A program made the translations under genes and the position numbers. Below, one piece after another: positions 1 to 64,000 of a stretch of DNA of 64,000 bases. The first letter of the stretch is position 1. Every line of letters begins with the position of its first letter. Origin of the DNA: Streptomyces sp. NBC_01353 (GTDB lineage Bacteria; Actinomycetota; Actinomycetes; Streptomycetales; Streptomycetaceae). The stretch covers positions 8,209,501 to 8,273,500 of the forward strand of contig NZ_CP108352.1 of assembly GCF_036237275.1 (NCBI RefSeq), written 5' to 3'. The notes under the pieces were generated by a model. It was not told the origin of the DNA. It saw only the letters and a list, made by a program, of their open reading frames with translations, and did not search any database.

Positions 1-404
1 GATCCCAGGCCGGCCTGCTCGATGACCTCGTCCACCCGCCGGGCCGGCACCCCCTGCGAGTGGGTCAGCCACAGCAAGTGGTTACGGGCGGTGCGCCCGG
101 GTTGCAGCGCCGAGGCATCGAGCAGTGCCCCCACGTGCCGGAGCGGGCGCCGCAGACTCCGATACGGCACTCCGCCGACCAGGGCCGTTCCCTCCTCGGC
201 CGCGTCCAGGCCGAGGATCACGCGCATCGTGGTCGACTTTCCCGCGCCGTTCGGGCCGACGAAGCCGGTCACCCGTCCCGGACGCACCGTGAACGTCATC
301 CCGTCCAGGGCCGGCCGCGACCCGAACCGCTTGCGCAGGCCGGTGAGCTCGATGGTCGCCTCCGTGTCGTGGCTGCCGCCGTCGGCGGCCGTCTCATCTC
401 TCAT
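1..404 (-). CDS. ABC transporter ATP-binding protein (5' part; runs off the left edge)
   Basis: The N-terminal 134 residues of an ABC ATPase are read leftward from the ATG at 404. The Walker A motif GPNGAGKSTT is clear, followed by the Q-loop region (VGALLDASALQPGRTARNHL) typical of ABC-2 or bacitracin/daunorubicin-type drug exporters. The Walker B and signature motifs lie beyond the window edge. It is divergent from a two-component system at 535, so that kinase/regulator pair may control it, as is common for Streptomyces exporters of this class. The substrate cannot be read from this part. Confidence 0.9.
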   Translation of the reverse strand, partial: MRDETAADGGSHDTEATIELTGLRKRFGSRPALDGMTFTVRPGRVTGFVGPNGAGKSTTMRVILGLDAAEEGTALVGGVPYRSLRRPLRHVGALLDASALQPGRTARNHLLWLTHSQGVPARRVDEVIEQAGLG

Positions 405-534
405 GGCCCCACCCTGTGACGGCACCGGTTACAGGGGGCGAACGGGCGCTGTCATCTCGCTGTTAGGCGCCGCCGCTTAGCCTGGTCACCGGGTCTGGCC
501 GGGACGTCCCTGGTTCGGTCCGCGAGAAGGGAGC

Positions 535-1821
535 ATGCGGATGAGGTGGGGACCACCCCGATGGTTCACGGGCCCGACCGCCCGACTCGGCCTGCGTCGT
601 GGCACCGCCCGCGCGCGCTTCACCGCCTTGTACGTCGCTCTGTTCCTGCTCTCCGGGACGGTGCTGCTCGCCATCGCGGCCGTGGTGGCGTCCGGCGGAT
701 CGCGCTCCAGCCAGGTCGCGCCCGACGGTGCCACGGGTCGGCCCACCACGGCGGCACAGGTACAGGGCCGCATCGAGCAGCTGGAGCGGGAACTGGCCCA
801 GGCGCACGACACCCAGTCCAAGGAGATCCTGATCGGGTCCGCCATCGCGTTCGGTGTCATGGCGGTGGTCTCGGTCGGTCTCGGCTGGTTCGTCGCCGGC
901 CGGGTGCTGCGCCCGCTGCGCATGGTGACGGCGGCCACCCGGCGGATCACCGCCGACAGCCTGCACGAGCGCCTGGCGATCGGCGGACCCCGCGACGAGG
1001 TGAAGGACCTCGCGGACACCATCGACGACCTCCTCGGCCGCCTGGAGGGCTCCTTCGACGCCCAGCGCCTCTTCGTCGCCAACGCCTCCCACGAACTGCG
1101 CACCCCGCTCACCACGATGCGGGCCTCCCTGGACGTGGCCCTCGCCAAGCCGGGCCCCGTACCCGACACCACGGCCACGCTGGCCGCCCGCATGCGTACC
1201 GAACTCGACCAGGTGGACCGGCTGTTGGAGAGCTTCCTCGTTCTGGCGCGCACCCAGCACGGTGAGTTCACCGACTCGGGGCGGCTCCCCCTGGGTCATG
1301 TCGCACGGGCCGCCCTGACAGCGCGAGCCGGGGACGTCGCGGCCAAGGGCCTGACGGTGCGCGAAGACGGGATCGACGACTCCGCGTGGGTGTGGGGCAG
1401 CCGGACGCTGCTGCACCGCCTGGCCGACAACGTGATCGACAACGCGATAGCGCACAACCACTCAGGGGGCTGGATCGGCGTCGAGGTACGGCCAAAGGAC
1501 GGCGAAAAGGAGGACGGCAGCGCGGTGACCCTCGTCATCGAGTCCAGCGGCCCGGTCCTGGATCAGCGGCGGGTGGCGGACCTCGCGCGGCCCTTCCGAC
1601 GCCTCGGCGCCGACCGGACCGGCACCGGCCGGGGGAGCGGCCTCGGTCTCTCCATCGTCGCTGCCATCGCCGAGGCGCACGGCGGCGCCCTGGACCTCCA
1701 CGCCCGCGCCGACGGTGGCCTGCGCGTCACCGTGACCCTCCCTCGCACCGATGACAGGACGGCGGCCAGCCCCGGCACAAGAGCGGACGCCCCCGGCACG
1801 GGAAGGGACGTGGCACGGTGA
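535..1821 (+). CDS. sensor histidine kinase (HAMP, HisKA, HATPase)
   Basis: This 428-residue membrane kinase has TM segments at about residues 31-52 and 98-120 with a short extracytoplasmic loop, a HAMP domain (121-172), an H-box HELRTP with the phosphorylated His at about 186, an N-box (NVIDNAIAHN) and a G-box (GRGSGLGLSIV). The start is the ATG at 535, preceded by a strong ribosome site (GAAGGGAG, 525-532). Its GTGA stop overlaps the start of the response regulator at 1818, so the two are translationally coupled. The signal is unknown; the divergent ABC ATPase at 404 is a plausible target. Confidence 0.93.
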   Translation: MRMRWGPPRWFTGPTARLGLRRGTARARFTALYVALFLLSGTVLLAIAAVVASGGSRSSQVAPDGATGRPTTAAQVQGRIEQLERELAQAHDTQSKEILIGSAIAFGVMAVVSVGLGWFVAGRVLRPLRMVTAATRRITADSLHERLAIGGPRDEVKDLADTIDDLLGRLEGSFDAQRLFVANASHELRTPLTTMRASLDVALAKPGPVPDTTATLAARMRTELDQVDRLLESFLVLARTQHGEFTDSGRLPLGHVARAALTARAGDVAAKGLTVREDGIDDSAWVWGSRTLLHRLADNVIDNAIAHNHSGGWIGVEVRPKDGEKEDGSAVTLVIESSGPVLDQRRVADLARPFRRLGADRTGTGRGSGLGLSIVAAIAEAHGGALDLHARADGGLRVTVTLPRTDDRTAASPGTRADAPGTGRDVAR

Positions 1822-2486
1822 GAGTCCTGGTGGTCGAGGATGCCCGCTCGCTCGCCGAAGTGATCGCCGAGGGTCTGCGCGACCAGGGCATGGCGGTGGA
1901 CCTGGCCCACGACGGGCTCGACGCCGCAGCCAAACTGGACGTCAACGCGTACGACGTCGTCGTGCTCGACCGCGATCTGCCGGGCATCCACGGTGACACC
2001 CTCTGCCGGATGATCGCCGAGCGGGGCGGCCGTGTGATGGTCCTGATGCTGACCGCTGCCGCCTCGCCCGGCGACCGCGTCAGCGGCCTGACCCTGGGCG
2101 CCGACGACTACCTCGCCAAGCCGTTCCACTTCCCCGAACTCGTCCTGCGCATTCGCTCTCTGGCCCGCCGCCGGCCCTCCGCCCGGTCCCGCACCCTGCG
2201 CGCGGCGGGCATCGAACTCGACCCGCTGCACCGTACAGCCGGCCGCGACGGTCGCCGGCTCAACCTCTCCGTCAAGGAGTTCGCGGTACTCGAAGCCCTC
2301 CTGGACGCGAGCCCCGCCTTCCTCAGCGCGGAGGACCTCCTCGAACGGGTCTGGGACGAGCACGCCGACCCGTTCACCAACACCGTCACCGTGACCATCA
2401 GCCGCCTGCGCCGCAAACTCGGCGACCCGCTGGTCATCGCCACCACACCCGGCGTGGGTTACCGGATCATCGACCCGGCCGACTGA
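1818..2486 (+). CDS. OmpR/PhoB-family response regulator
   Basis: This 222-residue protein has a receiver domain at 1-115, with the acidic pocket VVED near the start, phospho-acceptor Asp at about residue 51 (VVVLDRDLPG), conserved Thr (MLTA) and Lys (LAKPF). A winged-helix Trans_reg_C domain follows at about 125-220 (VSRLRRKLG-type recognition helix, GVGYR wing). The GTG start lies inside the end of the kinase gene, giving a 4-nt overlap. It is the cognate partner of that kinase and probably binds the divergent intergenic region at 405-534. Confidence 0.93.
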   Translation: MRVLVVEDARSLAEVIAEGLRDQGMAVDLAHDGLDAAAKLDVNAYDVVVLDRDLPGIHGDTLCRMIAERGGRVMVLMLTAAASPGDRVSGLTLGADDYLAKPFHFPELVLRIRSLARRRPSARSRTLRAAGIELDPLHRTAGRDGRRLNLSVKEFAVLEALLDASPAFLSAEDLLERVWDEHADPFTNTVTVTISRLRRKLGDPLVIATTPGVGYRIIDPAD

Positions 2487-2508
2487 GCGGACGGCATGCC
2501 CGGTCCGC
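2487..2508 (+). terminator. possible terminator after the two-component operon
   Basis: A six-base GC-rich stem (GCGGAC at 2487-2492, GTCCGC at 2503-2508) with a 10-nt loop begins right after the response regulator stop. It is short and lacks a T tract, which is usual in this genus, so the call is tentative. Confidence 0.3.
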
Positions 2509-2829
2509 CGGCCACGGCGCCGTAACACGACATCGTGGGTCGGCTCACACTGACATCAGGATTGGATGTGGACGCGTCATCCGAGTGACTTCGGCGTGAC
2601 GGACCGCGTGGCCACACACTCCGTCCACTCAACGGCTGGAAACGCCTGGGCGAAGGTCGTCGCGATCACAGAGGCTTCTCGTCCGACCGGCAAAGCCGCT
2701 GCGTGCTGATCCGCCATGGCCCAGACCCGTAGGCCGCCGTCCGGGTGCATCCCGCCGTGGCTCATCATCCCAGAGCCGAGCCGGACTTAGCGTGCAGAGC
2801 ACGCCTGTCTCCGGAAAGGGGGAAGAAAC
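2509..2829. other. intergenic region before mscL; no convincing gene
   Basis: A leftward open frame of 63 codons (2577-2768) encodes an unrecognised sequence without a clear ribosome site. I treat it as chance. The last 20 bases hold the strong purine-rich ribosome site AAAGGGGGAAG (2815-2825) that serves mscL. Confidence 0.4.
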
Positions 2830-3264
2830 GTACTCAAGGGCTTCAAGAACTTCCTCATGCGCGGCGACGTCATCGTGATCGCCGTCGGTCTGGTCATCGC
2901 GCTGGCTTTCTCCACTCTGATCAAGGCGTTCACCGACTACGTCGTCAGCCCGATCGTCGCCCGGTTCCAGGGCGGTGGCTCAGCCGGACTGGGATGGCAA
3001 CTCGGAGAGGAGGGGAATGACGCGACGTACCTCGACATCGGGCAGTTCATCTCTGCGCTCATCTACTTCCTCATCTTCGTGGCAGTCGTGTACTTCCTGA
3101 TCGTTGTGCCGTACAACTACCAGGCTCGCCGCGGTGTCACCGTCTTCGGTGAGCAGGGGCCGGTGAAGACCTGTCCGGCCTGCCTGGCCGAGGACATCCC
3201 CGCGGCAGCGACCAAGTGCCGGTACTGCACCAGCCAGCAGCCGCCCGCGGGCGCGCCCGCCTGA
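2830..3264 (+). CDS. mscL: large-conductance mechanosensitive channel MscL
   Basis: The protein is an MscL-type osmotic safety-valve channel. The N-terminal amphipathic segment reads V-L-K-G-F-K-N-F-L-M-R-G-D, followed by TM1 (about 14-36, rich in Ala, Val and Ile) and TM2 (about 73-95), then a C-terminal tail with four cysteines (CPAC at 115-118, CRYC at 130-133) forming a zinc-ribbon-like motif often seen in Streptomyces MscL. The homologous start falls on codon 2830, which is GTA, not GTG. The ribosome site AAAGGGGGAAG sits 5 nt before it. The first ordinary start is ATG 2857, which would remove nine conserved residues and lies about 30 nt from the ribosome site. I place the start at 2830 with that reservation. 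Length is then 144 residues. Confidence 0.85.
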   Translation, partial: VLKGFKNFLMRGDVIVIAVGLVIALAFSTLIKAFTDYVVSPIVARFQGGGSAGLGWQLGEEGNDATYLDIGQFISALIYFLIFVAVVYFLIVVPYNYQARRGVTVFGEQGPVKTCPACLAEDIPAAATKCRYCTSQQPPAGAPA

Positions 3265-3293
3265 CCGGGCCCCTCGTTCGCTGACCGGCCCGG
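3265..3293 (+). terminator. possible terminator downstream of mscL
   Basis: CCGGGCC (3265-3271) pairs with GGCCCGG (3287-3293) around a 15-nt loop, one base after the mscL stop codon. It is a seven-pair GC stem without a T tract. Confidence 0.4.
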
Positions 3294-3531
3294 CCCAGAG
3301 CCGACGGCTCCTTTGATGCCCCGGTCCTCGCTTGGCTACGGCAGCCGGACAACCTTCGGAGAGTGACGGAGAGTACCCAGGCCTGGCGCAGCGAGGCTTG
3401 CGTACACCTCACCTGAGGAAGTGTCAGCGACGTGGCGGCGGGGCCGGCGAAGGGGGACTTCCACGCCCAGGCGGTCGAGGGGTGCAAACTCCCGTGGTCG
3501 GCCCGGAGTCCACCGGGCAACCGGAGGCGGT

Positions 3532-3905
3532 TTACGCGGTCGGGCGGCGTCGGCGGCCGGTGCCTGCCAAGAGCGCGACGCCCATGGCGAGCGCGATGCC
3601 CGAGGCGCCGACGGCTCAGGTCGTGGCCGGGTCGGTGCCGGTCTGAGTCAGCTGGGCACTGGTGCCGCTCGTGCCTGTTCCGGTGGTGGCCGGATCGGCG
3701 TTGCCGCTCGGGGTCGGCTGGTTGCCCGCGGCGGCGCCGTTGCCTCCTGCGCCTTGCCTGTGCCGGTACTCGTTCCGGTGAAGGAGTACGTGTCGATCGC
3801 CTCCTTGCCGGAGTTGTCGACGTGCAGTGCGAGTTGCTGCCAGTCGCCGCCGGCCACGAAGCCGCCCTGGGCCAGACCGTCGAGCCCGAGAGAAACCGGG
3901 CGAAC
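3532..3905 (-). pseudogene. remnant of an LPXTG-type cell-wall-anchored protein
   Basis: Reading leftward, one frame gives a beta-rich piece (GGFVAGGDWQQLALHVDNSG) and a neighbouring frame a Gly/Thr/Pro-rich linker ending in LTQTGTDPATT, a sortase signal of the LAXTG type used in Streptomyces. The frame then meets TGA, but continues as AVGASGIALAMGVALLAG and an Arg-rich tail, the exact membrane-anchor layout of a sorting signal. A Trp codon (TGG) mutated to TGA would explain the stop. A second lesion, a frameshift near 3735-3745, separates the linker from the upstream domain. No N-terminal signal peptide was found upstream. The gene is dead, but its C terminus is well preserved. Confidence 0.7.
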
Positions 3906-4098
3906 TGCCCAGGATGTCGAACGGCTGTGGCCTCGCCTGCTGAGCGAGCAAAGAGCAAGCGGCCACCGATCGATCGAAAAGGATTACCAAGGAACTTCCG
4001 ACTGCGCGGCTTCCCGCTCCGCGTCGCCCCAGCCCATTGGCCCTGGCCTCCACCCCGTCCTCCCCCTAGGCTGCGTGATCCACATCGTTCGGGGGATC

Positions 4099-4692
4099 AT
4101 GAACTTCACGCGCTACCGCAGACCGTCGGCCTTCCTGCTGCTGACGGTGGCGGTCGTCCTCGGCGCCGCGGCCTTGGCCGGGCTCGAGTCGGGAGACGAG
4201 GGCGCGCTGGTCCTGCTGGTCGGGCTCCGCGAGTACGTCCTTCTGCTGGGGTGGATTGCCCTGGCCGCGCTGACTGGGGCGGTCCTGTTGGGGCTGGCGG
4301 AGTCCTCGCTGCGCGTGCCCCTGGTCACCATGCTGCTCGTCGTCGGTGTGCCGACCTTGCTTATCGGCGGCTGGGTCTCCGCGGTGTTCGGTGGCTGGGA
4401 CGAGGAGGTGAAGACGGACTTGGCTCCCGGCCGCGGCGACCGCCGTCTGGTCGTGGTGGCGCGGCACGGCTTCCTTGACCCCGTCTGGTGCGTCTACGTC
4501 CACCAGGGAAACCACCCCCTGGAACGCCGCTGGAGCGTCGGCTGCTTCAACGGCGACGACGAAGGCAACGAACTCCGCGACACCGTGTGGACGGCTCCCG
4601 ACCGGATTCGCATGACCACCGAGGGAGGCGCGGTCCACGAAGTGACCATTGCCCCGGGCGGTCGGCCCGACCGTGTTGTTTCCGTCGGCTAG
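4099..4692 (+). CDS. hypothetical membrane protein, three TM segments plus soluble C-terminal domain
   Basis: The 197-residue product starts MNFTRYRRPSAFLL. TM helices lie at about 11-30, 42-66 and 72-94, followed by a soluble domain of about 100 residues with several Trp and Cys (VYVHQGNHPLERRWSVGCFN). The frame is open further upstream, but no homology-like sequence appears there and ATG 4099 immediately precedes the first helix after GGGGGATC. I do not recognise the family; it resembles unnamed Streptomyces membrane proteins whose C-terminal beta domain faces outward. It stands alone between decayed genes. Confidence 0.7.
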   Translation: MNFTRYRRPSAFLLLTVAVVLGAAALAGLESGDEGALVLLVGLREYVLLLGWIALAALTGAVLLGLAESSLRVPLVTMLLVVGVPTLLIGGWVSAVFGGWDEEVKTDLAPGRGDRRLVVVARHGFLDPVWCVYVHQGNHPLERRWSVGCFNGDDEGNELRDTVWTAPDRIRMTTEGGAVHEVTIAPGGRPDRVVSVG

Positions 4693-4821
4693 GACTTGTC
4701 CGGGCGATCATGGGGGGGGCGGGCGTTCGGGTGGCTCAGCAGATGACCTCTTCACCGCTTCTGCGGCGGCAGGACTCCTGTCCCGCGTGCTGGTGTGCCA
4801 CGATGGCCGCCAGGAGGCGGG

Positions 4822-5112
4822 ATGCAGTATGTGGGGCTGGGGGCGCTCATCGCGGTTGCTCTGGCGGTAGCGATAAGTGGTGTGGTCGAGCTTCTCACCG
4901 GGTGGATCCATCCCTGGGAGCGAGCCCGGGTTCTGCGTCCTGTGCCTCATGGACTCGGTCAGGTGCTGACGGGGAGCGGTCTCTGCTGTTTTTTCAGTGT
5001 CTCCGTCTTCACCCCGTCAGGGAACGCGCTCCTTTCGCTCATGGCCGTGGGCGCTGGGCTCTTCCTCGCTGGAACCGTCCTGGTCGGTGTGTCCCGATTT
5101 CCAGGCCGCTAA
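4822..5112 (+). CDS. small membrane protein, unknown function
   Basis: This 96-residue protein begins MQYVGLGALIAVALAVAISG at ATG 4822, preceded by AGGAGG (4812-4817) at ideal spacing; an earlier in-frame ATG at 4795 lacks such a site. Hydrophobic helices lie at about 5-24, 45-62 and 72-90. It probably spans the membrane three times. No family is recognised. It ends six bases before the IS5-type remnant, so the element may have lain just downstream. Confidence 0.6.
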   Translation: MQYVGLGALIAVALAVAISGVVELLTGWIHPWERARVLRPVPHGLGQVLTGSGLCCFFSVSVFTPSGNALLSLMAVGAGLFLAGTVLVGVSRFPGR

Positions 5113-5118
5113 ATCTGC

Positions 5119-5582
5119 TCATGACCGGAGCCAGATGACGACGGCTGCGGCAGTGACTGTGCCGAGGAAGACGTACCCGCGCTTGTCGTAGCGAGTGGCC
5201 ACGGCCCGGGACTGTTTCAGCTTCTTGATGGCCCGCCTCGACCGTGTTGCGTTTCTTGAACCGCTCCTTGTCGAAACCGGGTGGTCGTCCGCCGCGTGAG
5301 CCTTGGCGCCGGCGGGCGGCCTGGCTGTCGGCCTTCTCCGAGATGGTGTGCCGGATGCCCCGACGTCGCAGGTAGTCGCGGCGCGGGCCGTTGCTGTACG
5401 CCTTGTCGGCCGCGAGACTGGCCGGTTTCCTGCGCGGTCGGCCCCTTCCGAGTCGGGTAACGCGGATCTTGTCCAGCACCGGCACCAGTTGGGTGCAATG
5501 GCCCGCTGCCCCGGGGTGACGATGAGAGACAGCGGTCGGCAACGGCCCTCCGCGCTCAGGTTCAGCTTGGTGGTGATGCCTC
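5119..5582 (-). pseudogene. IS5-family transposase remnant (C-terminal half, frameshifted)
   Basis: Read leftward, three frames together give the C-terminal half of an IS5-type DDE transposase: TTKLNLSAEGRCRPLSLIVT, then VPVLDKIRV, then SLAADKAYSNGPRRDYLRRR with SRGGRPPGFDKERFKKRNTVE, then RAIKKLKQSRAVATRYDKRG and LGTVTAAAVVIWLRS before TGA. Frame changes occur near 5505 and 5228, the latter by one extra G in GAGGCGGGCC. The N-terminal half and the first catalytic Asp are absent, so the element is immobile. No terminal inverted repeats were identified. A related remnant lies at 47508. Confidence 0.8.
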
Positions 5583-5962
5583 ATCTGAGTCACCGCGCCA
5601 CAGTAGGGCTCTCCCCACACGGCACGAAGCGAATCTCGGCAGACACCGCTCGCAGCCGCCACAACCCGGTACACGTTCCCGGGCACACCATCCGGGCGAT
5701 TCCCTTGGATCAGCGCGCGACCAGGTGAGCGCCTCGAAGCTGAACCGGCACACAAAGGGGAGTTCGGAGCCGGTGACACGATGGTCTCAGCGGCAGGGAG
5801 CAGACATCCACCGGTGGAACGGCACGGCGGATCATGGCACTTCGACAGATGGCGCATGTCGATGTGGCGTCGGACGTTGTGTCGGTGTCTTCATGGTGGT
5901 CGCGGGTGCGTTCATCCGCCGCGGTACCCCACCACCCCGTAGGCGCGCCGAGGTGATCTCTG
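5583..5962. other. 380-nt stretch without a recognisable gene
   Basis: This lies between the IS5-type remnant and the TPR pseudogene. Open frames cross it on both strands, but none reads as a known protein. GTG/ATG and a moderate purine run precede the TPR gene start at 5963. Confidence 0.4.
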
Positions 5963-7422
5963 ATGGTGACAGACCGGTACGGCAACCCACTGCACGAGTG
6001 CACCCAGGAGACAGCCGCGCACCTGGACCGCGCCGTCGAGGCGCTGCTCCACTTCAGCCCCGAGGTGGAGCGGGCTCTCGACGACGCTCTCAGCAGTGGG
6101 CCGGCCTCACCCGTCGCCAGTCCTTCGCCGCCTATCTGGGGATGCTGGGGACCGAGCCGGGCGAGGCCGTCGCGGCACGGCAGCGGTTCGACCGGTACAC
6201 GGCCGGCGTGGACGTCCCGTCCCTGCCCGCACGGGAGCGCATGCATCTTGCCGCGGCCGGGGCATGGCTGGCCGGAGATCTGCACCGTGCCGGCGGGCTG
6301 CTGGAGGAGTTGTCCCTGGTGTACCCGACAGACGCGCTCGCCCTGGCCGTCGGGCACCAGTTGGACTTCTTCACCGGTGACGCCGTGCGTCTGCGTGACC
6401 GCATCGGCGGAGCCCTCTCGGCCTGGGACGCCGACGAACCCCACCGGGGCCTGATGCTGGGCATGTACGCGTTCGGGCTGGAAGAGTCGGGTCACTACCG
6501 CCTGGCCGAGGAAGCGGGTCTCGCCGCGGTCGAGCAGAACCCCGGTGACGTCTGGGCGATCCACGCCGTCGTCCACACCTACGAGATGCAAGGACGCGTG
6601 TCCGAAGGCATCGGCTACCTCGACGCCCGCCGCGACGACTGGGCACGGGGCAACTACCTCCACGTCCACAACTGGTGGCACTACGCCCTGTACGCCCTGG
6701 AGGCCGGAGACACCAACACCGCCTTGAGTGTCTACGACGCCGCCCTGCACAACGACGATTCGGCCGGTACGGCCATGGAACTGCTGGACGCCGCAGCGCT
6801 GTTGTGGCGGATCCGGCTCGCGGGTGCGGAGCCGACCGCCCGCTGGGAGGCGCTGGCCGACGCGTGGGCTACGCGGGCCGATCCTCCCTTCTACGCGTTC
6901 AACGACGTACACGCCGTCATGTCCTACGCCGGCGCTGGGCGGTTCGGGGAGGCGCGGCGGCTCATCGCTGACCGGCGGCGGTGGCTGGCCCAGGGGAGTA
7001 CCGACACTGTCACCAACCGCCGGATGACCATGGAGATCGGCCTGCCCGCGTGTGAGGCGCTTCTCGCGCATGCCCAAGGCGAGCACACCGACGTGGTGGA
7101 TCTGTTGTGGCCGCTACGCCGTCGGTTGCACGAGTTCGGAGGGAGTCACGCACAGCGCGACGCGCTCCAGAAGACCCTTCTCGACTCCGCGCTCAGCTCC
7201 GGACGACATGAACTGGCCCGTGCGCTCATCAGCGAACGGATCGGGCTCCGGCCCGACAGCTCCTACAACTGGTCCGCTCGAGCCAGCCTGGCCGACGGTC
7301 TGGGCGACGCCGCCCTGGCCGCCGTCGCCCGCGATCACGCGCGGGACGCGGCGGCAGCAATGGCAGAAGCCCTCCGGCTGCCGCCCCCTCATCCCGACCC
7401 CGCGACGCCATCCGGCGTGTAG
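5963..7422 (+). pseudogene. TPR-repeat protein (TTC38-like), frameshifted
   Basis: The gene begins MVTDRYGNPLHECTQETAAH and reads in one frame to EVERALDDAL (about 6090). The rest continues one frame over from QQWAGLTRRQSFAAYLGMLG to the stop at 7422. Joining the two by a one-base correction near 6089-6093 gives about 485 residues with the layout of tetratricopeptide-repeat protein 38 relatives, including HAVVHTYEMQGR and LHVHNWWHYALYALE. In that family the region is a helical solenoid of unknown catalytic role. The downstream frame is long and undamaged, so this is either a recent mutation or a sequencing error. Confidence 0.75.
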
Positions 7423-7658
7423 CCCTGCTGCTGCGGGGCTCCGTGCGCCGCCACGCGGGCTCAAGGGCGGAGCGCAGCCGCATCCAGCCGCAGTTCGCGC
7501 GGACCGAGGCGGTCAACCCGCTCTCGACTCTGCCGACGGGCCGCTCCAGCGCCCCTTCGCACTCACCGGCCCGCGCCGCTCGCGGGCCCGGCGCCCGGAC
7601 GACACCTACGTGCTGGTTGAATGAAGTCCCAGTTCAGGGCGTCGAGGGGGAGCGGGCC

Positions 7659-7985
7659 GTGCGAGTGGTCATCGCCGAGGACTCGGTGATTCTTCGTGAA
7701 GGCATGGTGGAGCTGCTGACCACCCGCGGCTGTGAGGTCCTTGCCACCGCGGGCGACGCGGATGAACTGCTCGCCGTGGCGGCCGAGCACACCCCCGACG
7801 TCGCCGTGGTCGACATCCGCATGCCGCCGACCCACACCGATGAGGGCATCCGTGCCGCTGTCCAACTCCGGGCGGACCACCCGGACGTGGGCATCCTCGT
7901 CTTCTCCCAGCACGCCGAGCCGTCCTGGGCGGCCGCAGGTCGCCCCTGGCGTGATGCGCTGGATCCAGCGTCGTATGGGCGCTGA
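7659..7985 (+). pseudogene. NarL/LuxR-family response regulator, truncated receiver domain
   Basis: A strong ribosome site (GAGGGGGAG) precedes GTG 7659, which opens a receiver domain: VRVVIAEDSVILREGMVELL, acceptor Asp in VAVVDIRMPP, and VGILVFSQHAEPS. Homology stops near residue 92 (about 7930). The conserved Lys and the whole LuxR HTH are missing, and the frame ends in unrelated residues. The next sequence is the middle of a histidine kinase, so a deletion has joined the two genes. Confidence 0.75.
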
Positions 7986-8020
7986 CCTACCGGCCGGGGC
8001 TATGGCCGGGCTCCGCCGCA

Positions 8021-8767
8021 GTGGTGGGCGGCCTGATCGCACTGGCGGTCGTCCCGGTGGCGTTCGGCGTGATGATGAATCTGCACCGGCTGCTCGCCCG
8101 GACGCTGCTCGGACCCACCGTCGCCCAGCAGCGGGTCCGGACTCTCGAATGGGCTCGCAGCACGGCCCTCACCGAGGGCGCCCGCAGCCTGCGTCAGATC
8201 GAACGGGACCTGCACGACGGTACGCAGGCACAACTCGTCGCGATCGCCATCACACTGTCGTTGACCGCCGACGCCCTGGACGACGACGCCCCGCCCGTCG
8301 ACCGGACGCGCAAGCTCGTCGCACGGGCCCGTACCCAGACCGACGTGGCCATCGCGGAACTGCGGCGCCTCATCGACGGGATCAGCCCCGCCGCCCTCGA
8401 CCTGGGACTCGCCGACGCGCTGCCGCAGTTGACGGCTCAGGTCGGCGTGCCGGTCACGCTGAGGGTGGATGTGGCCGAGCGTCCCGACGCGGTGATCGAG
8501 AGAGTGGCGTACTTCTGTGTCGCCGAGCTGCTGACGAACATCGCCAAGCACAGCGGAGCGACGCAGGCGTCGGTGGACGCGGTTGTCGTCGGGGACCGGC
8601 TGCGGATCCGGATCCACGACAACGGCGTGGGTGGTGCCCGGATCGGGGCGGGCAGCGGCCTGCTGGGCCTTCGTGAACGGTTGGCCTCGGTCGACGGCAC
8701 CCTGAACCTCGACAGTGCAGGATCACGCTCGACCACCGCCGTGATCGAACTGCCCGTCCGGATCTGA
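8021..8767 (+). CDS. NarL-type sensor histidine kinase, N-terminally truncated
   Basis: From the last TM helix (GGLIALAVVPVAFGVMMNL) onward the protein is intact: the HisKA_3 H-box ERDLHDGTQAQLVAIAI and the HATPase motifs LLTNIAKHSGA, DNGVGG and GLLGLRER. The frame is open from 7955, but no upstream start offers the usual several sensor TM helices, so I use GTG 8021; ATG 8069 is also possible. The order regulator-then-kinase and the loss of adjacent ends fit a single deletion of about 1 kb. It may be a pseudogene, or may make a kinase core attached by one helix. Confidence 0.7.
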   Translation: MVGGLIALAVVPVAFGVMMNLHRLLARTLLGPTVAQQRVRTLEWARSTALTEGARSLRQIERDLHDGTQAQLVAIAITLSLTADALDDDAPPVDRTRKLVARARTQTDVAIAELRRLIDGISPAALDLGLADALPQLTAQVGVPVTLRVDVAERPDAVIERVAYFCVAELLTNIAKHSGATQASVDAVVVGDRLRIRIHDNGVGGARIGAGSGLLGLRERLASVDGTLNLDSAGSRSTTAVIELPVRI

Positions 8768-8948
8768 CGGAACGCGGCCCGACAGGCCGATTCACCTCCG
8801 CCCCCGGAGTTGCTTGGGACGCTGAGTGCACCGCACTCCTCCACGCCCGGGCGGCACTTGACCCGACATCACCAGAAGAAGGGAGGTTCTCCACGCGCGC
8901 TGCGCGGATCAGACACGGATGACTGACAACCGCCATTGCCGGATGCCG

Positions 8949-10220
8949 TCACTGCTCCGGGACACCCGCCCCCAGCGTTTGCCCCAGAGCGCTGAGCAGC
9001 CCGGAGAGCCGGCGCCGGTCTGCCGCGCCCAGTCCGGCGAGCAGTTCCTGCTCCTGGGCCGACCGTACGGTGAAGATCCGCTCGGCCAGTCCGAGACCCT
9101 CCGGGGTGAGACACAGCCGGACGATCCGGCGGTCGTCTGCGTCGCGCTCCCGCCGGATCAGACCCGCAGCCTCCAGACGGTCCGCGTGTTGGGTGAGACC
9201 GCCCGCGCGGACCCTGCCGGCCGCCGCCACCTCGCCCGTCGTCCGGCGGTAGGGCTCCCCCGCCTCGCGGAGGGTGGCGAGCACGTCGTAGGCGGGCAGG
9301 CTGATGCCGTACTCGCGGACGGTCCTGCTGATCAGCTCCTGATGAACAGCGGCACACTCGTTGAGCCGTGCGAACACGTCTGCGGGCGAATCGTCCGCCG
9401 CCCGGCCCGCGGGCTCCGGGCGAAGACGCTCCGGGTGTACGGGCTCCGAGGGCGGCCGGGTGATCGCGGCGCCCATGGCGGAGTGGTCGACGTCGGGGCG
9501 TACGGACTCGTCCTCGCCGACGGCCGTGCCACCCTGCGCAGGCGGGGGAACGAGGTCGAGAGCGTCACCGAAGGCGGTGGTGAGCACGTCCGTCAACGCA
9601 GGAGCGAGCTCCTCGGTGGGGACGGAGGCCGCAGGTTCATGGGCGAAGAGGTAGCGCTCCATGATCACGCCGAACAGGACGCTCCGAACGACAGCGGCGC
9701 GCACCTCCGCGTCGGCCGAGTCGCCGAGCAGGCGCGCGAGAGGTTCGCCGACCTGCTTCTCCAGGATCGTGCGCAGCAGCTCGGCGCTCGGCGGGTGGCT
9801 GACGGCCGAGCGGATCAGCGCGGGCCAGGGATCGTCGGGCGGCAGGCGGTCCCACCGATCGAGGTAGGCGCGGGCCAGAGCGGCCGGCAGTTCGCCCGCG
9901 CTGTCGGCCGCGGCCGACAGTACGTCGCTGGTGACGCCCGACCCGCTGCCCACCGCCTCACGGAACAGACCGTCCTTGGTGCCGAAGTACGCCATCACCA
10001 GGCCAGGCGTCACTCCCGCCTCGGCCGCGATGGCGCGGACGCCCACACCCCTGTAGCCGTGCGCGCCGAACAGCCGCCGGGCCGCGTCGAGGACCGCGTG
10101 GCGATTGCCCTCCGGGTCGTGGGAGCCGGGACGGCGCGGTGACGGCTGCCCTGCTCCCCGCCCGGTTTCCGGCGGGGGAGTCGCGGCCGATCGTCGACGG
10201 CCCTCGTTCCTTGGATCCAC
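8949..10220 (-). CDS. TetR-MarR fusion transcriptional regulator
   Basis: This single uninterrupted 423-residue protein joins two regulator families. Residues about 40-225 are TetR-like (helix-turn-helix RAIAAEAGVTPGLVMAYFGT; ligand domain with TILEKQVGEPLARLLGD). An acidic, Pro-rich linker follows (about 228-283). The remainder is a full MarR winged helix (ISLPAYDVLATLREAGEPYR, then GGLTQHADRLEAAGLIRRER and DDRRIVRLCLTPEG). The start is taken at GTG 10220; TTG 10262 is in frame but lies inside a palindromic operator. The gene converges on the kinase remnant and sits beside xdhC. Autoregulation through the operator is likely. No stop codon or frameshift separates the halves. Confidence 0.85.
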   Translation of the reverse strand: MDPRNEGRRRSAATPPPETGRGAGQPSPRRPGSHDPEGNRHAVLDAARRLFGAHGYRGVGVRAIAAEAGVTPGLVMAYFGTKDGLFREAVGSGSGVTSDVLSAAADSAGELPAALARAYLDRWDRLPPDDPWPALIRSAVSHPPSAELLRTILEKQVGEPLARLLGDSADAEVRAAVVRSVLFGVIMERYLFAHEPAASVPTEELAPALTDVLTTAFGDALDLVPPPAQGGTAVGEDESVRPDVDHSAMGAAITRPPSEPVHPERLRPEPAGRAADDSPADVFARLNECAAVHQELISRTVREYGISLPAYDVLATLREAGEPYRRTTGEVAAAGRVRAGGLTQHADRLEAAGLIRRERDADDRRIVRLCLTPEGLGLAERIFTVRSAQEQELLAGLGAADRRRLSGLLSALGQTLGAGVPEQ

Positions 10221-10233
10221 AGGGTCCAGAATA

Positions 10234-10259
10234 AACGAGTGTTCATAAAAACAGTCGTT
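10234..10259. promoter_or_regulatory. TetR-type operator upstream of the TetR-MarR gene
   Basis: AACGAGTGTT (10234-10243) and AACAGTCGTT (10250-10259) form an inverted repeat matching at nine of ten positions around a 6-nt AT-rich spacer. It sits 14 nt upstream of the GTG start at 10220 and just past the stop of xdhC, fitting TetR autorepression. Confidence 0.6.
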
Positions 10260-10268
10260 CAAAAGCGA

Positions 10269-11363
10269 TCACACTTCGTGTATCGCACCGGTTCGCAGAG
10301 TGAGTGGCCGCGCGGTGCCGCCGCGCCGCACCGCGACGATCTCCGCCATGATCGACAGGGCGGTCTCTTCGGATCCCCGGCCGCCGAGATCCAGCCCGAT
10401 CGGCGAGCGCAGCCGTGCGAGTTCCGCTTCGGTCGTGCCCGCCGCGCGCAGTCGCGCCAGCCGGTCCTCGTGAGTCCTGCGGCTGCCCATGGCTCCGACG
10501 TATCCGGCCCTGCTGCGCAGGGCGAGGGCGAGAACCGGCACGTCGAACCGTGCGTCATGGGTCAGCACGCACACCGCGGTCGAAGCGTCGACCAGGTCCT
10601 CATGGGCGCGGAACCAGCGATCGGGCCGTTCGACGACGACATCGTCGGCCCTCGGGAAGCGCTCGGCCGCCGCGAACGCGGGCCTGGCGTCGCAGACCGT
10701 CACCCGGTGCCCGAGCGCGGCACCCATGTCCGCCAGAGGCCGGGCGAACTCGGCTGCGCCGAAGATCAGCAGGCCTGGCCGAGGGGCGAAGGACTGCACC
10801 AGCAGCCCACGTTCCGGCGCGCAGCTGCTGTCGTCGCTTGCGCCGTCCCCGCTGGTCACGAGCCCGCTGGCGCCGCGCCCGAGCATCCCCTCCGCGGCCA
10901 AGGTCGCCGCCCGGTCCGCCCGTGGGTCGCCCAGCGAACCGGTGGTCGTCCCTTCACCGACGACCAGGCAGCCGCCGCCGTCGACGGGGGTGACCAGAGC
11001 CACCGGTACGCCGGCCGAGATGTCGGCGGCGAGCCGGCCGAGCGGTACATCCGCACCCACCTCGCGGACCAGTACCTCGATCGTTCCGCCGCAGGTCAGG
11101 CCCACCGCAAAGGCGTCCTCGTCGCCGACTCCCCAGCGCTCGAGCGTCGGGGCGGCTCCCGCGAGCACCTCCTCCGCGATCGCGCAGACGGCGGCTTCGA
11201 CACAGCCACCGGAGACGCTGCCGACGATGCGGCCTTCCTCGGACACGAGCATCGACGCACCCGGACCGTGTGGGGACGGGCCCCAGGTCCGCACGACGGT
11301 CGCCATGGCGAAGCGGGTTCCGGAGCGTTGCCAGGCGGCTGCCTGATCGATGACGTGTCGCAT
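10269..11363 (-). CDS. xdhC: XdhC/CoxI-family molybdenum-hydroxylase maturation protein
   Basis: This 364-residue protein starts MRHVIDQAAAWQRSGTRFAM after a GGAGG site. The N-terminal XdhC/CoxI domain contains VRTWGPSPHGPGASMLVSE and GSVSGGCVEAAV. The C-terminal Rossmann domain contains LLIFGAAEFARPLADMG, LTHDARFDVPVL and YVGAMGSRRTHEDR. Known family members bind and sulfurate the Mo cofactor and deliver it to xanthine-dehydrogenase-type enzymes. The gene is divergent from the structural operon at 11505, which it presumably serves, and the 141-nt gap between them carries a palindromic site. Confidence 0.9.
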   Translation of the reverse strand: MRHVIDQAAAWQRSGTRFAMATVVRTWGPSPHGPGASMLVSEEGRIVGSVSGGCVEAAVCAIAEEVLAGAAPTLERWGVGDEDAFAVGLTCGGTIEVLVREVGADVPLGRLAADISAGVPVALVTPVDGGGCLVVGEGTTTGSLGDPRADRAATLAAEGMLGRGASGLVTSGDGASDDSSCAPERGLLVQSFAPRPGLLIFGAAEFARPLADMGAALGHRVTVCDARPAFAAAERFPRADDVVVERPDRWFRAHEDLVDASTAVCVLTHDARFDVPVLALALRSRAGYVGAMGSRRTHEDRLARLRAAGTTEAELARLRSPIGLDLGGRGSEETALSIMAEIVAVRRGGTARPLTLRTGAIHEV

Positions 11364-11395
11364 GTCGCCTCCGCGGACCGTGAAATCTCGAGCAG

Positions 11396-11410
11396 CCTCT
11401 TGCCAAGAGG
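11396..11410. promoter_or_regulatory. palindromic operator in the xdhC / hydroxylase intergenic region
   Basis: CCTCTTG (11396-11402) and CAAGAGG (11404-11410) form a perfect 7-1-7 palindrome, 33 nt upstream of xdhC and followed by an AT-richer tract (about 11411-11445) suited to divergent promoters. The regulator is unknown; the nearby TetR-MarR or LuxR-type proteins are candidates. Confidence 0.5.
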
Positions 11411-11504
11411 AAACTTTAGTGTAAATCATTTCAGGTATTAGATAGATCGCTCCGTGTCGAATGCCACGACGCGACGACGACACGAGAGGTCCGGTGGCAG
11501 CAGG

Positions 11505-12374
11505 TTGAAACCCACACCCTTCGACTACATCGCCCCCAGCACCGTCGGCGAGGCGGTCGCCCTCCTCGCCGACGAGGAGCGGGAGGCCAAGGTCGTGGCG
11601 GGCGGCCAGTCCCTGATCCCCATGCTGAACATGCGCCTCGCCAGGCCCGAGCTGCTCGTGGACATCACCCGGATCCCCGAACTCGGCCGTCTCCATGTGG
11701 ACGAGGCGGGCAACCTCCGCATCGGAGCCGCCGTACGGCAGGCCCACGCCGCCGCGGACAACGCGGTACGGGACGGATGGCCGCTGCTCGCCGCCGCGAT
11801 CGGCCACATCGGACACCCGCAGATCCGCAACCGCGGCACCGTCTGCGGCAGCCTCGCCCACCACGACCCGGCCGCAGAGCTGCCCACCGCGGCACTGACC
11901 CTGGACGCCCGCTTCGTGATCACAGGTCCGCGGGGCACCCGTACGGTCACCGCCGAGGACTTCTTCGTCGCCACCTTCTCCACGGCCCTCGAAGCGGACG
12001 AGCTCCTCACCGAGGTCGTTTTCCCTCCGCCCCCGGCACACCAGGGCTGGGCATTCGAAGAACTGACCCGCAGACATGGCGACTTCGCCACCGTCGGCGT
12101 GGCCGCCGTCCTGGAACGGGACACCGTCACCGGCACCTGCCGCGCCGCCCGCGTGGTCTTCTGCGGCGCGGGCCCCGGCACCCTACGGCTGCCCGCCGCG
12201 GAGGACGCGCTCGTGGGGAGCGACGTCGGCGAGAAGGTTCTCGCCGCAGCGGCCCACGCCGCACTCTCCCGCCTCACCCCCTCCGCCGACGTCCACGCCA
12301 CCGCCGAGTACCGGCGCGAGGGCGCCGCCCACCTCCTCGTCCGCGCCTGCACCACCGCCTGGGAGCGCTGCTGA
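11505..12374 (+). CDS. FAD-binding subunit of a molybdenum hydroxylase (CoxM/CutM family)
   Basis: The medium subunit of a xanthine dehydrogenase / CO dehydrogenase-type enzyme. It opens KPTPFDYIAPSTVGEAV and carries both FAD motifs: VVAGGQSLIPML near residue 31 and IRNRGTVCGSLAHHDPAAE near 106. The start is TTG 11505, because family members begin at MKPxxF and GGTGG lies 7 nt upstream; GTG 11454 would add 17 Arg-rich residues. The stop overlaps the next ATG by one base. It passes electrons from the 2Fe-2S subunit to its acceptor. About 289 residues. Confidence 0.92.
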   Translation: MKPTPFDYIAPSTVGEAVALLADEEREAKVVAGGQSLIPMLNMRLARPELLVDITRIPELGRLHVDEAGNLRIGAAVRQAHAAADNAVRDGWPLLAAAIGHIGHPQIRNRGTVCGSLAHHDPAAELPTAALTLDARFVITGPRGTRTVTAEDFFVATFSTALEADELLTEVVFPPPPAHQGWAFEELTRRHGDFATVGVAAVLERDTVTGTCRAARVVFCGAGPGTLRLPAAEDALVGSDVGEKVLAAAAHAALSRLTPSADVHATAEYRREGAAHLLVRACTTAWERC

Positions 12375-12910
12375 TGACCCCCTCGGTCCCCACCCCGCTC
12401 GGCGCGAGCACACCGCCGCTCGCCGAGCCCTCCGCCTGGCACGAGATCAGCCTCACCGTCAACGGACGACCGGTCACCGCCCAGGTCGAGTCGCGGCTGC
12501 TGCTCAGCGACTTCCTGCGCGACCGGCTCGGCCTCACCGGCACCCATGTCGGCTGCGAACACGGAGTCTGCGGGGCCTGCACCGTTCTCGTCGACGACGA
12601 GCCGGTGCGCACCTGCCTGACCCTGGCTGTGCAATGCGCCGGTGCCGTGCTCCGCACCGTCGAGGGACTCGCCCCCGCCGACGCCCCGCTCACCCCCGTA
12701 CAGCGAGCCTTCCATGAGTGCCACGGCATGCAGTGCGGTTTCTGCACGCCCGGATTCGTCATGACGGCGACCGCCCTGGCCGAGCAGCACGAGCGCCCCG
12801 ACGAGGAACAGGTCGCCGACGCGCTCAGCGGGCACCTGTGCCGGTGCACCGGCTACCGCAACATCCGCCGTGCCGTGTGCCAGGCACTCGACGAGCGATT
12901 CGGGGAGTGA
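12374..12910 (+). CDS. 2Fe-2S subunit of a molybdenum hydroxylase (CoxS/CutS family)
   Basis: A 178-residue protein with two [2Fe-2S] clusters. The plant-type ferredoxin motif is CEHGVCGACTVLVDDEPVRTC-like (positions about 58-78), and the C-terminal cluster motif is CGFCTPGF followed by CRCTGYRNI. The ATG overlaps the FAD-subunit stop, and the Mo subunit starts five bases after its own stop, so the three are one transcript. It relays electrons between the Mo site and FAD. The N-terminal extension of about 25 Pro/Ala-rich residues is longer than usual. Confidence 0.93.
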   Translation: MTPSVPTPLGASTPPLAEPSAWHEISLTVNGRPVTAQVESRLLLSDFLRDRLGLTGTHVGCEHGVCGACTVLVDDEPVRTCLTLAVQCAGAVLRTVEGLAPADAPLTPVQRAFHECHGMQCGFCTPGFVMTATALAEQHERPDEEQVADALSGHLCRCTGYRNIRRAVCQALDERFGE

Positions 12911-12915
12911 CCCGC

Positions 12916-15303
12916 ATGTCCCACGATTCCGACCGGGCCCGGTCCGGCGACGGCAGCTGGATCGGCCGTTCCGTCCCACGCGTCGAGGACGACCGGCTGC
13001 TGCGCGGCAACGGCCGCTACGTCGACGACATCGCCCTCCCCGGCGCCGTCGAGGCCGCCTTCCTGCGCAGCCCGCACGCCCACGCCCGTATCGCGTCGGT
13101 CGACGTGACCGCGGCCCTGGCCGCACCCGGCGTCGTCGCGGTATGGACCGGCGACGACGTGGCGGACCTGCCCGCGATGCTGAACAAGGAAGAGCTGCGC
13201 ACCCCGCCGGGCCTCGCCGAACTCCTGGACCCGCTGGTCCGGATGACTCCCATGCCCTTGCTCGCCCGCGACAAGGTCCTCTACGTCGGCCAGCCCGTCG
13301 CCGTCGTCCTCGCCGAGAACCGCTACCTCGCCGAGGACGCCCTGGAACTCGTCGAGGTGCGGTACGCGCCGCTGCCGGTGCTCGTCGACCCCGAACACGC
13401 CCTGACCGAGGACGCGACCCGGCTGCACGAGGACCTGCCGGACAACACCGCGGTCGCCGTCGCCACCCGCGTCGGTGACCCGGAGGAGGCGTTCGCCGGC
13501 GCGTACGCCGTGGTGAGCGAGCAGTTCGAGGCACACCGGTACGTCGCCTCGCCGATCGAGACCCGCGCGATCTCGGCCCAGGTCGATCCGTACAGCGGCC
13601 GGCTGACCGTCTGGTCGGGCACCCAGACCCCGCACCGGCTGCGGGACGCCATCGCCCACACCCTCGGCCTGGAATCCGCCATGGTCCACGTCATCGCGGC
13701 CGACGTCGGCGGAGGCTTCGGCCAGAAGGGCATCCTCTACGTCGAGGAACTCCTCATCCCGCACGCCGCCCGTCACCTCGGCCGCCCCGTGCTGTGGCGC
13801 GAGGACCGCAACGAGAACCTGACCGCCTCCTCGCACGCCCGCGAACAGATCCACCGCATCGAACTCGCCGCGGACGCCGAAGGCCGCCTCATGGCCGTAC
13901 GCGACCGCATCACCGTCAACTTCGGCGCGTACAACATGACCGGCCTGGTCGTGCCGTACAACTCGCTGTGCCACCTTCTGGGCCCCTACCGCGTCCCGAA
14001 CGTGCACATCGACGTCGTCGGCGTGCTCACCAACACCACCTTCGCCACGCCCTACCGGGGAGCCGGACGTCCGGAGACGGTCTTCGCCATGGAACGGGCC
14101 ATGGACCGGCTGGCCGCGGAACTGGGCATCGAGCCCGAGGAGCTGAGGGCGCGCAATCTCGTGCGGCCCGACGAGATGCCGTACGCGACCGGCCTGGTGG
14201 ACCGCTCGGGCAGACCCCAGTCCTACGACTCCGGGGACTTCCCCGAACTCCTGCGCCGCGCCGTCGCGAAGGCCGACGTCGACCAGGTACGCGCCCGACA
14301 ACGCGAAGGCGCCCGCGACGGCAAGCACATCGGCATCGGATTCGCCATGTACATAGAGGCCACCGGCCTCGGACCGTTCGAGACCGCGCGCATCGACATC
14401 GCCCCCAGCGGCCGGGTGCGGCTCGCCATCGGCGCCCCCTCCCAGGGACAGGGACACCGCACGTCCATGGCGCAGATCGCCGCCGACGCCATCGGTGTGC
14501 CGCTCGATGTCATCGACGTGGTCGGCGGCGACACCGAAGCCACCCCATTCGGCGTGGGCACCATCGCCAGCCGCGCCCTGGTCAACGCCGGGAACGCCAC
14601 CCACCGGGCCGGTCGACTCGTCCGCGAGAAGATCGTCGAAGCGGCAGCCCGCCGCCTCGGTGTCGCGGAGGGCTGCCTCGACCTGAGCGACGGCATCGTG
14701 CGGGCCAAGGAACCGGGCGGCCCATCCATCAGCCTGGCGGAACTGGCCGGGAAGGCACCGCTGCCCGGAACCCCCGAACCCACCGACGGTCGGCACGGCA
14801 CCGAGATCAGCGAGACCGTGCACTTCCGCCCGCCGGGTTTCGCGGTCGCGAGCGGAGCGCATGCGGCCGTCGTCGAGGTCGACGAGCACACGGGCGAGAT
14901 CGAGATCCTGCACTACGTCGTCGTCCACGACGCGGGCAACATCGTCAACCCGATGATCGCGGAAGGACAGGTCACCGGCGGCATCGCGCAGGGGATCGGC
15001 GGAGCGCTGTACGAGGAGATGGTCTACGGCCCCGACGGTCAGCCCCGCACCGGGACCTACATGGACTATCTGGTGCCCACGTCCTCGGAGATCCCTGACC
15101 TCGACATGGACGAGATCTTCACCCCGAGCCCCATGAACGACCTCGGCGTCAAAGGACTCGGCGAAGGCGGCGCGATCGCCCCGCAGGCGGTACTCGCCGG
15201 CGCCGTCGAGGACGCGCTGCGCCCCTTCGACGTCGTCGTACGCCGCGGCCCACTCTCGCCGAGCCGGGTGCGCGCGCTGATCCGTACGACCGCCGGCACC
15301 TGA
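12916..15303 (+). CDS. molybdopterin-binding large subunit, xanthine dehydrogenase / form II CODH-like
   Basis: A 795-residue catalytic subunit. It shows the family opening WIGRSVPRVEDDRLLRGNGR, the Mo-binding segment DVGGGFGQK, the active-site loop PYRGAGRPE, the cofactor motif QGQGHRTSMAQI, and the C-terminal GVKGLGEGG containing the catalytic Glu. The loop is of the AYRGAGR type of form II enzymes and not the AYxCSFR loop of true CO dehydrogenases, so oxidation of an N-heterocycle, purine or aldehyde is more likely than of CO. The substrate is not determined. It ends the three-subunit core and precedes a CoxG-like gene. Confidence 0.92.
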   Translation: MSHDSDRARSGDGSWIGRSVPRVEDDRLLRGNGRYVDDIALPGAVEAAFLRSPHAHARIASVDVTAALAAPGVVAVWTGDDVADLPAMLNKEELRTPPGLAELLDPLVRMTPMPLLARDKVLYVGQPVAVVLAENRYLAEDALELVEVRYAPLPVLVDPEHALTEDATRLHEDLPDNTAVAVATRVGDPEEAFAGAYAVVSEQFEAHRYVASPIETRAISAQVDPYSGRLTVWSGTQTPHRLRDAIAHTLGLESAMVHVIAADVGGGFGQKGILYVEELLIPHAARHLGRPVLWREDRNENLTASSHAREQIHRIELAADAEGRLMAVRDRITVNFGAYNMTGLVVPYNSLCHLLGPYRVPNVHIDVVGVLTNTTFATPYRGAGRPETVFAMERAMDRLAAELGIEPEELRARNLVRPDEMPYATGLVDRSGRPQSYDSGDFPELLRRAVAKADVDQVRARQREGARDGKHIGIGFAMYIEATGLGPFETARIDIAPSGRVRLAIGAPSQGQGHRTSMAQIAADAIGVPLDVIDVVGGDTEATPFGVGTIASRALVNAGNATHRAGRLVREKIVEAAARRLGVAEGCLDLSDGIVRAKEPGGPSISLAELAGKAPLPGTPEPTDGRHGTEISETVHFRPPGFAVASGAHAAVVEVDEHTGEIEILHYVVVHDAGNIVNPMIAEGQVTGGIAQGIGGALYEEMVYGPDGQPRTGTYMDYLVPTSSEIPDLDMDEIFTPSPMNDLGVKGLGEGGAIAPQAVLAGAVEDALRPFDVVVRRGPLSPSRVRALIRTTAGT

Positions 15304-15373
15304 GTCCGCCCCGCACGTGAACCGGCTCCGCATCCTCGGCCGTCCTCGGCCGGTCGCCCCTGATTGGACAACC

Positions 15374-16009
15374 ATGCAGCTCGACCACTCCTTCACCGTC
15401 CCGGCCGACCTCGACGAGGCCTGGAAGCTCTTCCAGGACCTCGACCGGGTCGCGCCCTGTATGCCCGGCGCCGTGCTCGACACCCACGACGACGACTCCT
15501 TCACCGGCCGCGTCAAGGTCAAGGTCGGCGCGGTGCAGATGAGTTACCGCGGCGAGGGCACCGTCACCCGCGATGCCGGCGCCCGCTCGATGCTCCTCGA
15601 CCTCAGTGGGAGCGAGACCCGCGGCGCGGGCACCGCGTCGGCCACGGTCACCGCGACGCTGACCGTCGACCCGGCCGGCACCCTGGTGCGCGTACGCACG
15701 GACCTCGACATCACCGGCCGGCCGGCACAGTTCGGCCGGGGCATCATGACCGAGGTCGGCGACCACATCGTTCAGCAGTTCGCCACCCGACTCGAAGAGC
15801 TGCTGCGGGACGCAGGGCCCGCCGCGTCCGCGGTGTCCACGACGGGCACGGCGGAGAACCTCCAAGGCCGGCTCGCAACCGAGCCGGAGGCCATCGACCT
15901 CGGCGCGGCGGCGCTGCCCGTGCTGCTCAGGAAGGCTGCCGCACCCGCGGCGGCCGTGCTGTTCGCGGTGGTGGTGATTCAGGCGCTGAGGCGGCGTTCC
16001 CACTGGTGA
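15374..16009 (+). CDS. CoxG-like SRPBCC-fold protein with C-terminal membrane anchor
   Basis: This 211-residue protein starts MQLDHSFTVPADLDEAWKLF and follows the CoxG pattern (FQDLDRVAPCMPGAVLD, VKVGAVQMSYRGEGTV, ITGRPAQFGRGIMTEVGDHI). A C-terminal hydrophobic helix (about 185-205) ending in Arg and His would tether it to the membrane. In CO dehydrogenase systems CoxG recruits the enzyme to the membrane. It is 70 nt downstream of the Mo subunit and in the same orientation, so a similar role for this hydroxylase is probable. Confidence 0.88.
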   Translation: MQLDHSFTVPADLDEAWKLFQDLDRVAPCMPGAVLDTHDDDSFTGRVKVKVGAVQMSYRGEGTVTRDAGARSMLLDLSGSETRGAGTASATVTATLTVDPAGTLVRVRTDLDITGRPAQFGRGIMTEVGDHIVQQFATRLEELLRDAGPAASAVSTTGTAENLQGRLATEPEAIDLGAAALPVLLRKAAAPAAAVLFAVVVIQALRRRSHW

Positions 16010-16105
16010 AATCCCACGGCGCAGCCACCCCCGGCCCGAACCACGATTCCCGGGGCAGCCGTCCGCGGAGAAGGCTCGCAAGGAACCGGCGAGGAAAGGA
16101 CATTC

Positions 16106-17110
16106 ATGCTGGAGGCGCTGGGCCTGAGCACGGCCGAGTCGCAGGTGTACCAACTGCTGGTGGGGTGTGGCCGAAGCCGGGTCGACCGTGTGGGGCAGCT
16201 GCTCGGGCTGAGCCGCGAACATCTCGACGAGGCCCTGAGAGTGCTCGCGGACAAGGGTCTCGTCACCATCACCGACGACCGGCCCGCGCACCTGATACCC
16301 GCCCCACCGGACATTGCCGGGGAAACGCTGCTGCTGTTGCGGATGAACGAACTCCACTCCGTCAGGGGTGTGCTGAGGCAGCTCACCAAGGAGTACCGCA
16401 CCGCGCCCGGAACCGCCTCTCTGGAGGAGATCGCCGAGATCGTGCCGGACGAGACGCTGGCGCAGCGGTACGAACAGATCCAGCGCCTCGCGCGCCAGGA
16501 GGTGCTGCGCTTCGACACGGCGCCGTACCTGGTGGACGAGGACGTCAACGCGGCCGAGCTCGAGCAGCTGACCGCGGGCATTCAATACCGTACGGTGTAC
16601 GACCGCGCCGCGATCGAGGAGGACGGCGCACAGGGGGAGATGCGCCTGTACTCGGATGCCGGTGAGCAGGCCCGTGTGCTCGGCAAGGTCCCCGTCAAAC
16701 TCGTCATCGTCGACAGATCCGCCGCACTTGTGGCACTGCGGACGGACGGCGCGAGACCGCCGGGTGCCGTCGTCCAGATCCACCGGGGGCCCCTGCTCGA
16801 TGCCCTGATCGCACTCTTCGAACTTGCATGGGCGTCGGCACTCCCTCTGGACCCGCGGCTCTCCGACACAGGCAGAAACGAACTCTCGGGTGCGGAGATC
16901 CAGCTCCTGATCCTGCTGCTGTCCGGTCTGACCGACGACGCGATCGCCCGGCAACTGGACATCGGCACGCGGACGGTCAACCGCCGAATCCGCGGCCTCA
17001 TGGACTTGGCCGGCGCCTCGAGCCGCATGCAACTGGGCTGGCAGGCGTCCGAGCGGGGCTGGATCACCGCGTCCGACGTGAACAGGATGCACACGGAAAG
17101 CTCCGCGTGA
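16106..17110 (+). CDS. LuxR-type HTH regulator with N-terminal TrmB-like winged helix
   Basis: A 334-residue regulator. The N terminus (LGLSTAESQVYQLLVGCGR) is a TrmB-like winged helix, the middle resembles the phospholipase-D-like effector region of such proteins, and the C terminus is a LuxR-class HTH (LSGAEIQLLILLLSGLTDDA, TRTVNRRIRGLMDLAGASSR). AGGAAAGGA precedes ATG 16106. In Streptomyces this class is commonly found next to secreted subtilases, and here the S8 protease at 17324 follows in the same direction, so it is a likely local activator. Confidence 0.88.
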   Translation: MLEALGLSTAESQVYQLLVGCGRSRVDRVGQLLGLSREHLDEALRVLADKGLVTITDDRPAHLIPAPPDIAGETLLLLRMNELHSVRGVLRQLTKEYRTAPGTASLEEIAEIVPDETLAQRYEQIQRLARQEVLRFDTAPYLVDEDVNAAELEQLTAGIQYRTVYDRAAIEEDGAQGEMRLYSDAGEQARVLGKVPVKLVIVDRSAALVALRTDGARPPGAVVQIHRGPLLDALIALFELAWASALPLDPRLSDTGRNELSGAEIQLLILLLSGLTDDAIARQLDIGTRTVNRRIRGLMDLAGASSRMQLGWQASERGWITASDVNRMHTESSA

Positions 17111-17323
17111 GGAGGTCCTTCGTCGCTTCGGCGGGTGACCGTCGTGCCATCGCCTGGCGACGATGCGCCAGTTGGCATGTGTACGCCACCCGGGCTCTGG
17201 ATGGCGCCCCGACCGGACAGCTAGGTTCCGGTTGGCGCGTCATCGGCCGGACGTTCGGTCGGGACTCTTCAGGCATCAATTGCCCTGACGCGCCCACACG
17301 TTGAGCCCGTGAAAGGACACCTG

Positions 17324-20300
17324 ATGCAGACAGCCCGCCTCAGACGACGGCGCAGAGCCCTCGTCAGCGGGATCGCGGTGACAGTCGCACTGTCACTGAC
17401 GAGCCAGCTCTCGACCGCGACCGCAGCGACACCCGAGGACCTGAGCGATCGGCCGGTGCTGCAGAAGGGCGCGACCACATCGGCCGTCACCCTGATCACC
17501 GGCGACACCGTCTCGCTCACCACCGAGCCCGGCGGCCGTCAGGCGGTGCAGGTCCTGTCGGCGGGGACGTCCAGGATCTTCGAGTCCACCAGCGGTCAGA
17601 ACGGCGATGTCTACGTCTACCCGGACGTCACGGCGACGGCGCTCGCCTCGGGCACGGTGGACCGCGAGCTGTTCAACGTCAGCCGGCTGATACGGGACGG
17701 ATACGCCGACGCCGAGTCCGCCGAACTCCCGGCCATCGTCGACTTCCAGGGCCAGCCGGACGCCGCGGCGCTGAGAACGAGGTCCGAGGACCTGCCGGGC
17801 AGCGAGAGCAAGCGCGTCATGCCCCGGCTCGGGCTGTCGTCGGTCCACGTCCACAAGCAGTACGCGAAGGACTTCTGGCAGTCCGTCAATCCGCAGGCGG
17901 GCAAGACCCGCGGCGCGCCGACGCCCGGCACGGCCGGGGTGACCAAGCTCTGGTACGACGGCAAGGCCGAGGTCGCGCTGGACCGGAGCGTGCCGCAGAT
18001 CGGCGCCCCGGAGGCCTGGGGCAAGGGATACGACGGCAAGGGCGTGAAGGTCGCTGTCCTGGACACTGGTGCCGACCTCAACAACGCCGACATCAAGTCG
18101 GAGATCGTCGGGAGCCGGAGCTTCATCAGCGGTCAGGGGGTCCAGGACGGCCATGGCCATGGCACCCATGTCGCGGCCACCGTCGCGGGCAGCGGCGCCA
18201 ACTCCGGCGGCAAGCACAAGGGCGTCGCCCCGGGCGCCGACCTGCTGGTCGGCAAGGTGCTCAGCAACACCGGCCAGGGCCCGACCTCCAGCATCCTGGC
18301 CGGGATGGAGTGGGCGGTCGCCCAGGGCGCCGACATCGTCAGCATGAGCCTCGGCGGCGACGACGCTCCCGGTGAGGACCCGCTGACCATGGCGGTCGAC
18401 TCGCTCAGCGCCTCTTCGGACACCCTGTTCGTCATCGCCGCGGGCAACAGCGGCCCCGGCGACAGCACCCTCGGCACCCCCGGCGCCGCCGACGCGGCCC
18501 TCACCGTCGGCGCCGTCGACAAGTCCGACGAGCTCGCCCCTTTCTCGAGCCGCGGCCCGCGGCTCGGTGACATGGCGATGAAGCCGGAGATCACCGCGCC
18601 TGGTGTGGCCATCGTCGCCGCCCGCGCGGCCGGCACCGCCATGGGCACCCCCGTGGACGCCAACTACACCTCGGCCAACGGCACCTCGATGGCCACACCG
18701 CACGTGTCGGGGGCCGCCGCGATCCTCAAGCAGCGCCACCCCGAGTGGACCGGGCAGCGCATCAAGGAGGCCCTGACCGCGCACGCCAAGTCCGCCGCCG
18801 GGCAGACCGTCCATCAGCAGGGCTACGGCCGGGTCGACGTCCCCGCCGCGCTCGACCCGTCGCTGGAGCTGTCCGGTACGGCCGACTTCCGCATGATCCC
18901 GTGGCAGAAGGACACGTACGAGAAGCGGACCCGCACCCTGACGCTCCGCAACAACGCCGCGACCGACACCGTCGTGACCCTGCTTGCGTCGGCCAAGGAC
19001 GCGAGCGGCACCGAGGTCCCCGCAGGCTCGCTGTCCCTTTCGGGAGCGGGCCTGTCCGACGGGCGGCTCACCGTCCCGGCCGGCTCCACCGCCGAGGTGA
19101 CCGTCGTACTCGACCCCAACGGTCTGACGACCGGGCGGTACAGCGGCTCCGTCACCGCCACCGCCGCGAGCGGTGAGTCGGTGCACGCCGCGCTCGGCTT
19201 CGTCACCGCCGTCGAACAGCACGACGTCACGCTGAACGTCACCGACCGCTTCGGCAAGACCCCCAGTGCGTTCAAGTTCACCCTGCACGGGCTGGACAAC
19301 ACCGTCTGGGAGAGCCGGACGCTGTACGCCACCGGCACGGTCACCCTGTCGGTGCCGCTCGGCCGCTACTCCGTCGAGGGCTCGGTCTACTCGGCCGCTC
19401 CCACCGGCGGCGCGGTCTCCCATGCGGCAGACCTGTTCACCGTGCCGAACATCGAAGTGGCCGACCGCGACCAGAGCTTCACCGTCGACGGCACCACCGC
19501 CACCGACCTCGGCGTGAAGATCGAGGGTGAGATGCGGCCGCTGGAGACGGGCCAGGTGGCCTTGCAGATCGTCCGCGACGACGGCACGATCAACAGCCAC
19601 TCCAACTTCGCCGGCATCAGCGGATCCGGCAACAGGTCCGACACCAAGTTCGGAGCCATTCCCAGTGCGGGCGCCACCTCCGGTGCACTGCGGGTGGAGA
19701 CCTTCCTGACCCGGCGCGAGCCGCTGGTGCACATGCAGGTCACCAGCCCCGGGCACCTCGCCGTCCCGCTGAAGTCTTCCGTTCTCGCGAAGCGCTTCGA
19801 GGGCACTGAGCGCACCGAGCTGGTCGACCTCGGCGCCGGCACTGAGCAGGACTTCTCCGGTGCCGACGCCAAGGGCAAGACCGTCCTGGTCTCCGTGGCC
19901 GACGTCACCAAGGCCGGCGACCGGGCCGTCAGGGCCGCGGCCGCCGGGGCCGTCGCCGTGATCGTGGCGCCCGCAGACCCGGGTCCCAGCGGCAGCGGCG
20001 TTCCCGCGGGCCAGGCCGTCCCGGTCGCCCACGCCACGTACGACGACGCCGCAGGTCTCAAGGCCTTGCTGGCCAGGGGCCAGGTCCGGATCGCCTTGAA
20101 GGGCGTCCTGGAGTCGGGCTACACCTACGCGCCGCACTTCACCGACGACCGGGTCCCCGCCGACCTCGCCAAGACCGTCGCGGTGGGAGATTTCGCCAAG
20201 GTCAGGAACACGTACCACTCCGACGGGGCGCGACGTCTCGGCGCCGAGTACCTGCCGGCGTGGGGTCCGAAGCAGTGGACCGCGATCGCGGACGGTCAGC

Positions 20301-21160
20301 CCCTCTACCAGGGCACCAGCCGCGACGACTACTTCCTGGCGGGTACCGGGGTCTCCTACATGCCGTCGGTGGGGGCCAACTTCCACACCTCCACCTGGAC
20401 GATGGCCGATGTGCGGAGCACCTTCGGTACACCGGGCAAGTCCTACACCCGCAGCTGGTTCGCCGGTCCGACGCGCCTGTCACCGTACGAATTCGGGCCG
20501 TGTGTCTTCTGCCGCGCCGACGTCTGGCAGAAGCTGCCCGGCGGCAGCGGTGCCGACAACGAGCCCACCCACACCCTGCGGGGCCTGACCAACACCTGGA
20601 GCTTCTACCTCAACGGGCAGCCGATCACCGGCTTCGGCCAGCTGGTGCCGGAGAAGGCGGACTACCGGTACGTGCTCGACCAGAAGCTGGCCACCGACAT
20701 CCCGGGCGTCAACCTGGGCCGCCAGATGCGCACCGAGTGGAACTTCAGCCAGGCGGCACCGACCACCATGGCCGTCAAGGACTGCGACACGGCGTTCATC
20801 CCCACGCCCAAGGTCTGCGAGCCCATGCCCGTGGTCCTGCTCGACTACGACCTGCCGCTGAACGAGCTCAACCAGGCGCGGGCCGGCCTGCCGTTCACCT
20901 TCACCGTGGACGGCGCCAGGGCCAAGGGCTGGACCGGCTCCACCGCGATGGCCGGCGCCAAGGTGTCGGTGTCGTACGACGACGGAGCCACCTGGAAGTC
21001 CGCCAAGGTGCTGCGCAAGGACAGCAACTCCTTCCAGGCTCTGCTCTGGCACCCCAAGCTCGCCGACACCAACGGCTACGTGACGCTCAAGACCGAGGCC
21101 TGGGATGCGGCAGGCAGTCGCACCGTCCAGACCCTCACCCGGGCGTACGCCCTCAAGTGA
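17324..21160 (+). CDS. secreted S8 (subtilisin-like) serine protease with PA domain
   Basis: A 1278-residue exoprotease. Arg-rich n-region and hydrophobic core (ALVSGIAVTVALSLT) form a signal peptide cut near ATAATP. A propeptide follows to about 210. The catalytic triad is Asp247 (VAVLDTGAD), His282 (HGHGTHVAATVAG) and Ser455 (NGTSMATPHVSGAAA), with the oxyanion Asn in AAGNSGPG. A protease-associated domain lies near 840-920, and the C-terminal half is beta-rich, ending without a membrane anchor. ATG 17324 is chosen because GAAAGGA lies 7 nt upstream; GTG 17309 is in frame. A long spacer after the LuxR-type gene (17111-17323) carries its promoter. Confidence 0.93.
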   Translation: MQTARLRRRRRALVSGIAVTVALSLTSQLSTATAATPEDLSDRPVLQKGATTSAVTLITGDTVSLTTEPGGRQAVQVLSAGTSRIFESTSGQNGDVYVYPDVTATALASGTVDRELFNVSRLIRDGYADAESAELPAIVDFQGQPDAAALRTRSEDLPGSESKRVMPRLGLSSVHVHKQYAKDFWQSVNPQAGKTRGAPTPGTAGVTKLWYDGKAEVALDRSVPQIGAPEAWGKGYDGKGVKVAVLDTGADLNNADIKSEIVGSRSFISGQGVQDGHGHGTHVAATVAGSGANSGGKHKGVAPGADLLVGKVLSNTGQGPTSSILAGMEWAVAQGADIVSMSLGGDDAPGEDPLTMAVDSLSASSDTLFVIAAGNSGPGDSTLGTPGAADAALTVGAVDKSDELAPFSSRGPRLGDMAMKPEITAPGVAIVAARAAGTAMGTPVDANYTSANGTSMATPHVSGAAAILKQRHPEWTGQRIKEALTAHAKSAAGQTVHQQGYGRVDVPAALDPSLELSGTADFRMIPWQKDTYEKRTRTLTLRNNAATDTVVTLLASAKDASGTEVPAGSLSLSGAGLSDGRLTVPAGSTAEVTVVLDPNGLTTGRYSGSVTATAASGESVHAALGFVTAVEQHDVTLNVTDRFGKTPSAFKFTLHGLDNTVWESRTLYATGTVTLSVPLGRYSVEGSVYSAAPTGGAVSHAADLFTVPNIEVADRDQSFTVDGTTATDLGVKIEGEMRPLETGQVALQIVRDDGTINSHSNFAGISGSGNRSDTKFGAIPSAGATSGALRVETFLTRREPLVHMQVTSPGHLAVPLKSSVLAKRFEGTERTELVDLGAGTEQDFSGADAKGKTVLVSVADVTKAGDRAVRAAAAGAVAVIVAPADPGPSGSGVPAGQAVPVAHATYDDAAGLKALLARGQVRIALKGVLESGYTYAPHFTDDRVPADLAKTVAVGDFAKVRNTYHSDGARRLGAEYLPAWGPKQWTAIADGQPLYQGTSRDDYFLAGTGVSYMPSVGANFHTSTWTMADVRSTFGTPGKSYTRSWFAGPTRLSPYEFGPCVFCRADVWQKLPGGSGADNEPTHTLRGLTNTWSFYLNGQPITGFGQLVPEKADYRYVLDQKLATDIPGVNLGRQMRTEWNFSQAAPTTMAVKDCDTAFIPTPKVCEPMPVVLLDYDLPLNELNQARAGLPFTFTVDGARAKGWTGSTAMAGAKVSVSYDDGATWKSAKVLRKDSNSFQALLWHPKLADTNGYVTLKTEAWDAAGSRTVQTLTRAYALK

Positions 21161-21194
21161 GGCGGCGCTGAGTAACGCGCGGGCAGAGTGCGTA

Positions 21195-21222
21195 CCCCGC
21201 CGGGTGGTGACATCCGGCGGGG
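21195..21222 (+). terminator. rho-independent-type hairpin after the S8 protease
   Basis: CCCCGCCGG (21195-21203) and CCGGCGGGG (21214-21222) form a perfect nine-pair stem with a 10-nt loop, 35 nt after the protease stop. Confidence 0.7.
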
Positions 21223-21702
21223 GATGCACCCTGCTTCGTCGCACTGCGCCGGCGCGGGTACCGGTCTTACCTGTGCTCCACCGGCTGACACCGCCGGTCC
21301 GGCGGCCCGGGTTCCGTCGGCCGACCTCAGACGGCGATGTTCGTAGGCCGTCCTCCCTCTGCGAGATCACCCCGCTTCATGCCCGGAGCAACGACCGGGG
21401 CACGAGGCGGTCGCCTGATCGGACGGACAAGTCCCAGGGGGCGTGCCTCGGGTGTCGCCGTCGAGTTCGTCTTCGGGCTCGTTCCTGCCGTCGGACTCCT
21501 CCTCGCGGTCGGCGGCCCGGTAGTGGTACGCGTCCGCCCACCAGTCGTCGTCCATCCATTCGTCGTCCTCGATCCATGCCAAGTGGTGGTCACCCGCACC
21601 TGTCTTGGGGATGCGGATGACGCGGCGGGCCCCCTGGGGGCGCCCCGGCCACCCCCCAAGGGCAGGGGCCCCTCGCCGCTGCGCGAGCCCCCACCCGGGC
21701 GG
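21223..21702. other. 480-nt convergent gap; possible small acidic ORF on the minus strand
   Basis: Between the protease and the sugar permease no known gene is visible. A leftward frame (21582 to 21367, TTG start, 71 codons) encodes a strikingly acidic, Trp-rich peptide (WIEDDEWMDDDWWADAYHY) continuing EEESDGRNEPEDELDGD. The frame is open further upstream without a good start. The composition is unlike a chance GC-rich frame, but no family or ribosome site supports it. Confidence 0.3.
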
Positions 21703-22566
21703 TCACTTCACCGAACCCGCCATCACCCCCTGCACGAAGTGACGCTGGAAGGCGAAGAAGACCACCACCGGCACGATCAGGGAGAGGAAGGCGCCCGGCG
21801 CCAGGACGTCGATGTTGCTGCCGAACTGCCGCACCTGCGACTGCAGTTCCACCGTCAGCGGCTGCGAGGAGCTGTCGGCGAAGAGCAGTGCCACCAGCAT
21901 GTCGTTCCACACCCAGAGGAACTGGAAGATCGCCAGGCTGGCGATCGCCGGGCGGCCCACCGGCAGCACCAGCTGGGTGAAGATCCGCCACTCGCCGCCC
22001 CCGTCCATCCGCGCCGCCTCCAGCATCTCGCGCGGGATGTCGGCGAAGTAGTTGCGCAGCAGGAACACGGCGAAAGGCAGCCCGTAGGCGACGTGGAAGA
22101 GCACCACGCCCGGGATCGTGCCGAACAGCCCCAGCTGCCCGAACAGCTTCGCCACCGGCAGCAGACCCACCTGCACCGGCACCACGAGCAGCGCCACCAC
22201 GCCCAGGAAGATCCAGTCCCGGCCGGGGAACTCCAGCCAGGCGAAGGCGTATCCGGCGAGCGCCGCGACCACGACGACAAGGACGGTCGTCGGCACCGAG
22301 ATCAGCACCGTGCTCCAGAAGGCGCGGGTGATGCCCGCATTGCCCAGCAGGGCGGTGTAGTTGTCCAGAGACAGCTGACCGGGGCCGGTCAGCGCGGTCC
22401 ACCAGCCGCTCGCCGCGTTGTCGCTCGCCGAGCGCAGCGAGGACAGCAGCAGTCCGGCGACCGGGGTCACCCAGATCAGGCCGACCACGGCCAGGAACGC
22501 CTGAACCAGGCCGTTGCCCAGCCAGCGGCGCAGCCGGCCGCCAGGCATCGTCGCGGTCGTACTCAT
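21703..22566 (-). CDS. carbohydrate ABC transporter permease, MalG type
   Basis: A 287-residue inner-membrane permease with six TM helices and the EAA loop EAARMDGGGEWRIFTQLVLP that docks the ATPase. It starts MSTTATMPGG at ATG 22566, overlapping the stop of the preceding permease by 4 nt (ATGA), and ends HFVQGVMAGSVK, the typical MalG C terminus. It is the last gene of the glucosidase operon. No ATPase is encoded here, so a shared MsiK-type ATPase elsewhere is expected, as in other Streptomyces sugar importers. Confidence 0.92.
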   Translation of the reverse strand: MSTTATMPGGRLRRWLGNGLVQAFLAVVGLIWVTPVAGLLLSSLRSASDNAASGWWTALTGPGQLSLDNYTALLGNAGITRAFWSTVLISVPTTVLVVVVAALAGYAFAWLEFPGRDWIFLGVVALLVVPVQVGLLPVAKLFGQLGLFGTIPGVVLFHVAYGLPFAVFLLRNYFADIPREMLEAARMDGGGEWRIFTQLVLPVGRPAIASLAIFQFLWVWNDMLVALLFADSSSQPLTVELQSQVRQFGSNIDVLAPGAFLSLIVPVVVFFAFQRHFVQGVMAGSVK

Positions 22567-23927
22567 GACTGACTCCTGCGGAAGCGGCGGACGTTGAACA
22601 CCATCGCGGGGATCACCAGCAGCAGGAGCAGAACACCGAGCGCGCTGCCGAGCCCCTGGTCGTTGCCGCCGCCGAAGGACACCAGCCACATCTGGGTGGC
22701 CAGCACGGTGGCGTCCTCCTGCACGGGCCCCGGCGCGATGATGTAGATCAGGTCGAAGACCTTCATCACATTGATCACCAGCGTCACGAAGACGACGGTC
22801 AGCACGGGTGCAAGCAGCGGTACGGTGATCCGGCGGAAGACCTGCCACTCGTTCGCTCCGTCCATCCGCGCCGCCTCCAGCGCGTCGCGCGGCAGGGACG
22901 ACAGTCCGGCGCCGATGAGCACCATCGCGAAGCCCGTCCAGATCCACAGGTACGCGCCGATGATGGCCGGCGTGACCAGGGCGGGGCCGAGCCAGGAGAC
23001 ACCTTCATACGGCGGCGCGAAGTTCTCCGCGGGCAGCCGGACCGAATAGGTGCCCGCCGCGAGGGCGGTGAAGCGGAACGACCCGTCGGCCGCCGTGGTC
23101 GCGGTGGCGACCGTCTTCCCGTCGCGCACCGCCTCCACCGTCATGCCGGGCAGTCCCCGCTCCGCGGCGTCGATCGCGCCGGGCCGCCCCCCGCCACCGG
23201 GCGTGAAGTCCAGGTACACCGCGCCGGTCACGTCCTTCGGACCGGCCTTGCCGACGGCGGCCGGCTTCGCGTCGGCGGGCAGTTCCTTGGGCGGTACTCC
23301 GACGAGGCCGAGGGCGACGCTCTGTCCCGGGGACACCGCGTCGGCCGTCCCGTACGAGCCGTCAGGTCGCTTGTCGAGCCCCTGGCCCTCGCGGGACCGG
23401 GCCGTCGGGTACGACGAGGAGTCCTGGAACACATCGTGCACGCCGACCGCGGCCGCGTTCAGAACGCCCTTGTCCGGGTCCTCCTCGTACGCGAGGCGGA
23501 AGATGATGCCCGCCGCCAGGAAGGACACGGCCATCGGCATGAACAGCAGCAGCTTGAACGCGGTCGCCCAGCGGACCTTCTCCACCAGCACCGCGAGGAT
23601 CAGCCCCAGCCCGGTCAGCAGCGTCGGCGCGACGACGACCCAGATGGCGCTGTTGCGGATGGCGGTCAGGGTGGCCGGGTCGCGGAAGATCTCCGCATAG
23701 TTGTCCCCGCCGACGAACCGTGAGCCGGCCGCGTCGAAGAAGCTGCGGCCCACGGAGAACAGCACCGGGTAGACGACCAGCGCGCCGAGCAGCAGCAGCG
23801 TCGGCAGCACGAACGCCACGGCGATGATCCGCCGGCGCCGCCGGGCCCGGTCTCGCGGGCCGTTGTCCCGCCGGCCGCCCTTTGAGGAGTCGACCCGGGG
23901 TGGTGGGGGAGCGGTGACTGTGGTCAT
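22563..23927 (-). CDS. carbohydrate ABC transporter permease, MalF type, with large inserted extracytoplasmic domain
   Basis: A 454-residue permease, about 140 residues longer than plain MalF-like proteins. After two to three TM helices and FKLLLFMPMAVSFLAAGIIF, residues about 163-305 form a soluble insert (QDSSSYPTARSREGQGLDKR, then a CNA-B/SdrD-like fold with GLPGMTVEAVRDGKTVATAT and DGSFRFTALAAGTYSVRLP). The TM core then resumes with the EAA loop EAARMDGANEWQVFRRITVP. The insert faces outward and could contact the binding protein or cell wall. It lies 10 nt after the binding-protein gene and overlaps the next permease. Confidence 0.92.
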   Translation of the reverse strand: MTTVTAPPPPRVDSSKGGRRDNGPRDRARRRRRIIAVAFVLPTLLLLGALVVYPVLFSVGRSFFDAAGSRFVGGDNYAEIFRDPATLTAIRNSAIWVVVAPTLLTGLGLILAVLVEKVRWATAFKLLLFMPMAVSFLAAGIIFRLAYEEDPDKGVLNAAAVGVHDVFQDSSSYPTARSREGQGLDKRPDGSYGTADAVSPGQSVALGLVGVPPKELPADAKPAAVGKAGPKDVTGAVYLDFTPGGGGRPGAIDAAERGLPGMTVEAVRDGKTVATATTAADGSFRFTALAAGTYSVRLPAENFAPPYEGVSWLGPALVTPAIIGAYLWIWTGFAMVLIGAGLSSLPRDALEAARMDGANEWQVFRRITVPLLAPVLTVVFVTLVINVMKVFDLIYIIAPGPVQEDATVLATQMWLVSFGGGNDQGLGSALGVLLLLLVIPAMVFNVRRFRRSQS

Positions 23928-23937
23928 GACGGCCGCC

Positions 23938-25256
23938 TCAGCTCTTGTACGCCTTGGCCGCCGCGCCTTCCAGCGCCGCGGCGGTGGCGGCCGGGTTCGA
24001 CGGGTCGCGCAGGAAGTCCTGGAGGATCTTCCACTCGCCCACGCCCTTGGTGCCCCCGAATGCCGCCGGAGCCTGGTCCGACATGTCGAAGCGCACCGAA
24101 TCCCCGGCGTCTATCAGCGACTTGGCCGTTTCGCGGAGCGTGTCGTCGCCGTAGGAGGCGAGGTCGAGCTTCTTGTTCGGCGACAGGAAGCCGCCCGCCT
24201 CGGCCCACACGGCCGCGGCCTCCGGCGTCGCGAGGTACTCCAGGAACGCCGTCGCGGCCTCCTGGTTCTTGCCGTCCTTCAGGACGACGGCCGCGTCACC
24301 GCCGCTGACGACCGGCGCCTTGCCGCCCGCGACCGCCGGGAAGGGGAAGAAGGTGGCATCCTCGCCGATCTTCTTGCCGAACTGGTCCTTGGCGATGCCG
24401 GCGACGAAGTCGCCTTCGTACACCATCCCGGCCTCGGGCTTCGGGCCGAAGACCTTCTCGACGGAGCCGGGGAAGTCGGTGCCCAGTGCGCCCTTCTGGC
24501 CGCCCGCGATCAGTTTCTTGTCGGAGAAGAGCGCGCCGAGGGTGGTCAGCGCCTTCACGACGGTCGGGTCCGTCCACGCCATCTCGTGCTTGGCGAGCTG
24601 GTCGTACTTCTCGGGGCCGGCCTGGGAGAGGTATATGTTCTCGAACCAGTCCGTGAGCGTCCAGCCGTCCTCACCGGCGACCGCGAAGGCCGGCAAGCCG
24701 GAGTCGGAGACCGCCTGCCCGCTCCTGAGCATGTCCTCGTACGTCTTCGGCGGCTTCACGCCGGCCTGGTCGAACGCCTCCGGGCTGTACCAGACGGTCG
24801 ACTTGTGGGCGGCCTTGAAGTACAGGCCGTACAAGGTGCCGTCGACGGAGCCGTAGTTCTTCCACACGGGAGCGTAGTTGGCGTCGACGGACTTCTTCGT
24901 GGTCTCGGACAGCGGCTTGAGCCACTTCTGCCGGGCGAACTGCTGGAGCACGCCTACCTGCGGGACCATCACGACGTCGGGGGCGTTGCCGCCCTCGATC
25001 TTGCTGCCGATGACGGTGGAGACGTTGTCACCGGTGGACACGAACTGGGTCTTGGCACCTGTCTGCTCGGTGAAGGCGTCCAGCACCTTCTGGAAGTTCT
25101 TCTGCTCGGCGCCCGACCAGACACCGGCCACGTTCAGGGTCTGGCCGGACAGCTCCTTGCTGCCGCCGCCGGCGCTCACGGGGCCGCCGCCGCACGCGGT
25201 GGCGCCGAGCGCCAGGGTGAGTGCGGAGCAGCAGGCCATCGTCATTCGTCGCATGG

Positions 25257-25260
<4 letters not shown>
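23938..25260 (-). CDS. sugar-binding lipoprotein of the ABC importer
   Basis: A 440-residue extracellular solute-binding protein (family 1). The signal sequence ends in lipobox LGATAC, so the mature protein is lipid-anchored on Cys23. The body shows the usual pattern (GGNAPDVVMVPQVGVLQQFA, KAAHKSTVWYSPEAFDQAG, FPAVAGGKAPVVSGGDAAVV). The ATG overlaps the glucosidase stop by 4 nt. Its pairing with an alpha-glucosidase suggests maltose, isomaltose, trehalose or related alpha-glucosides as cargo. Confidence 0.92.
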
Positions 25261-26912
<1,652 letters not shown>

Positions 26913-26973
26913 CACCCGTTGACCTGTGTTTCTGCGTGAAGGGGTGCTCGCCACCCAGAGCGGGTAGCGGTTA

Positions 26974-26988
26974 TGTATACATGTTAAG
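26974..26988. promoter_or_regulatory. operator-like site upstream of the glucosidase operon
   Basis: The site reads TGTATACATGTTAAG and contains the perfect palindrome ATGTATACAT (26973-26982). It lies 62 nt upstream of the glucosidase start. Twelve of 15 bases recur at 28472, upstream of the second binding protein and padR, which suggests a shared regulator. Confidence 0.5.
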
Positions 26989-27146
26989 TACGCGTGACGA
27001 GAGGGTGTCAACGAAGCTGCCGAAGTTCGGTGCTGGTTGGGGTTGAACGTCCCGGTTTGCCCAGGCGCTCAGGGCGCGTCAGTCCACATGCTGATACCTA
27101 ACAGATAAGTAGGTTCCGTGGAGGTGAACGTGCGATGAGAGAGGAG

Positions 27147-28421
27147 TCAGCGACGACGGGCGATGGCCGCGAGCTCGCCCGCGAGCCGGCGCACCGCCGC
27201 CTCGGGCGTCTGGTGCTGCGCCATCGCGTCATGCGCCACGGCCTGCACGGCGAGGCTCACCTGCTCGTAGTGCGGGCTCTTGGGGCGCGGCGCGGCCGAG
27301 AGCACACTCGCCCGCAGTGCGGGCAGATACGGGAAGCGCGTCACCAGCGCCGGGTCCTCGTACAACGCGGCCCGCACCGGTGGCAGGGCGCCCTCGCTCA
27401 GGACGCGGCGCTGCACCTGCTCGCTCGTGAGGTACGCGATCAGGTCGCGCGCCGACTCGGGGTGTCGGGCATGGCTGCTCACGGCCAGATTGGAGCCGCC
27501 CAGCACACTCGCGCCCGGCCCCCCGGGGCCCGGCAGCGGCACAGCGCCGAACTTCCCCGCGACTCTCGACTGCGCGCCGGAGGCGCCGGCGTACGCGTAA
27601 GGCCAGTTGCGCAGGAAGAGGAGCCGGCCGTCCTGGAACGCCTGCCGGGACTCCTCCTCCTTGTACGTCAGGGCTTCCTTCGGTATCCAGCCGTCCCGCA
27701 CACCACTGGCGAGGAACCCCAGCCCTTCGCGGGCGGCCGCCGAGTCGACCGTGACCCGCTCGCCCTCGTCGCCGAGGACCGTCCCGCCCGCCGAGTACAC
27801 CGCCTCGGCGGCGTTGACCGTCAGCCCCTCGTACGGCAGAAACTGGCCCGCGTACCCATCCAGACCGTGCTTCGGGGCGATGGTGCGGGCCTGCCGCTCC
27901 AGCTCCGCCCACGTCCGCGGCGGGCGCTGTCCCTCGCGGTCGAGCACGTCCTTGCGGTAGAAGAGCATCCCGGCGTTCGTCACATACGGGACGGCGTACA
28001 GCCGCCCGTCGTACGTCGCGGTGTCCACGACCGGCGGCAGAAAGCTCTCCAGCGGGAACCGCCCGCGCTCCAGCGGCGCGATCCACCCCGCCGCGGCGAA
28101 CTCCGACGTCCACGCCACATCGATGTTGAGCAGATCGAACCTGCCCTCGCCCGACCTCAGATCCGTGATCATCTGAGCCCGGGTCTCGTCGGCCGAATCC
28201 GGCAGCTCGACCAGGGTGACCTTCTCGGCCGGATGCGCGCGGTTCCAGCCGTCCAGGACCGAGCCGAGGTAGCCCGTGAGATCACCGGCCGTGGCCAGCG
28301 TCATGGGGCCGCGTCCGCCCTCGCGCTCCGCGCTGCCCGACGGGGCGCCGGAGGCCATGTAACCGGTCAGTACGACCGCGAGAGCCAGGAAGCCCCTACC
28401 CGCGGCCCGTATCCACCGCAT
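27147..28421 (-). CDS. extracellular solute-binding protein (orphan, sugar-type)
   Basis: A 424-residue family 1 solute-binding protein with GGGAGGAACC before ATG 28421. The N terminus (RWIRAAGRGFLALAVVLTGY) is a signal or anchor sequence without a lipobox Cys, unlike its neighbour. Recognisable body segments are DLLNIDVAWTSEFAAAGWIA, VPYVTNAGMLFYRKDVL and SSHARHPESARDLIAYLTSE. It has no permease genes of its own and lies just upstream of the glucosidase operon in the same orientation, so it may share that transporter or may have lost partners. Confidence 0.88.
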   Translation of the reverse strand: MRWIRAAGRGFLALAVVLTGYMASGAPSGSAEREGGRGPMTLATAGDLTGYLGSVLDGWNRAHPAEKVTLVELPDSADETRAQMITDLRSGEGRFDLLNIDVAWTSEFAAAGWIAPLERGRFPLESFLPPVVDTATYDGRLYAVPYVTNAGMLFYRKDVLDREGQRPPRTWAELERQARTIAPKHGLDGYAGQFLPYEGLTVNAAEAVYSAGGTVLGDEGERVTVDSAAAREGLGFLASGVRDGWIPKEALTYKEEESRQAFQDGRLLFLRNWPYAYAGASGAQSRVAGKFGAVPLPGPGGPGASVLGGSNLAVSSHARHPESARDLIAYLTSEQVQRRVLSEGALPPVRAALYEDPALVTRFPYLPALRASVLSAAPRPKSPHYEQVSLAVQAVAHDAMAQHQTPEAAVRRLAGELAAIARRR

Positions 28422-28471
28422 AGGTTCCTCCCAGAGCACCGCGCCGTACACCTTCGTCCGGCGACAGGGCA

Positions 28472-28486
28472 TGTATACCCGTTAGG
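28472..28486. promoter_or_regulatory. second operator-like site, between the orphan binding protein and padR
   Basis: The site reads TGTATACCCGTTAGG, 12 of 15 identical to the site at 26974. It lies between divergent genes, 51 nt upstream of the binding protein and 59 nt upstream of the padR GTG, so it could control either or both. Its TATAC core may also act as a -10 element. Confidence 0.45.
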
Positions 28487-28544
28487 CATGGGCGATACTA
28501 GAGCCCACAACACACCGGGAGCACGCCAAGGGAGGACAGCACGG

Positions 28545-29060
28545 GTGCGCCTTCCCCTTCTCGCCCTCCTGGCCAGGGGCCCCGCCCACGGCTACGAACT
28601 CAAGCAGGACCTTGAGCAACTGCTGGGCTCCGCGTACCCTCCCACCAACGTCGGCCAGATCTACGTCACGCTCGGCCGGCTGGAGAAGTCCGGGCTGATC
28701 GAGGGCGAGGAGATCGCCCAGGAGAGCCGCCCCAACAAGAAGATCTACCGCCTCACCGACGCCGGGCAGGAAGCACTGCGCGCCTGGTTCGACGAGACGG
28801 CGGACGAGCCGCGGGTACGGGACGAGTTCTTCATGAAGCTCGCCCTCGCCCCGCGCACGGGTCTTGCCGACCAGATCGCCCTCATCAACAAGCAGCGACG
28901 CGAGTACCTCACGACCATGCGCAACCTGTCCAAGCTGGCCGCCGCCGAGAACCGGGACAACCGCATAGCCCACCTGCTGATCGAAGGCGCCATGCTGCAC
29001 CTCCAGGCCGACCTCGACTGGCTGGAGCGCTGCCAGGAGGAGCTGGAGGAGCTGCAATGA
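28545..29060 (+). CDS. PadR-family transcriptional regulator
   Basis: A 171-residue regulator with a PadR winged helix (RLPLLALLARGPAHGYELKQ, NVGQIYVTLGRLEKSGLIEG) and a C-terminal coiled-coil dimerisation region (about 110-171). GTG 28545 is chosen because AAGGGAGGA sits 8 nt upstream and PadR proteins start close to this Leu-rich helix; ATG 28488 would add 19 residues. Its stop overlaps the ABC ATPase start (ATGA, 29057). PadR proteins usually repress their linked exporter until a ligand binds. Confidence 0.92.
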   Translation: MRLPLLALLARGPAHGYELKQDLEQLLGSAYPPTNVGQIYVTLGRLEKSGLIEGEEIAQESRPNKKIYRLTDAGQEALRAWFDETADEPRVRDEFFMKLALAPRTGLADQIALINKQRREYLTTMRNLSKLAAAENRDNRIAHLLIEGAMLHLQADLDWLERCQEELEELQ

Positions 29061-29812
29061 CGGACTCCGCCGCACCCGTGCCACTGCTGCACGCGGAGCG
29101 CATCGTCAAGACCCACCACAGTGAGGGCGCGCCCGCCCACGCCGTCCGCGGCGTCGACCTGACCGTGCGACGCGGCGAGTTCGTCGCCGTCACCGGCCCC
29201 TCCGGCGCCGGCAAGTCCACCCTGCTGCATCTGCTCGGCGGTCTCCAGCGTCCCGACAGCGGCTCGCTCCGGCTCGACGGCGAGAGCACCGACGGCTGGA
29301 CCGAGGCCCGCTGGGCGGTGGAGCGGCGCCGTCGCATCGGCATCGTCTTCCAGTTCTTCAACCTCGTCTCGAACCTCACCGTCGCCGACAACGTCGAACT
29401 GCCCGCCCTGCTGGCGGGCACCTCCGCCAAACAGGCCCGCGCCGAACGCGAGAAGCTCCTCGCCGAGCTGGGCCTCGAGAGCAAGGCCCGCAGCATGCCC
29501 GGCGAGCTGTCCGGCGGCGAACAGCAGCGCGTCGCCCTCGCCCGCGCCCTGGTCAACCAGCCGCGGCTGCTCCTCGCCGACGAACCGGCCGGCAGTCTCG
29601 ACAGCAAGGGCACCCGCGAGGTGATGCGGCAGCTCGCCCGCTTCCACCAACGCGGCCAGACCATCGTGCTCGTCACCCACGACGCGCGGCTCGCCAGCGC
29701 CGCGGACCGGGTGATCAGCTTCTTCGACGGTCGGATAGCCGACGACGTCGAACTGGGCGGCACGCCGCCGCGCGGCACCGGCCTCGCCGGCGTACTGGAA
29801 CTGAAGGACTGA
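29057..29812 (+). CDS. ABC transporter ATPase, MacB/LolD type
   Basis: A 251-residue ATPase with Walker A GPSGAGKSTLLHLLGG, signature LSGGEQQRVALARAL, Walker B LLLADEPAGSLD and H-loop VTHD. This class powers FtsX-type permeases that export or extrude substrates. It is translationally coupled to padR upstream and followed after 3 nt by the permease. The module therefore reads as a PadR-controlled exporter. Confidence 0.93.
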   Translation: MTDSAAPVPLLHAERIVKTHHSEGAPAHAVRGVDLTVRRGEFVAVTGPSGAGKSTLLHLLGGLQRPDSGSLRLDGESTDGWTEARWAVERRRRIGIVFQFFNLVSNLTVADNVELPALLAGTSAKQARAEREKLLAELGLESKARSMPGELSGGEQQRVALARALVNQPRLLLADEPAGSLDSKGTREVMRQLARFHQRGQTIVLVTHDARLASAADRVISFFDGRIADDVELGGTPPRGTGLAGVLELKD

Positions 29813-29815
29813 CCC

Positions 29816-32131
29816 GTGCGGGCCATGCTGCGCTGGGCGCACGCCGATCTGCGCACCCACCGAGGCGAGGCGCTGTTCATGGTCGCCGCCACCGCCGGGA
29901 TCGTCGCTTCCCTGCTGCTGGCCACGGCGCTCTTCGGCTACGCCACCAACCCCTGGCAGCGGGTCTTCACCCAGTCGCGCGGCGCTCACGTGTGGATCCA
30001 CACCGGCCCCGCCGCCGACACCGGCTCCCTCGCCGCACTGGACGGCGTCGAGCAGCTCGCCGGCCCCTCCCGCACCGCGTCCGACACCGTCGCCTCCCGG
30101 GGCGCCCGCGCCGGCGTGGAACTGCGCGCCACCGGCACAGAGCCCCCGGGCACCGGCCGGCCCGTGCTGACGTCGGGCCGCTGGCTCGACGACGCCGTCC
30201 CCGACGGCGTCGTCCTGGAATCCGGCCTCGCCCGTGCCCTGTGGGCCGAACCGGGCGACCGCCTGACCCTGCCGAACGGCCGCACCCTGACCGTCCTCGG
30301 CGTCGCCGACAGCGCGGAGCCCCGCTACCGCCCCGGTGAGCGCCCCGGCACCGTCTGGGCCCTGCCGCGCGCGGTGCCGGACGAACGCGGCGGCGGCCAG
30401 GTCGTCGGACTGCGCCTCACCGACCCGGACGACACCGACTACGCCGTCCAGCGCGCCGTCACCACGCTCGGCGCCGGCGCCGTCACCGACGTCTCCACCT
30501 GGCAGCAGGCCCGCGCCGAGGCGCAAGGCGACACCAAGCTGCTCGGTCAGGTCCTCGGGCTCTTCGGACTCGGCGCGCTGATCGCCGCCGCCCTCGCGGT
30601 GTTCGGCGCCATCAGCACCCGGGTGCGCGGCCACCTGCGGGACATCTCCGTCCTCAAGGCCATCGGCTTCACACCCGGCCAGGTCGTACGCGTCTTCCTC
30701 GTCCAGCACCTCGCCTTCGCCGTGCTCGGGGCGACCCTCGCCACGGCGGCCGTCAGGACGCTCGGCAACCGCCTGCCCGGCCGGCTCGGCGACGCCGTCG
30801 GCGTCTGGCAGGGGCTCGAGGGCCACACGGCGGCGCTGCTCGCGGTGCCCGTCGCGGCGGTGCTGTTCATAGGTGCGGCCACCTGCCTCGCGGCGTGGCG
30901 GGCCGGACGCGTGGAGCCCGTACCCGTCGTCCCCGCCGCCGCGGCACCGGGCTGGGGGTCTGCCCGGACGACGTCCGGCGGAGGACTGTCCCGCGCCGCC
31001 CGAGGCGCGCTCGGACTGCGCATGTCGCCCACCCTGGTCCTCGGCTGGCACCGGGCATTCGGCCGAGGCCGGCGCGCCCCGGCCACCATCGTCCGCCTCG
31101 CCCTGCCGCTGCTGCTGATCACCGTGGCGCTCAGCGCCTGGTCCACCATCGAACGCTTCGACAGCCGCCCCGAGCAGCTCGGCCACGCCGCCGCGCTCAC
31201 CGCCCGCCCCGACGCGACGCTCAACGACCGCGAGGCCGCCGCGCTGCTGGAGGCCAACGACAAGATCACCGTGGCCCACCCCGGCCTGGAGGTCGCCGCA
31301 CTGGTCCCCGGCCAGACCGGCACCATCGCGCTGCGCGGTCTCGGCACCCGCGACGAGCCCTACCCGTACACGATCGCCGAGGGCCGCCCCACCCACGGCC
31401 CCGACGAGGCCGTCGCCGGCCAGGGCCTGCTCGACCTGCTGGACGTACGCGTCGGCGACTGGGTCCGCGTCACGGTCGGCGGCCACCCGCAGGTACTGCA
31501 CCTCGTCGGCCGCAGCATCGAACCGGAGAACGGCGGCAGGGTCATCTCCACCTCGCTCGACACCCTGCGCGAGAACGACCCCGCCCTGACCCCCACCCTC
31601 TACCAGCTCCGTCTTGAGCCCGGCGCCGACCCGCGCGCCGTCCGCGCCGAACTCGCCGACGCCTCCGGGGGTCACCTCGACATCCACGAGGTCACCACCC
31701 CCGCCGACCGGCTCTCCGCCCTGCGCGGCGTCGTCGTCGGCCTGATCACCGTCCTCGCCCTGATCGGCCTGACCGAACTGTCCACGGCGATCGGCGGCAG
31801 CATCCGCGACGGTGAACGCGACCTGCTGGCCCTGAAGGCCATCGGCCTCTCCCCGCGCCAGATCACCGCCATCACCGTGACGGCCATCGGCTGCACAGCG
31901 CTCGCCGCCAACCTCGCCGCGACGGCCCTCGGCGTTCCCATCGCCCACTGGCTGATCGACCACGAGGCCCACACCACAGGCATCGGCTCCGGCATCGCCC
32001 AGGCCCCGCCCGCCGGGTACCTCGCGGCCATGAGCGCCACCGCCGTCCTCGGCGCGATCGCCCTGACGGCCCTCCCCGCGTCCCGTGCGGCCCGCCGCCG
32101 CCTCGCGGACACCCTGAGCGCGGTCAGCTGA
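29816..32131 (+). CDS. FtsX-family ABC transporter permease
   Basis: A 771-residue permease with one N-terminal TM helix (MVAATAGIVASLLLATALFG), an extracytoplasmic domain, and two FtsX repeats, each with three TM helices (GLFGLGALIAAALAVFGAIS, SVLKAIGFTPGQVVRVFLVQ; and GLITVLALIGLTELSTAIGG, LLALKAIGLSPRQITAITVT). The duplicated FtsX layout is typical of Streptomyces antibiotic or lipid exporters. It starts at GTG 29816 and converges on rox with a strong hairpin between them. Confidence 0.92.
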   Translation: MRAMLRWAHADLRTHRGEALFMVAATAGIVASLLLATALFGYATNPWQRVFTQSRGAHVWIHTGPAADTGSLAALDGVEQLAGPSRTASDTVASRGARAGVELRATGTEPPGTGRPVLTSGRWLDDAVPDGVVLESGLARALWAEPGDRLTLPNGRTLTVLGVADSAEPRYRPGERPGTVWALPRAVPDERGGGQVVGLRLTDPDDTDYAVQRAVTTLGAGAVTDVSTWQQARAEAQGDTKLLGQVLGLFGLGALIAAALAVFGAISTRVRGHLRDISVLKAIGFTPGQVVRVFLVQHLAFAVLGATLATAAVRTLGNRLPGRLGDAVGVWQGLEGHTAALLAVPVAAVLFIGAATCLAAWRAGRVEPVPVVPAAAAPGWGSARTTSGGGLSRAARGALGLRMSPTLVLGWHRAFGRGRRAPATIVRLALPLLLITVALSAWSTIERFDSRPEQLGHAAALTARPDATLNDREAAALLEANDKITVAHPGLEVAALVPGQTGTIALRGLGTRDEPYPYTIAEGRPTHGPDEAVAGQGLLDLLDVRVGDWVRVTVGGHPQVLHLVGRSIEPENGGRVISTSLDTLRENDPALTPTLYQLRLEPGADPRAVRAELADASGGHLDIHEVTTPADRLSALRGVVVGLITVLALIGLTELSTAIGGSIRDGERDLLALKAIGLSPRQITAITVTAIGCTALAANLAATALGVPIAHWLIDHEAHTTGIGSGIAQAPPAGYLAAMSATAVLGAIALTALPASRAARRRLADTLSAVS

Positions 32132-32142
32132 CGTCCTGCGGT

Positions 32143-32181
32143 GCGCGGCGGCCCGGGCCGCCCCGGACGGCGCCGCCGCGC
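32143..32181. terminator. bidirectional terminator between ABC permease and rox
   Basis: GCGCGGCGGC (32143-32152) pairs perfectly with GCCGCCGCGC (32172-32181) around a 19-nt GC-rich loop, in the 71-nt gap between convergent genes. Confidence 0.65.
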
Positions 32182-32202
32182 GCGTACGCCGCAACCGCGC
32201 GC

Positions 32203-33642
<1,440 letters not shown>

Positions 33643-33683
33643 TTATCGCAGGTCATAGCTTCGTTCGTTGATTCCGTCGTACT

Positions 33684-33702
33684 ACCCGGTGCCGCAAGTC
33701 CC
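33684..33702 (-). promoter_or_regulatory. rifamycin-associated-element (RAE)-like site upstream of rox
   Basis: On the minus strand the site reads GGGACTTGCGGCACCGGGT. The published RAE consensus, as I remember it, is GGGGCTTGCGGCAAGGCCC: the left half and core match at 12 of 13 positions and the right arm is degenerate (13 of 19 overall). It lies between the glycosyltransferase stop and rox. Confidence 0.5.
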
Positions 33703-33757
33703 TCGGCGGTGCGGCCCGGCGCCGGGCACTGTTCCCGGCTCGACGATCCGGTGTGGC

Positions 33758-35002
33758 TCACTCGGACATCGGCCGCCGCTCCCGGCCGACCATGTCGAGC
33801 AGGAGTTTCGCGGCCATCGTCGCTCCGTCGGTGCGGATCGTGCCGGCCAAGGTGGTCGCTCGTTCACGCGTCTCGGGGGCAAGTGCCGCCTCGAGCGCGG
33901 CCGACAGCGACTCGACGGTCGGGGTGGGACCGTCGTGGGCCGCGCCGATGCCCAGGTCGGCCACCCGGCCGGCCCAGTACGGCTGGTCCGCCATCTGGGG
34001 TACGACCACCTGAGGCGCGCCGGCCCGGGCGGCGGTCGTCGTCGTGCCCGCGCCCCCGTGGTGCACGACGGCGGCCACCCGGCAGAACAGCGCCTGGTGG
34101 TTGACCTCGCCGACGACGAAACAGTCGTCCTGGTCGTCGGTCAGTGCCAGGTCGGCCCAGCCACGGGAGAGGACAGCGCGGCGGCCCTGCGCGCGGATCG
34201 CCTCGATGGCCACCCGGGTGACGTTCTGCGAGTCACGCATGGGCATGCTGCCGAAGCCCACGTACACCGGCGATGTGCCGACGTCCAGGAACGCCTCCAG
34301 CTCGGCCGGGAGCGGGCGTTCGTCCGGCCGGATCCACGCGCCGGTCTGCACCACGCCGAGGTCCGATGGCTCCAGCCATGGGCCCAGGGTCGGGTCCGTG
34401 GCCAGCCACGGCTGGTCGGTGAAGACGTGGTCGCGGACGCTGTCCACCGATGGCAGGTCGACCGACGCCCGGTGGGTGTTGATCGCCTCGCCGAACAGCG
34501 CGTTCATGTCCTCGGTGTTCAGGTCCCACAGCACCCGGTTGTCGGTCACCTCCGGGGGCAGCGGCCGGGTCCACGTGAGCGGAGGGTGGTGCGGCGACGG
34601 CAGGTACGTCGGGAAGTAGGCCACGAACACATAGGGAATGCCCAGCTTCTCTGCCACTGCCCGCGCGGCGGCCGAGGCCGGGATCAAGCCCGTCGCCACC
34701 ACCGCATCGAAACCGTCGGCCACCGCGGAGACCGCCTCGTACGTGGCGTCGAACATCTGGGCCGCACGCTGGGGCAGGCCGACCGCCGGCATCGGCTTCG
34801 CTCCGGTCACCGCCTTGGTCGTCACCTCACGCACGGACTGGCCGAGCGGCACGAGCCGGAGGCCGAAACCGTCAAGCAGCTCCGCGAAGTCCGGCGGCGC
34901 GCACATCTGCACCTCCGCGCCGAGTGCACGCAGTTGCACCGCGAATCCCACCATCGGTTCGATGTCCCCGCGCGATCCGTACGTCACCAACAACACACGC
35001 AC
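33758..35002 (-). CDS. GT-B glycosyltransferase, macrolide/rifamycin-inactivating type
   Basis: A 414-residue GT1-family enzyme beginning RVLLVTYGSRGDIEPMVGFA, with a C-terminal nucleotide-sugar site HHGGAGTTTTAARAGAPQVVVPQ and ADQPYWAGRVADLGIG. This class covers vancosaminyl transferases, macrolide glucosyltransferases and the rifampin glycosyltransferase Rgt. The GTG at 35002 is chosen because the family starts at this motif; GTG 35014 is in frame. Its place directly upstream of rox, with no biosynthetic genes nearby, favours a resistance role over a biosynthetic one. Rifamycin as substrate is an inference. Confidence 0.8.
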   Translation of the reverse strand: MRVLLVTYGSRGDIEPMVGFAVQLRALGAEVQMCAPPDFAELLDGFGLRLVPLGQSVREVTTKAVTGAKPMPAVGLPQRAAQMFDATYEAVSAVADGFDAVVATGLIPASAAARAVAEKLGIPYVFVAYFPTYLPSPHHPPLTWTRPLPPEVTDNRVLWDLNTEDMNALFGEAINTHRASVDLPSVDSVRDHVFTDQPWLATDPTLGPWLEPSDLGVVQTGAWIRPDERPLPAELEAFLDVGTSPVYVGFGSMPMRDSQNVTRVAIEAIRAQGRRAVLSRGWADLALTDDQDDCFVVGEVNHQALFCRVAAVVHHGGAGTTTTAARAGAPQVVVPQMADQPYWAGRVADLGIGAAHDGPTPTVESLSAALEAALAPETRERATTLAGTIRTDGATMAAKLLLDMVGRERRPMSE

Positions 35003-35057
35003 TTCGTGACTCACTTCGTAGATCCGTGCCTCGGCCGGCGATGGTTCGGCATATGAG

Positions 35058-35840
35058 CTACCGAGCCCAGGGCAGTTCACGGGTGCCCTCGGTGCCGGGG
35101 ACGGAGGCGACACCGTCGCAACGCATCGAGACGTGGGCCTCGGCCGGTTCCGGGGCGTGGACCTGGCGGACCAGGTTCGGCGGCAGGATCAGGGTCTGGC
35201 CGGCCGAGACCTTCTCGCTCCGGCCGTCGCAGGTCACCTCCAGGGCGCCCGCGGTGACCGTCCAAACCTGTTCACGGTCGATGGAGTGCTCGGGACCCGT
35301 CGCCCCGGTCTCCATCGCGACTGTCCACGTGCTGAGTTCGGCGCTGCCGCGGCTGGGAGCGGCCAGGCGGGCCATGGTGGCGTTCGGGGAGACGGTGACG
35401 TCCTCGGCCGCGGAGGTGATCACATGCATGGCGGTGCCCTCGTTCCGGTCCGCGGATCGGTCGGCCGCGGCCCATTCGACGAGCTGGATGACGATCCCGT
35501 TGGGGTCGGTCATCTGGAACAGCCGTTCGCCCCAGGGCTCTTCACGGAGCGGCATGGTGATGGGGGCGCCCGCCGCACGCAGCCTGGCCTCCTCGCCATC
35601 GAGGTCGGTGACCGTGAGCGCGAGGATCAGGCCGCCCGCCTCCCGGTCCCGCTGTTCGGCGGGGAGGACTTCGGTGCCCTTGCGGAGCAGGACGACGTCG
35701 ACGGCGGCGTCCTCGCGGGTCAGGGAGGCGAAGCCGTCCTGGGCCATGGCCACTTCGTAGCCGAGGTGGGTGCAGAGGAAGTCACGGGAGGCGTCCACGT
35801 CGGCGACGGTGAGAGAGAGGGTGGAGGTGGAGACGTTCAC
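35058..35840 (-). CDS. VOC (glyoxalase/bleomycin-resistance-fold) and cupin fusion protein
   Basis: A 260-residue protein starting GTG 35840 after AGGAGC. Residues 1-122 are a VOC domain (TLSLTVADVDASRDFLCTHL; GERLFQMTDPNGIVIQLVEW). After a short acidic linker, residues about 137-250 form a cupin (EHSIDREQVWTVTAGALEVT; AGQTLILPPNLVRQVHAPEP). Both are small metal-binding beta folds and are normally encoded separately; here no stop intervenes. The Met at the start of the second part (AMHVITSAAEDV) may mark the old cupin start. The substrate is unknown. A piece of a related VOC start lies at 37827. Confidence 0.82.
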   Translation of the reverse strand: MNVSTSTLSLTVADVDASRDFLCTHLGYEVAMAQDGFASLTREDAAVDVVLLRKGTEVLPAEQRDREAGGLILALTVTDLDGEEARLRAAGAPITMPLREEPWGERLFQMTDPNGIVIQLVEWAAADRSADRNEGTAMHVITSAAEDVTVSPNATMARLAAPSRGSAELSTWTVAMETGATGPEHSIDREQVWTVTAGALEVTCDGRSEKVSAGQTLILPPNLVRQVHAPEPAEAHVSMRCDGVASVPGTEGTRELPWAR

Positions 35841-35898
35841 GGCAGCTCCTTGGAAGGTATGCGATGGGCCGGGCGGGCGGGAGGCGTCAGCAGATGCC

Positions 35899-36489
35899 TC
35901 AGCTCCGGTCGTCCGCCGATGGCCGCACCTTTGAGAAGGTGGTGATGGTCAGGCCGGAGTCGAAGGTTCGCGTGGTGGCCGGGGCGAAGTTCGTCGGGGT
36001 GAAGGGGCCGTCGAACAGGGGGATGCCGGACCCGATGACGATGGGGTGCCGCTTGATGATCAGTTCGTCGATCTCGTCGCGCAGGGCGGCCGCCAGCTTG
36101 CCACCTCCGCACAGCCAGATGTCCATGCCGTCCTGCTCCTTGAGCTTGCGGACGAGCGCGACCGGGTCGTCGACGACGGTCACCGCCGGATCGGGGCTGA
36201 TGAGCGTGCGGGAGACGACGTACTGCTTCAGGTGGGCGTACGGGCTGGTCCACCCCAGTTTCAGGCCCGGGTCGTAGGTCGCGCGGCCCATGATGACCGT
36301 GTCGAACCGCTGGGCGGCCCGGTCGGCGATGCCCAGCGGCTCGCGTGCGGGCGTCGGCATGGTCTCGGGGGAGTCGGCCAGGATCGCCGCGAATCCCTCA
36401 CCACCGACGGGGAAGAAGTCGTACTGATCGTCGGGACCGGCGATGTAGCCGTCGAGGGTGGCGGCGATGTAATAGGTCAGCTTGCGCAT
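35899..36489 (-). CDS. dihydrofolate reductase-family protein (RibD C-terminal domain)
   Basis: A 196-residue protein with the RibD_C/DHFR-like fold: RKLTYYIAATLDGYIAGPDD at the start, DTVIMGRATYD, DIWLCGGGKLAAALRDEIDE and IVIGSGIPLFDGP. Family members bind NADPH, but their reactions are mostly unknown and they are not the housekeeping folA. It lies 58 nt upstream of the VOC-cupin gene on the same strand, so the two probably share a transcript. Confidence 0.9.
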   Translation of the reverse strand: MRKLTYYIAATLDGYIAGPDDQYDFFPVGGEGFAAILADSPETMPTPAREPLGIADRAAQRFDTVIMGRATYDPGLKLGWTSPYAHLKQYVVSRTLISPDPAVTVVDDPVALVRKLKEQDGMDIWLCGGGKLAAALRDEIDELIIKRHPIVIGSGIPLFDGPFTPTNFAPATTRTFDSGLTITTFSKVRPSADDRS

Positions 36490-36773
36490 GTGGGTGCTTG
36501 TGTCCTTGGGTACGGATCAGGCAGTGGGCAGGTCGAGTGGGGATTCGCGGGTGCGCCGGTGGGAACGGAACTGCTCTCAACCACCACGCGCATGGTGCAT
36601 GACTGTTCCCCCAGGGCTGATGCAACTCGAACGAATCGCCCTGGCTTGCGGGTCGAGATCTCTGGAGCAACACCCACCCACTCCGTGGGGTCGTCTCCGG
36701 TGATCTTCAATCTATGGTCACGTGACGCACGGCGGTGTGCACGACGTGCAGGCACGTTCGACAGTGCGTGCAC

Positions 36774-37778
36774 CTACGTGTGCAGGGCATTCGAGCGGTA
36801 CTCGGTGGGGGTGATGCCGTACGCCTCGCGGAAGGCGCGAGAGAAGGCCGTGGCGCTGGCGAACCCCCACCGTGCCGCGATGGCCTGGACAGGCCGGCTC
36901 CTCAGGTCTCGGCATGCCAGGTCGACGCGACAGCGTTCGATCCGCTCTCTGCGGATGGTTGCCGCGACGCTGTAGGGCTGCTCGCGGAACAGGTTGTAGA
37001 GCGTGCGCAGGGAGATGTTGTGCCGGTCCGCAATCGTCTGAGGCGTCAGGTCAGGGTCGCCGAGGTTGTGCTCGATGAATGTGTTGATGCGCTGCCGCAT
37101 CACTTGTGCGCGGGCCTCGGCCGGCGCCTCGTCCAGCGCTCCCAACTGCTGGGCCAGGCAGGCGGTGGCCAGGTCGAGCGCCATGGATCCCAGGCGGTTG
37201 ATCTCCTCGCTGCCGCAGTCCGGGCCGTTTCTGAGCAGCGAGCCGAGGAAGTCGGCGAGGATCGCCGTTGTTCCCCCGCTCGCGGGGATGCGCTGGGCGA
37301 GGAGGCGGTCCACCCTGTCCGACCGTAGCGGCAGGACGGTCCGGGGTATCTGCAGCACGACCGCCTCAACCTGCCCGCCGGCGCCGACCCCTTGGTTCTC
37401 CATCGGATGTGAAGTGTTGGTCAACACCAGATCCCCGGCGACGACCGACTCGTGGCCCCGCTGAGAAATCCTGAAGGCCCCGCGTGTGACCAGTGCGAGT
37501 TGGTACTGCTCGGGATCGCCCGTGCGGACGTGAGCCGAGGTCCGGCGCGACAGAACCGGTGAGAAGGCGAACGTCGACAATCGTGCGAGGCCGAGGTCCA
37601 GCTCCGTGATCTTTGCCCGGAAGTCGGTCGTATGCCGCGTGCTGAGACTGACAGGCATCAGGTCACTGGACACCGTCTCGCAGAACCACTCGAACCTGTC
37701 TCCACGCGATACAGCCGCCGCCGAGACATCCAACGATCCCACTTGGCCCCCCACCCCTGCACACCTTCTGCGTGGCAT
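36774..37778 (-). CDS. AraC-family transcriptional regulator
   Basis: A 334-residue activator with an N-terminal AraC_binding_2 domain (about 30-200; DPEQYQLALVTRGAFRISQR, ADFLGSLLRN) and two C-terminal AraC HTH motifs (TPQTIADRHNISLRTLYNLF; VQAIAARWGFASATAFSRAF, then GITPTEYR). The start at ATG 37778 is uncertain; GTG 37742, 12 codons later, has a G-rich site upstream. Its target is not obvious: the DHFR-like and VOC-cupin genes follow 285 nt downstream on the same strand. Confidence 0.88.
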   Translation of the reverse strand: MPRRRCAGVGGQVGSLDVSAAAVSRGDRFEWFCETVSSDLMPVSLSTRHTTDFRAKITELDLGLARLSTFAFSPVLSRRTSAHVRTGDPEQYQLALVTRGAFRISQRGHESVVAGDLVLTNTSHPMENQGVGAGGQVEAVVLQIPRTVLPLRSDRVDRLLAQRIPASGGTTAILADFLGSLLRNGPDCGSEEINRLGSMALDLATACLAQQLGALDEAPAEARAQVMRQRINTFIEHNLGDPDLTPQTIADRHNISLRTLYNLFREQPYSVAATIRRERIERCRVDLACRDLRSRPVQAIAARWGFASATAFSRAFREAYGITPTEYRSNALHT

Positions 37779-37826
37779 CGATTATCAGCCACGGTCGGCA
37801 GACACCCATGCAGGAGTACGGGCCTT

Positions 37827-37923
37827 CGGCGCGGGACCACTCGTGTGAGGCGTCCATGTCGTCGACGGCGAGGGAGAGCGTGGCGGTGGTGACGATCAGG
37901 GTGTCGTCCGCCAGATGGGGCAC
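37827..37923 (-). pseudogene. fragment of a VOC-domain gene start
   Basis: The leftward frame from ATG 37923 reads IVTTATLSLAVDDMDASHEW, close to the first 25 residues of the VOC-cupin gene at 35840 (VSTSTLSLTVADVDASRDF), and the DNA matches over about 50 bases at roughly 80 percent by eye. Homology stops after about 30 residues, where unrelated sequence and the AraC gene begin. It is the stump of a deleted paralogue. Confidence 0.6.
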
Positions 37924-38065
37924 TTCGGTGGCGTCGTGGAACGCAGTGCGCCGCGATGCTCGCAGCTACTCGGTAGTTTCCTGATCAGGCGCCTTCGCGC
38001 GTGGATGCCCATGGGCGGCCCTTGTGACGGCCCGTTGATGACAGCCCCGAGGCGAGGAGAGCGGC

Positions 38066-38908
38066 ATGTCCCGACCTATCACTGTGGGAGTGGACGGCTC
38101 CGAAGGAAGTGTGGCGGCATTGGACTGGGCCGCCGACGAGGCGGCACTGCGCGGTGATGGGCTGCGGCTGGTCTACGCCACGCGGTGGGCGCAGCACCAG
38201 CTGCAGGCGGTGAAGGTGTCGCATGAAGACCGCGCCGGCGAGGCTGAAGGTGTGCTTGCTGCGACCGAGCGGCGTATCCGGGGCAGGCGGTCGGACCTCG
38301 CCATGACCGCGGATGAGATCGAGGACGCCCCCACCAACGTGCTGCTGGCCGCTGCCTCGGAGGCGGAATTGCTGGTTGTGGGGTCGCACGGGCTTGGCAG
38401 CGTCCGCGGCTTCATCGTCGGTTCGGTGGGGCAGGAGGTCATCGCGGAGGCGACGCGTCCGGTGGTGCTGGTACGCCCCAGGTTTGGGGAGGACGAGTCC
38501 GGTGCCCCGGGTACGGGCGACCAGAAGGTGGTGCTCGGTCTGGATGTGAGCGAGGTGAAGGGTGAGGTCCTCGAGTTCGCGTTCGACTTCGCGGGGCGGC
38601 ATGGCGTCCCGTTGCAGATCGTGAACTCCTGGCACCACCCGTTCCACCACAAGGTCGCGGCCGACGCCGACATGGCGTCGGCGCTTTCGAGCGCGGTACG
38701 CCCCTTCCGGGACAAGTTCCCGGCGGTGGAAGTCTCCGAGGTGTCGGCTCCCGGACGGGCCGCCGAGCACCTCGTAGAGGCCGCGTCGGACGCGAGCCTC
38801 GTGGTCGTCGGTCGGCGCAGGGCAGCCAAGGGCTCCCATATCGGATCGGTTACCCACGCCGTGATCCACCACGCCTCCTGTCCTGTCGCCGTCGTGCCGC
38901 ACACGTGA
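38066..38908 (+). CDS. universal stress protein with two Usp domains
   Basis: A 280-residue tandem UspA protein. The first domain opens RPITVGVDGSEGSVAALDWA and ends in the ATP-binding motif VGSHGLGSVRGFIVGSVGQE; the second contains KVVLGLDVSEVKGEVLEFAF and VVVGRRRAAKGSHIGSVTHA. The second motif departs from GxxGxxxGS spacing and may bind nucleotide poorly. GAGGAG precedes ATG 38066. Such proteins in actinomycetes respond to hypoxia or stationary phase. It stands alone. Confidence 0.92.
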   Translation: MSRPITVGVDGSEGSVAALDWAADEAALRGDGLRLVYATRWAQHQLQAVKVSHEDRAGEAEGVLAATERRIRGRRSDLAMTADEIEDAPTNVLLAAASEAELLVVGSHGLGSVRGFIVGSVGQEVIAEATRPVVLVRPRFGEDESGAPGTGDQKVVLGLDVSEVKGEVLEFAFDFAGRHGVPLQIVNSWHHPFHHKVAADADMASALSSAVRPFRDKFPAVEVSEVSAPGRAAEHLVEAASDASLVVVGRRRAAKGSHIGSVTHAVIHHASCPVAVVPHT

Positions 38909-39380
38909 TGGAGCATGGCGCGGTGCTGTCCTTGCGGCGCTAGGGCGTCGGTCAGCGGCGGACCTCGCCGTCTGAGACTTCGAGAACGTCCAGGTCACAC
39001 ACAGCGAGGCGATCAGCGACATGAGGACGGAGTCGTGCGGGCCTCACACCCGCCCGTGTTGGCCGGCGGCGGTGCGCAGGTCCTCAGCCACGAGCCCATG
39101 GTCCGCGCCATGCACGGGGATTGGCGCCGAAGCCGCTGCGGAACCATCGCGAGAAGGCTCGCCACGGACGTGTTTCGCCTGCGTGATGCCTCAAGCGCGG
39201 CCATGCGGTCGACGCCATTCCCGGCGGTGCCGACTCCTCGCCGCCGACTGCTGCGGGCTCACGATGCTCGGCCTTCGGGAGGGTGGGGCACCCGCAGCTC
39301 ACGCCTCGTTCCGCTTGGTGGATGCGGAAGCGGTCACGTCGCCGGAGGCGGGGATGCGCCGTCACTCCGGCCGAGCCGAA
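38909..39380. other. 472-nt stretch with no recognisable gene
   Basis: Frames are open on both strands because of high GC, but none resembles a protein family and no ribosome site stands out. It leads into a short repeat and a decayed kinase. Confidence 0.4.
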
Positions 39381-39464
39381 CCTCTGCCGGTCCGAGCCGC
39401 ACCTCCGCCGCTACGGCCCGCGCCTCTGCCGGTCCGAGCCGCACCTCCGCCGCTCCGAGCCGCA
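39381..39464 (+). repeat. tandem repeat, 42-nt period (21-nt subunits)
   Basis: CCTCTGCCGGTCCGAGCCGC begins at 39381 and again at 39423, with 32 identical bases; each 42-nt unit is two diverged 21-nt subunits. In the frame open here it encodes LCRSEPHLRRYGPR followed by LCRSEPHLRRSEPH. It lies just before the kinase remnant and may be expanded 5' non-coding sequence. Confidence 0.6.
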
Positions 39465-39472
39465 CGTCGTCG

Positions 39473-40110
39473 TGGCGTCGGTGGCCGGGCAGTCTGCGGA
39501 CCCGGCTGGTCGTCACCTTCGTCCTCGTCGCCTTGACCGGTTCCGCGACCGCGACCGCGCGCTCGCCTACCGGGAGGCCCGCACCGCCGTCCTGAAACGG
39601 GCGCAGGACTCCTTCCAGCAGAAGTTCCGCGACCGCGTCGGCGCCGTCACCCCCGACTTCGATCTGCCGCCGACGAAGGAGACGCTCACCGGCCTCACGA
39701 CCCGCGTCTCCGAGGGACTCGACGGCGCACCTGTCGTGGTCACCCGCTACCGCGAGCTCACGGGCACGTCCGACGAGTTGGCCGACACCTCCCGGATCAC
39801 CCCCGGGCTGAGCGACGCGGTCCGCACCCGGAGCGCCATGAGTTTCCAGCGGGTCACCCATCAGGGCACGCCTTACCTGGTCGTCGGCACACCCGTCACC
39901 TTTGCCGACGACGACCGCGCCTCGGGCCTTGAGGTCTTCGCCGTCATATCGCTCCGCCCCGAGCAGGACGACACGGCCGCCCTGCTGTCCGCGGTGCGCG
40001 ACGGCGTGGTCCCGGTGGTGCTGCTCGCCGCCGTCCTCGCACCGCTCTGCGCGCGCACCGTGCTGCGCCCCGTACGCGACCCGAAGGGAGCCCGAGTGAC
40101 GGTACGTCCC
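39473..40110 (+). pseudogene. sensor histidine kinase remnant (sensor part only, frameshifted)
   Basis: One frame gives the cytoplasmic start and TM1 (WPGSLRTRLVVTFVLVALTG), the next gives LAYREARTAVLKRAQDSFQQ, an extracytoplasmic sensor domain (MSFQRVTHQGTPYLVVGTPV) and TM2 leading into the HAMP start (LCARTVLRPVR). A one-base slip in the repetitive ACCGCGACCGCG tract near 39550 separates the two. After 40080 the sequence is unrelated; the HAMP, H-box and ATPase domains are absent, and no partner regulator is present. Confidence 0.72.
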
Positions 40111-40670
40111 CCGGACGCGAGCTTCGCCGGCAGCCGTCGCGACGACCTCGTCAACGGCCAGCTCGTATGCACCCTCGCCCGAGCCCAATCCCTCATCCAC
40201 CCGAGCATCCGTCCGGACGACGTGCAGGTCACACTCACCGGAAACGCGAAGCCCTCGGGGCCCTACCGGTGCTCGCAGTTCCTCACTCCAAAGCTCCGCC
40301 TCGCGTCGCCGCTCGTCCTCCACTCCTACGCCCGCTCCCGTCGGTTCGCCGCGATCCGGCCCCGCGGACCGCCGCCCCCCACGACCGACGATTCCCCACC
40401 CCGCTCGCCGCCCGCTCCCGCGACCGGCGAGGTATCTCGCGTGCTCCGTCCGTCAAGCCCAGTGAGAAGGCGCAGAAGGGGAAGCTTCCCGACTTCGCGG
40501 GCAAGGGGCGCTCCAGCACGCGCAGGAAGGGGCCCAGCACCTCGGGGTCTTCGGCCTCCGATGCCCTCGGCGCGGCCGCGACGAGGCGGCCTCCGAACCG
40601 ACTTGCCGGGCGGCAGGGCCCAGAGCGCGACGTGACGTGCGGGAGGACCGCCGCGTCCGGGCCGGGCCCT
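40111..40670. other. 560-nt stretch without a supported gene
   Basis: Open frames occur on both strands, but none shows family motifs. The 3' parts of the kinase would be expected here and are not found. Confidence 0.4.
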
Positions 40671-41063
40671 TCAGACCCGCGCTCGTCGCCGAGCGGCCTG
40701 GCCGCTCGCGAGGAGCGCCTCCGTGATGAGGCGGACACCGCGGGCCAGGCGGCTCAGCTGCTCCAGTTCGACGGCGTACATCCTGATCGCGCTCTCGATC
40801 GTGGGGTCGGGCACGCCCAGCGTGGGCAGTTCCGCACGGCAGGTCTGCATCGCCACCCGCACGGCACGGATCTCGTGCTCGATCTGCAGCTGGGCGTGAC
40901 GGGCCAGGAGAACGGGATGGCGCGTGAGGGTGGTGTAACCGCCGTACCGGGCCGGCAGGAGGTCTCGCAGCCAGCGTACGGCCGTGCTTTCCCAATCGCG
41001 GTTGCCAGGGGTCGTGACCGAGTACGGCCAGTCGGCGCTGACCGGAGGGCGGTGATGGGACAT
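40671..41063 (-). CDS. conserved Streptomyces hypothetical protein
   Basis: A 130-residue soluble protein from ATG 41063 (AAGGCGAC upstream). It reads SADWPYSVTTPGNRDWESTA, VRWLRDLLPARYGGYTTLTR and then a long helical region (LARHAQLQIEHEIRAVRVAM, IESAIRMYAVELEQLSRLAR). I recognise this pattern from unnamed proteins common in streptomycetes; no function is known to me. The C-terminal two thirds probably form an alpha-helical bundle. It is a monocistronic gene. Confidence 0.75.
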   Translation of the reverse strand: MSHHRPPVSADWPYSVTTPGNRDWESTAVRWLRDLLPARYGGYTTLTRHPVLLARHAQLQIEHEIRAVRVAMQTCRAELPTLGVPDPTIESAIRMYAVELEQLSRLARGVRLITEALLASGQAARRRARV

Positions 41064-41594
41064 CGTTGTCGCCTTAGGAAGGGGCCTGTTCGGAGGGGTG
41101 TGGCCGACTCCGGCCCAGGGGTTGACCGGAGAGCCGCCGCGGAGGTACCCGCGCGCGGCGCGGAGTGCCCCGTTGGAACAACCCAAGAGGTCGATCGAGG
41201 AGGAGGGGTCGACCCGCGGGCGTCCTGTCCGAGCCCGGGGGCACCTGTAGTAAATGCATATACCGTCGAGTAAGCAAGCGAATGAAAAAATTCATGCGCT
41301 TCGAGAGGCGTGACGAGCCCGGACCAGGCGCCGCGGGATCGGCTGGTCCTCCAGAAAGCGGTCGCAATGATCCGACGCCTGCTCGTGCGTCGCCCGCCTC
41401 GCGCGACCGGAGCAGCGCATCGCAGGCGACGCTGCCGCCGAGGGGCACCAGCCCGACATCGGGGTGCATACGCCGCGTGACCGCATGTTCGGTGAGCCGG
41501 CACCCGGCAGCCTTCACTGGCCGCCCACGGATCCGCCCCGGGGTGGGGGCTGATAGCCTCCCGGTCCGCTCTGAACGAGTGCCGGATGCCGGAG
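41064..41594. other. 531-nt stretch, AT-richer, no supported gene
   Basis: It includes a locally AT-rich run (about 41245-41300), unusual here and a possible promoter for the leftward gene at 41063, although some 190 nt upstream. No family-like frame was found. Confidence 0.4.
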
Positions 41595-41624
41595 GCGCCC
41601 CATCGGTCATGACCGATGGGGCGC
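41595..41624 (-). terminator. strong terminator after the DUF998 gene
   Basis: A 30-base perfect palindrome (arms GCGCCCCATCGGTCA and its complement, meeting at 41609/41610) can fold into a 13-pair stem with a 4-nt CATG loop. It lies 34 nt past the stop of the leftward DUF998 gene. Confidence 0.75.
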
Positions 41625-41658
41625 GTTCCGGAGGTGGGCTGTTTCTCGGCGTCGATGT

Positions 41659-42324
41659 TCAGAGGCTGCGCCGGTACCGGTTGGCGATGGCGGAGATCCA
41701 GGTCATCGCGGTGATGACGCCGATGGCCAGGGTCAGGGTGCCGGCCTTGCCGCCGCTCATGGACCAGCCGTTGCCGAGCAGAAGGGCGGTGCCGGCGATG
41801 CGGGAGCCGATGGCGTACCGGCGGTTCCCGGCGCGGCTGAAGTGGCGGCCCAGGACGTAGCAGGCGGCGATCAGGGCGATGAAGGTGACCGAACCGGCGG
41901 CGAAGTGGGCGTAGCTCTGCCAGGTCAGGACGGCCGGCATTCCGTCCGGGGTGCCGAGGGGGAAGCCGTCGGCCGGGTCCATCACGAAGGCGCCTGCGGC
42001 AATCATGCCGATGCCGCTGGTCCGTACGAGTCGTGGCAGCCACGTGCCTCCGGGGGTGCCGTGCAAGGCGCGGCGCAGGCCGGTGGCTCCGGCGACGGTC
42101 AGAACGCCGGCGAGTACGAAGTTGGTGATCTGGATCCAGCCGAGGGGGCCGTTGCTCAGTGCGCTCAGCGGGTGGCGTGTGATGTCGAAGCCTTGGCGTG
42201 TGGCGGCCTGGGTCAGGGCGACGACTGCCCACAGAGGCTGGGCCACGACCGCGATGGCGAGGAGGGAGCGGGTGGCGGTCGAGGTGGTGGCGGTGGAGGC
42301 GGTGGGGATCTGGGCGGTGGCCAT
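41659..42324 (-). CDS. DUF998-family integral membrane protein
   Basis: A 221-residue protein with about six TM helices (SLLAIAVVAQPLWAVVALTQ; ITNFVLAGVLTVAGATGL; HFAAGSVTFIALIAACYVLG; TLTLAIGVITAMTWISAI) and the DUF998 signature DITRHPLSALSNGPLGWIQ. ATG 42324 is chosen as the first Met before a Thr/Ala-rich N terminus. It is divergent from the DGPF/YCII gene around a 17-bp inverted repeat, so it may belong to the same regulon as the ECF42 sigma factor. Confidence 0.88.
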   Translation of the reverse strand: MATAQIPTASTATTSTATRSLLAIAVVAQPLWAVVALTQAATRQGFDITRHPLSALSNGPLGWIQITNFVLAGVLTVAGATGLRRALHGTPGGTWLPRLVRTSGIGMIAAGAFVMDPADGFPLGTPDGMPAVLTWQSYAHFAAGSVTFIALIAACYVLGRHFSRAGNRRYAIGSRIAGTALLLGNGWSMSGGKAGTLTLAIGVITAMTWISAIANRYRRSL

Positions 42325-42378
42325 GGTGGGTGTCTCGCTTCTGCTCGTCGATTGCGGTTCTCGCCGACACGTCGATCT

Positions 42379-42421
42379 CGTGATGTGACAGGGAACGCCG
42401 CGCATTCCCTGTCACATCACG
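42379..42421. promoter_or_regulatory. 17-bp perfect inverted repeat between divergent genes
   Basis: CGTGATGTGACAGGGAA (42379-42395) and TTCCCTGTCACATCACG (42405-42421) are perfect complements around a 9-nt loop. It lies 55 nt from the DUF998 start and 58 nt from the DGPF start. Each outward-facing arm carries TGTCACA, resembling the -35 element of ECF41-type promoters, so the pair could be divergent promoters or a dyad operator. Confidence 0.6.
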
Positions 42422-42478
42422 CCGTTCGACGCCTAGGCAGACGACAGACGAATGCAGGACGAGAGGAACGAAGACTCC

Positions 42479-42802
42479 ATGCGCTACCTCATGACGACCA
42501 GGCCCTCCGAGACCGCCCCCGACGAGAAGCTGTACGTCGAGATGGGCAGGTTCATCGAGGAGCTGTCTGCGGCCGGTGTGCTGCTGGCCACGGGTGGCCT
42601 CGAGCCGGGCGGTGTCCTGGTGACCTCCGCCGGCGACGAGATCACGGTGACGGACGGGCCGTTCGCCGAGGCCAAGGAAGCGGTGGCCGGATTTGCCTTG
42701 ATCGAGGTCCGTTCCAGGGAGGAGGCGATCGAGCTCGCCCGCCGCTTCCGCCGGATCGTCGGTGACGGCGAGAGCGTGGTCCAGCAGGTCTTCGGACCCT
42801 GA
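42479..42802 (+). CDS. YCII/DGPF-domain protein
   Basis: A 107-residue dimeric alpha-beta-barrel protein: RYLMTTRPSETAPDEKLYVE, then the DGPF motif TDGPFAEAKEAVAGFALIEV. These proteins are the constant genomic partner of ECF42 sigma factors, which transcribe them; the ECF42 gene follows 63 nt downstream. Their biochemical role is unknown. GAGAGG lies 12 nt before ATG 42479. Confidence 0.93.
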   Translation: MRYLMTTRPSETAPDEKLYVEMGRFIEELSAAGVLLATGGLEPGGVLVTSAGDEITVTDGPFAEAKEAVAGFALIEVRSREEAIELARRFRRIVGDGESVVQQVFGP

Positions 42803-42865
42803 ATCTCCGACTCCCCGGATCCCCCTGAACGTCGATGACCACCCGCCGCGGCTTGCTGGCGAGCC

Positions 42866-44866
42866 GTGGCGGGTGTTGTCATCGTGTCCGTGCAGGATGC
42901 TCACCGTACGGTCGATGCGGCTTGGAAGCTCGAATCGGCCAAGATCGTCGCCTCGCTCACCCGGATGGTGCGCGACGTCGGTCTGGCCGAGGAGTTGGCT
43001 CAGGACGCCCTCGTCGCCGCGCTCGAACAGTGGCCCGTCTCGGGAGTCCCGGACAACCCCGGCGCCTGGCTGACGACGACCGCCAAGCGCCGCGCCGTCG
43101 ATCACATCCGGCGTTCCCAGCGCCTCGAGCGCAAACAGGAGCAACTCGCCCACGAGCTGGGACAGCAGCAGGAATGCGAGCCGCAGGATCCCGAGCGGGA
43201 CGATGTCCTGCGGCTTGTGTTCATCTCCTGCCATCCCGTGCTGACGGCCGAGGCCCGCGCCGCACTGACACTCCGCCTGCTCGGCGGTCTGACGGCCGCA
43301 GAGATCGCACGGGCCTTCCTCGTCACGGAGACGGTGATCACCCAGCGCATCGCCGCCGCCAAGAGGACGCTGGCCGAGGAACGCGTGCCCTTCGAGTTGC
43401 CGGAAGGGCCCCAGCTGGCCGAGCGCCTTGCCTCGGTCCTCGAGGTCATCTACCTGATCTTCAACGAAGGGTATTCCGCGTCGTTCGGCGACGATCTGAT
43501 GCGGCCCGGTCTCTGCCTGGAGGCCCTGCGGCTGGGCCGGCTGCTGGCCGAGCTGGCGCCGCAGGAGGCCGAGGTGCACGCGCTGGTCGCGCTGATGGAG
43601 GTTCAAGCGTCCCGCTCAGCCGCGCGGACCGGGCCCGCGGGCGAGCCCGTCCAACTGCACGAACAGAACCGGGGACGCTGGGACCAGCTGCTCATCCGCC
43701 GAGGCTTCACCGCGATGCTGCGGGCCAGGGAGGCCGGTGGCATGCCCGGCCCCTACACGCTGCAGGCGGCCATCGCCGTGTGCCACGCACAGGCACGGAG
43801 CGCCGAGGACACCGACTGGGCACAGATCGCGACGCTGTACGAGGCGCTGACCCGACTGCTGCCGACACCGATCGTGCGGCTGAACCGCGCCGTGGCTGTC
43901 GGGATGGCGCACGGACCACAGGCGGGGCTCGACCTGGTCGACTCCCTGATCGCCGATCCCGCGTTGCGTGACTACCACCTCCTCCCGAGCGTCAGGGGAG
44001 ATCTGCTGGCCCGGTTGGACCGCCACGACGAGGCACGGCTGGAGTTCCACCGGGCGGCGTCCCTCGCGCGGAACGCCGCCGAACGCGCCTTTCTGGAACG
44101 GCGCGCGGCTGAGATCGGCGTCACGGTTCCGCCGGGCCGCACGCTCGGGCAGGCCGCCCACGACTTCCTGAGCCGGGACGATCTGGACGCCGGGACGATC
44201 CGTTCCTACGGACAGACCCTGCGACGCCTTTGCCGAACCCTCGGCGGCCGGCTGCCGCTGACCTCTCTGACGGCCGACCAGGTGACACGGGTGTTCACGA
44301 CGACCTGGGACAGCGCGGCAGCAACGACGTGGAACCGGCACCGGTCGGTCGTCCGGTCCTTCGGCGCCTGGGAGTCCCTGGGCGACCTCACGGTGGGGCT
44401 GGACCGTCGCGCCGAGACACATCTGCGAGCGCGGGCGCTGAAGTCCGCGCAGCTCGACGCACTGTGGCGTCGCCCCGGCCTGCCGCTGCGCGAACAGGCC
44501 CTGTGGCGGCTGCTGCACGAATCGGCGGCCGGCGTGAAGGCCGTCCTGTCGCTGAACATCGAAGACCTGGACCTCGACGACCGTCGGGCCTGGACCGGCG
44601 CCACCTGGGTGAGCTGGCGCTCTGGGACGGCCCGGCTCCTTCCCGAGCTGCTGGCCGGCAGGACCCGGGGTCCGGTGTTCCTCTCCGACCGTCGCCCCGG
44701 CCCGGCTCGAACACCCAAGGAATCCGACCTGTGCCCGGACACGGGCCGCCGCCGTCTGTCCTATGAGCGGGCCGAGTACCTTTTCAAGCAGGCCACCCAA
44801 GCCCTGGACCCGACCGGCAACGGCTACACCCTGCACCAACTCAAGTCCCGTCCCCGCGATCGCTGA
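42866..44866 (+). CDS. ECF42 sigma factor fused to a truncated tyrosine-recombinase-like domain
   Basis: A single 666-codon frame. Residues about 10-185 are sigma-2 and sigma-4 (VRDVGLAEELAQDALVAALE; LTAAEIARAFLVTETVITQR). Residues about 190-415 are the helical C-terminal domain usual for ECF42, with FNEGYSASFGDDLMRPGLC. Relatives end here, but this protein continues for about 245 residues as a phage-integrase-like domain: core-binding part (DLDAGTIRSYGQTLRRLC), then catalytic-fold part (ARALKSAQLDALWRRPGLPL, LSLNIEDLDLDDRRAWTGAT, GTARLLPELLAGRTRGPVFL). It ends just after LHQL, so the second Arg region and the Tyr nucleophile are missing and the first Arg is replaced (ESAAGVKAV). The start may be GTG 42884 or 42890. 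It presumably still transcribes the DGPF gene. Confidence 0.88.
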   Translation: MAGVVIVSVQDAHRTVDAAWKLESAKIVASLTRMVRDVGLAEELAQDALVAALEQWPVSGVPDNPGAWLTTTAKRRAVDHIRRSQRLERKQEQLAHELGQQQECEPQDPERDDVLRLVFISCHPVLTAEARAALTLRLLGGLTAAEIARAFLVTETVITQRIAAAKRTLAEERVPFELPEGPQLAERLASVLEVIYLIFNEGYSASFGDDLMRPGLCLEALRLGRLLAELAPQEAEVHALVALMEVQASRSAARTGPAGEPVQLHEQNRGRWDQLLIRRGFTAMLRAREAGGMPGPYTLQAAIAVCHAQARSAEDTDWAQIATLYEALTRLLPTPIVRLNRAVAVGMAHGPQAGLDLVDSLIADPALRDYHLLPSVRGDLLARLDRHDEARLEFHRAASLARNAAERAFLERRAAEIGVTVPPGRTLGQAAHDFLSRDDLDAGTIRSYGQTLRRLCRTLGGRLPLTSLTADQVTRVFTTTWDSAAATTWNRHRSVVRSFGAWESLGDLTVGLDRRAETHLRARALKSAQLDALWRRPGLPLREQALWRLLHESAAGVKAVLSLNIEDLDLDDRRAWTGATWVSWRSGTARLLPELLAGRTRGPVFLSDRRPGPARTPKESDLCPDTGRRRLSYERAEYLFKQATQALDPTGNGYTLHQLKSRPRDR

Positions 44867-45017
44867 CCCGGGATCGGGGCCGTCGTCGGTAGACCGTCCC
44901 CGTCAAGCGCCGCCATCGGCATCCCGGTTCCCCGGCTGCGCAGGACGCTCGGACGCGCGTCCCCGCTGCCGGTGGGCAGGGCAGCCACCTCCGCGATCGC
45001 CCTCTGCTGCTGCCGTT

Positions 45018-45300
45018 TCAGCCGGCGCTTCGGTCATCGATTCCAACGGCCAGACCTGGCCACGGCCCGGCCAGGCGGACCAGCTCGTCCGCCGGCGACT
45101 CGCCCGCCGCACGCAGGTGCTCGTCCGGGTGGAAGTGGACGACCGTCCCAGTCGTGCCGTCGTCGGCGATGGGTTCCAGATCAGTCAATGGGTACGCCAC
45201 GTTCGTAGCGTTGCGTCCAGGAACCGTTGTGACGGCGGTTGGTATGGATGAGCCAATCGCTGAGTGCTGCGACGACAGACACGCCTTGACACGGATGACC
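45018..45300 (-). pseudogene. GyrB/ParE-like ATPase fragment
   Basis: Leftward translation gives [34 protein letters not shown] and then a stop; the adjacent frame continues [20 protein letters not shown] and DELVRLAGPWPGLAVGID. Together this is part of the GHKL ATPase and transducer region of gyrase-B-like proteins (GxGxxVVNALS, YERGVPV, GTTVxFxPD). A one-base shift near 45190 and loss of both ends show it is dead. It lies directly after the fused sigma factor, consistent with a recombination-prone spot. Confidence 0.65.
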
Positions 45301-45706
45301 ATCAGGAAGCTCTTGCGCCCCGGGGAATTCGAAGAACCGCAGGTCTTTCGAGCCATGACTGGGTCACCTTTGACGCGCCGCAGTACGACTGCGACGGCGC
45401 TGGCCCCTATTACAAGGCCCAGATCTGGGGTCGGTACCTAAGGGCAGAGCCGGAGCCCGAGGCGTAGGGATGCCGCGCCTCATGTTCCGCTCGAATCGTC
45501 CGAACTGGGTCGCTCGCCTGGGCATTCGCCGAACGTGGGGGCGACCTTCGTCTGATCATGTGCTCCGACCAAGGTGCACGTGACCAAGACGAAGGCCGTG
45601 AGGGTGAGTCTGAGCGATGTACGGCGGCTTGAACCACGGCCGGATCGAGAATCCCGGCTCCGGGGATGGGGTGGTGCCGGCCGGGGTGGGCCGTCTGTTT
45701 TACCGG
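45301..45706. other. gap with a possible gene tail on the plus strand
   Basis: The rightward frame ending at 45467 reads [20 protein letters not shown] and IWGRYLRAEPEPEA, with an aromatic content unlike chance GC-rich translation. No start, upstream domain or family is recognisable. It could be the stump of a deleted gene. The rest of the interval shows nothing. Confidence 0.25.
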
Positions 45707-46333
45707 TCAGGGACCCGGCCTGTCGGCACCGGTGTCCGGCGGGGACGGCGAGATCGAGGCGAGGAAGTCGTCGAGCATGGCGGTCTGTACGTCCTCGGGG
45801 AACCGGCCGGGGTCGAAGAGGGCCTGGACGACGAGACCGTGGGTGAACGCGACGGCGGTGGCTGCGAGTTGCTCGGGGTCGGCGGACGCGGACAGCTCCC
45901 CCTGGTCGCGAGCGGCTTCGAGGTGCGGACGGATCGTCGAGCGCAGGCGGGTGTAGCGGTCGGCCTGGTCCGCGCCGAGAGCATCGTCGGCGAGGGCCAG
46001 GTCCCACGAACTGACCCAGATGCGGTTGCGGGCGGTGTCGTCGGTGGTCAGCGGCAGGATGTCCAGCAGCACGGCCCTCAGGGCAGCGAGGCCCTCGGTG
46101 GGACGTTCGCGACGGGGGCGTTCCGCCGTGCTCTTCTCCAGGAGGTCCAGGGCGTGTGAGACCAGGGCCCGTTTGGTGGGGAAGTAGTGCATGAGCATGC
46201 CGGTCGAGACCCCCATGGCGGCGGCGACGGCGCGCAGCGTCAGCCCGCCGAACCCTTTGTCGGCCAGGACCTGCCACACCGCCTCGGACACGTCCTGGCG
46301 GCGGGCTTCACGGTCTCCAAGTGCGGGAGGCAT
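45707..46333 (-). CDS. TetR-family transcriptional regulator
   Basis: A 208-residue repressor with an N-terminal HTH (GGLTLRAVAAAMGVSTGMLM, HYFPTKRALVSHALDLLEKS) and a C-terminal ligand/dimer domain (ARNRIWVSSWDLALADDALG; QLAATAVAFTHGLVVQALFD). It starts at ATG 46333 after GGAG-type purines and is divergent from the GNAT-SnoaL gene at 46382. Only 48 nt separate the starts, and a palindrome in that gap suggests that it represses both genes. Confidence 0.92.
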   Translation of the reverse strand: MPPALGDREARRQDVSEAVWQVLADKGFGGLTLRAVAAAMGVSTGMLMHYFPTKRALVSHALDLLEKSTAERPRRERPTEGLAALRAVLLDILPLTTDDTARNRIWVSSWDLALADDALGADQADRYTRLRSTIRPHLEAARDQGELSASADPEQLAATAVAFTHGLVVQALFDPGRFPEDVQTAMLDDFLASISPSPPDTGADRPGP

Positions 46334-46347
46334 GCTGCTACTTTACA

Positions 46348-46367
46348 TACCGAACGCTCGTTACGTA
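46348..46367. promoter_or_regulatory. TetR operator between divergent tetR and GNAT genes
   Basis: TACCGAACG (46348-46356) and CGTTACGTA (46359-46367) form an inverted repeat matching at seven of nine positions around CT, centred on AACGCTCGTT. It occupies the only promoter space between the two start codons. Confidence 0.55.
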
Positions 46368-46381
46368 CCTGGAAGGTGTCC

Positions 46382-47338
46382 GTGTTCGCACTGCCGCTCG
46401 GCGACAACGCGCAGCTCCGCTCCCTGGAACCTTGGCACGCGCAGGAGTTCCTCGCCCATACCGACCGCGCCCGCCCCCATGTGGACCCGTGGATACCCTG
46501 GGCGACTTTCAGCACCGACCTCGCCTCCGCCACGGCCGTCCTCCAGCGGTACGCGGACCAACAGGCCGGCGACACCCGCCGGATCTACGGGATCTGGCGG
46601 GAGGGCACGCTGGTCGGCGGAGTCATGTTCACTCACTTCGACACCGCCTCGGGGGTGTGCGAGATCGGCTGCTGGCTGGAGGCGGACGGCGAAGGCCGCG
46701 GGCTCGTGACCCGGGCATGCCGGGTACTGATCGACTGGGCCTTCCGGGAACGCGGAATGAGCCGGATCGAATGGTGGGTCGCGGCGCGCAACACCCGCAG
46801 CATCGAGGTGGCGCGTCGGCTAGGGATGACCCGCGACGGTGTGCTGCGGCAGCGTTCCGCGTACCGGGAGATGCGGCACGACATCGAGATCTGGTCGCTC
46901 CTCGCCGACGACACGCCGCCGGCGGACGATGGCGTGACCGACGCAAAGGCGCAACTCGACGCGTTGATGCGCGCCTTCCTCGGCGCGTTCACCAACACCG
47001 GCGGCAGCCCGGCGAACGTCGACGTCGTCCGCGAGGTGTTCATCCCGCAAGGAAGGATCATCAAGAACATCGGGGCGGAACCGGTGATCTACGACCTCGA
47101 CGCGTTCATCGAGCCCCGCCGGAAGATCCTCACCGACGGGACTCTGACGGAGTTCTCCGAGTGGGAGGTCGCCGAACGGACCGAGATCTTCGGGTCGATC
47201 GCGCACCGGTTCAGCGAGTACCGCAAGTCCGGATTCCTCGACGGCGAGTGGTTCGAGGGCTCGGGGCGCAAGACCACCCAGTTCGTCAATACTCCTGCCG
47301 GCTGGAGGATGAGCTCGATGGCCTGGGACGACGTGTAG
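46382..47338 (+). CDS. GNAT acetyltransferase fused to a SnoaL/DUF4440-like domain
   Basis: A 318-residue protein. Residues 1-178 are a RimJ/RimL-type N-acetyltransferase (FALPLGDNAQLRSLEPWHAQ; acetyl-CoA region GCWLEADGEGRGLVTRACR; RRLGMTRDGVLRQRSAYREM). After a short linker, residues about 190-318 form a SnoaL-like cone fold (LDALMRAFLGAFTNTGGSPA; RKILTDGTLTEFSEWEVAER; FVNTPAGWRMSSMAWDDV). GTG 46382 is chosen because GGAAGG lies 5 nt upstream; GTG 46376 is in frame. The divergent TetR probably controls it. The second domain may bind a small substrate, but its role is unknown. Confidence 0.85.
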   Translation: MFALPLGDNAQLRSLEPWHAQEFLAHTDRARPHVDPWIPWATFSTDLASATAVLQRYADQQAGDTRRIYGIWREGTLVGGVMFTHFDTASGVCEIGCWLEADGEGRGLVTRACRVLIDWAFRERGMSRIEWWVAARNTRSIEVARRLGMTRDGVLRQRSAYREMRHDIEIWSLLADDTPPADDGVTDAKAQLDALMRAFLGAFTNTGGSPANVDVVREVFIPQGRIIKNIGAEPVIYDLDAFIEPRRKILTDGTLTEFSEWEVAERTEIFGSIAHRFSEYRKSGFLDGEWFEGSGRKTTQFVNTPAGWRMSSMAWDDV

Positions 47339-47507
47339 AGGCCACCCGATCCGGCTCCGCCGACAAGAAGTCCGGCACCCGCCTCGAACGCGAAGTGCTC
47401 TGGCCGGCCTGTGCTCGGCCGGCCGGGCTCTGCCGCCCGCGTCAGTCGCTGGGCCGTCTCTCTTCGATCAGGTAGTCCGTTGTTCCGGTCATGCTCAGCA
47501 CGGGGAT

Positions 47508-48042
47508 CTGACTGATGCCGGGTGGGCCGTGCTGGAGCCGCTGCTGTCGGTGAGCAACAACCCGATGCGGCCGCCGGCGGGATCACCGGCAGGTGATCAA
47601 CGGGATCATCCACCGGCTCGGCACCGGGGTGCGGTGGTGTGAACTGCCCGAACCCTTCGGCCTGTGGAAGTCGGTCCACAAGCGCCATTTGCCGTGGTCG
47701 GCCGACGGTGCACCTGGGAGATGCTCCTCGGTACGTCGAGGGCAGTGGCGTCGCCGACGGCACTGCCCTCGACTGGAAGATCCGCACCTACCTCCGCAAG
47801 CGCGGCATCCGGCACGTCATCCCGGAGAAGAAGGACCACAAGGCCGTCCGCCTGCGCCGGGGTTCACGCGGCGGACGGCCTCTGTGCCTCGACAAGGACC
47901 GGTACAAGGATCGCGACACGGTGGAGAGAGCCGTCGGCAGGCTCAAGCAGTGCAGAGCCGTCGCTCCCCGATAGGACAGGCGCGGGTACGTCTACCTCGG
48001 CACTGTCACCGCCGCCGCTCTCCTCATCCGGCTCCGATCACG
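47508..48042 (+). pseudogene. IS5-family transposase remnant (internally deleted)
   Basis: Pieces in three frames rebuild an IS5-type transposase: LTDAGWAVLEPLLSVSNNPM, then VINGIIHRLGTGVRWCELPE with FGLWKSVHKRHLPWSADG, then ALDWKIRTYLRKRGIRHVIP with SRGGRPLCLDKDRYKDRDTV, then RGYVYLGTVTAAALLIRLRS. The middle third, with the first two catalytic acids, is missing around 47710-47770. The tail overlaps the 3' end of the leftward hydrolase at 48038. It is related in sequence to the remnant at 5119. No terminal repeats were found. Confidence 0.78.
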
Positions 48043-48901
48043 ACTCGGCAGGCAGGAGCGCGGCGATTTCACCCAGAACTCGGGCCGCCGGTGCCGGGTC
48101 GACCAGCCACTTCAGGTGGCTGCTGGTGAGCGTACGGACGTCGTAGGGGTTCTCCGGCGTCAGTGCGTCGCCCTCGCGGATCATTCGGTCCTGCATGGCG
48201 AGAGGCACGCTGGTGTCCTCAGTCAGCCGGACGTACGTCTTGGGGATCCGCCCCCAGCTGTCGGGCTGCGCCCGGTCATCGGGGGTGCCGACGTCGAGGT
48301 TCTCGTCGGGCTGGAAGGTGTTGAGGAAAACCATGAACTCCTCGTCCGTCCCGTCGGCGAGGAAAGCCGCCTTGAAGGCCGCGAGGACGCCACGATCGGC
48401 GGTGCGGAAGTTGGAGCGCAGTAGTCCGAGCTCGGCAGGGTTCCCGACCATCGCCGATGCCAGCCCTGTGGCGTCGACCGTGGCCATCTCGGGCTCGGCG
48501 TAGTAGGCGCTGACGTCGAGGTCGATGGGACACCAGGCGGAGACATAGACGATGCGGTCGATCAGGTCGGGCCGCTGGTTCGCTGCGACGGTGGCCGTCA
48601 TGCCGCCGCGGCTGTGTGAGACGAGGATGACAGGCCCGTTCCGCTTGGCCCGCTCCAGTATCCCGATGAGGTGCGCGGCGTTTTCGGCGAGCGTGACGCC
48701 CTTGATGGCTCCGGGCGCGGTGGCGAGCCCTCCGAGATCCTGCGGCGCCTGATAGGCCCGCGGGTATGTCGCGGCGAACCCGTGCCCCGGAAGATCGACG
48801 GCGACCGAACGGTGTCCGAGGAGGCCGAGTTCGGCCTGGAGTGGTGCGAAGGAGAAGGAGTTCGCGAAAGCTCCGTGAACCAGTACGAACGTCGGTTGCA
48901 T
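48038..48901 (-). CDS. alpha/beta hydrolase
   Basis: A 287-residue hydrolase opening MQPTFVLVHGAFANSFSFAP, with a nucleophile elbow SHSRGG (Ser for the usual first Gly), and a C-terminal His in TSSHLKWLVDP. It is of the short salicylate/MES esterase-like class found alone in actinomycetes. The start at ATG 48901 puts the first beta strand at the N terminus, as in a paralogue at 62539 with which it shares long stretches (LTPENPYDVRTL versus LTPHNPFDVHTL). No signal peptide. The substrate is unknown. Confidence 0.87.
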   Translation of the reverse strand: MQPTFVLVHGAFANSFSFAPLQAELGLLGHRSVAVDLPGHGFAATYPRAYQAPQDLGGLATAPGAIKGVTLAENAAHLIGILERAKRNGPVILVSHSRGGMTATVAANQRPDLIDRIVYVSAWCPIDLDVSAYYAEPEMATVDATGLASAMVGNPAELGLLRSNFRTADRGVLAAFKAAFLADGTDEEFMVFLNTFQPDENLDVGTPDDRAQPDSWGRIPKTYVRLTEDTSVPLAMQDRMIREGDALTPENPYDVRTLTSSHLKWLVDPAPAARVLGEIAALLPAES

Positions 48902-49274
48902 CTGTCTACACTCACTTTCGGTTTCCTCTGCGGCGTCGGCGGCACGCGCATCGTTCTTCCCGACGCCGCGAACTACCTCGCGGCCAAGGAACGAGACGTC
49001 GTCCTGCGGCGCATCATCCAGCCGCAGAGACGTCTCTTGCATGGCAAGCGTCAGCGGTCAAGCGCGGAGTCATGAGGGCAGCGTGCGAACGGCTGCCCAC
49101 TATCCGGTGATCCACACTACTCAGTGAAAGATCATCCGCACTACCCGGAGGAGCCCTTCCGCCTGTGCACTTTGCCGCCCACCCCCGCACGGTCTCGGAT
49201 TCGACGGACGAGCCTGCTCACCCCGCCATTGCGCGGGGACCCTTCCGCCCCTGCCACTCCCTCGCCAACGCAGG
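48902..49274. other. 373-nt stretch without a supported gene
   Basis: It holds the promoter of the leftward hydrolase and the region past the CHAT operon terminator. No family-like frame was found on either strand. Confidence 0.4.
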
Positions 49275-49303
49275 GATCAGGGGGCTGGAGGCGCCCCCTG
49301 ATC
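49275..49303 (-). terminator. terminator overlapping the end of the CHAT operon
   Basis: GATCAGGGGGC (49275-49285) pairs perfectly with GCCCCCTGATC (49293-49303) over 11 pairs with a 7-nt loop. The stop codon of the last gene lies inside the stem. Confidence 0.7.
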
Positions 49304-49828
49304 GGGCTCCTGGTTCGGCGGCGCGGGGGCGGCGGGGAGCCCGAGCACTGAGCGCATGCCCATCGCGATCTCGCGTAGGGTCCGGGCGTCCGCGGCCTGC
49401 TTGCCGATCGTGAAGTCCACCTCGGTCTTGCCGCCCTTGCGGCGGATTCGGAGTTCTACTTTCGTCTGCAACCAGGTGATCAAGAGGACGAGCACCGACG
49501 TGGACGCCAGGGCCGCCTCGACACTCATCTGCTCGTCCTCCGGCGGCTCCGCCAAGAGTTGTGCCGTCATCTCCCGGGTGTCGGCGTCGTCGCCGAGGGC
49601 CGACAGTGCTCGTCGCGCCGCCGCCAGTGCGGCAGGTTCCGTCGGAAGGAGGGCCTCTGGAGCGGTGCTCGAGACGTGCGTCTGCGTGAGCAGCGAGCAG
49701 ATCACCTGCCGTGCCTCCGCCTCGCTGCGGACGACAGCGGGTTCGCCCTGCTGCAGGTCCTCCGCCAGGTACTGGACGGCAAGGAGGACGCTCCGGTCGT
49801 CGAGTGTGTCAACGGAGTTCACGGTCAT
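49277..49828 (-). CDS. small single-TM protein, EACC1-like (effector-associated component)
   Basis: A 183-residue protein whose ATG overlaps the CHAT gene stop by 4 nt. The N-terminal 100 residues are helical and acidic (DDRSVLLAVQYLAEDLQQGE), a TM helix spans about 105-121 (ALASTSVLVLLITWLQ), and a short beta hairpin/helix follows (KVELRIRRKGGKTEVDFTIG, ADARTLREIAMGMRSVLG) before a Pro-rich tail. The TM plus beta-hairpin layout resembles the effector-associated constant component (EACC1) described in actinobacterial conflict systems. That match is from memory and needs a profile search. Coupling to a protease suggests that it is the partner, substrate or membrane effector. Confidence 0.75.
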   Translation of the reverse strand: MTVNSVDTLDDRSVLLAVQYLAEDLQQGEPAVVRSEAEARQVICSLLTQTHVSSTAPEALLPTEPAALAAARRALSALGDDADTREMTAQLLAEPPEDEQMSVEAALASTSVLVLLITWLQTKVELRIRRKGGKTEVDFTIGKQAADARTLREIAMGMRSVLGLPAAPAPPNQEPDQGAPPAP

Positions 49829-52800
49829 CTCCAGTCTCCTACAAGAGTGAACGGCGCCCAGTGGTAGGGATGGGCGAGCCAGGGATGTTCGACGCGGCTG
49901 CGTATCCAGTGCTGCGTCTGCCAGAACAGCCGCCAGAGCGGCAGGTCGGGGTGTCGGCGCCACTCCTCGTACAGGCGCTTGAGGAAGAGACGTGAGCTCT
50001 GCTGGTCGACGTTCCACATCGGAGCGATCACGCCGGCGGCGCCCGCGTGGAGGAACACCCGTACCAGACCACTGAATTCGTCGCCGGTGTTCTCCTGGCC
50101 GAGGCTCCCTGCCGAACACGCGCGCAGGACCAGCAGCCGGAGGGGAGCGCGGAGGTCTGCGAGATCACGCACCGTCAGCATCTGAGCCTGGCGTTGGGCG
50201 ACGGACAGGCGTTTGACCTCCCTTGTCGGCCGAGCACCGTCATGCGCGAGGAGCAGGCCGGAGTCGAGCGGGTCGGTTCTGTCGAAGTGGCCGTGACAGG
50301 TCACGTGGGCCACGTCGGCTTCAGCGAGACCACTCAGCACGGCACCGCGGGCGGCGTCCGTTCCCGAGACCGCGCGCACCGGCCAGCCCGTGCCCGCGAG
50401 CAGGGAGCCGTCCTGCTCGAACAGGGCGTGGTCATCCTCCACAGCCGCCACACCAGCGACGAACGCGTTTCCGCCCTGGTCGTCGGGGATCCGCCGGCGT
50501 GCCATGACCTGCGCGAGCGAGCTGAGGCTTGGAGAGTACGCGGTGGCCACGGTGTCGATCAGCCGGGTGCCGCCGGCGGTGGGCAGTGCGTGCACGGGGA
50601 GGAGATGCAGCGGCCCGTGTGGAGCGATGCACACCAGAGGCAACCCCGCGGTGTGCGCCGTGAACGACAGGAGATCGGGCCCGATGGCGTCGAGGAAAGC
50701 AATGCTCCGCCGCTGCGGGTGCCTGCCTCGCAGCGGGGCCACCGGTGGAAACGCGGTCGGGTCCCCGTTGAAGACCAACCGCAGCTGATCTGCCACCCGA
50801 CCCAACTCGGCTTCCCCCACAGCGATCCGGCAGATCCGCAGCCGTTCGGTGTCGGAGCGCAGGACGAAACAGGTGGATTCGTCGCGCCCGACGAAGTACG
50901 AGACCAGGGCCATGCCGCCGTCCGGCGTGTGCCGCAGCAGCAGTTCCCTGGCCCGAGGAAGATCGAGTGGCCGGGCTTGACGGAGTCGGACGTACTCCGG
51001 CGCGAACCGGCGCATCTCTTCCCAGAGCTCCGACAGCTCCGAGCGGATCTCCTCGATACGGGTGATGCGGGCGCGGCCGGACCGCGCGCCAGGAACCCAT
51101 TGCCCGTACTGCAGGCGACGTTCGGCAAGGAGCAGTTCTGCCTCACGGCGCAGCAGATGGGGTGGCACCGATGCGGGGGTCGGTACCGGTCCTCGGGACA
51201 GGCTGCTGAGATAGCTGCGTGACTTCGCCTCCTCGTGGAGATCGAAGGCGAGCGCGTCGCGGTCCCGGGCATCCGGCAGCGCCAGCCGTGCGCCGGAGTG
51301 CGCGAGCAGGTGGATGAGCAGGTCGTAGACGCGCAGGTGCGGGGCCAGGATCTCGCTCCGGCGCTGCTCGACACGCGCCCGCCGCAGCTGTCCGTCGAGC
51401 ACGTTCCGGGCGTCCCACAGCAGATCGAATGCCTCCTGGCAACCGTCCTGCTCGGCCGCGAGCAGTTCCGCGAGCTTGATCCGGCCCTGGATCGCGGCGG
51501 AGCTTTCCGGGGCCGACTCCGCTGCCCGCGCCAGAAGTTCGCGTCGCAGGGCGAGCGCCTGTGGGCGCTGACCGGTGACGGCCTGATGGCCGGCGAGGAC
51601 GGCAGTCAGTGCGTCGTGCGACCACCAGTCCCCGGTCACTGCGGCCTGCTTCAGCGCGGCCCGCAGACCGGCGACGTGCTCGTCCGGCACTGAACCGTCC
51701 GGGCGGACCACCCTGGGGAGGTAGTGCGTGAAGGCCGTCAGCGCGTCGGTCGCGTACCGCATGTGGGCGAGCGCCGCACGGTACAGACTGTGCACACCTT
51801 CGCCGTCAGGTTCGTCCTGCTCCGTGTCGCCCAGGCCGAAGAGGCTCATCGCCTCGCCGACCCCCGCACCCTCGGGGGTGACACGGCAGTTCATCGCCGC
51901 GACGTACTGCGCCCTGGCCGCGGCCTTGTCGCCCTTGGCGAGCAATGCGGCGCCGAGATGGTTGTGGGCGTCGGCGAGCTCCAGGGGTTCCCTCCGCAGC
52001 CTGGTGCGCAGGAGGGCGTCCTCTGCTGCGCGCACCGCCTCACGGTGGCGTCCCGCCTTGCTCAGCGCGCTGGAAGCCGAGAAGCGGGCCTGCAGTTCGC
52101 GGGGCCAGTCGCCGAGGTCGAAGGCCATGCGGACAGCCGTCTCGTGGTCGTCGACTGCGAGATCGAACTCCTCCGTGTCCTCGTGGAGCAGGCCGCGGAG
52201 CCACAGGGCACGGAGCTCGTGCTCCGGCGGCAGCTCTGGCCGGCGGGTGTCGAAGTCGACGCCGTCCAGAACCACCAGGGCGTCGGCGCTGCGATGGGCA
52301 GCCCGTAGACACCCGGCGAGCGCATACCGTCCGACGAGGTCCCGGCCGCTGGCATCGGGGTCCGCAACGCGGGTGTACGCCGCTGTCGCCGCCCCCAGGT
52401 CTCCCACGGACTGGTAGCACGCACTCAGGTAGAAGTAAGCCATGCGGCGCTCCTCCGCGTCCCGCACGTGCTCGAGGCCCTCCCGCGCCCGCTCGATGTG
52501 CCGCTGCGCGTGGTCCACCTGACCCCTTCTGCGGCTCACCGCCGCCCACAAAAGCCGGGCCACCGCACGATCTCCGGTGTCGCCGGCCGCGAAACCGACC
52601 GCTACGAGAGCGATGACATGCTGGTCACTGCGCGGCTGGTTCCCGCCGCCGAACACCAGCTTCCGTGCACGGGAGAACCCCCGATCTGCGAACAGTTCGC
52701 GATGGCGGCGGGCGGAGAGGAACATGCCGAGCAGGGACTGCCGAGTGACGGCGTCGTCGAACCACTTGTCGACCGAGTCGATGTGTGTCACCTCGGCCGT

Positions 52801-53028
52801 CAGGAACCCGTAGGCGCGCACCGCCCTTTCGATCACGGGCCGGGTGAACGCGAGGAGTTCGGCCTCGGCGGCCCGGCCTGTCCGGGCGCACTCCTCCGCC
52901 CGGAGGGCCAGTTCGAGCAGCACCGCGCGGCCGTCGAAGGGCACCGCGTCGCGCAGCAGGGACTCGATCTCGTCCAGCTGCCGCACCGCCAGAGCCGCAC
53001 GGATCAGCGCGGCCTCCTTCGTCTCCAT
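49825..53028 (-). CDS. TPR-CHAT protease (caspase-like)
   Basis: A 1067-residue protein. Residues about 1-640 are a TPR solenoid (FYLSACYQSVGDLGAATAAY; HNHLGAALLAKGDKAAARAQ), followed by a helical spacer and a C-terminal CHAT domain (about 770-1067). The CHAT catalytic dyad is visible: His912 in AHVTCHGHFD and Cys971 in LVLRACSAGS, followed by GVIAPMWNVDQQSSRLFLKR. CHAT domains are clan CD cysteine proteases related to caspases and separase. Both catalytic residues are present, so activity is expected. The gene starts 4 nt after the upstream TPR gene and overlaps the downstream membrane protein. Confidence 0.9.
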   Translation of the reverse strand: METKEAALIRAALAVRQLDEIESLLRDAVPFDGRAVLLELALRAEECARTGRAAEAELLAFTRPVIERAVRAYGFLTAEVTHIDSVDKWFDDAVTRQSLLGMFLSARRHRELFADRGFSRARKLVFGGGNQPRSDQHVIALVAVGFAAGDTGDRAVARLLWAAVSRRRGQVDHAQRHIERAREGLEHVRDAEERRMAYFYLSACYQSVGDLGAATAAYTRVADPDASGRDLVGRYALAGCLRAAHRSADALVVLDGVDFDTRRPELPPEHELRALWLRGLLHEDTEEFDLAVDDHETAVRMAFDLGDWPRELQARFSASSALSKAGRHREAVRAAEDALLRTRLRREPLELADAHNHLGAALLAKGDKAAARAQYVAAMNCRVTPEGAGVGEAMSLFGLGDTEQDEPDGEGVHSLYRAALAHMRYATDALTAFTHYLPRVVRPDGSVPDEHVAGLRAALKQAAVTGDWWSHDALTAVLAGHQAVTGQRPQALALRRELLARAAESAPESSAAIQGRIKLAELLAAEQDGCQEAFDLLWDARNVLDGQLRRARVEQRRSEILAPHLRVYDLLIHLLAHSGARLALPDARDRDALAFDLHEEAKSRSYLSSLSRGPVPTPASVPPHLLRREAELLLAERRLQYGQWVPGARSGRARITRIEEIRSELSELWEEMRRFAPEYVRLRQARPLDLPRARELLLRHTPDGGMALVSYFVGRDESTCFVLRSDTERLRICRIAVGEAELGRVADQLRLVFNGDPTAFPPVAPLRGRHPQRRSIAFLDAIGPDLLSFTAHTAGLPLVCIAPHGPLHLLPVHALPTAGGTRLIDTVATAYSPSLSSLAQVMARRRIPDDQGGNAFVAGVAAVEDDHALFEQDGSLLAGTGWPVRAVSGTDAARGAVLSGLAEADVAHVTCHGHFDRTDPLDSGLLLAHDGARPTREVKRLSVAQRQAQMLTVRDLADLRAPLRLLVLRACSAGSLGQENTGDEFSGLVRVFLHAGAAGVIAPMWNVDQQSSRLFLKRLYEEWRRHPDLPLWRLFWQTQHWIRSRVEHPWLAHPYHWAPFTLVGDWR

Positions 53029-53032
53029 CGTG

Positions 53033-54193
53033 TCAGCGCCGTCGGCCGCTCAGCAGGGCGAGCAACTCCTGGACGTCCCGTCGTTCTTCGTCGCTGGACG
53101 CCTTCTGGTACGCGGCCGAGAGGTGCCGTCGGCCACGAGCCTCGTCCTGGCCCCAGAAGACCTGCGCGACGTTGAAGTGCTCCGCGTGGGAGAGATCGCT
53201 CTGGGCATCCTGAAGTTCGGCCAGCGCCATGGCCCGTGCCACGTTGCCGTGGATGTGCTCGGCGAACATCAGCATGCCCCGGTGCGTCCGGTTGCTCGGT
53301 GCCGTCTGCGCCAGTTGCCGCAGCTCGGCAAGGGCGGCTTCGGCCTCCGGCCCTCTGGTGACGGCGAGCTCGAACAGCGCGGTGGCCCGTTCCCGCATGG
53401 TCGCGACGTGTTCCGCCGCGTCCCGATCGGTCACGACGAACGCCCGGAGCAGCGCCGAGTTCGGCTCCGCGGCCTCCAGCTCGCGCAGCACCTCGTCGCA
53501 ACGGTCGTCGTCCAGCAGCGCGTAGACGTGGGCAAGTCGTTCCAGGGCCTCCACATGACGCGGCTCGGCAGTGCGCACCGACTCCAGGACGACAGCAGCC
53601 TCCGCCAGGGTTTCGTGTGAGGAGTCGTGACGCAGCATCAGTAGCGCGTTCGCGAGCTGGACCCGGTCTTCCGTGGTGGCCTCGCCGCGTGCGATGCGTT
53701 CCCCCAGCATGTCGGCGCGTAGCTGGGTCAGCCGCCGCTGGTCGTCGCGCCAGCGCATCCACTCGGCGAGTTCGTCGCGCCTGCGCTGCACCGCCGCGCG
53801 GGTCTGTGCCTGGTCGGCGCCCGTGAGGCTGACGTCACCACTGTCGGCCAGTTCGGCCGTGCGGTCCAGCGTGGCCGCCGCGAGGTCGACCTGGCCGACG
53901 CGGGCGTAGGCCACCGCGAGGTTGAGCCGGAACTCGAGGCGATCGGGAGCGCTCTCGACGGCGGACCGGAAAGCCGCGATCGCCTCGTTCAATCGCTGGG
54001 CGCCCGCCAGCCCCATCGCGAGCAGGTGCACCGCGGAGGGCGCTCGAGTCGAGGCATTGGCGGACAACAAGTCCAGGATGCCTTCGAGTTCCTCAGGGGT
54101 GGCGTGATCCACCTGGCTCAGCAGCCGAAGGTTCTCCTCGGTGCGATCGCGGTCGTCCATCAGCAACATCAGATCAAGCCTTGGTTCGGACAC
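53033..54193 (-). CDS. TPR-repeat protein, first gene of the CHAT operon
   Basis: A 386-residue helical protein with several TPR motifs (RLNEAIAAFRSAVESAPDRL, FRLNLAVAYARVGQVDLAAA; LERLAHVYALLDDDRCDEVL) and a long amphipathic stretch in the middle. GTG 54193 follows a G-rich site (GGGGAGGGG). It has no TM helix or signal peptide. It lies 4 nt before the CHAT protease, so the two are surely co-expressed; a regulatory or sensing role toward the protease is inferred. It might act like the scaffold or inhibitor arms of other TPR-CHAT systems. Confidence 0.88.
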   Translation of the reverse strand: MSEPRLDLMLLMDDRDRTEENLRLLSQVDHATPEELEGILDLLSANASTRAPSAVHLLAMGLAGAQRLNEAIAAFRSAVESAPDRLEFRLNLAVAYARVGQVDLAAATLDRTAELADSGDVSLTGADQAQTRAAVQRRRDELAEWMRWRDDQRRLTQLRADMLGERIARGEATTEDRVQLANALLMLRHDSSHETLAEAAVVLESVRTAEPRHVEALERLAHVYALLDDDRCDEVLRELEAAEPNSALLRAFVVTDRDAAEHVATMRERATALFELAVTRGPEAEAALAELRQLAQTAPSNRTHRGMLMFAEHIHGNVARAMALAELQDAQSDLSHAEHFNVAQVFWGQDEARGRRHLSAAYQKASSDEERRDVQELLALLSGRRR

Positions 54194-54544
54194 CCCCGGC
54201 CCCTCCCCGGTCCGCTCGTAGGGCAACTACAGCAGCCGAGAGGGGCCTGTCAGTCCTGCGCTGCGGATGGCTCCGGCCGCTTGGACGTCCCCTGACCGAC
54301 TTCTTGCTCCTCAACGTATCGGCCGGAGGACGGATGAGTGCGGTGGATCTACAGTTTGGGCGCATACTCACCACGGCGCCCGAACGTCGTTATCGATTCT
54401 TTGCGCCTGCTGCGGCCGGGACTGCCCCGCGCGCTCGCTGGTTCCTCTCGTACGGCGTTTCACATCGCATCAGTGATCGCTAGCCGGACAGACACATCTG
54501 ATCGAACGACCGCCCGCGTCAGGCAGGTTGCTCGGCGGCGGCAG
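54194..54544. other. 351-nt upstream region of the CHAT operon
   Basis: No coding family is visible. It presumably holds the promoter of the TPR-CHAT operon, in the AT-richer part near 54340-54400. No clear operator or hairpin was found. Confidence 0.4.
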
Positions 54545-54600
54545 CCGCAGGCCCCGGAGCGCCTCTTCGGGCTGCGTCACATGGACTCCGGGGCCTGCGG
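54545..54600 (-). terminator. long-stem terminator after the secreted protein gene
   Basis: CCGCAGGCCCCGGAG (54545-54559) and CTCCGGGGCCTGCGG (54586-54600) form a perfect 15-pair stem with a 26-nt loop, 28 nt past the stop of the leftward gene at 54629. Confidence 0.65.
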
Positions 54601-54628
54601 CCAGGGCGAGCGTCGCCCGGGGATTCTT

Positions 54629-55105
54629 TCAGTCGATCCGGACGCACACCGGTACAGGGAGTCTGGGCGACCAGGTCTGCGTCGTGCTGTCGAAGGCACG
54701 GGCGTACCCGTTCTTCCCTCCGGCGCACGGAGAGGCGACCGACGTCTCCACGTAGATGGCCCCGCCGGGGGTGATGGAGTGTGGCTGCGCTGTCACCCAC
54801 CTACTGAACATCACCGTGCCGTTGTTGAGCTTGACGACAAGGAAGACCCGGCCGCCGACGGTGAAATTGCCGCCGCCTATCTTCAGGTGACTGTTGAACG
54901 TGTAATGGAACAGAAATGGCGAGGGCGCCTTCTTCAGTACTTCGGCCGTAAGCGAAGCCCCGGAGGGGGTCCCCTCACGTGCTGAGGGTGTCGCGGGCGC
55001 AGATGTGGCGGCAGGGGCGCTGAGGGCCACAACGGCGACTGCGGACGCGGCGACCGCTGTCATGCGCCGCATCCGGTGCGGATTCGAGCGTGCGAGGATG
55101 CGCAT
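54629..55105 (-). CDS. secreted hypothetical protein
   Basis: A 158-residue protein starting MRILARSNPHRMRRMTAVAA with a signal peptide (AASAVAVVALSAPAATSA) cut near SAPA. The mature part is beta-rich (FLFHYTFNSHLKIGGGNFTV; GRVFLVVKLNNGTVMFSRW) with two Cys (SPCAGGK and VPVCVRID) that could form a disulfide. GAGGAGC lies 8 nt before ATG 55105. No family is recognised. It is monocistronic with its own terminator. Confidence 0.8.
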   Translation of the reverse strand: MRILARSNPHRMRRMTAVAASAVAVVALSAPAATSAPATPSAREGTPSGASLTAEVLKKAPSPFLFHYTFNSHLKIGGGNFTVGGRVFLVVKLNNGTVMFSRWVTAQPHSITPGGAIYVETSVASPCAGGKNGYARAFDSTTQTWSPRLPVPVCVRID

Positions 55106-55648
55106 GGTTGCTCCTCGTGGAGTGTGTGGGGGGAGCCGGCGGTACGCCGACGGGTTCCGGGCGTCACGTGAGGAGGCTCCCACCGGGCGCTCCGCGCCTG
55201 TCGGTGACGTCCTCGCGGACTCGGGGCTCTGGGAATGGTCGAGGGGAGCAATCACAGTCCGGTCCTTGGCCCGCCCAACCGGCTGAGTCCCCTATTTCTC
55301 GACCGTCCATGAGTCTAGAACAGCCTTCAATAAGGCCGCAAATTAGGGCAGATCGCCTAGGTCGGTCTGGGGGGTCCCGATGCCGGATCGTGGGCGACCG
55401 TGGTGCGCGGCCAGGTGGCCGCGATGGCCTACGCGTCCGTGCGTGCCGACCCCGGGCCGCGAGGCTCCGCCCGTACGGCGGCCCGACCGGTCTGGTGGCG
55501 CAGGGGCGGGGTGACCGAAGTGTGAAATTGTTCATTCAGGATCTTGATGTCTGTTCACCTCTATGCCAGATTCGGCGCAGCACAACCTGGCTCAACGGCG
55601 GCGGGTCAACCCGATGCGCCGGAATCGCTGCGGGGAGAGGTCACCAAC
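55106..55648. other. 543-nt divergent promoter region
   Basis: It separates the secreted protein gene from the NCS1 permease. An AT-richer segment (about 55290-55350) and GTGAAATTGTTCATTCAGG (near 55522) are possible promoter elements. The permease frame is open from 55544, but the sequence before 55649 is not permease-like. Confidence 0.4.
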
Positions 55649-57097
55649 ATGCCGGTCCAACACGCCCCTGGGGAACGACTCGCGATGGAACGACGCACCA
55701 TCGAGGTCATCCCGAACGCCGAGCGGCATGGCACGCCGCGCAGCCAGTTCACACTGTGGTTCGGCGCCAACATGCAGATCACCGCGATCGTCGACGGCGC
55801 GCTGGCGGTCGTCTTCGGCGCCGACGCGCTGTGGGCGATACCCGCGCTGCTGATCGGCAACGTGCTCGGTGGCATCGTGATGGCGCTGCACTCCGCGCAG
55901 GGGCCGCGGCTCGGCGTACCGCAGATGATCTCCAGCCGCGCGCAGTTCGGCGTGTACGGCGCGATCCTCCCGCTGCTGCTGGTGATCCTCATGTACCTCG
56001 GCTTCGCCGCGACCGGCAGCGTGCTGGCTGGGCAGGCAGTGTCCGAGATGCTGCACATCGACAACACGGACGCCGGCATCCTCATCTTCGGCGCGCTGAC
56101 CGCCGTGGTCGCCGTCACCGGCTATCGACTCATCCACATCGCCGGCCGCATCGCGACCGTCGTCGGCGTGCTCGGTCTCGGCTACCTGATGGTGCGGGTG
56201 TTCACGCAGTACGACGTCGGCGCGCACGTCGGCAACAAGGGCTTCGAGGCGGCGACGTTCTTGCTCGCCGTGGGATTGGGCGCCGGATGGCAACTGACCT
56301 TCGGCCCGTACGTCGCTGACTACTCGCGCTACCTGCCCCGCGACACCAGCACGCGCGCGACGTTCTGGTCGACGTTCGCCGGTTCCGTCATCGGCTCTCA
56401 GTGGGCCATGACGCTCGGCGCGCTCACCGCGGCCGTCGCGGGCAAGGCCTTCCTGCCCGACCAGGTCGGCTTCCTCGGCGACCTGGCCGGCCCGGCCTTT
56501 CTCGCGTTCCTCATCTACCTGGTGATCGTGGTCGGCAAGCTGACCGTCAACTGCCTGAACGCGTACGGCGGTTTCATGTCGATCCTGACCACCGTCACCG
56601 CGTTCGACGGCCGCTCTCGCATCTCGGCCGCCGCACGCGCCGCCTACATCGTCGGCTTCGTCGCGGTGTCGATGGTCATCGCGCTCGCTGCCAGCGACGA
56701 CTTCCTGACCAATTTCAAGAACTTCGTGCTCCTGCTCCTGATGGTGTTCACCCCGTGGAGCGCGATCAACCTGGTCGACTACTACCTGGTCTCCCGCGAA
56801 CGCGTCGACATCCCCGCCCTGTACGACCCGGACGGCCGCTACGGGCGCTGGAACGCCGCCGCGCTGACCTGCTACGTCGTCGGCGTCGCCGTACAGATCC
56901 CGTTCCTGGCCACCAAGCTGTACACCGGCGCGATCACCAAGAAGCTCGACGGCGCCGACATCTCGTGGATCGTCGGGCTGATGGTCACCTCGGTCCTGTA
57001 CTGGCTGTGGGCGCGGCGCACCGCCAACCCGCCCGCCGAGACCATCCACCCGGCCGCGGCCGAGAGCGACGACAGGGCGACGGCGCCGGTCGTCTGA
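55649..57097 (+). CDS. NCS1-family purine/cytosine-type permease
   Basis: A 482-residue membrane transporter with about 12 TM helices. The NCS1 features are FTLWFGANMQITAIVDGALA in TM1, GPRLGVPQMISSRAQFGVYG, ATFLLAVGLGAGWQLTFGPY, VADYSRYLP and PWSAINLVDYYLVSRE. These symporters bring in cytosine, purines, allantoin, hydantoins or thiamine precursors with H+ or Na+. ATG 55649 follows GGAGAGG by 8 nt. The cargo cannot be told from the sequence, and no catabolic genes adjoin it. Confidence 0.92.
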   Translation: MPVQHAPGERLAMERRTIEVIPNAERHGTPRSQFTLWFGANMQITAIVDGALAVVFGADALWAIPALLIGNVLGGIVMALHSAQGPRLGVPQMISSRAQFGVYGAILPLLLVILMYLGFAATGSVLAGQAVSEMLHIDNTDAGILIFGALTAVVAVTGYRLIHIAGRIATVVGVLGLGYLMVRVFTQYDVGAHVGNKGFEAATFLLAVGLGAGWQLTFGPYVADYSRYLPRDTSTRATFWSTFAGSVIGSQWAMTLGALTAAVAGKAFLPDQVGFLGDLAGPAFLAFLIYLVIVVGKLTVNCLNAYGGFMSILTTVTAFDGRSRISAAARAAYIVGFVAVSMVIALAASDDFLTNFKNFVLLLLMVFTPWSAINLVDYYLVSRERVDIPALYDPDGRYGRWNAAALTCYVVGVAVQIPFLATKLYTGAITKKLDGADISWIVGLMVTSVLYWLWARRTANPPAETIHPAAAESDDRATAPVV

Positions 57098-57103
57098 CCC
57101 CGG

Positions 57104-57349
57104 TCACTCCGCCGGTGGGACATCCGCCCACAGGGCGGCGGCGTCGGGTGAGAGCGGTGCCACCGCTCCGCCCGACGCTTCGTCGTCTCCGTCCCGCCAC
57201 ACACCCTGGCCGGACGCCGGGAGACGTCCTTCGGCGCCCGGCTGCCAGCGGCCGCGCAGCACGTCCAGCATCCCGGCGTGCCCGGCGGGCGGCACGACCG
57301 GGCCGGCGACCTGGTCCTCCCGGGCCGTCCAGTGGCCGCGCCGCACCAT
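57104..57349 (-). CDS. hypothetical protein, probably a C-terminal fragment
   Basis: The leftward frame reads VRRGHWTAREDQVAGPVVPP, AGHAGMLDVLRGRWQPGAEG and ends DAAALWADVPPAE. It looks like real coding sequence rather than chance, but has no start with a ribosome site, and coherent sequence appears to stop at about 57385, where the plus-strand fragment begins. I do not recognise the family. ATG 57349 is only the first available start. Confidence 0.35.
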   Translation of the reverse strand: MVRRGHWTAREDQVAGPVVPPAGHAGMLDVLRGRWQPGAEGRLPASGQGVWRDGDDEASGGAVAPLSPDAAALWADVPPAE

Positions 57350-57351
57350 GA

Positions 57352-57660
57352 TGTCGAGCACCCGGCAGGCGCAGCCCGGCAGTTCGGCGGCTGGGGTGCT
57401 TCTTTCGGATCTTCGTCCCGAGGGTCCCGGGCGGGCGATACACCGTCGGCACCCTGCTGCTCCTCGGCGGCCTGCCACTGAGTCTCGCGGTGGCGGAATC
57501 CTGGTTCTGGCTCACCCTCGCCGGCTTCGCGCTCATGACCGTTGTTCACGCCGTGAAGGGCGTCCACTTGTTCCGCGCCCGCCGTCGTCCCACGGCCGGC
57601 AGGTCAACGTCCGAATGCCGCCAGCGTGGTCCGTCTCGTGCGATCACGCTTGCGGCATGA
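57352..57660 (+). pseudogene. membrane-protein fragment lacking its start
   Basis: The frame ends at TGA 57660, overlapping the next gene's ATG, and encodes VGTLLLLGGLPLSLAVAESW and LTLAGFALMTVVHAVKGVHL, two TM helices, then an Arg-rich tail. No ATG, GTG or TTG occurs in frame upstream before a stop, so the 5' part is missing. The ATGA coupling with the SnoaL gene suggests that they were once an operon. Confidence 0.45.
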
Positions 57661-58118
57661 CGATTCCATCCGCGACAGACTCGGTGACCGTCCTGACCCG
57701 CATGTATGCGGCCGAAGCGGAGTACCTGGCGGCCGGAGGCCCGGGCGAGGCTCCGTTCGACCTGCTTGCCCCCTTCTTCGCGCCTGATGTCGTGCTGTAT
57801 CAAGCCGATGCTCTGCCCTATGGCGGAACCTGGCGTGGGCACCAGGGCATGGAAGGGTTCTTCCTTGCGATGAGCCAGGTGTGGGAATCGTTCGACATGG
57901 TGGAGCAGGAGTTCCTCGCCACCGGCGAGACTGCGGTGGTGCTCACCCACGTCCGTGCTCGCGCTCGTGCGACCGGCCGCGAGCTCACGTTTCCGATCTT
58001 GCAGACGATCAGGGTCATGGACGGGCGGATCTCTGAAGTCCGCCCCTTCTACTGGGACACCGCGGCAATCGCCGGCGCCTGCGTGGGGCCGACACCGGCT
58101 GCCCGAAGCCGTCCCTGA
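57657..58118 (+). CDS. SnoaL-like / NTF2-fold protein
   Basis: A 153-residue cone-fold protein: LLAPFFAPDVVLYQADALPY, GGTWRGHQGMEGFFLAMSQV, VVLTHVRARARATGRELTFP and IRVMDGRISEVRPFYWD. Family members act as small-molecule isomerases, hydrolases or carrier-like domains; many are of unknown role. Its ATG overlaps the TGA of the membrane-protein fragment upstream. No signal peptide. Confidence 0.85.
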   Translation: MTIPSATDSVTVLTRMYAAEAEYLAAGGPGEAPFDLLAPFFAPDVVLYQADALPYGGTWRGHQGMEGFFLAMSQVWESFDMVEQEFLATGETAVVLTHVRARARATGRELTFPILQTIRVMDGRISEVRPFYWDTAAIAGACVGPTPAARSRP

Positions 58119-58240
58119 GCACGCTGGTCACAGCCACTCGTTGATTACGGCAACCAGTACGGCCGCTTCGTAGCGGACAGCCGGCTCGGTCGTACCGCGT
58201 GGCGACCGCAGGGTGGTGCTCGAGGCGGACATGGCTCGCG

Positions 58241-60319
58241 TCAACGTGCGGGTGTGGCCTCTGCGATGAGGATTGCCACGTCGTCGTGGTCGTCGGGGTG
58301 CCGCAGGGAGCGCAGGAGCCACCGGCAGGTGTCGTCCAGGGGTCGGCGCGGTTCGTCGAGCGTGTGCAGCAGGGTGTTCAGTCGCTCGTCGATGGGGTGG
58401 TGGCGGGTTTCGACGAGGCCGTCGGTGTAGAGGACGAGCCGGTCGCCCGAGTTGAGTTCGAAGGTTGTGGTGTGGAAGGGCACGCCGCCGACGCCGAGGG
58501 GTACTCCGGTGGGCAGGACGAGCAGCCGGGGTTGCCGCCCGGCCGCAGCGAGAACGGGCGGGAGGTGTCCGGCGTTGGCTATGCGGCACCGGTGATCGTG
58601 GGGGTCGTAGACGGCGTAGAGACAGGTGGCGATGTAGTGCTCCAGCCCGCGGGTGAGCTTGTCCAGGTGCTGGAGGACCTGGTCGGGCTCCAGGTCGAGA
58701 TCGGCGAAGGCACATGTGGCGGTGCGTAGGCGCCCCATGGTGGCGGCGGCGTCGATGCCGTTCCCCATGACGTCGCCGACCACCAGGGCGGTCCTGTCGC
58801 CGTTCAAGGGGATGATGTCGTACCAGTCGCCGCCGACCTCGCTGGATGCCTGGGCGGGCTGGTAGAGGGAGGCGACCTCCAGCCCTGTCAGCCGTGGCGG
58901 TGCTCCGGGCAGCAGACTGCGTTGCAGGGTCTCGGCCGTGTTACGCACGCTCTCGTGCCAGCGGGCGTTGTCGATGCAGACGGCAGCACGTGAGGCGAGC
59001 TCGCCGGCGAGAAGCACGTCGTCCTCGTCGAAGGGAAGCGGGTTGCGGGCGCGCAGAAGATCGAAGGCGCCGAGGACCTCGCCGCGGGCGATCAGCGGCA
59101 CGGCGAGGTAGGAGTGCGCACCCGCCTGCGCGAGGACGGCCGCGGTTTCGGGACTGCGAGCGATTTGCAGGAGGTCGTTGCTACTGACGTGGGCCACGAG
59201 GATGGGCCGCCCGACGTGGACACACTGGGTGACCAGGCGGTCGGCGCCGTAGGCGGCCAGATCCCCGACCCTGTCGGCGGCAGCGGTGATCTCGGTGGGA
59301 TAGGCACTGGCCACGGCGAGCGCGCGGAACAGCTCCGGTCCCTCGTGGGGCCCGCCAGTGCGGCGGAAGGCCAGTACGGCGTCGAGGACGTCGACCGCCG
59401 CGACATCGGCCAGGTCGGGGACGGCGACCTGGGCCAGTTCGTGGGCGGTCTGCTCAACCCCCAGGGTGGTGCCGACGCGGGCGGAGGCGTCGGCGATCAG
59501 GGCCAGGCGGCGCCGGGCCCGGTCCGCTTCTGTTGCCGCCCGATGGCGTTCGGTGACGTCGACGACCGAGGTGGCCACGCCGATGACCCGCCCGCCCGGG
59601 GTCTCAAGCCGGTAGTTCGACACCGACCAAGCATGATCACGATTCGGATCCGCCGATGTGCGGCCGACCGTGTACTGATCGATAAGCGGTGTGCCGGTGA
59701 CCAGGACCTGCCGCAGCGCCGACTCGATGGTGTCGACGTCGAGGAACGGCAGGATCTCGCGGAGGCGACGCCCGAAGTGGTCGGCGGCGGGGATGCCGTT
59801 GATGCGCTCGAGGGCCGGGTTCACCAGCAAGTAGCGCAGGTCGGTGTCCAGCAGAGCGATACCGATGGGGGACTGTGACACCAGCCGCTCGGACAGAGCC
59901 AGATCGGTCTCCATCCGCTGCAGCGTGGTCTGGTCGGCGGCGATGCCCAGGGCATAGACATCGCCGAGGTCGTCCAGCAGCCGCATGGCGCGGAACTCCA
60001 CCAGACGGGTTTCGCCGTCCTTGTGCCGAATCGGAAACGCGCCGGCCCAGCTCGCACCGGTACCCATCACCTCGGCGAAGAGCTTGGCGACCAGGTCGTG
60101 GTGCTCCTCGTGGACCAGCAGGTCCGCTGCGGCGTTGCCCAGTGCCTCCTCGGCGGTGTAACCGAACACCTGATCGGCCTGCGGGCTCCAGAACACGATC
60201 CGGCCTTGGCCGTCCAGGACGACCGCGGCGACGCTGAGAACGTCGAGCAGTCCTCCTGGTGGCGTCGGCCCCGCCCGACGGCCCCGCCGCTCGCCCGGAT
60301 GCGGCTCCTGCGTGTCCAT
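58241..60319 (-). CDS. PAS-PAS-GAF-PP2C (SpoIIE-type) protein phosphatase
   Basis: A 692-residue cytoplasmic signalling phosphatase. Two PAS domains (about 22-135, VVLDGQGRIVFWSPQADQVF; and 150-265, GIALLDTDLRYLLVNPALER) are followed by a GAF domain (285-440) and a SpoIIE/PP2C catalytic domain with the metal motifs EVGGDWYDIIPL, VVGDVMGNGIDAAATMGRLR, NAGHLPPVL, DRLVLYTDGLVE and DDVAILIAEA. In Streptomyces such proteins dephosphorylate anti-anti-sigma factors. ATG 60319 follows GGGAGG. It has no linked anti-sigma gene. Confidence 0.92.
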   Translation of the reverse strand: MDTQEPHPGERRGRRAGPTPPGGLLDVLSVAAVVLDGQGRIVFWSPQADQVFGYTAEEALGNAAADLLVHEEHHDLVAKLFAEVMGTGASWAGAFPIRHKDGETRLVEFRAMRLLDDLGDVYALGIAADQTTLQRMETDLALSERLVSQSPIGIALLDTDLRYLLVNPALERINGIPAADHFGRRLREILPFLDVDTIESALRQVLVTGTPLIDQYTVGRTSADPNRDHAWSVSNYRLETPGGRVIGVATSVVDVTERHRAATEADRARRRLALIADASARVGTTLGVEQTAHELAQVAVPDLADVAAVDVLDAVLAFRRTGGPHEGPELFRALAVASAYPTEITAAADRVGDLAAYGADRLVTQCVHVGRPILVAHVSSNDLLQIARSPETAAVLAQAGAHSYLAVPLIARGEVLGAFDLLRARNPLPFDEDDVLLAGELASRAAVCIDNARWHESVRNTAETLQRSLLPGAPPRLTGLEVASLYQPAQASSEVGGDWYDIIPLNGDRTALVVGDVMGNGIDAAATMGRLRTATCAFADLDLEPDQVLQHLDKLTRGLEHYIATCLYAVYDPHDHRCRIANAGHLPPVLAAAGRQPRLLVLPTGVPLGVGGVPFHTTTFELNSGDRLVLYTDGLVETRHHPIDERLNTLLHTLDEPRRPLDDTCRWLLRSLRHPDDHDDVAILIAEATPAR

Positions 60320-60671
60320 CCCTGAAGCCTCCCTCCTCGGCGGAGCCCGCGGCGCGCACTGGTCGAGGGCTTCCCTTCCATGCTGCTCCCCGAGCCTGGG
60401 CTGCACGATCCGGACGCAGGCACGGCTCGGCGCTCAAGCTCAGGGCGACGTCGGCACGGCCCAAGGACTGGCCGACCAGTCGGGCACCGAGGGGAACGCA
60501 CCCGTCACGGCCGAGACCGTGGCCGGGGCGCAAGGCCGCTGCCGGCAGGGACCACGAGGCCGGACGCTGTCGAGGTCGAACGGGAGCGGCTTCCGCGCCA
60601 GGGATAGGGGTCGTCGGCCGCGCCGGGTCCGTCGACCGGTAGGACCCCCGGTGCACCCGCCGTCCCTCTCC
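60320..60671. other. 352-nt stretch without a supported gene
   Basis: This is the upstream region of the phosphatase gene and the downstream region of the hydrolase. Leftward frames here are out of register with both genes and have no family-like content. Confidence 0.4.
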
Positions 60672-61496
60672 TCACCTGTCCGAGGGGAACCCGGCGGTGA
60701 GGTAGGCCGACAGCTGGCCGGGTGCGTCTTCCTGGAGGAGGTGGCCCGCGCCCTCGATCCAGTGCAGCTCGGCGTGCGCGATACGTTCGTGCAGCCACTC
60801 GGCGTACCTCGGGGGGAGGATGCGGTCCTCGCGGCCCCAGATGAGGCGCACCGGAAGCGACATCCCGCTCAGGAGATGCTCGTACGCGGAAGTGTCCGCC
60901 TGCCTGATCTGGCTGTACTGGCGGTAGAACGCGGCCTGCCCTGCGGCTCCCCGCCACGGCGCGAGGAACGCGTCGAGGACTTCCGGCCGCAAGCCGATGT
61001 GCGTTGCGTGCCGCATATGGCTGGCGACCAGCGCCTCGTGAGCGTAGTCCGGAAGCTGCTGGAACACATCCGGATGCTCCAGGATGAGCCGGAAGAGCCC
61101 TCTCTCCCACTCACCGCCGCTTACCGCGTCGAAGAGGGTCAGGTCCCGGTAGCTCTTCTCCTCGAGCAGCAGCGTCCGGAGTGCCACGGCCCCGCCGATG
61201 TCGTGGGCAACGACACTGGGGCAGGACAGCTCCCAATGTTCGAGGAGCCGGGCGAGGTTCCTCGCGTGAGCCGCCAAGCTGAGGTCCTGGCCCTCTCGCT
61301 GGTCCGACTGGCCGAAGCCGAGATGGTCGAAGACGAAGACCGTGCGGGTATGTGCGAGCGCTGGAGCGATGTCCCGCCAGAGAAAGGAGGAGTACGGGGT
61401 GCCGTGCACCAGCACGACCGGGTCTCCGCTGCCGAGGACTCTCCAGCGCACCGTCCCGTCAGGCGTCTCGAACTCCTCGCTCAGTGTCCATTTCAC
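60672..61496 (-). CDS. alpha/beta hydrolase with Asp nucleophile (haloalkane dehalogenase / epoxide hydrolase-like)
   Basis: A 274-residue enzyme starting at GTG 61496 (VKWTLSEEFETPDGTVRWRV). It has the oxyanion segment VVLVHGTPYSSFLWRDI, a nucleophile elbow AHDIGGAVAL with Asp in place of Ser, a cap domain, and the acid and His in LIWGREDRILP and GAGHLLQED. An Asp nucleophile points to haloalkane dehalogenase, fluoroacetate dehalogenase or epoxide hydrolase chemistry rather than esterase. The substrate is unknown. It is monocistronic. Confidence 0.87.
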   Translation of the reverse strand: MKWTLSEEFETPDGTVRWRVLGSGDPVVLVHGTPYSSFLWRDIAPALAHTRTVFVFDHLGFGQSDQREGQDLSLAAHARNLARLLEHWELSCPSVVAHDIGGAVALRTLLLEEKSYRDLTLFDAVSGGEWERGLFRLILEHPDVFQQLPDYAHEALVASHMRHATHIGLRPEVLDAFLAPWRGAAGQAAFYRQYSQIRQADTSAYEHLLSGMSLPVRLIWGREDRILPPRYAEWLHERIAHAELHWIEGAGHLLQEDAPGQLSAYLTAGFPSDR

Positions 61497-61648
61497 AACA
61501 CCACAGTGCCGTGGAAGGGGGTGACTCCCAAATCCATCGACAACTGACTTCACTGCCTCTTCCGTGCGGGGCCGTGGCCCGTGGGGTGACCTCTGCCCGT
61601 GGCATCGGCGTTGCGGTGACCGTGGCTGGTCTGCTTCGTTCTCAGGGC

Positions 61649-61873
61649 ATGAACAACATCATCAAGCGTGCTCTCGTTGCCACGGCCCTGGTCGGTGCTG
61701 CTGCTGCTGCGGTCGGTGCCACTCCGGCTGCGGCTGATCCGATCGGTTCCCTCCCGATCGGCCTCTCGGACGCCGGCGTCGACGGCCTCGGTCTGGTCGG
61801 TGGAGTCGCCGACACGGTCGGTGGCCTCGGCGATGTCGGCAAGGGGAGCGCCGTCAACGGCCTCAACGGCTGA
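61649..61873 (+). CDS. small secreted Gly-rich protein
   Basis: A 74-residue precursor: MNNIIKRALVATALVGAAAA, signal peptide cut near AAADP, then a Gly/Val/Leu-rich mature peptide of about 45 residues (LPIGLSDAGVDGLGLVGGVA). It has no Cys. The style recalls small surface proteins of Streptomyces aerial hyphae, but it lacks the chaplin motif, so I leave it unnamed. A weak CAGGG precedes ATG 61649. Confidence 0.7.
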   Translation: MNNIIKRALVATALVGAAAAAVGATPAAADPIGSLPIGLSDAGVDGLGLVGGVADTVGGLGDVGKGSAVNGLNG

Positions 61874-62538
61874 ACCGAGGACCGCGTACACAGGGCCCGG
61901 AGTCTCGGGCGACAGCAGCAGCGACACGGTGCCCTTCTCGTCTGCCGGCGAGGAGGGCACCGTGGTTCAGGGGCGTCCCTGCCGGATATGGGTCAGGCCG
62001 ACTTCCGACGCGGAGAAGTCGGCAAGCGTCGTCCGGGTCGCGAACCGCCGGCTGACGCCACAGACCTGAGCTCATGGGTGATGGGTAACGTCATGGCCTC
62101 CGGGCGAGATCGTGCCGGACAAGTGGGATCTGTATCTGAGGCGCCCGCGCGCGCCGGCCCCGCGCGGCACCCCGACCCTTGTGCAGTGCTCCGCCCTTGA
62201 GGGCGGGGGTGAAGCGCGTCCTCGGCCCGGAGGAGCGAAGCGGTGGAGTTCGCTGTGCCTCCGGGACCTCGACTCAGACCGGCCGTTGCCGGCGCGGGAC
62301 TCGTCGATGCTCTACCGCGCACGCCGCCGCACTGGCGGCCCTCGGCCGCTCGCGGGAGGCGGAGGAGGGGTTCGACAGGGCGGCGGCGCTGGCGGCCGAA
62401 CTGCCGTATCCGGCGGGCGCTCGCCGAGTGGAGTGGGTCAGGGGGACGGCGGGGGGCGTCCGGGGCAGTTCTCCCGGGGTACGTCGGTGAGGCGGGCGAA
62501 GACGACGACGTTCGGCGGTGATGCCGTCGGCAAGGTTC
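61874..62538. other. 665-nt stretch with a TPR-like gene fragment
   Basis: Most of it shows nothing. On the plus strand 62314-62436 encodes AHAAALAALGRSREAEEGFD and RAAALAAELPYPAGARRVEW, a single TPR pair like those near the C terminus of large SARP/LuxR-type regulators. It has no start and is cut off on both sides, so it is probably a gene remnant. Confidence 0.4.
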
Positions 62539-63402
62539 TCAGACGAGGCTGGTCAACAGCTCCGCGAAGAGCTGCGGCCTGCTGAAGTAGCCGACGTGCG
62601 AGGTGTCCAGGGTGTGCACATCGAAAGGGTTGTGCGGTGTCAGCGCGTCCGCTTTGCGGATCATGTAGTCCTGGACGGCCGGGGTCGTGCTGCGGTCCGC
62701 GGAGAGGCGGACGTAGGTGTGCGGGACGCGTCCCCATCCGTCGGCCCGGACCAACGCCGCCGGTTCCAGCACCGAGTAGTTCTCGTCCGGGTCCAGGGAG
62801 TCCAGCAGCAGCCGGAACTGGTGGTCGGTGGAGTCGGCCATGATGGCGGCCTTCAACTCGGCGAACAGCGCCGGGTCGTCGTGGGCACTGCGCCAGTTCA
62901 GCCGGACCACTCCGGGGTCACGCACGTCCGGCACGGCGATCCGCGCCGTCGCGGCGGCCAGCAGGTTGTCGTCGACCACGTTCCACGGCTCGGTGAGCAT
63001 GGCCGGGTCGCTGAGGCAGAGCGCGGAGAGGTAGACCACGCGGTCGAGCAGTTCCGGTGCGGCGTTGGCGACGGCGCTGATGGTCAGACCGCCGAGACTG
63101 TTCCCGACCAGAACGATCGGACCCCATTCGGCGAGCCGAGGCAGGGCGTCCACCACGTGTCGCACGTTGTCCCGCAACGTGATGCCGCGCATCGGGGAGG
63201 GGGCGGCGGCCAGTGCCATGGCGTCCTGGGGTTGCCGGTAGTAGGCGGCGGGGCTGCCGGCACGGTCGCCGTGGCCGGGCAGGTCGACGGCGTACGAACG
63301 GTGTCCGAGCAGGGCCAGTTCGTTCTGCAACGGGCCCCAGGCCCGGGCGTTGCTGGAGCCGCCGTGAACGAACACGAAAGTGGGGCGCAGGGTGGCGCGC
63401 AT
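62539..63402 (-). CDS. alpha/beta hydrolase, paralogue of the one at 48038
   Basis: A 287-residue hydrolase, the same length as its paralogue. It opens RATLRPTFVFVHGGSSNARA, has a canonical elbow GNSLGG with Ser nucleophile, the acid in LDPDENYSVLEP, and a C-terminal His in LDTSHVGYF. Segments such as ALLGHRSYAVDLPGHG and RVPHTYVRLSADRS align with the 48038 protein over the full length. ATG 63402 follows GAGGA. Substrate unknown; no signal peptide. Confidence 0.88.
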   Translation of the reverse strand: MRATLRPTFVFVHGGSSNARAWGPLQNELALLGHRSYAVDLPGHGDRAGSPAAYYRQPQDAMALAAAPSPMRGITLRDNVRHVVDALPRLAEWGPIVLVGNSLGGLTISAVANAAPELLDRVVYLSALCLSDPAMLTEPWNVVDDNLLAAATARIAVPDVRDPGVVRLNWRSAHDDPALFAELKAAIMADSTDHQFRLLLDSLDPDENYSVLEPAALVRADGWGRVPHTYVRLSADRSTTPAVQDYMIRKADALTPHNPFDVHTLDTSHVGYFSRPQLFAELLTSLV

Positions 63403-63739
63403 GATGGAGATCCTCGTCATCCAGAGGTGAACGGTGGACGTGGGACCAGGCGTCGGCGACGGCCGACACCACGGTCAGGACGCCTACCGGGTCCGGACGG
63501 CCTGCCAGTCGTGGATGACGGAACACATGGTGGTGACCGTAACAGGTGGTGGCGGCCCGTAGGCGCCCGGAGCCGAACCGGCGGGAGAGTTCGTCACGTT
63601 GGCGGGCCTGACCAGGCGGCACCCGGGCGGCCCGCCCGACATCTGCGGCCCCCATCAGCCGGCTTCAGGTCGTCAGTCGTCACTCAGCGGGCGCGATGCG
63701 GAATGTGTGCCAGAGCCCGTTCTCGCGAACAAAGCCACC
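63403..63739. other. 337-nt stretch without a supported gene
   Basis: It holds the promoter region of the leftward hydrolase and the 3' flank of the partial oxidoreductase. No hairpin or family-like frame was identified. Confidence 0.4.
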
Positions 63740-64000
63740 TCAGGGAGTGGCCAGGACGGGGGTGTCGAACGGGTCGTAGTGGATGCGGTCCGGCGACGTG
63801 CCGCCGAGCATGAGTGTCTGCCGGGCTGAGGTGACCATCGGGGCCGGACCGCTGAGGAAGGCGTCATGCTGGTACCACGGTCCGTACTCGGCAAGGACTT
63901 GTGGCAGAGACCCCCGGATCCCGGGGATGTACTCGTCGGAGACCGCGCCCCTGACTGTCAGCCAGTGATGACGCTGTGCCATGCGCAGCATGTCGTCCAC
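63740..64000 (-). CDS. flavin/NAD(P)-binding oxidoreductase, C-terminal part (runs off the right edge)
   Basis: The last 86 residues of a ferredoxin-reductase-type protein: VDDMLRMAQRHHWLTVRGAV, then YQHDAFLSGPAPMVTSARQT, corresponding to the CGPxxMV nicotinamide-binding motif with Ser for Cys, and the terminal GTSPDRIHYDPFDTPV. This ending is typical of flavohaemoglobins and globin-coupled or phenol-hydroxylase-type reductases. The N-terminal domain that would tell them apart lies outside the window. Confidence 0.85.
   Translation of the reverse strand: MDDMLRMAQRHHWLTVRGAVSDEYIPGIRGSLPQVLAEYGPWYQHDAFLSGPAPMVTSARQTLMLGGTSPDRIHYDPFDTPVLATP

Follow-up and report, generated by a model that had tools for sequence, protein, structure and literature searches.

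In the window, the stretch of 64,000 nucleotides of Streptomyces sp. NBC_01353 DNA analysed here, an ECF42-type sigma factor gene runs in frame into a truncated tyrosine recombinase. It follows a YCII-domain gene in a presumed operon, opposite a divergent gene for a DUF998 membrane protein. The features are as follows.

41659..42324, minus strand: divergent DUF998 membrane-protein gene (PF06197, E 8e-36); the start ATG at 42324 is chosen, the frame being open to an ATG at 42405
42371..42374, minus strand: predicted -10 CGAC facing DUF998
42383..42395, minus strand: half-site TTCCCTGTCACAT, at the -35 position of the predicted DUF998-facing promoter
42396..42404, no strand: inverted-repeat spacer, 9 bp
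42405..42417, plus strand: half-site TTCCCTGTCACAT, at the -35 position of the predicted YCII-sigma promoter
42427..42430, plus strand: predicted -10 CGAC of the YCII-sigma promoter
42452..42802, plus strand: YCII-domain gene, first of the presumed operon (PF03795, E 1.4e-12)
42866..44866, plus strand: fused gene, ECF42-type sigma factor plus truncated tyrosine recombinase (open reading frame, Pfam, comparison)
42947..43123, plus strand: sigma-2, residues 28-86 (Pfam)
43223..43372, plus strand: sigma-4, residues 120-169, with Ala164 (43355-43357) in place of the QRIxRAK Arg (Pfam, alignment)
43424..44101, plus strand: DUF6596 and TPR-like ECF42 C-terminal extension, residues 187-412 (Pfam, model)
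44144..44380, plus strand: recombinase core-binding domain, residues ~427-505 (Phage_int_SAM_1; model pLDDT mostly 89-96)
44381..44866, plus strand: truncated catalytic domain, residues 506-666, with Gly for Arg I and with Lys, third-box His and Tyr absent (alignment)
44753..44797, plus strand: LSYERAEYLFKQAT helix, residues ~630-644, within the most constrained segment (alignment, dN/dS, model)

The fused protein

The fused gene encodes 666 amino acids from a GTG start without internal stops; further GTG codons lie in the frame at residues 7 and 9, and the start is a candidate among these. Pfam placed Sigma70_r2 at residues 28-86, Sigma70_r4_2 at 120-169, DUF6596 at 187-287 and Phage_int_SAM_1 at 442-502. 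This order, in a frame open for 666 codons, bears out the preliminary description of the gene as an ECF42 sigma factor fused in frame to a truncated tyrosine recombinase. The succession of sigma-2 and sigma-4 followed by the DUF6596/TPR extension (Pfam, model) is that of ECF42, and so is the YCII-domain neighbour. A YCII gene lies upstream in 89 of 97 fusion rows, in which the window locus and several species are counted twice, and 7 of the remaining 8 rows have short flanks. Downstream of the fusion, a TetR-family regulator gene occupies 45707-46333 of the window on the minus strand.

In the catalytic part the first Arg is replaced by Gly and the Lys-bearing hairpin is shortened. The frame stops just past LHQL, ahead of the HxxR Arg and the Tyr. 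Both the replaced Arg and the stop at LHQL before the second Arg and the Tyr had been read correctly in the preliminary description. Downstream of 44866 we saw no HxxRH continuation that would indicate a hidden frameshift when the listed frames were read by eye. The AlphaFold model of the fusion, which had been proposed as a check, gave a mean pLDDT of 89.8 and a pTM of 0.69, and sigma-4 was modelled confidently. In the recombinase part, blocks of ten residues mostly had pLDDT values of 85-96, with 51 for the final block. Foldseek placed three complexes of Tn1549 integrase with DNA at the top (E ~6e-4 to 9e-4; query-based TM 0.27), and lower down, interspersed with TPR proteins, came XerA, lambda integrase and an integron integrase. 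From its core-binding domain and the inverted repeat of two half-sites, the locus appears to hold both the fold and the site of a tyrosine recombinase.

The LSYERAEYLFKQAT helix, which precedes the HxxR box, is presumably helix J in Cre nomenclature. Helix J of Cre enters the major groove, which fits both the truncation just after the LSYERAEYLFKQAT helix and its strong conservation.

Distribution, selection and catalytic decay

Genome contigs were scanned with the C-terminal 249 residues, which yielded 120 relatives, of which 80 were kept. With the window locus added, 74 of the 81 loci are fusions and 7 are stand-alone recombinases. The search for other proteins spanning both domains thus found them in number, on plasmids too. 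Two of the 74 fusion loci are frame-broken, L008 in the sigma part and L085 in the integrase part; these breaks may reflect sequencing error or decay, and L085 also lacks the half-site described below. Counting an open frame plus a sigma match, the fusion occurs in 9 of 150 Streptomyces genomes and in at least 15 of 394 genomes of the class, where the initial pass took up to 7 candidates per genome. In the plasmid collection, six records match over 80% or more of the query, and the fusion is present on Streptomyces plasmids. It was found in none of the phage records, two of which match the sigma part only. The sigma-tree rows come, where families are named, from Streptomycetaceae, Streptosporangiaceae, Pseudonocardiaceae, Micromonosporaceae, Nocardiopsidaceae, Thermomonosporaceae and Nocardiaceae. 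In the window's own genome, weak short matches to the recombinase part lie towards the opposite end of the chromosome, at C1:188121-188352 (L006, L007).

The proteins share an end point: in 72 of 74, no more than 22 residues separate the stop from the TLxxL after LSYERAEYLFKQAT; L056 (42 residues) and the frame-broken L085 are the exceptions. The few members that are longer at the C-terminus are mostly early-branching. In 14 close pairs the last integrase segment, residues 628-660, had the lowest median dN/dS of five segments (0.055), against 0.20 for sigma-2 to sigma-4, 0.19 for DUF/TPR and 0.29 and 0.33 for the integrase domains. By this measure the fusion family is under purifying selection. 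The preliminary description had also allowed that the fusion was a recent accident at a recombination site or a sequencing error, and had taken absence from every related genome, together with lack of expression, as a sign of it. An inert integrase tail of this kind would agree with the loss of catalytic residues. We consider it extremely improbable and reject it: the fusion is widely distributed, recurring in other loci, genomes and plasmid records, its last integrase segment is strongly constrained, and the end point is common to nearly all members.

In 32 stand-alone relatives the catalytic residues are largely intact (Arg I 30, Lys 30, His 30, Arg II 32, His III 31, Tyr 30), counts that lean towards intact proteins because ten rows judged broken or fragmentary were dropped by hand and rows below 250 aa by a filter. 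The fusions fall into two classes, A and B; the fusion in the window belongs to B, and class A was assigned from tails and promoters together. Among 73 class B fusions, 3 have Arg I and none has the Lys, His III or Tyr, so that the R-K-HxxR-H/W-Y set of an active tyrosine recombinase is incomplete throughout. Two of the 15 class A fusions have Arg I; in the Tyr column, nine have a gap, four Phe, one Leu and one (L056) Tyr. L056 (3684-5855 of a MAG contig) is a fusion with an apparently complete recombinase catalytic set and is possibly still active. As far as sequence goes, the fusion is conserved, its catalytic residues are lost and the helix before HxxR is kept.

Both an integrase and a sigma tree were built by a quick method. 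The integrase tree, from which L008 was dropped, separates its 88 fused rows from the stand-alone recombinases with a support of 97. Starting from the stand-alone recombinases, L056 comes first, followed by the full-length Phe/Leu group, the other class A proteins and then class B (99), which is nested within a class A grade with inner supports of 84-88. In the sigma tree, unfused, class A and class B proteins form three clans, each supported at 98 or more; the exception is the frame-broken L008, which was kept among the 74 class B rows of the sigma analyses and forms a long false branch. The order of events is therefore moderately supported, since the grade rests on supports of 84-88 while the sigma tree resolves three clans.

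The half-site and its register with the -10

Most fusions carry ATGTGACAGGGAA-N8-10-TTCCCTGTCACAT upstream of the YCII gene. With up to three mismatches, the half-site was found in 75 of 76 upstream regions of fused loci and in 0 of 28 unfused regions; among the 76, L153 duplicates L049, and the region without a half-site is that of L085, which was dropped from the alignments. Upstream DNA fetched later comprised 19 regions, 5 of them duplicates. The half-site was present in 13 of the 14 others and was not found upstream of L180. Nine of the 13 have both half-sites with CGAC at 21-22 bp (DUF998 in 8 of the 9), three belong to class A and have a -35 of the canonical type, and in L197 one half-site stands alone, in register, although a DUF998 gene lies opposite.

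The same or a diverged inverted repeat often lies beside the gene of stand-alone relatives. The TTCCCTGTC form is found at L074, where each arm has one mismatch and a third half-site is exact, and at L067, whose arms have one and two mismatches; for the nearest two stand-alone recombinases the half-site is TTCCCTGTCACAT within 2 mismatches. Moreover, site and helix before HxxR vary together: YERAEYLFKQAT goes with TTCCCTGTC, YPRAEYLFKQAS with TTCTCTGTC or TTCTGTGTC, and YRRAEEIFEENT with TTTACTGCGG, and the other stand-alone half-sites, TTTTCTGCGG or TTATCCGG, also follow this helix. Within 2 mismatches, the half-site gave 18 matches at 9 of 43 stand-alone loci, against 2.7 expected from mononucleotide shuffles, and was not found at the other 34. 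Inverted repeats of any sequence were present in 21 of 38 stand-alone regions, against 4.3 in a Markov control and 9 of 33 in a downstream control. The repeats near stand-alone genes are only moderately above controls, so the weight is carried by the sequence relation between site and helix rather than by the mere presence of a repeat. Judged by that relation, the half-site belongs to the recombinase.

Of the 19 repeats found in the stand-alone loci, 17 have a 7-bp spacer; the search required AA/TT-edged arms and found them in 19 of the 38 regions examined. The class B spacer is 8 bp in 41 loci, 9 in 7, 10 in 3 and longer in 3 (8-10 bp in 51 of 54), and 9 of 63 regions lack a pair. A variable spacer is expected once recombination no longer fixes it. 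In three stand-alone loci the inverted repeat is followed, ~60-90 bp downstream, by a third half-site (L067, 3862-3983; L074, 4701-4806; L131, 1353-1462), which suggests an accessory site or autoregulation.

The target promoter of ECF42 is TGTCGA/CGAC. Unfused ECF42 operons have TGTCGA plus GTTCGACG, with 23 bp from the start of TGTCGA to CGAC/CGTC in 22 of 28 loci; the pattern was not found in the other 6. Upstream of TGTCGA these unfused promoters (L002-L004, L151-L178) show a moderately conserved A-rich stretch, ~gaaaaa-n-ttcc. Class B keeps the same -10 and has the -35 replaced. Here the half-site starts 21 bp (26 loci) or 22 bp (34 loci) before CGAC in 60 of 63 regions, a count that admits only offsets of 20-23. 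When offsets of 17-24 were admitted, 52 of 54 inverted-repeat loci had 21 or 22 bp, and in the exceptions the first CG[AG]C lies at 18 bp (L055) and 17 bp (L075). In the fused operons, then, a recombinase half-site is present in the apparent promoter region, in register with the retained -10. At L030 and L059 only the DUF998-facing half-site was found, near the YCII start, and the YCII-sigma promoter has apparently changed to a different element.

Class A differs in layout. By pattern, 13 of its 15 promoters have a (T)GTCGA-type -35, which was not found in L150 and L152. The proximal half-site starts 41-43 bp upstream of this -35, or farther away: 52 bp (L056) and 52-54 bp (L192, L193 and L195, the later-examined promoters of L122, L123 and L126); the two distances differ by about one helical turn.

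A change in sigma-4 accompanies the loss of the -35. All 30 unfused and all 15 class A proteins keep the Arg of QRIxRAK, which we take to correspond to the -35-contacting Arg176 of E. coli sigma-E; of the 74 class B rows, which include the frame-broken L008, 3 keep it (L047, L080 and L120). Class B is one clade, so that the -35 and the sigma-4 Arg may have been lost in one correlated event. Mean entropy of the sigma-4 recognition helix is 1.21 in class B vs 0.86 in unfused proteins; that of sigma-2 is lower in class B (0.61) than in unfused proteins (1.03). In the aligned class B loci, the -35 hexamer is absent together with the sigma-4 Arg. Could class B sigma-4 instead have been respecified to read CCTGTC as a new -35, with the integrase domain doing something else, such as dimerisation? 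The half-site does overlap the -35 position, and sigma-4 is still there and confidently modelled. We consider this unlikely, since the same half-site accompanies stand-alone recombinases, at whose loci no adjoining sigma match was found, since the class A half-site lies 41-54 bp from the -35, and since the class B recognition helix is variable though its DNA site is nearly invariant.

A divergent DUF998 gene adjoins 59 of the 76 fused loci and 1 of the 28 unfused ones. It accompanies 46 of 54 inverted repeats (none was detected at the other 8), 10 of 11 direct repeats and 3 of 10 single half-sites (L030, L059 and L087); for paired vs single half-sites the presence of DUF998 is 46/8 vs 3/7 (Fisher P 0.0008). 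On the DUF998 side, CGAC lies at 21-22 bp from the left half-site in 49 of the 54 loci with an inverted repeat, and the window palindrome can be read as two back-to-back predicted promoters, of the DUF998 gene and of YCII-sigma. In the 8.57-Mb genome of the window, these two promoters are the only matches to TTCCCTGTC-N12/13-CGAC, and the control gave 0; the exact half-site also occurs twice, both at this locus, with 1 match for a reversed-pattern control. By eye, a one-mismatch half-site at 4133783 has no CGAC at 21-22 bp. Another at C1:717712 (L147) has CGAT 22 bp downstream and is possibly a further target, or chance.

A half-site over the -35 would also suit a repressor, and stand-alone recombinases carry the site near their own gene. 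The domain might therefore use the half-sites for repression or auto-inhibition of the operon rather than for recruiting polymerase. We regard this as quite unlikely: with the -35 hexamer gone, the sigma factor would have no known -35 without the domain, the spacing between half-site and -10 is fixed at 21/22 bp, and DUF998 is found more often with paired than with single half-sites.

Proposed mechanism and known systems

We infer from these comparisons that the integrase domain binds the half-site and that sigma-2 opens the CGAC -10, and from the register that the integrase domain replaces the contact between sigma-4 and the -35. For the window, it is highly likely in our judgement that a dead recombinase domain took over -35 recognition from sigma-4, leaving an ECF42-derived sigma factor that has ceded part of its promoter recognition. 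The sequence comparisons strongly support the suggestion, made in the preliminary description, that a DNA-binding domain without catalytic activity redirects promoter choice; the promoter palindrome, the lost -35, the sigma-4 change and the divergent DUF998 gene go beyond that description. For the whole clade, we hold it likely that a domesticated, dead recombinase replaced sigma region 4 as the reader of the -35, turning its core site into back-to-back promoters, and that class A retains the preceding arrangement, a recombinase domain bound upstream of a promoter that was still intact.

Sigma-2 reads the -10 of promoters in this family. In class B, the integrase domain would most likely bind the half-site and keep the RNA polymerase holoenzyme in place. 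With sigma-2 reading the -10, recognition of the sequence would no longer require sigma-4. The inverted repeat would act as two back-to-back promoters, for the divergent DUF998 gene and for the YCII-sigma operon itself. In class A, where the half-sites lie upstream of a TGTCGA/CGAC-type promoter, the domain would probably anchor the holoenzyme like a built-in upstream activator. By analogy with ECF42, an input signal would act via the TPR extension and perhaps the YCII protein.

If true, this would be a novel means of selecting genes for transcription, and it predicts an autoregulated DUF998/YCII/sigma island. A sigma factor could escape region 4 specificity by fusing to a DNA-binding fold, keeping the old site of that fold and losing the -35. 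Living intermediates may have survived: a fusion with the complete set (L056), full-length proteins with Tyr changed to Phe, truncated ones with a canonical-type promoter and truncated ones with the -35 lost, which makes each evolutionary step testable. The arrangement would amount to a natural modular design of sigma-2 plus an exchangeable DNA reader, and the relation between helix and half-site is visible in the stand-alone relatives.

ECF42 carries a TPR extension essential for activity and has a YCII neighbour, according to the available text of PMC8999054. The terms "integrase" and "recombinase" are absent from the available text of PMC8999054 and PMC8103513, and the available part of PMC10880074 mentions ECF42 and integrase once each. 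Among openly accessible papers, as judged by titles and the beginnings of abstracts, we found none describing a sigma-recombinase fusion, which we provisionally regard as new. ECF41 with SnoaL_2, ECF52 and ECF56 likewise have a C-terminal domain added to an ECF sigma factor, but in the accessible parts of the sources these extensions are regulatory, and none is described as a site-specific recombinase fold.

The fusion shares with ECF42 sigma factors the domain order up to residue ~412, the upstream YCII gene and the -10 GTTCGACG. It differs from them in the extra recombinase domain and the divergent DUF998 gene and, in class B, in lacking the TGTCGA -35 and the RAK Arg. With XerC/XerD/XerA-type and actinobacterial stand-alone recombinases it has in common the core-binding domain, the first part of the catalytic domain and the TT-edged inverted-repeat arms; unlike them it is joined to a sigma factor, has an incomplete catalytic set in class B and a spacer of mostly 8-10 rather than 7 bp. 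In sigma appropriation by T4 AsiA/MotA, a separate DNA-binding fold takes the -35 region and the -10 is kept. The fusion would be alike in function, a takeover of the -35 region that is suggested here by the register, but the T4 fold is a separate phage protein, whereas here a recombinase-derived fold is joined to an alternative sigma factor in one polypeptide.
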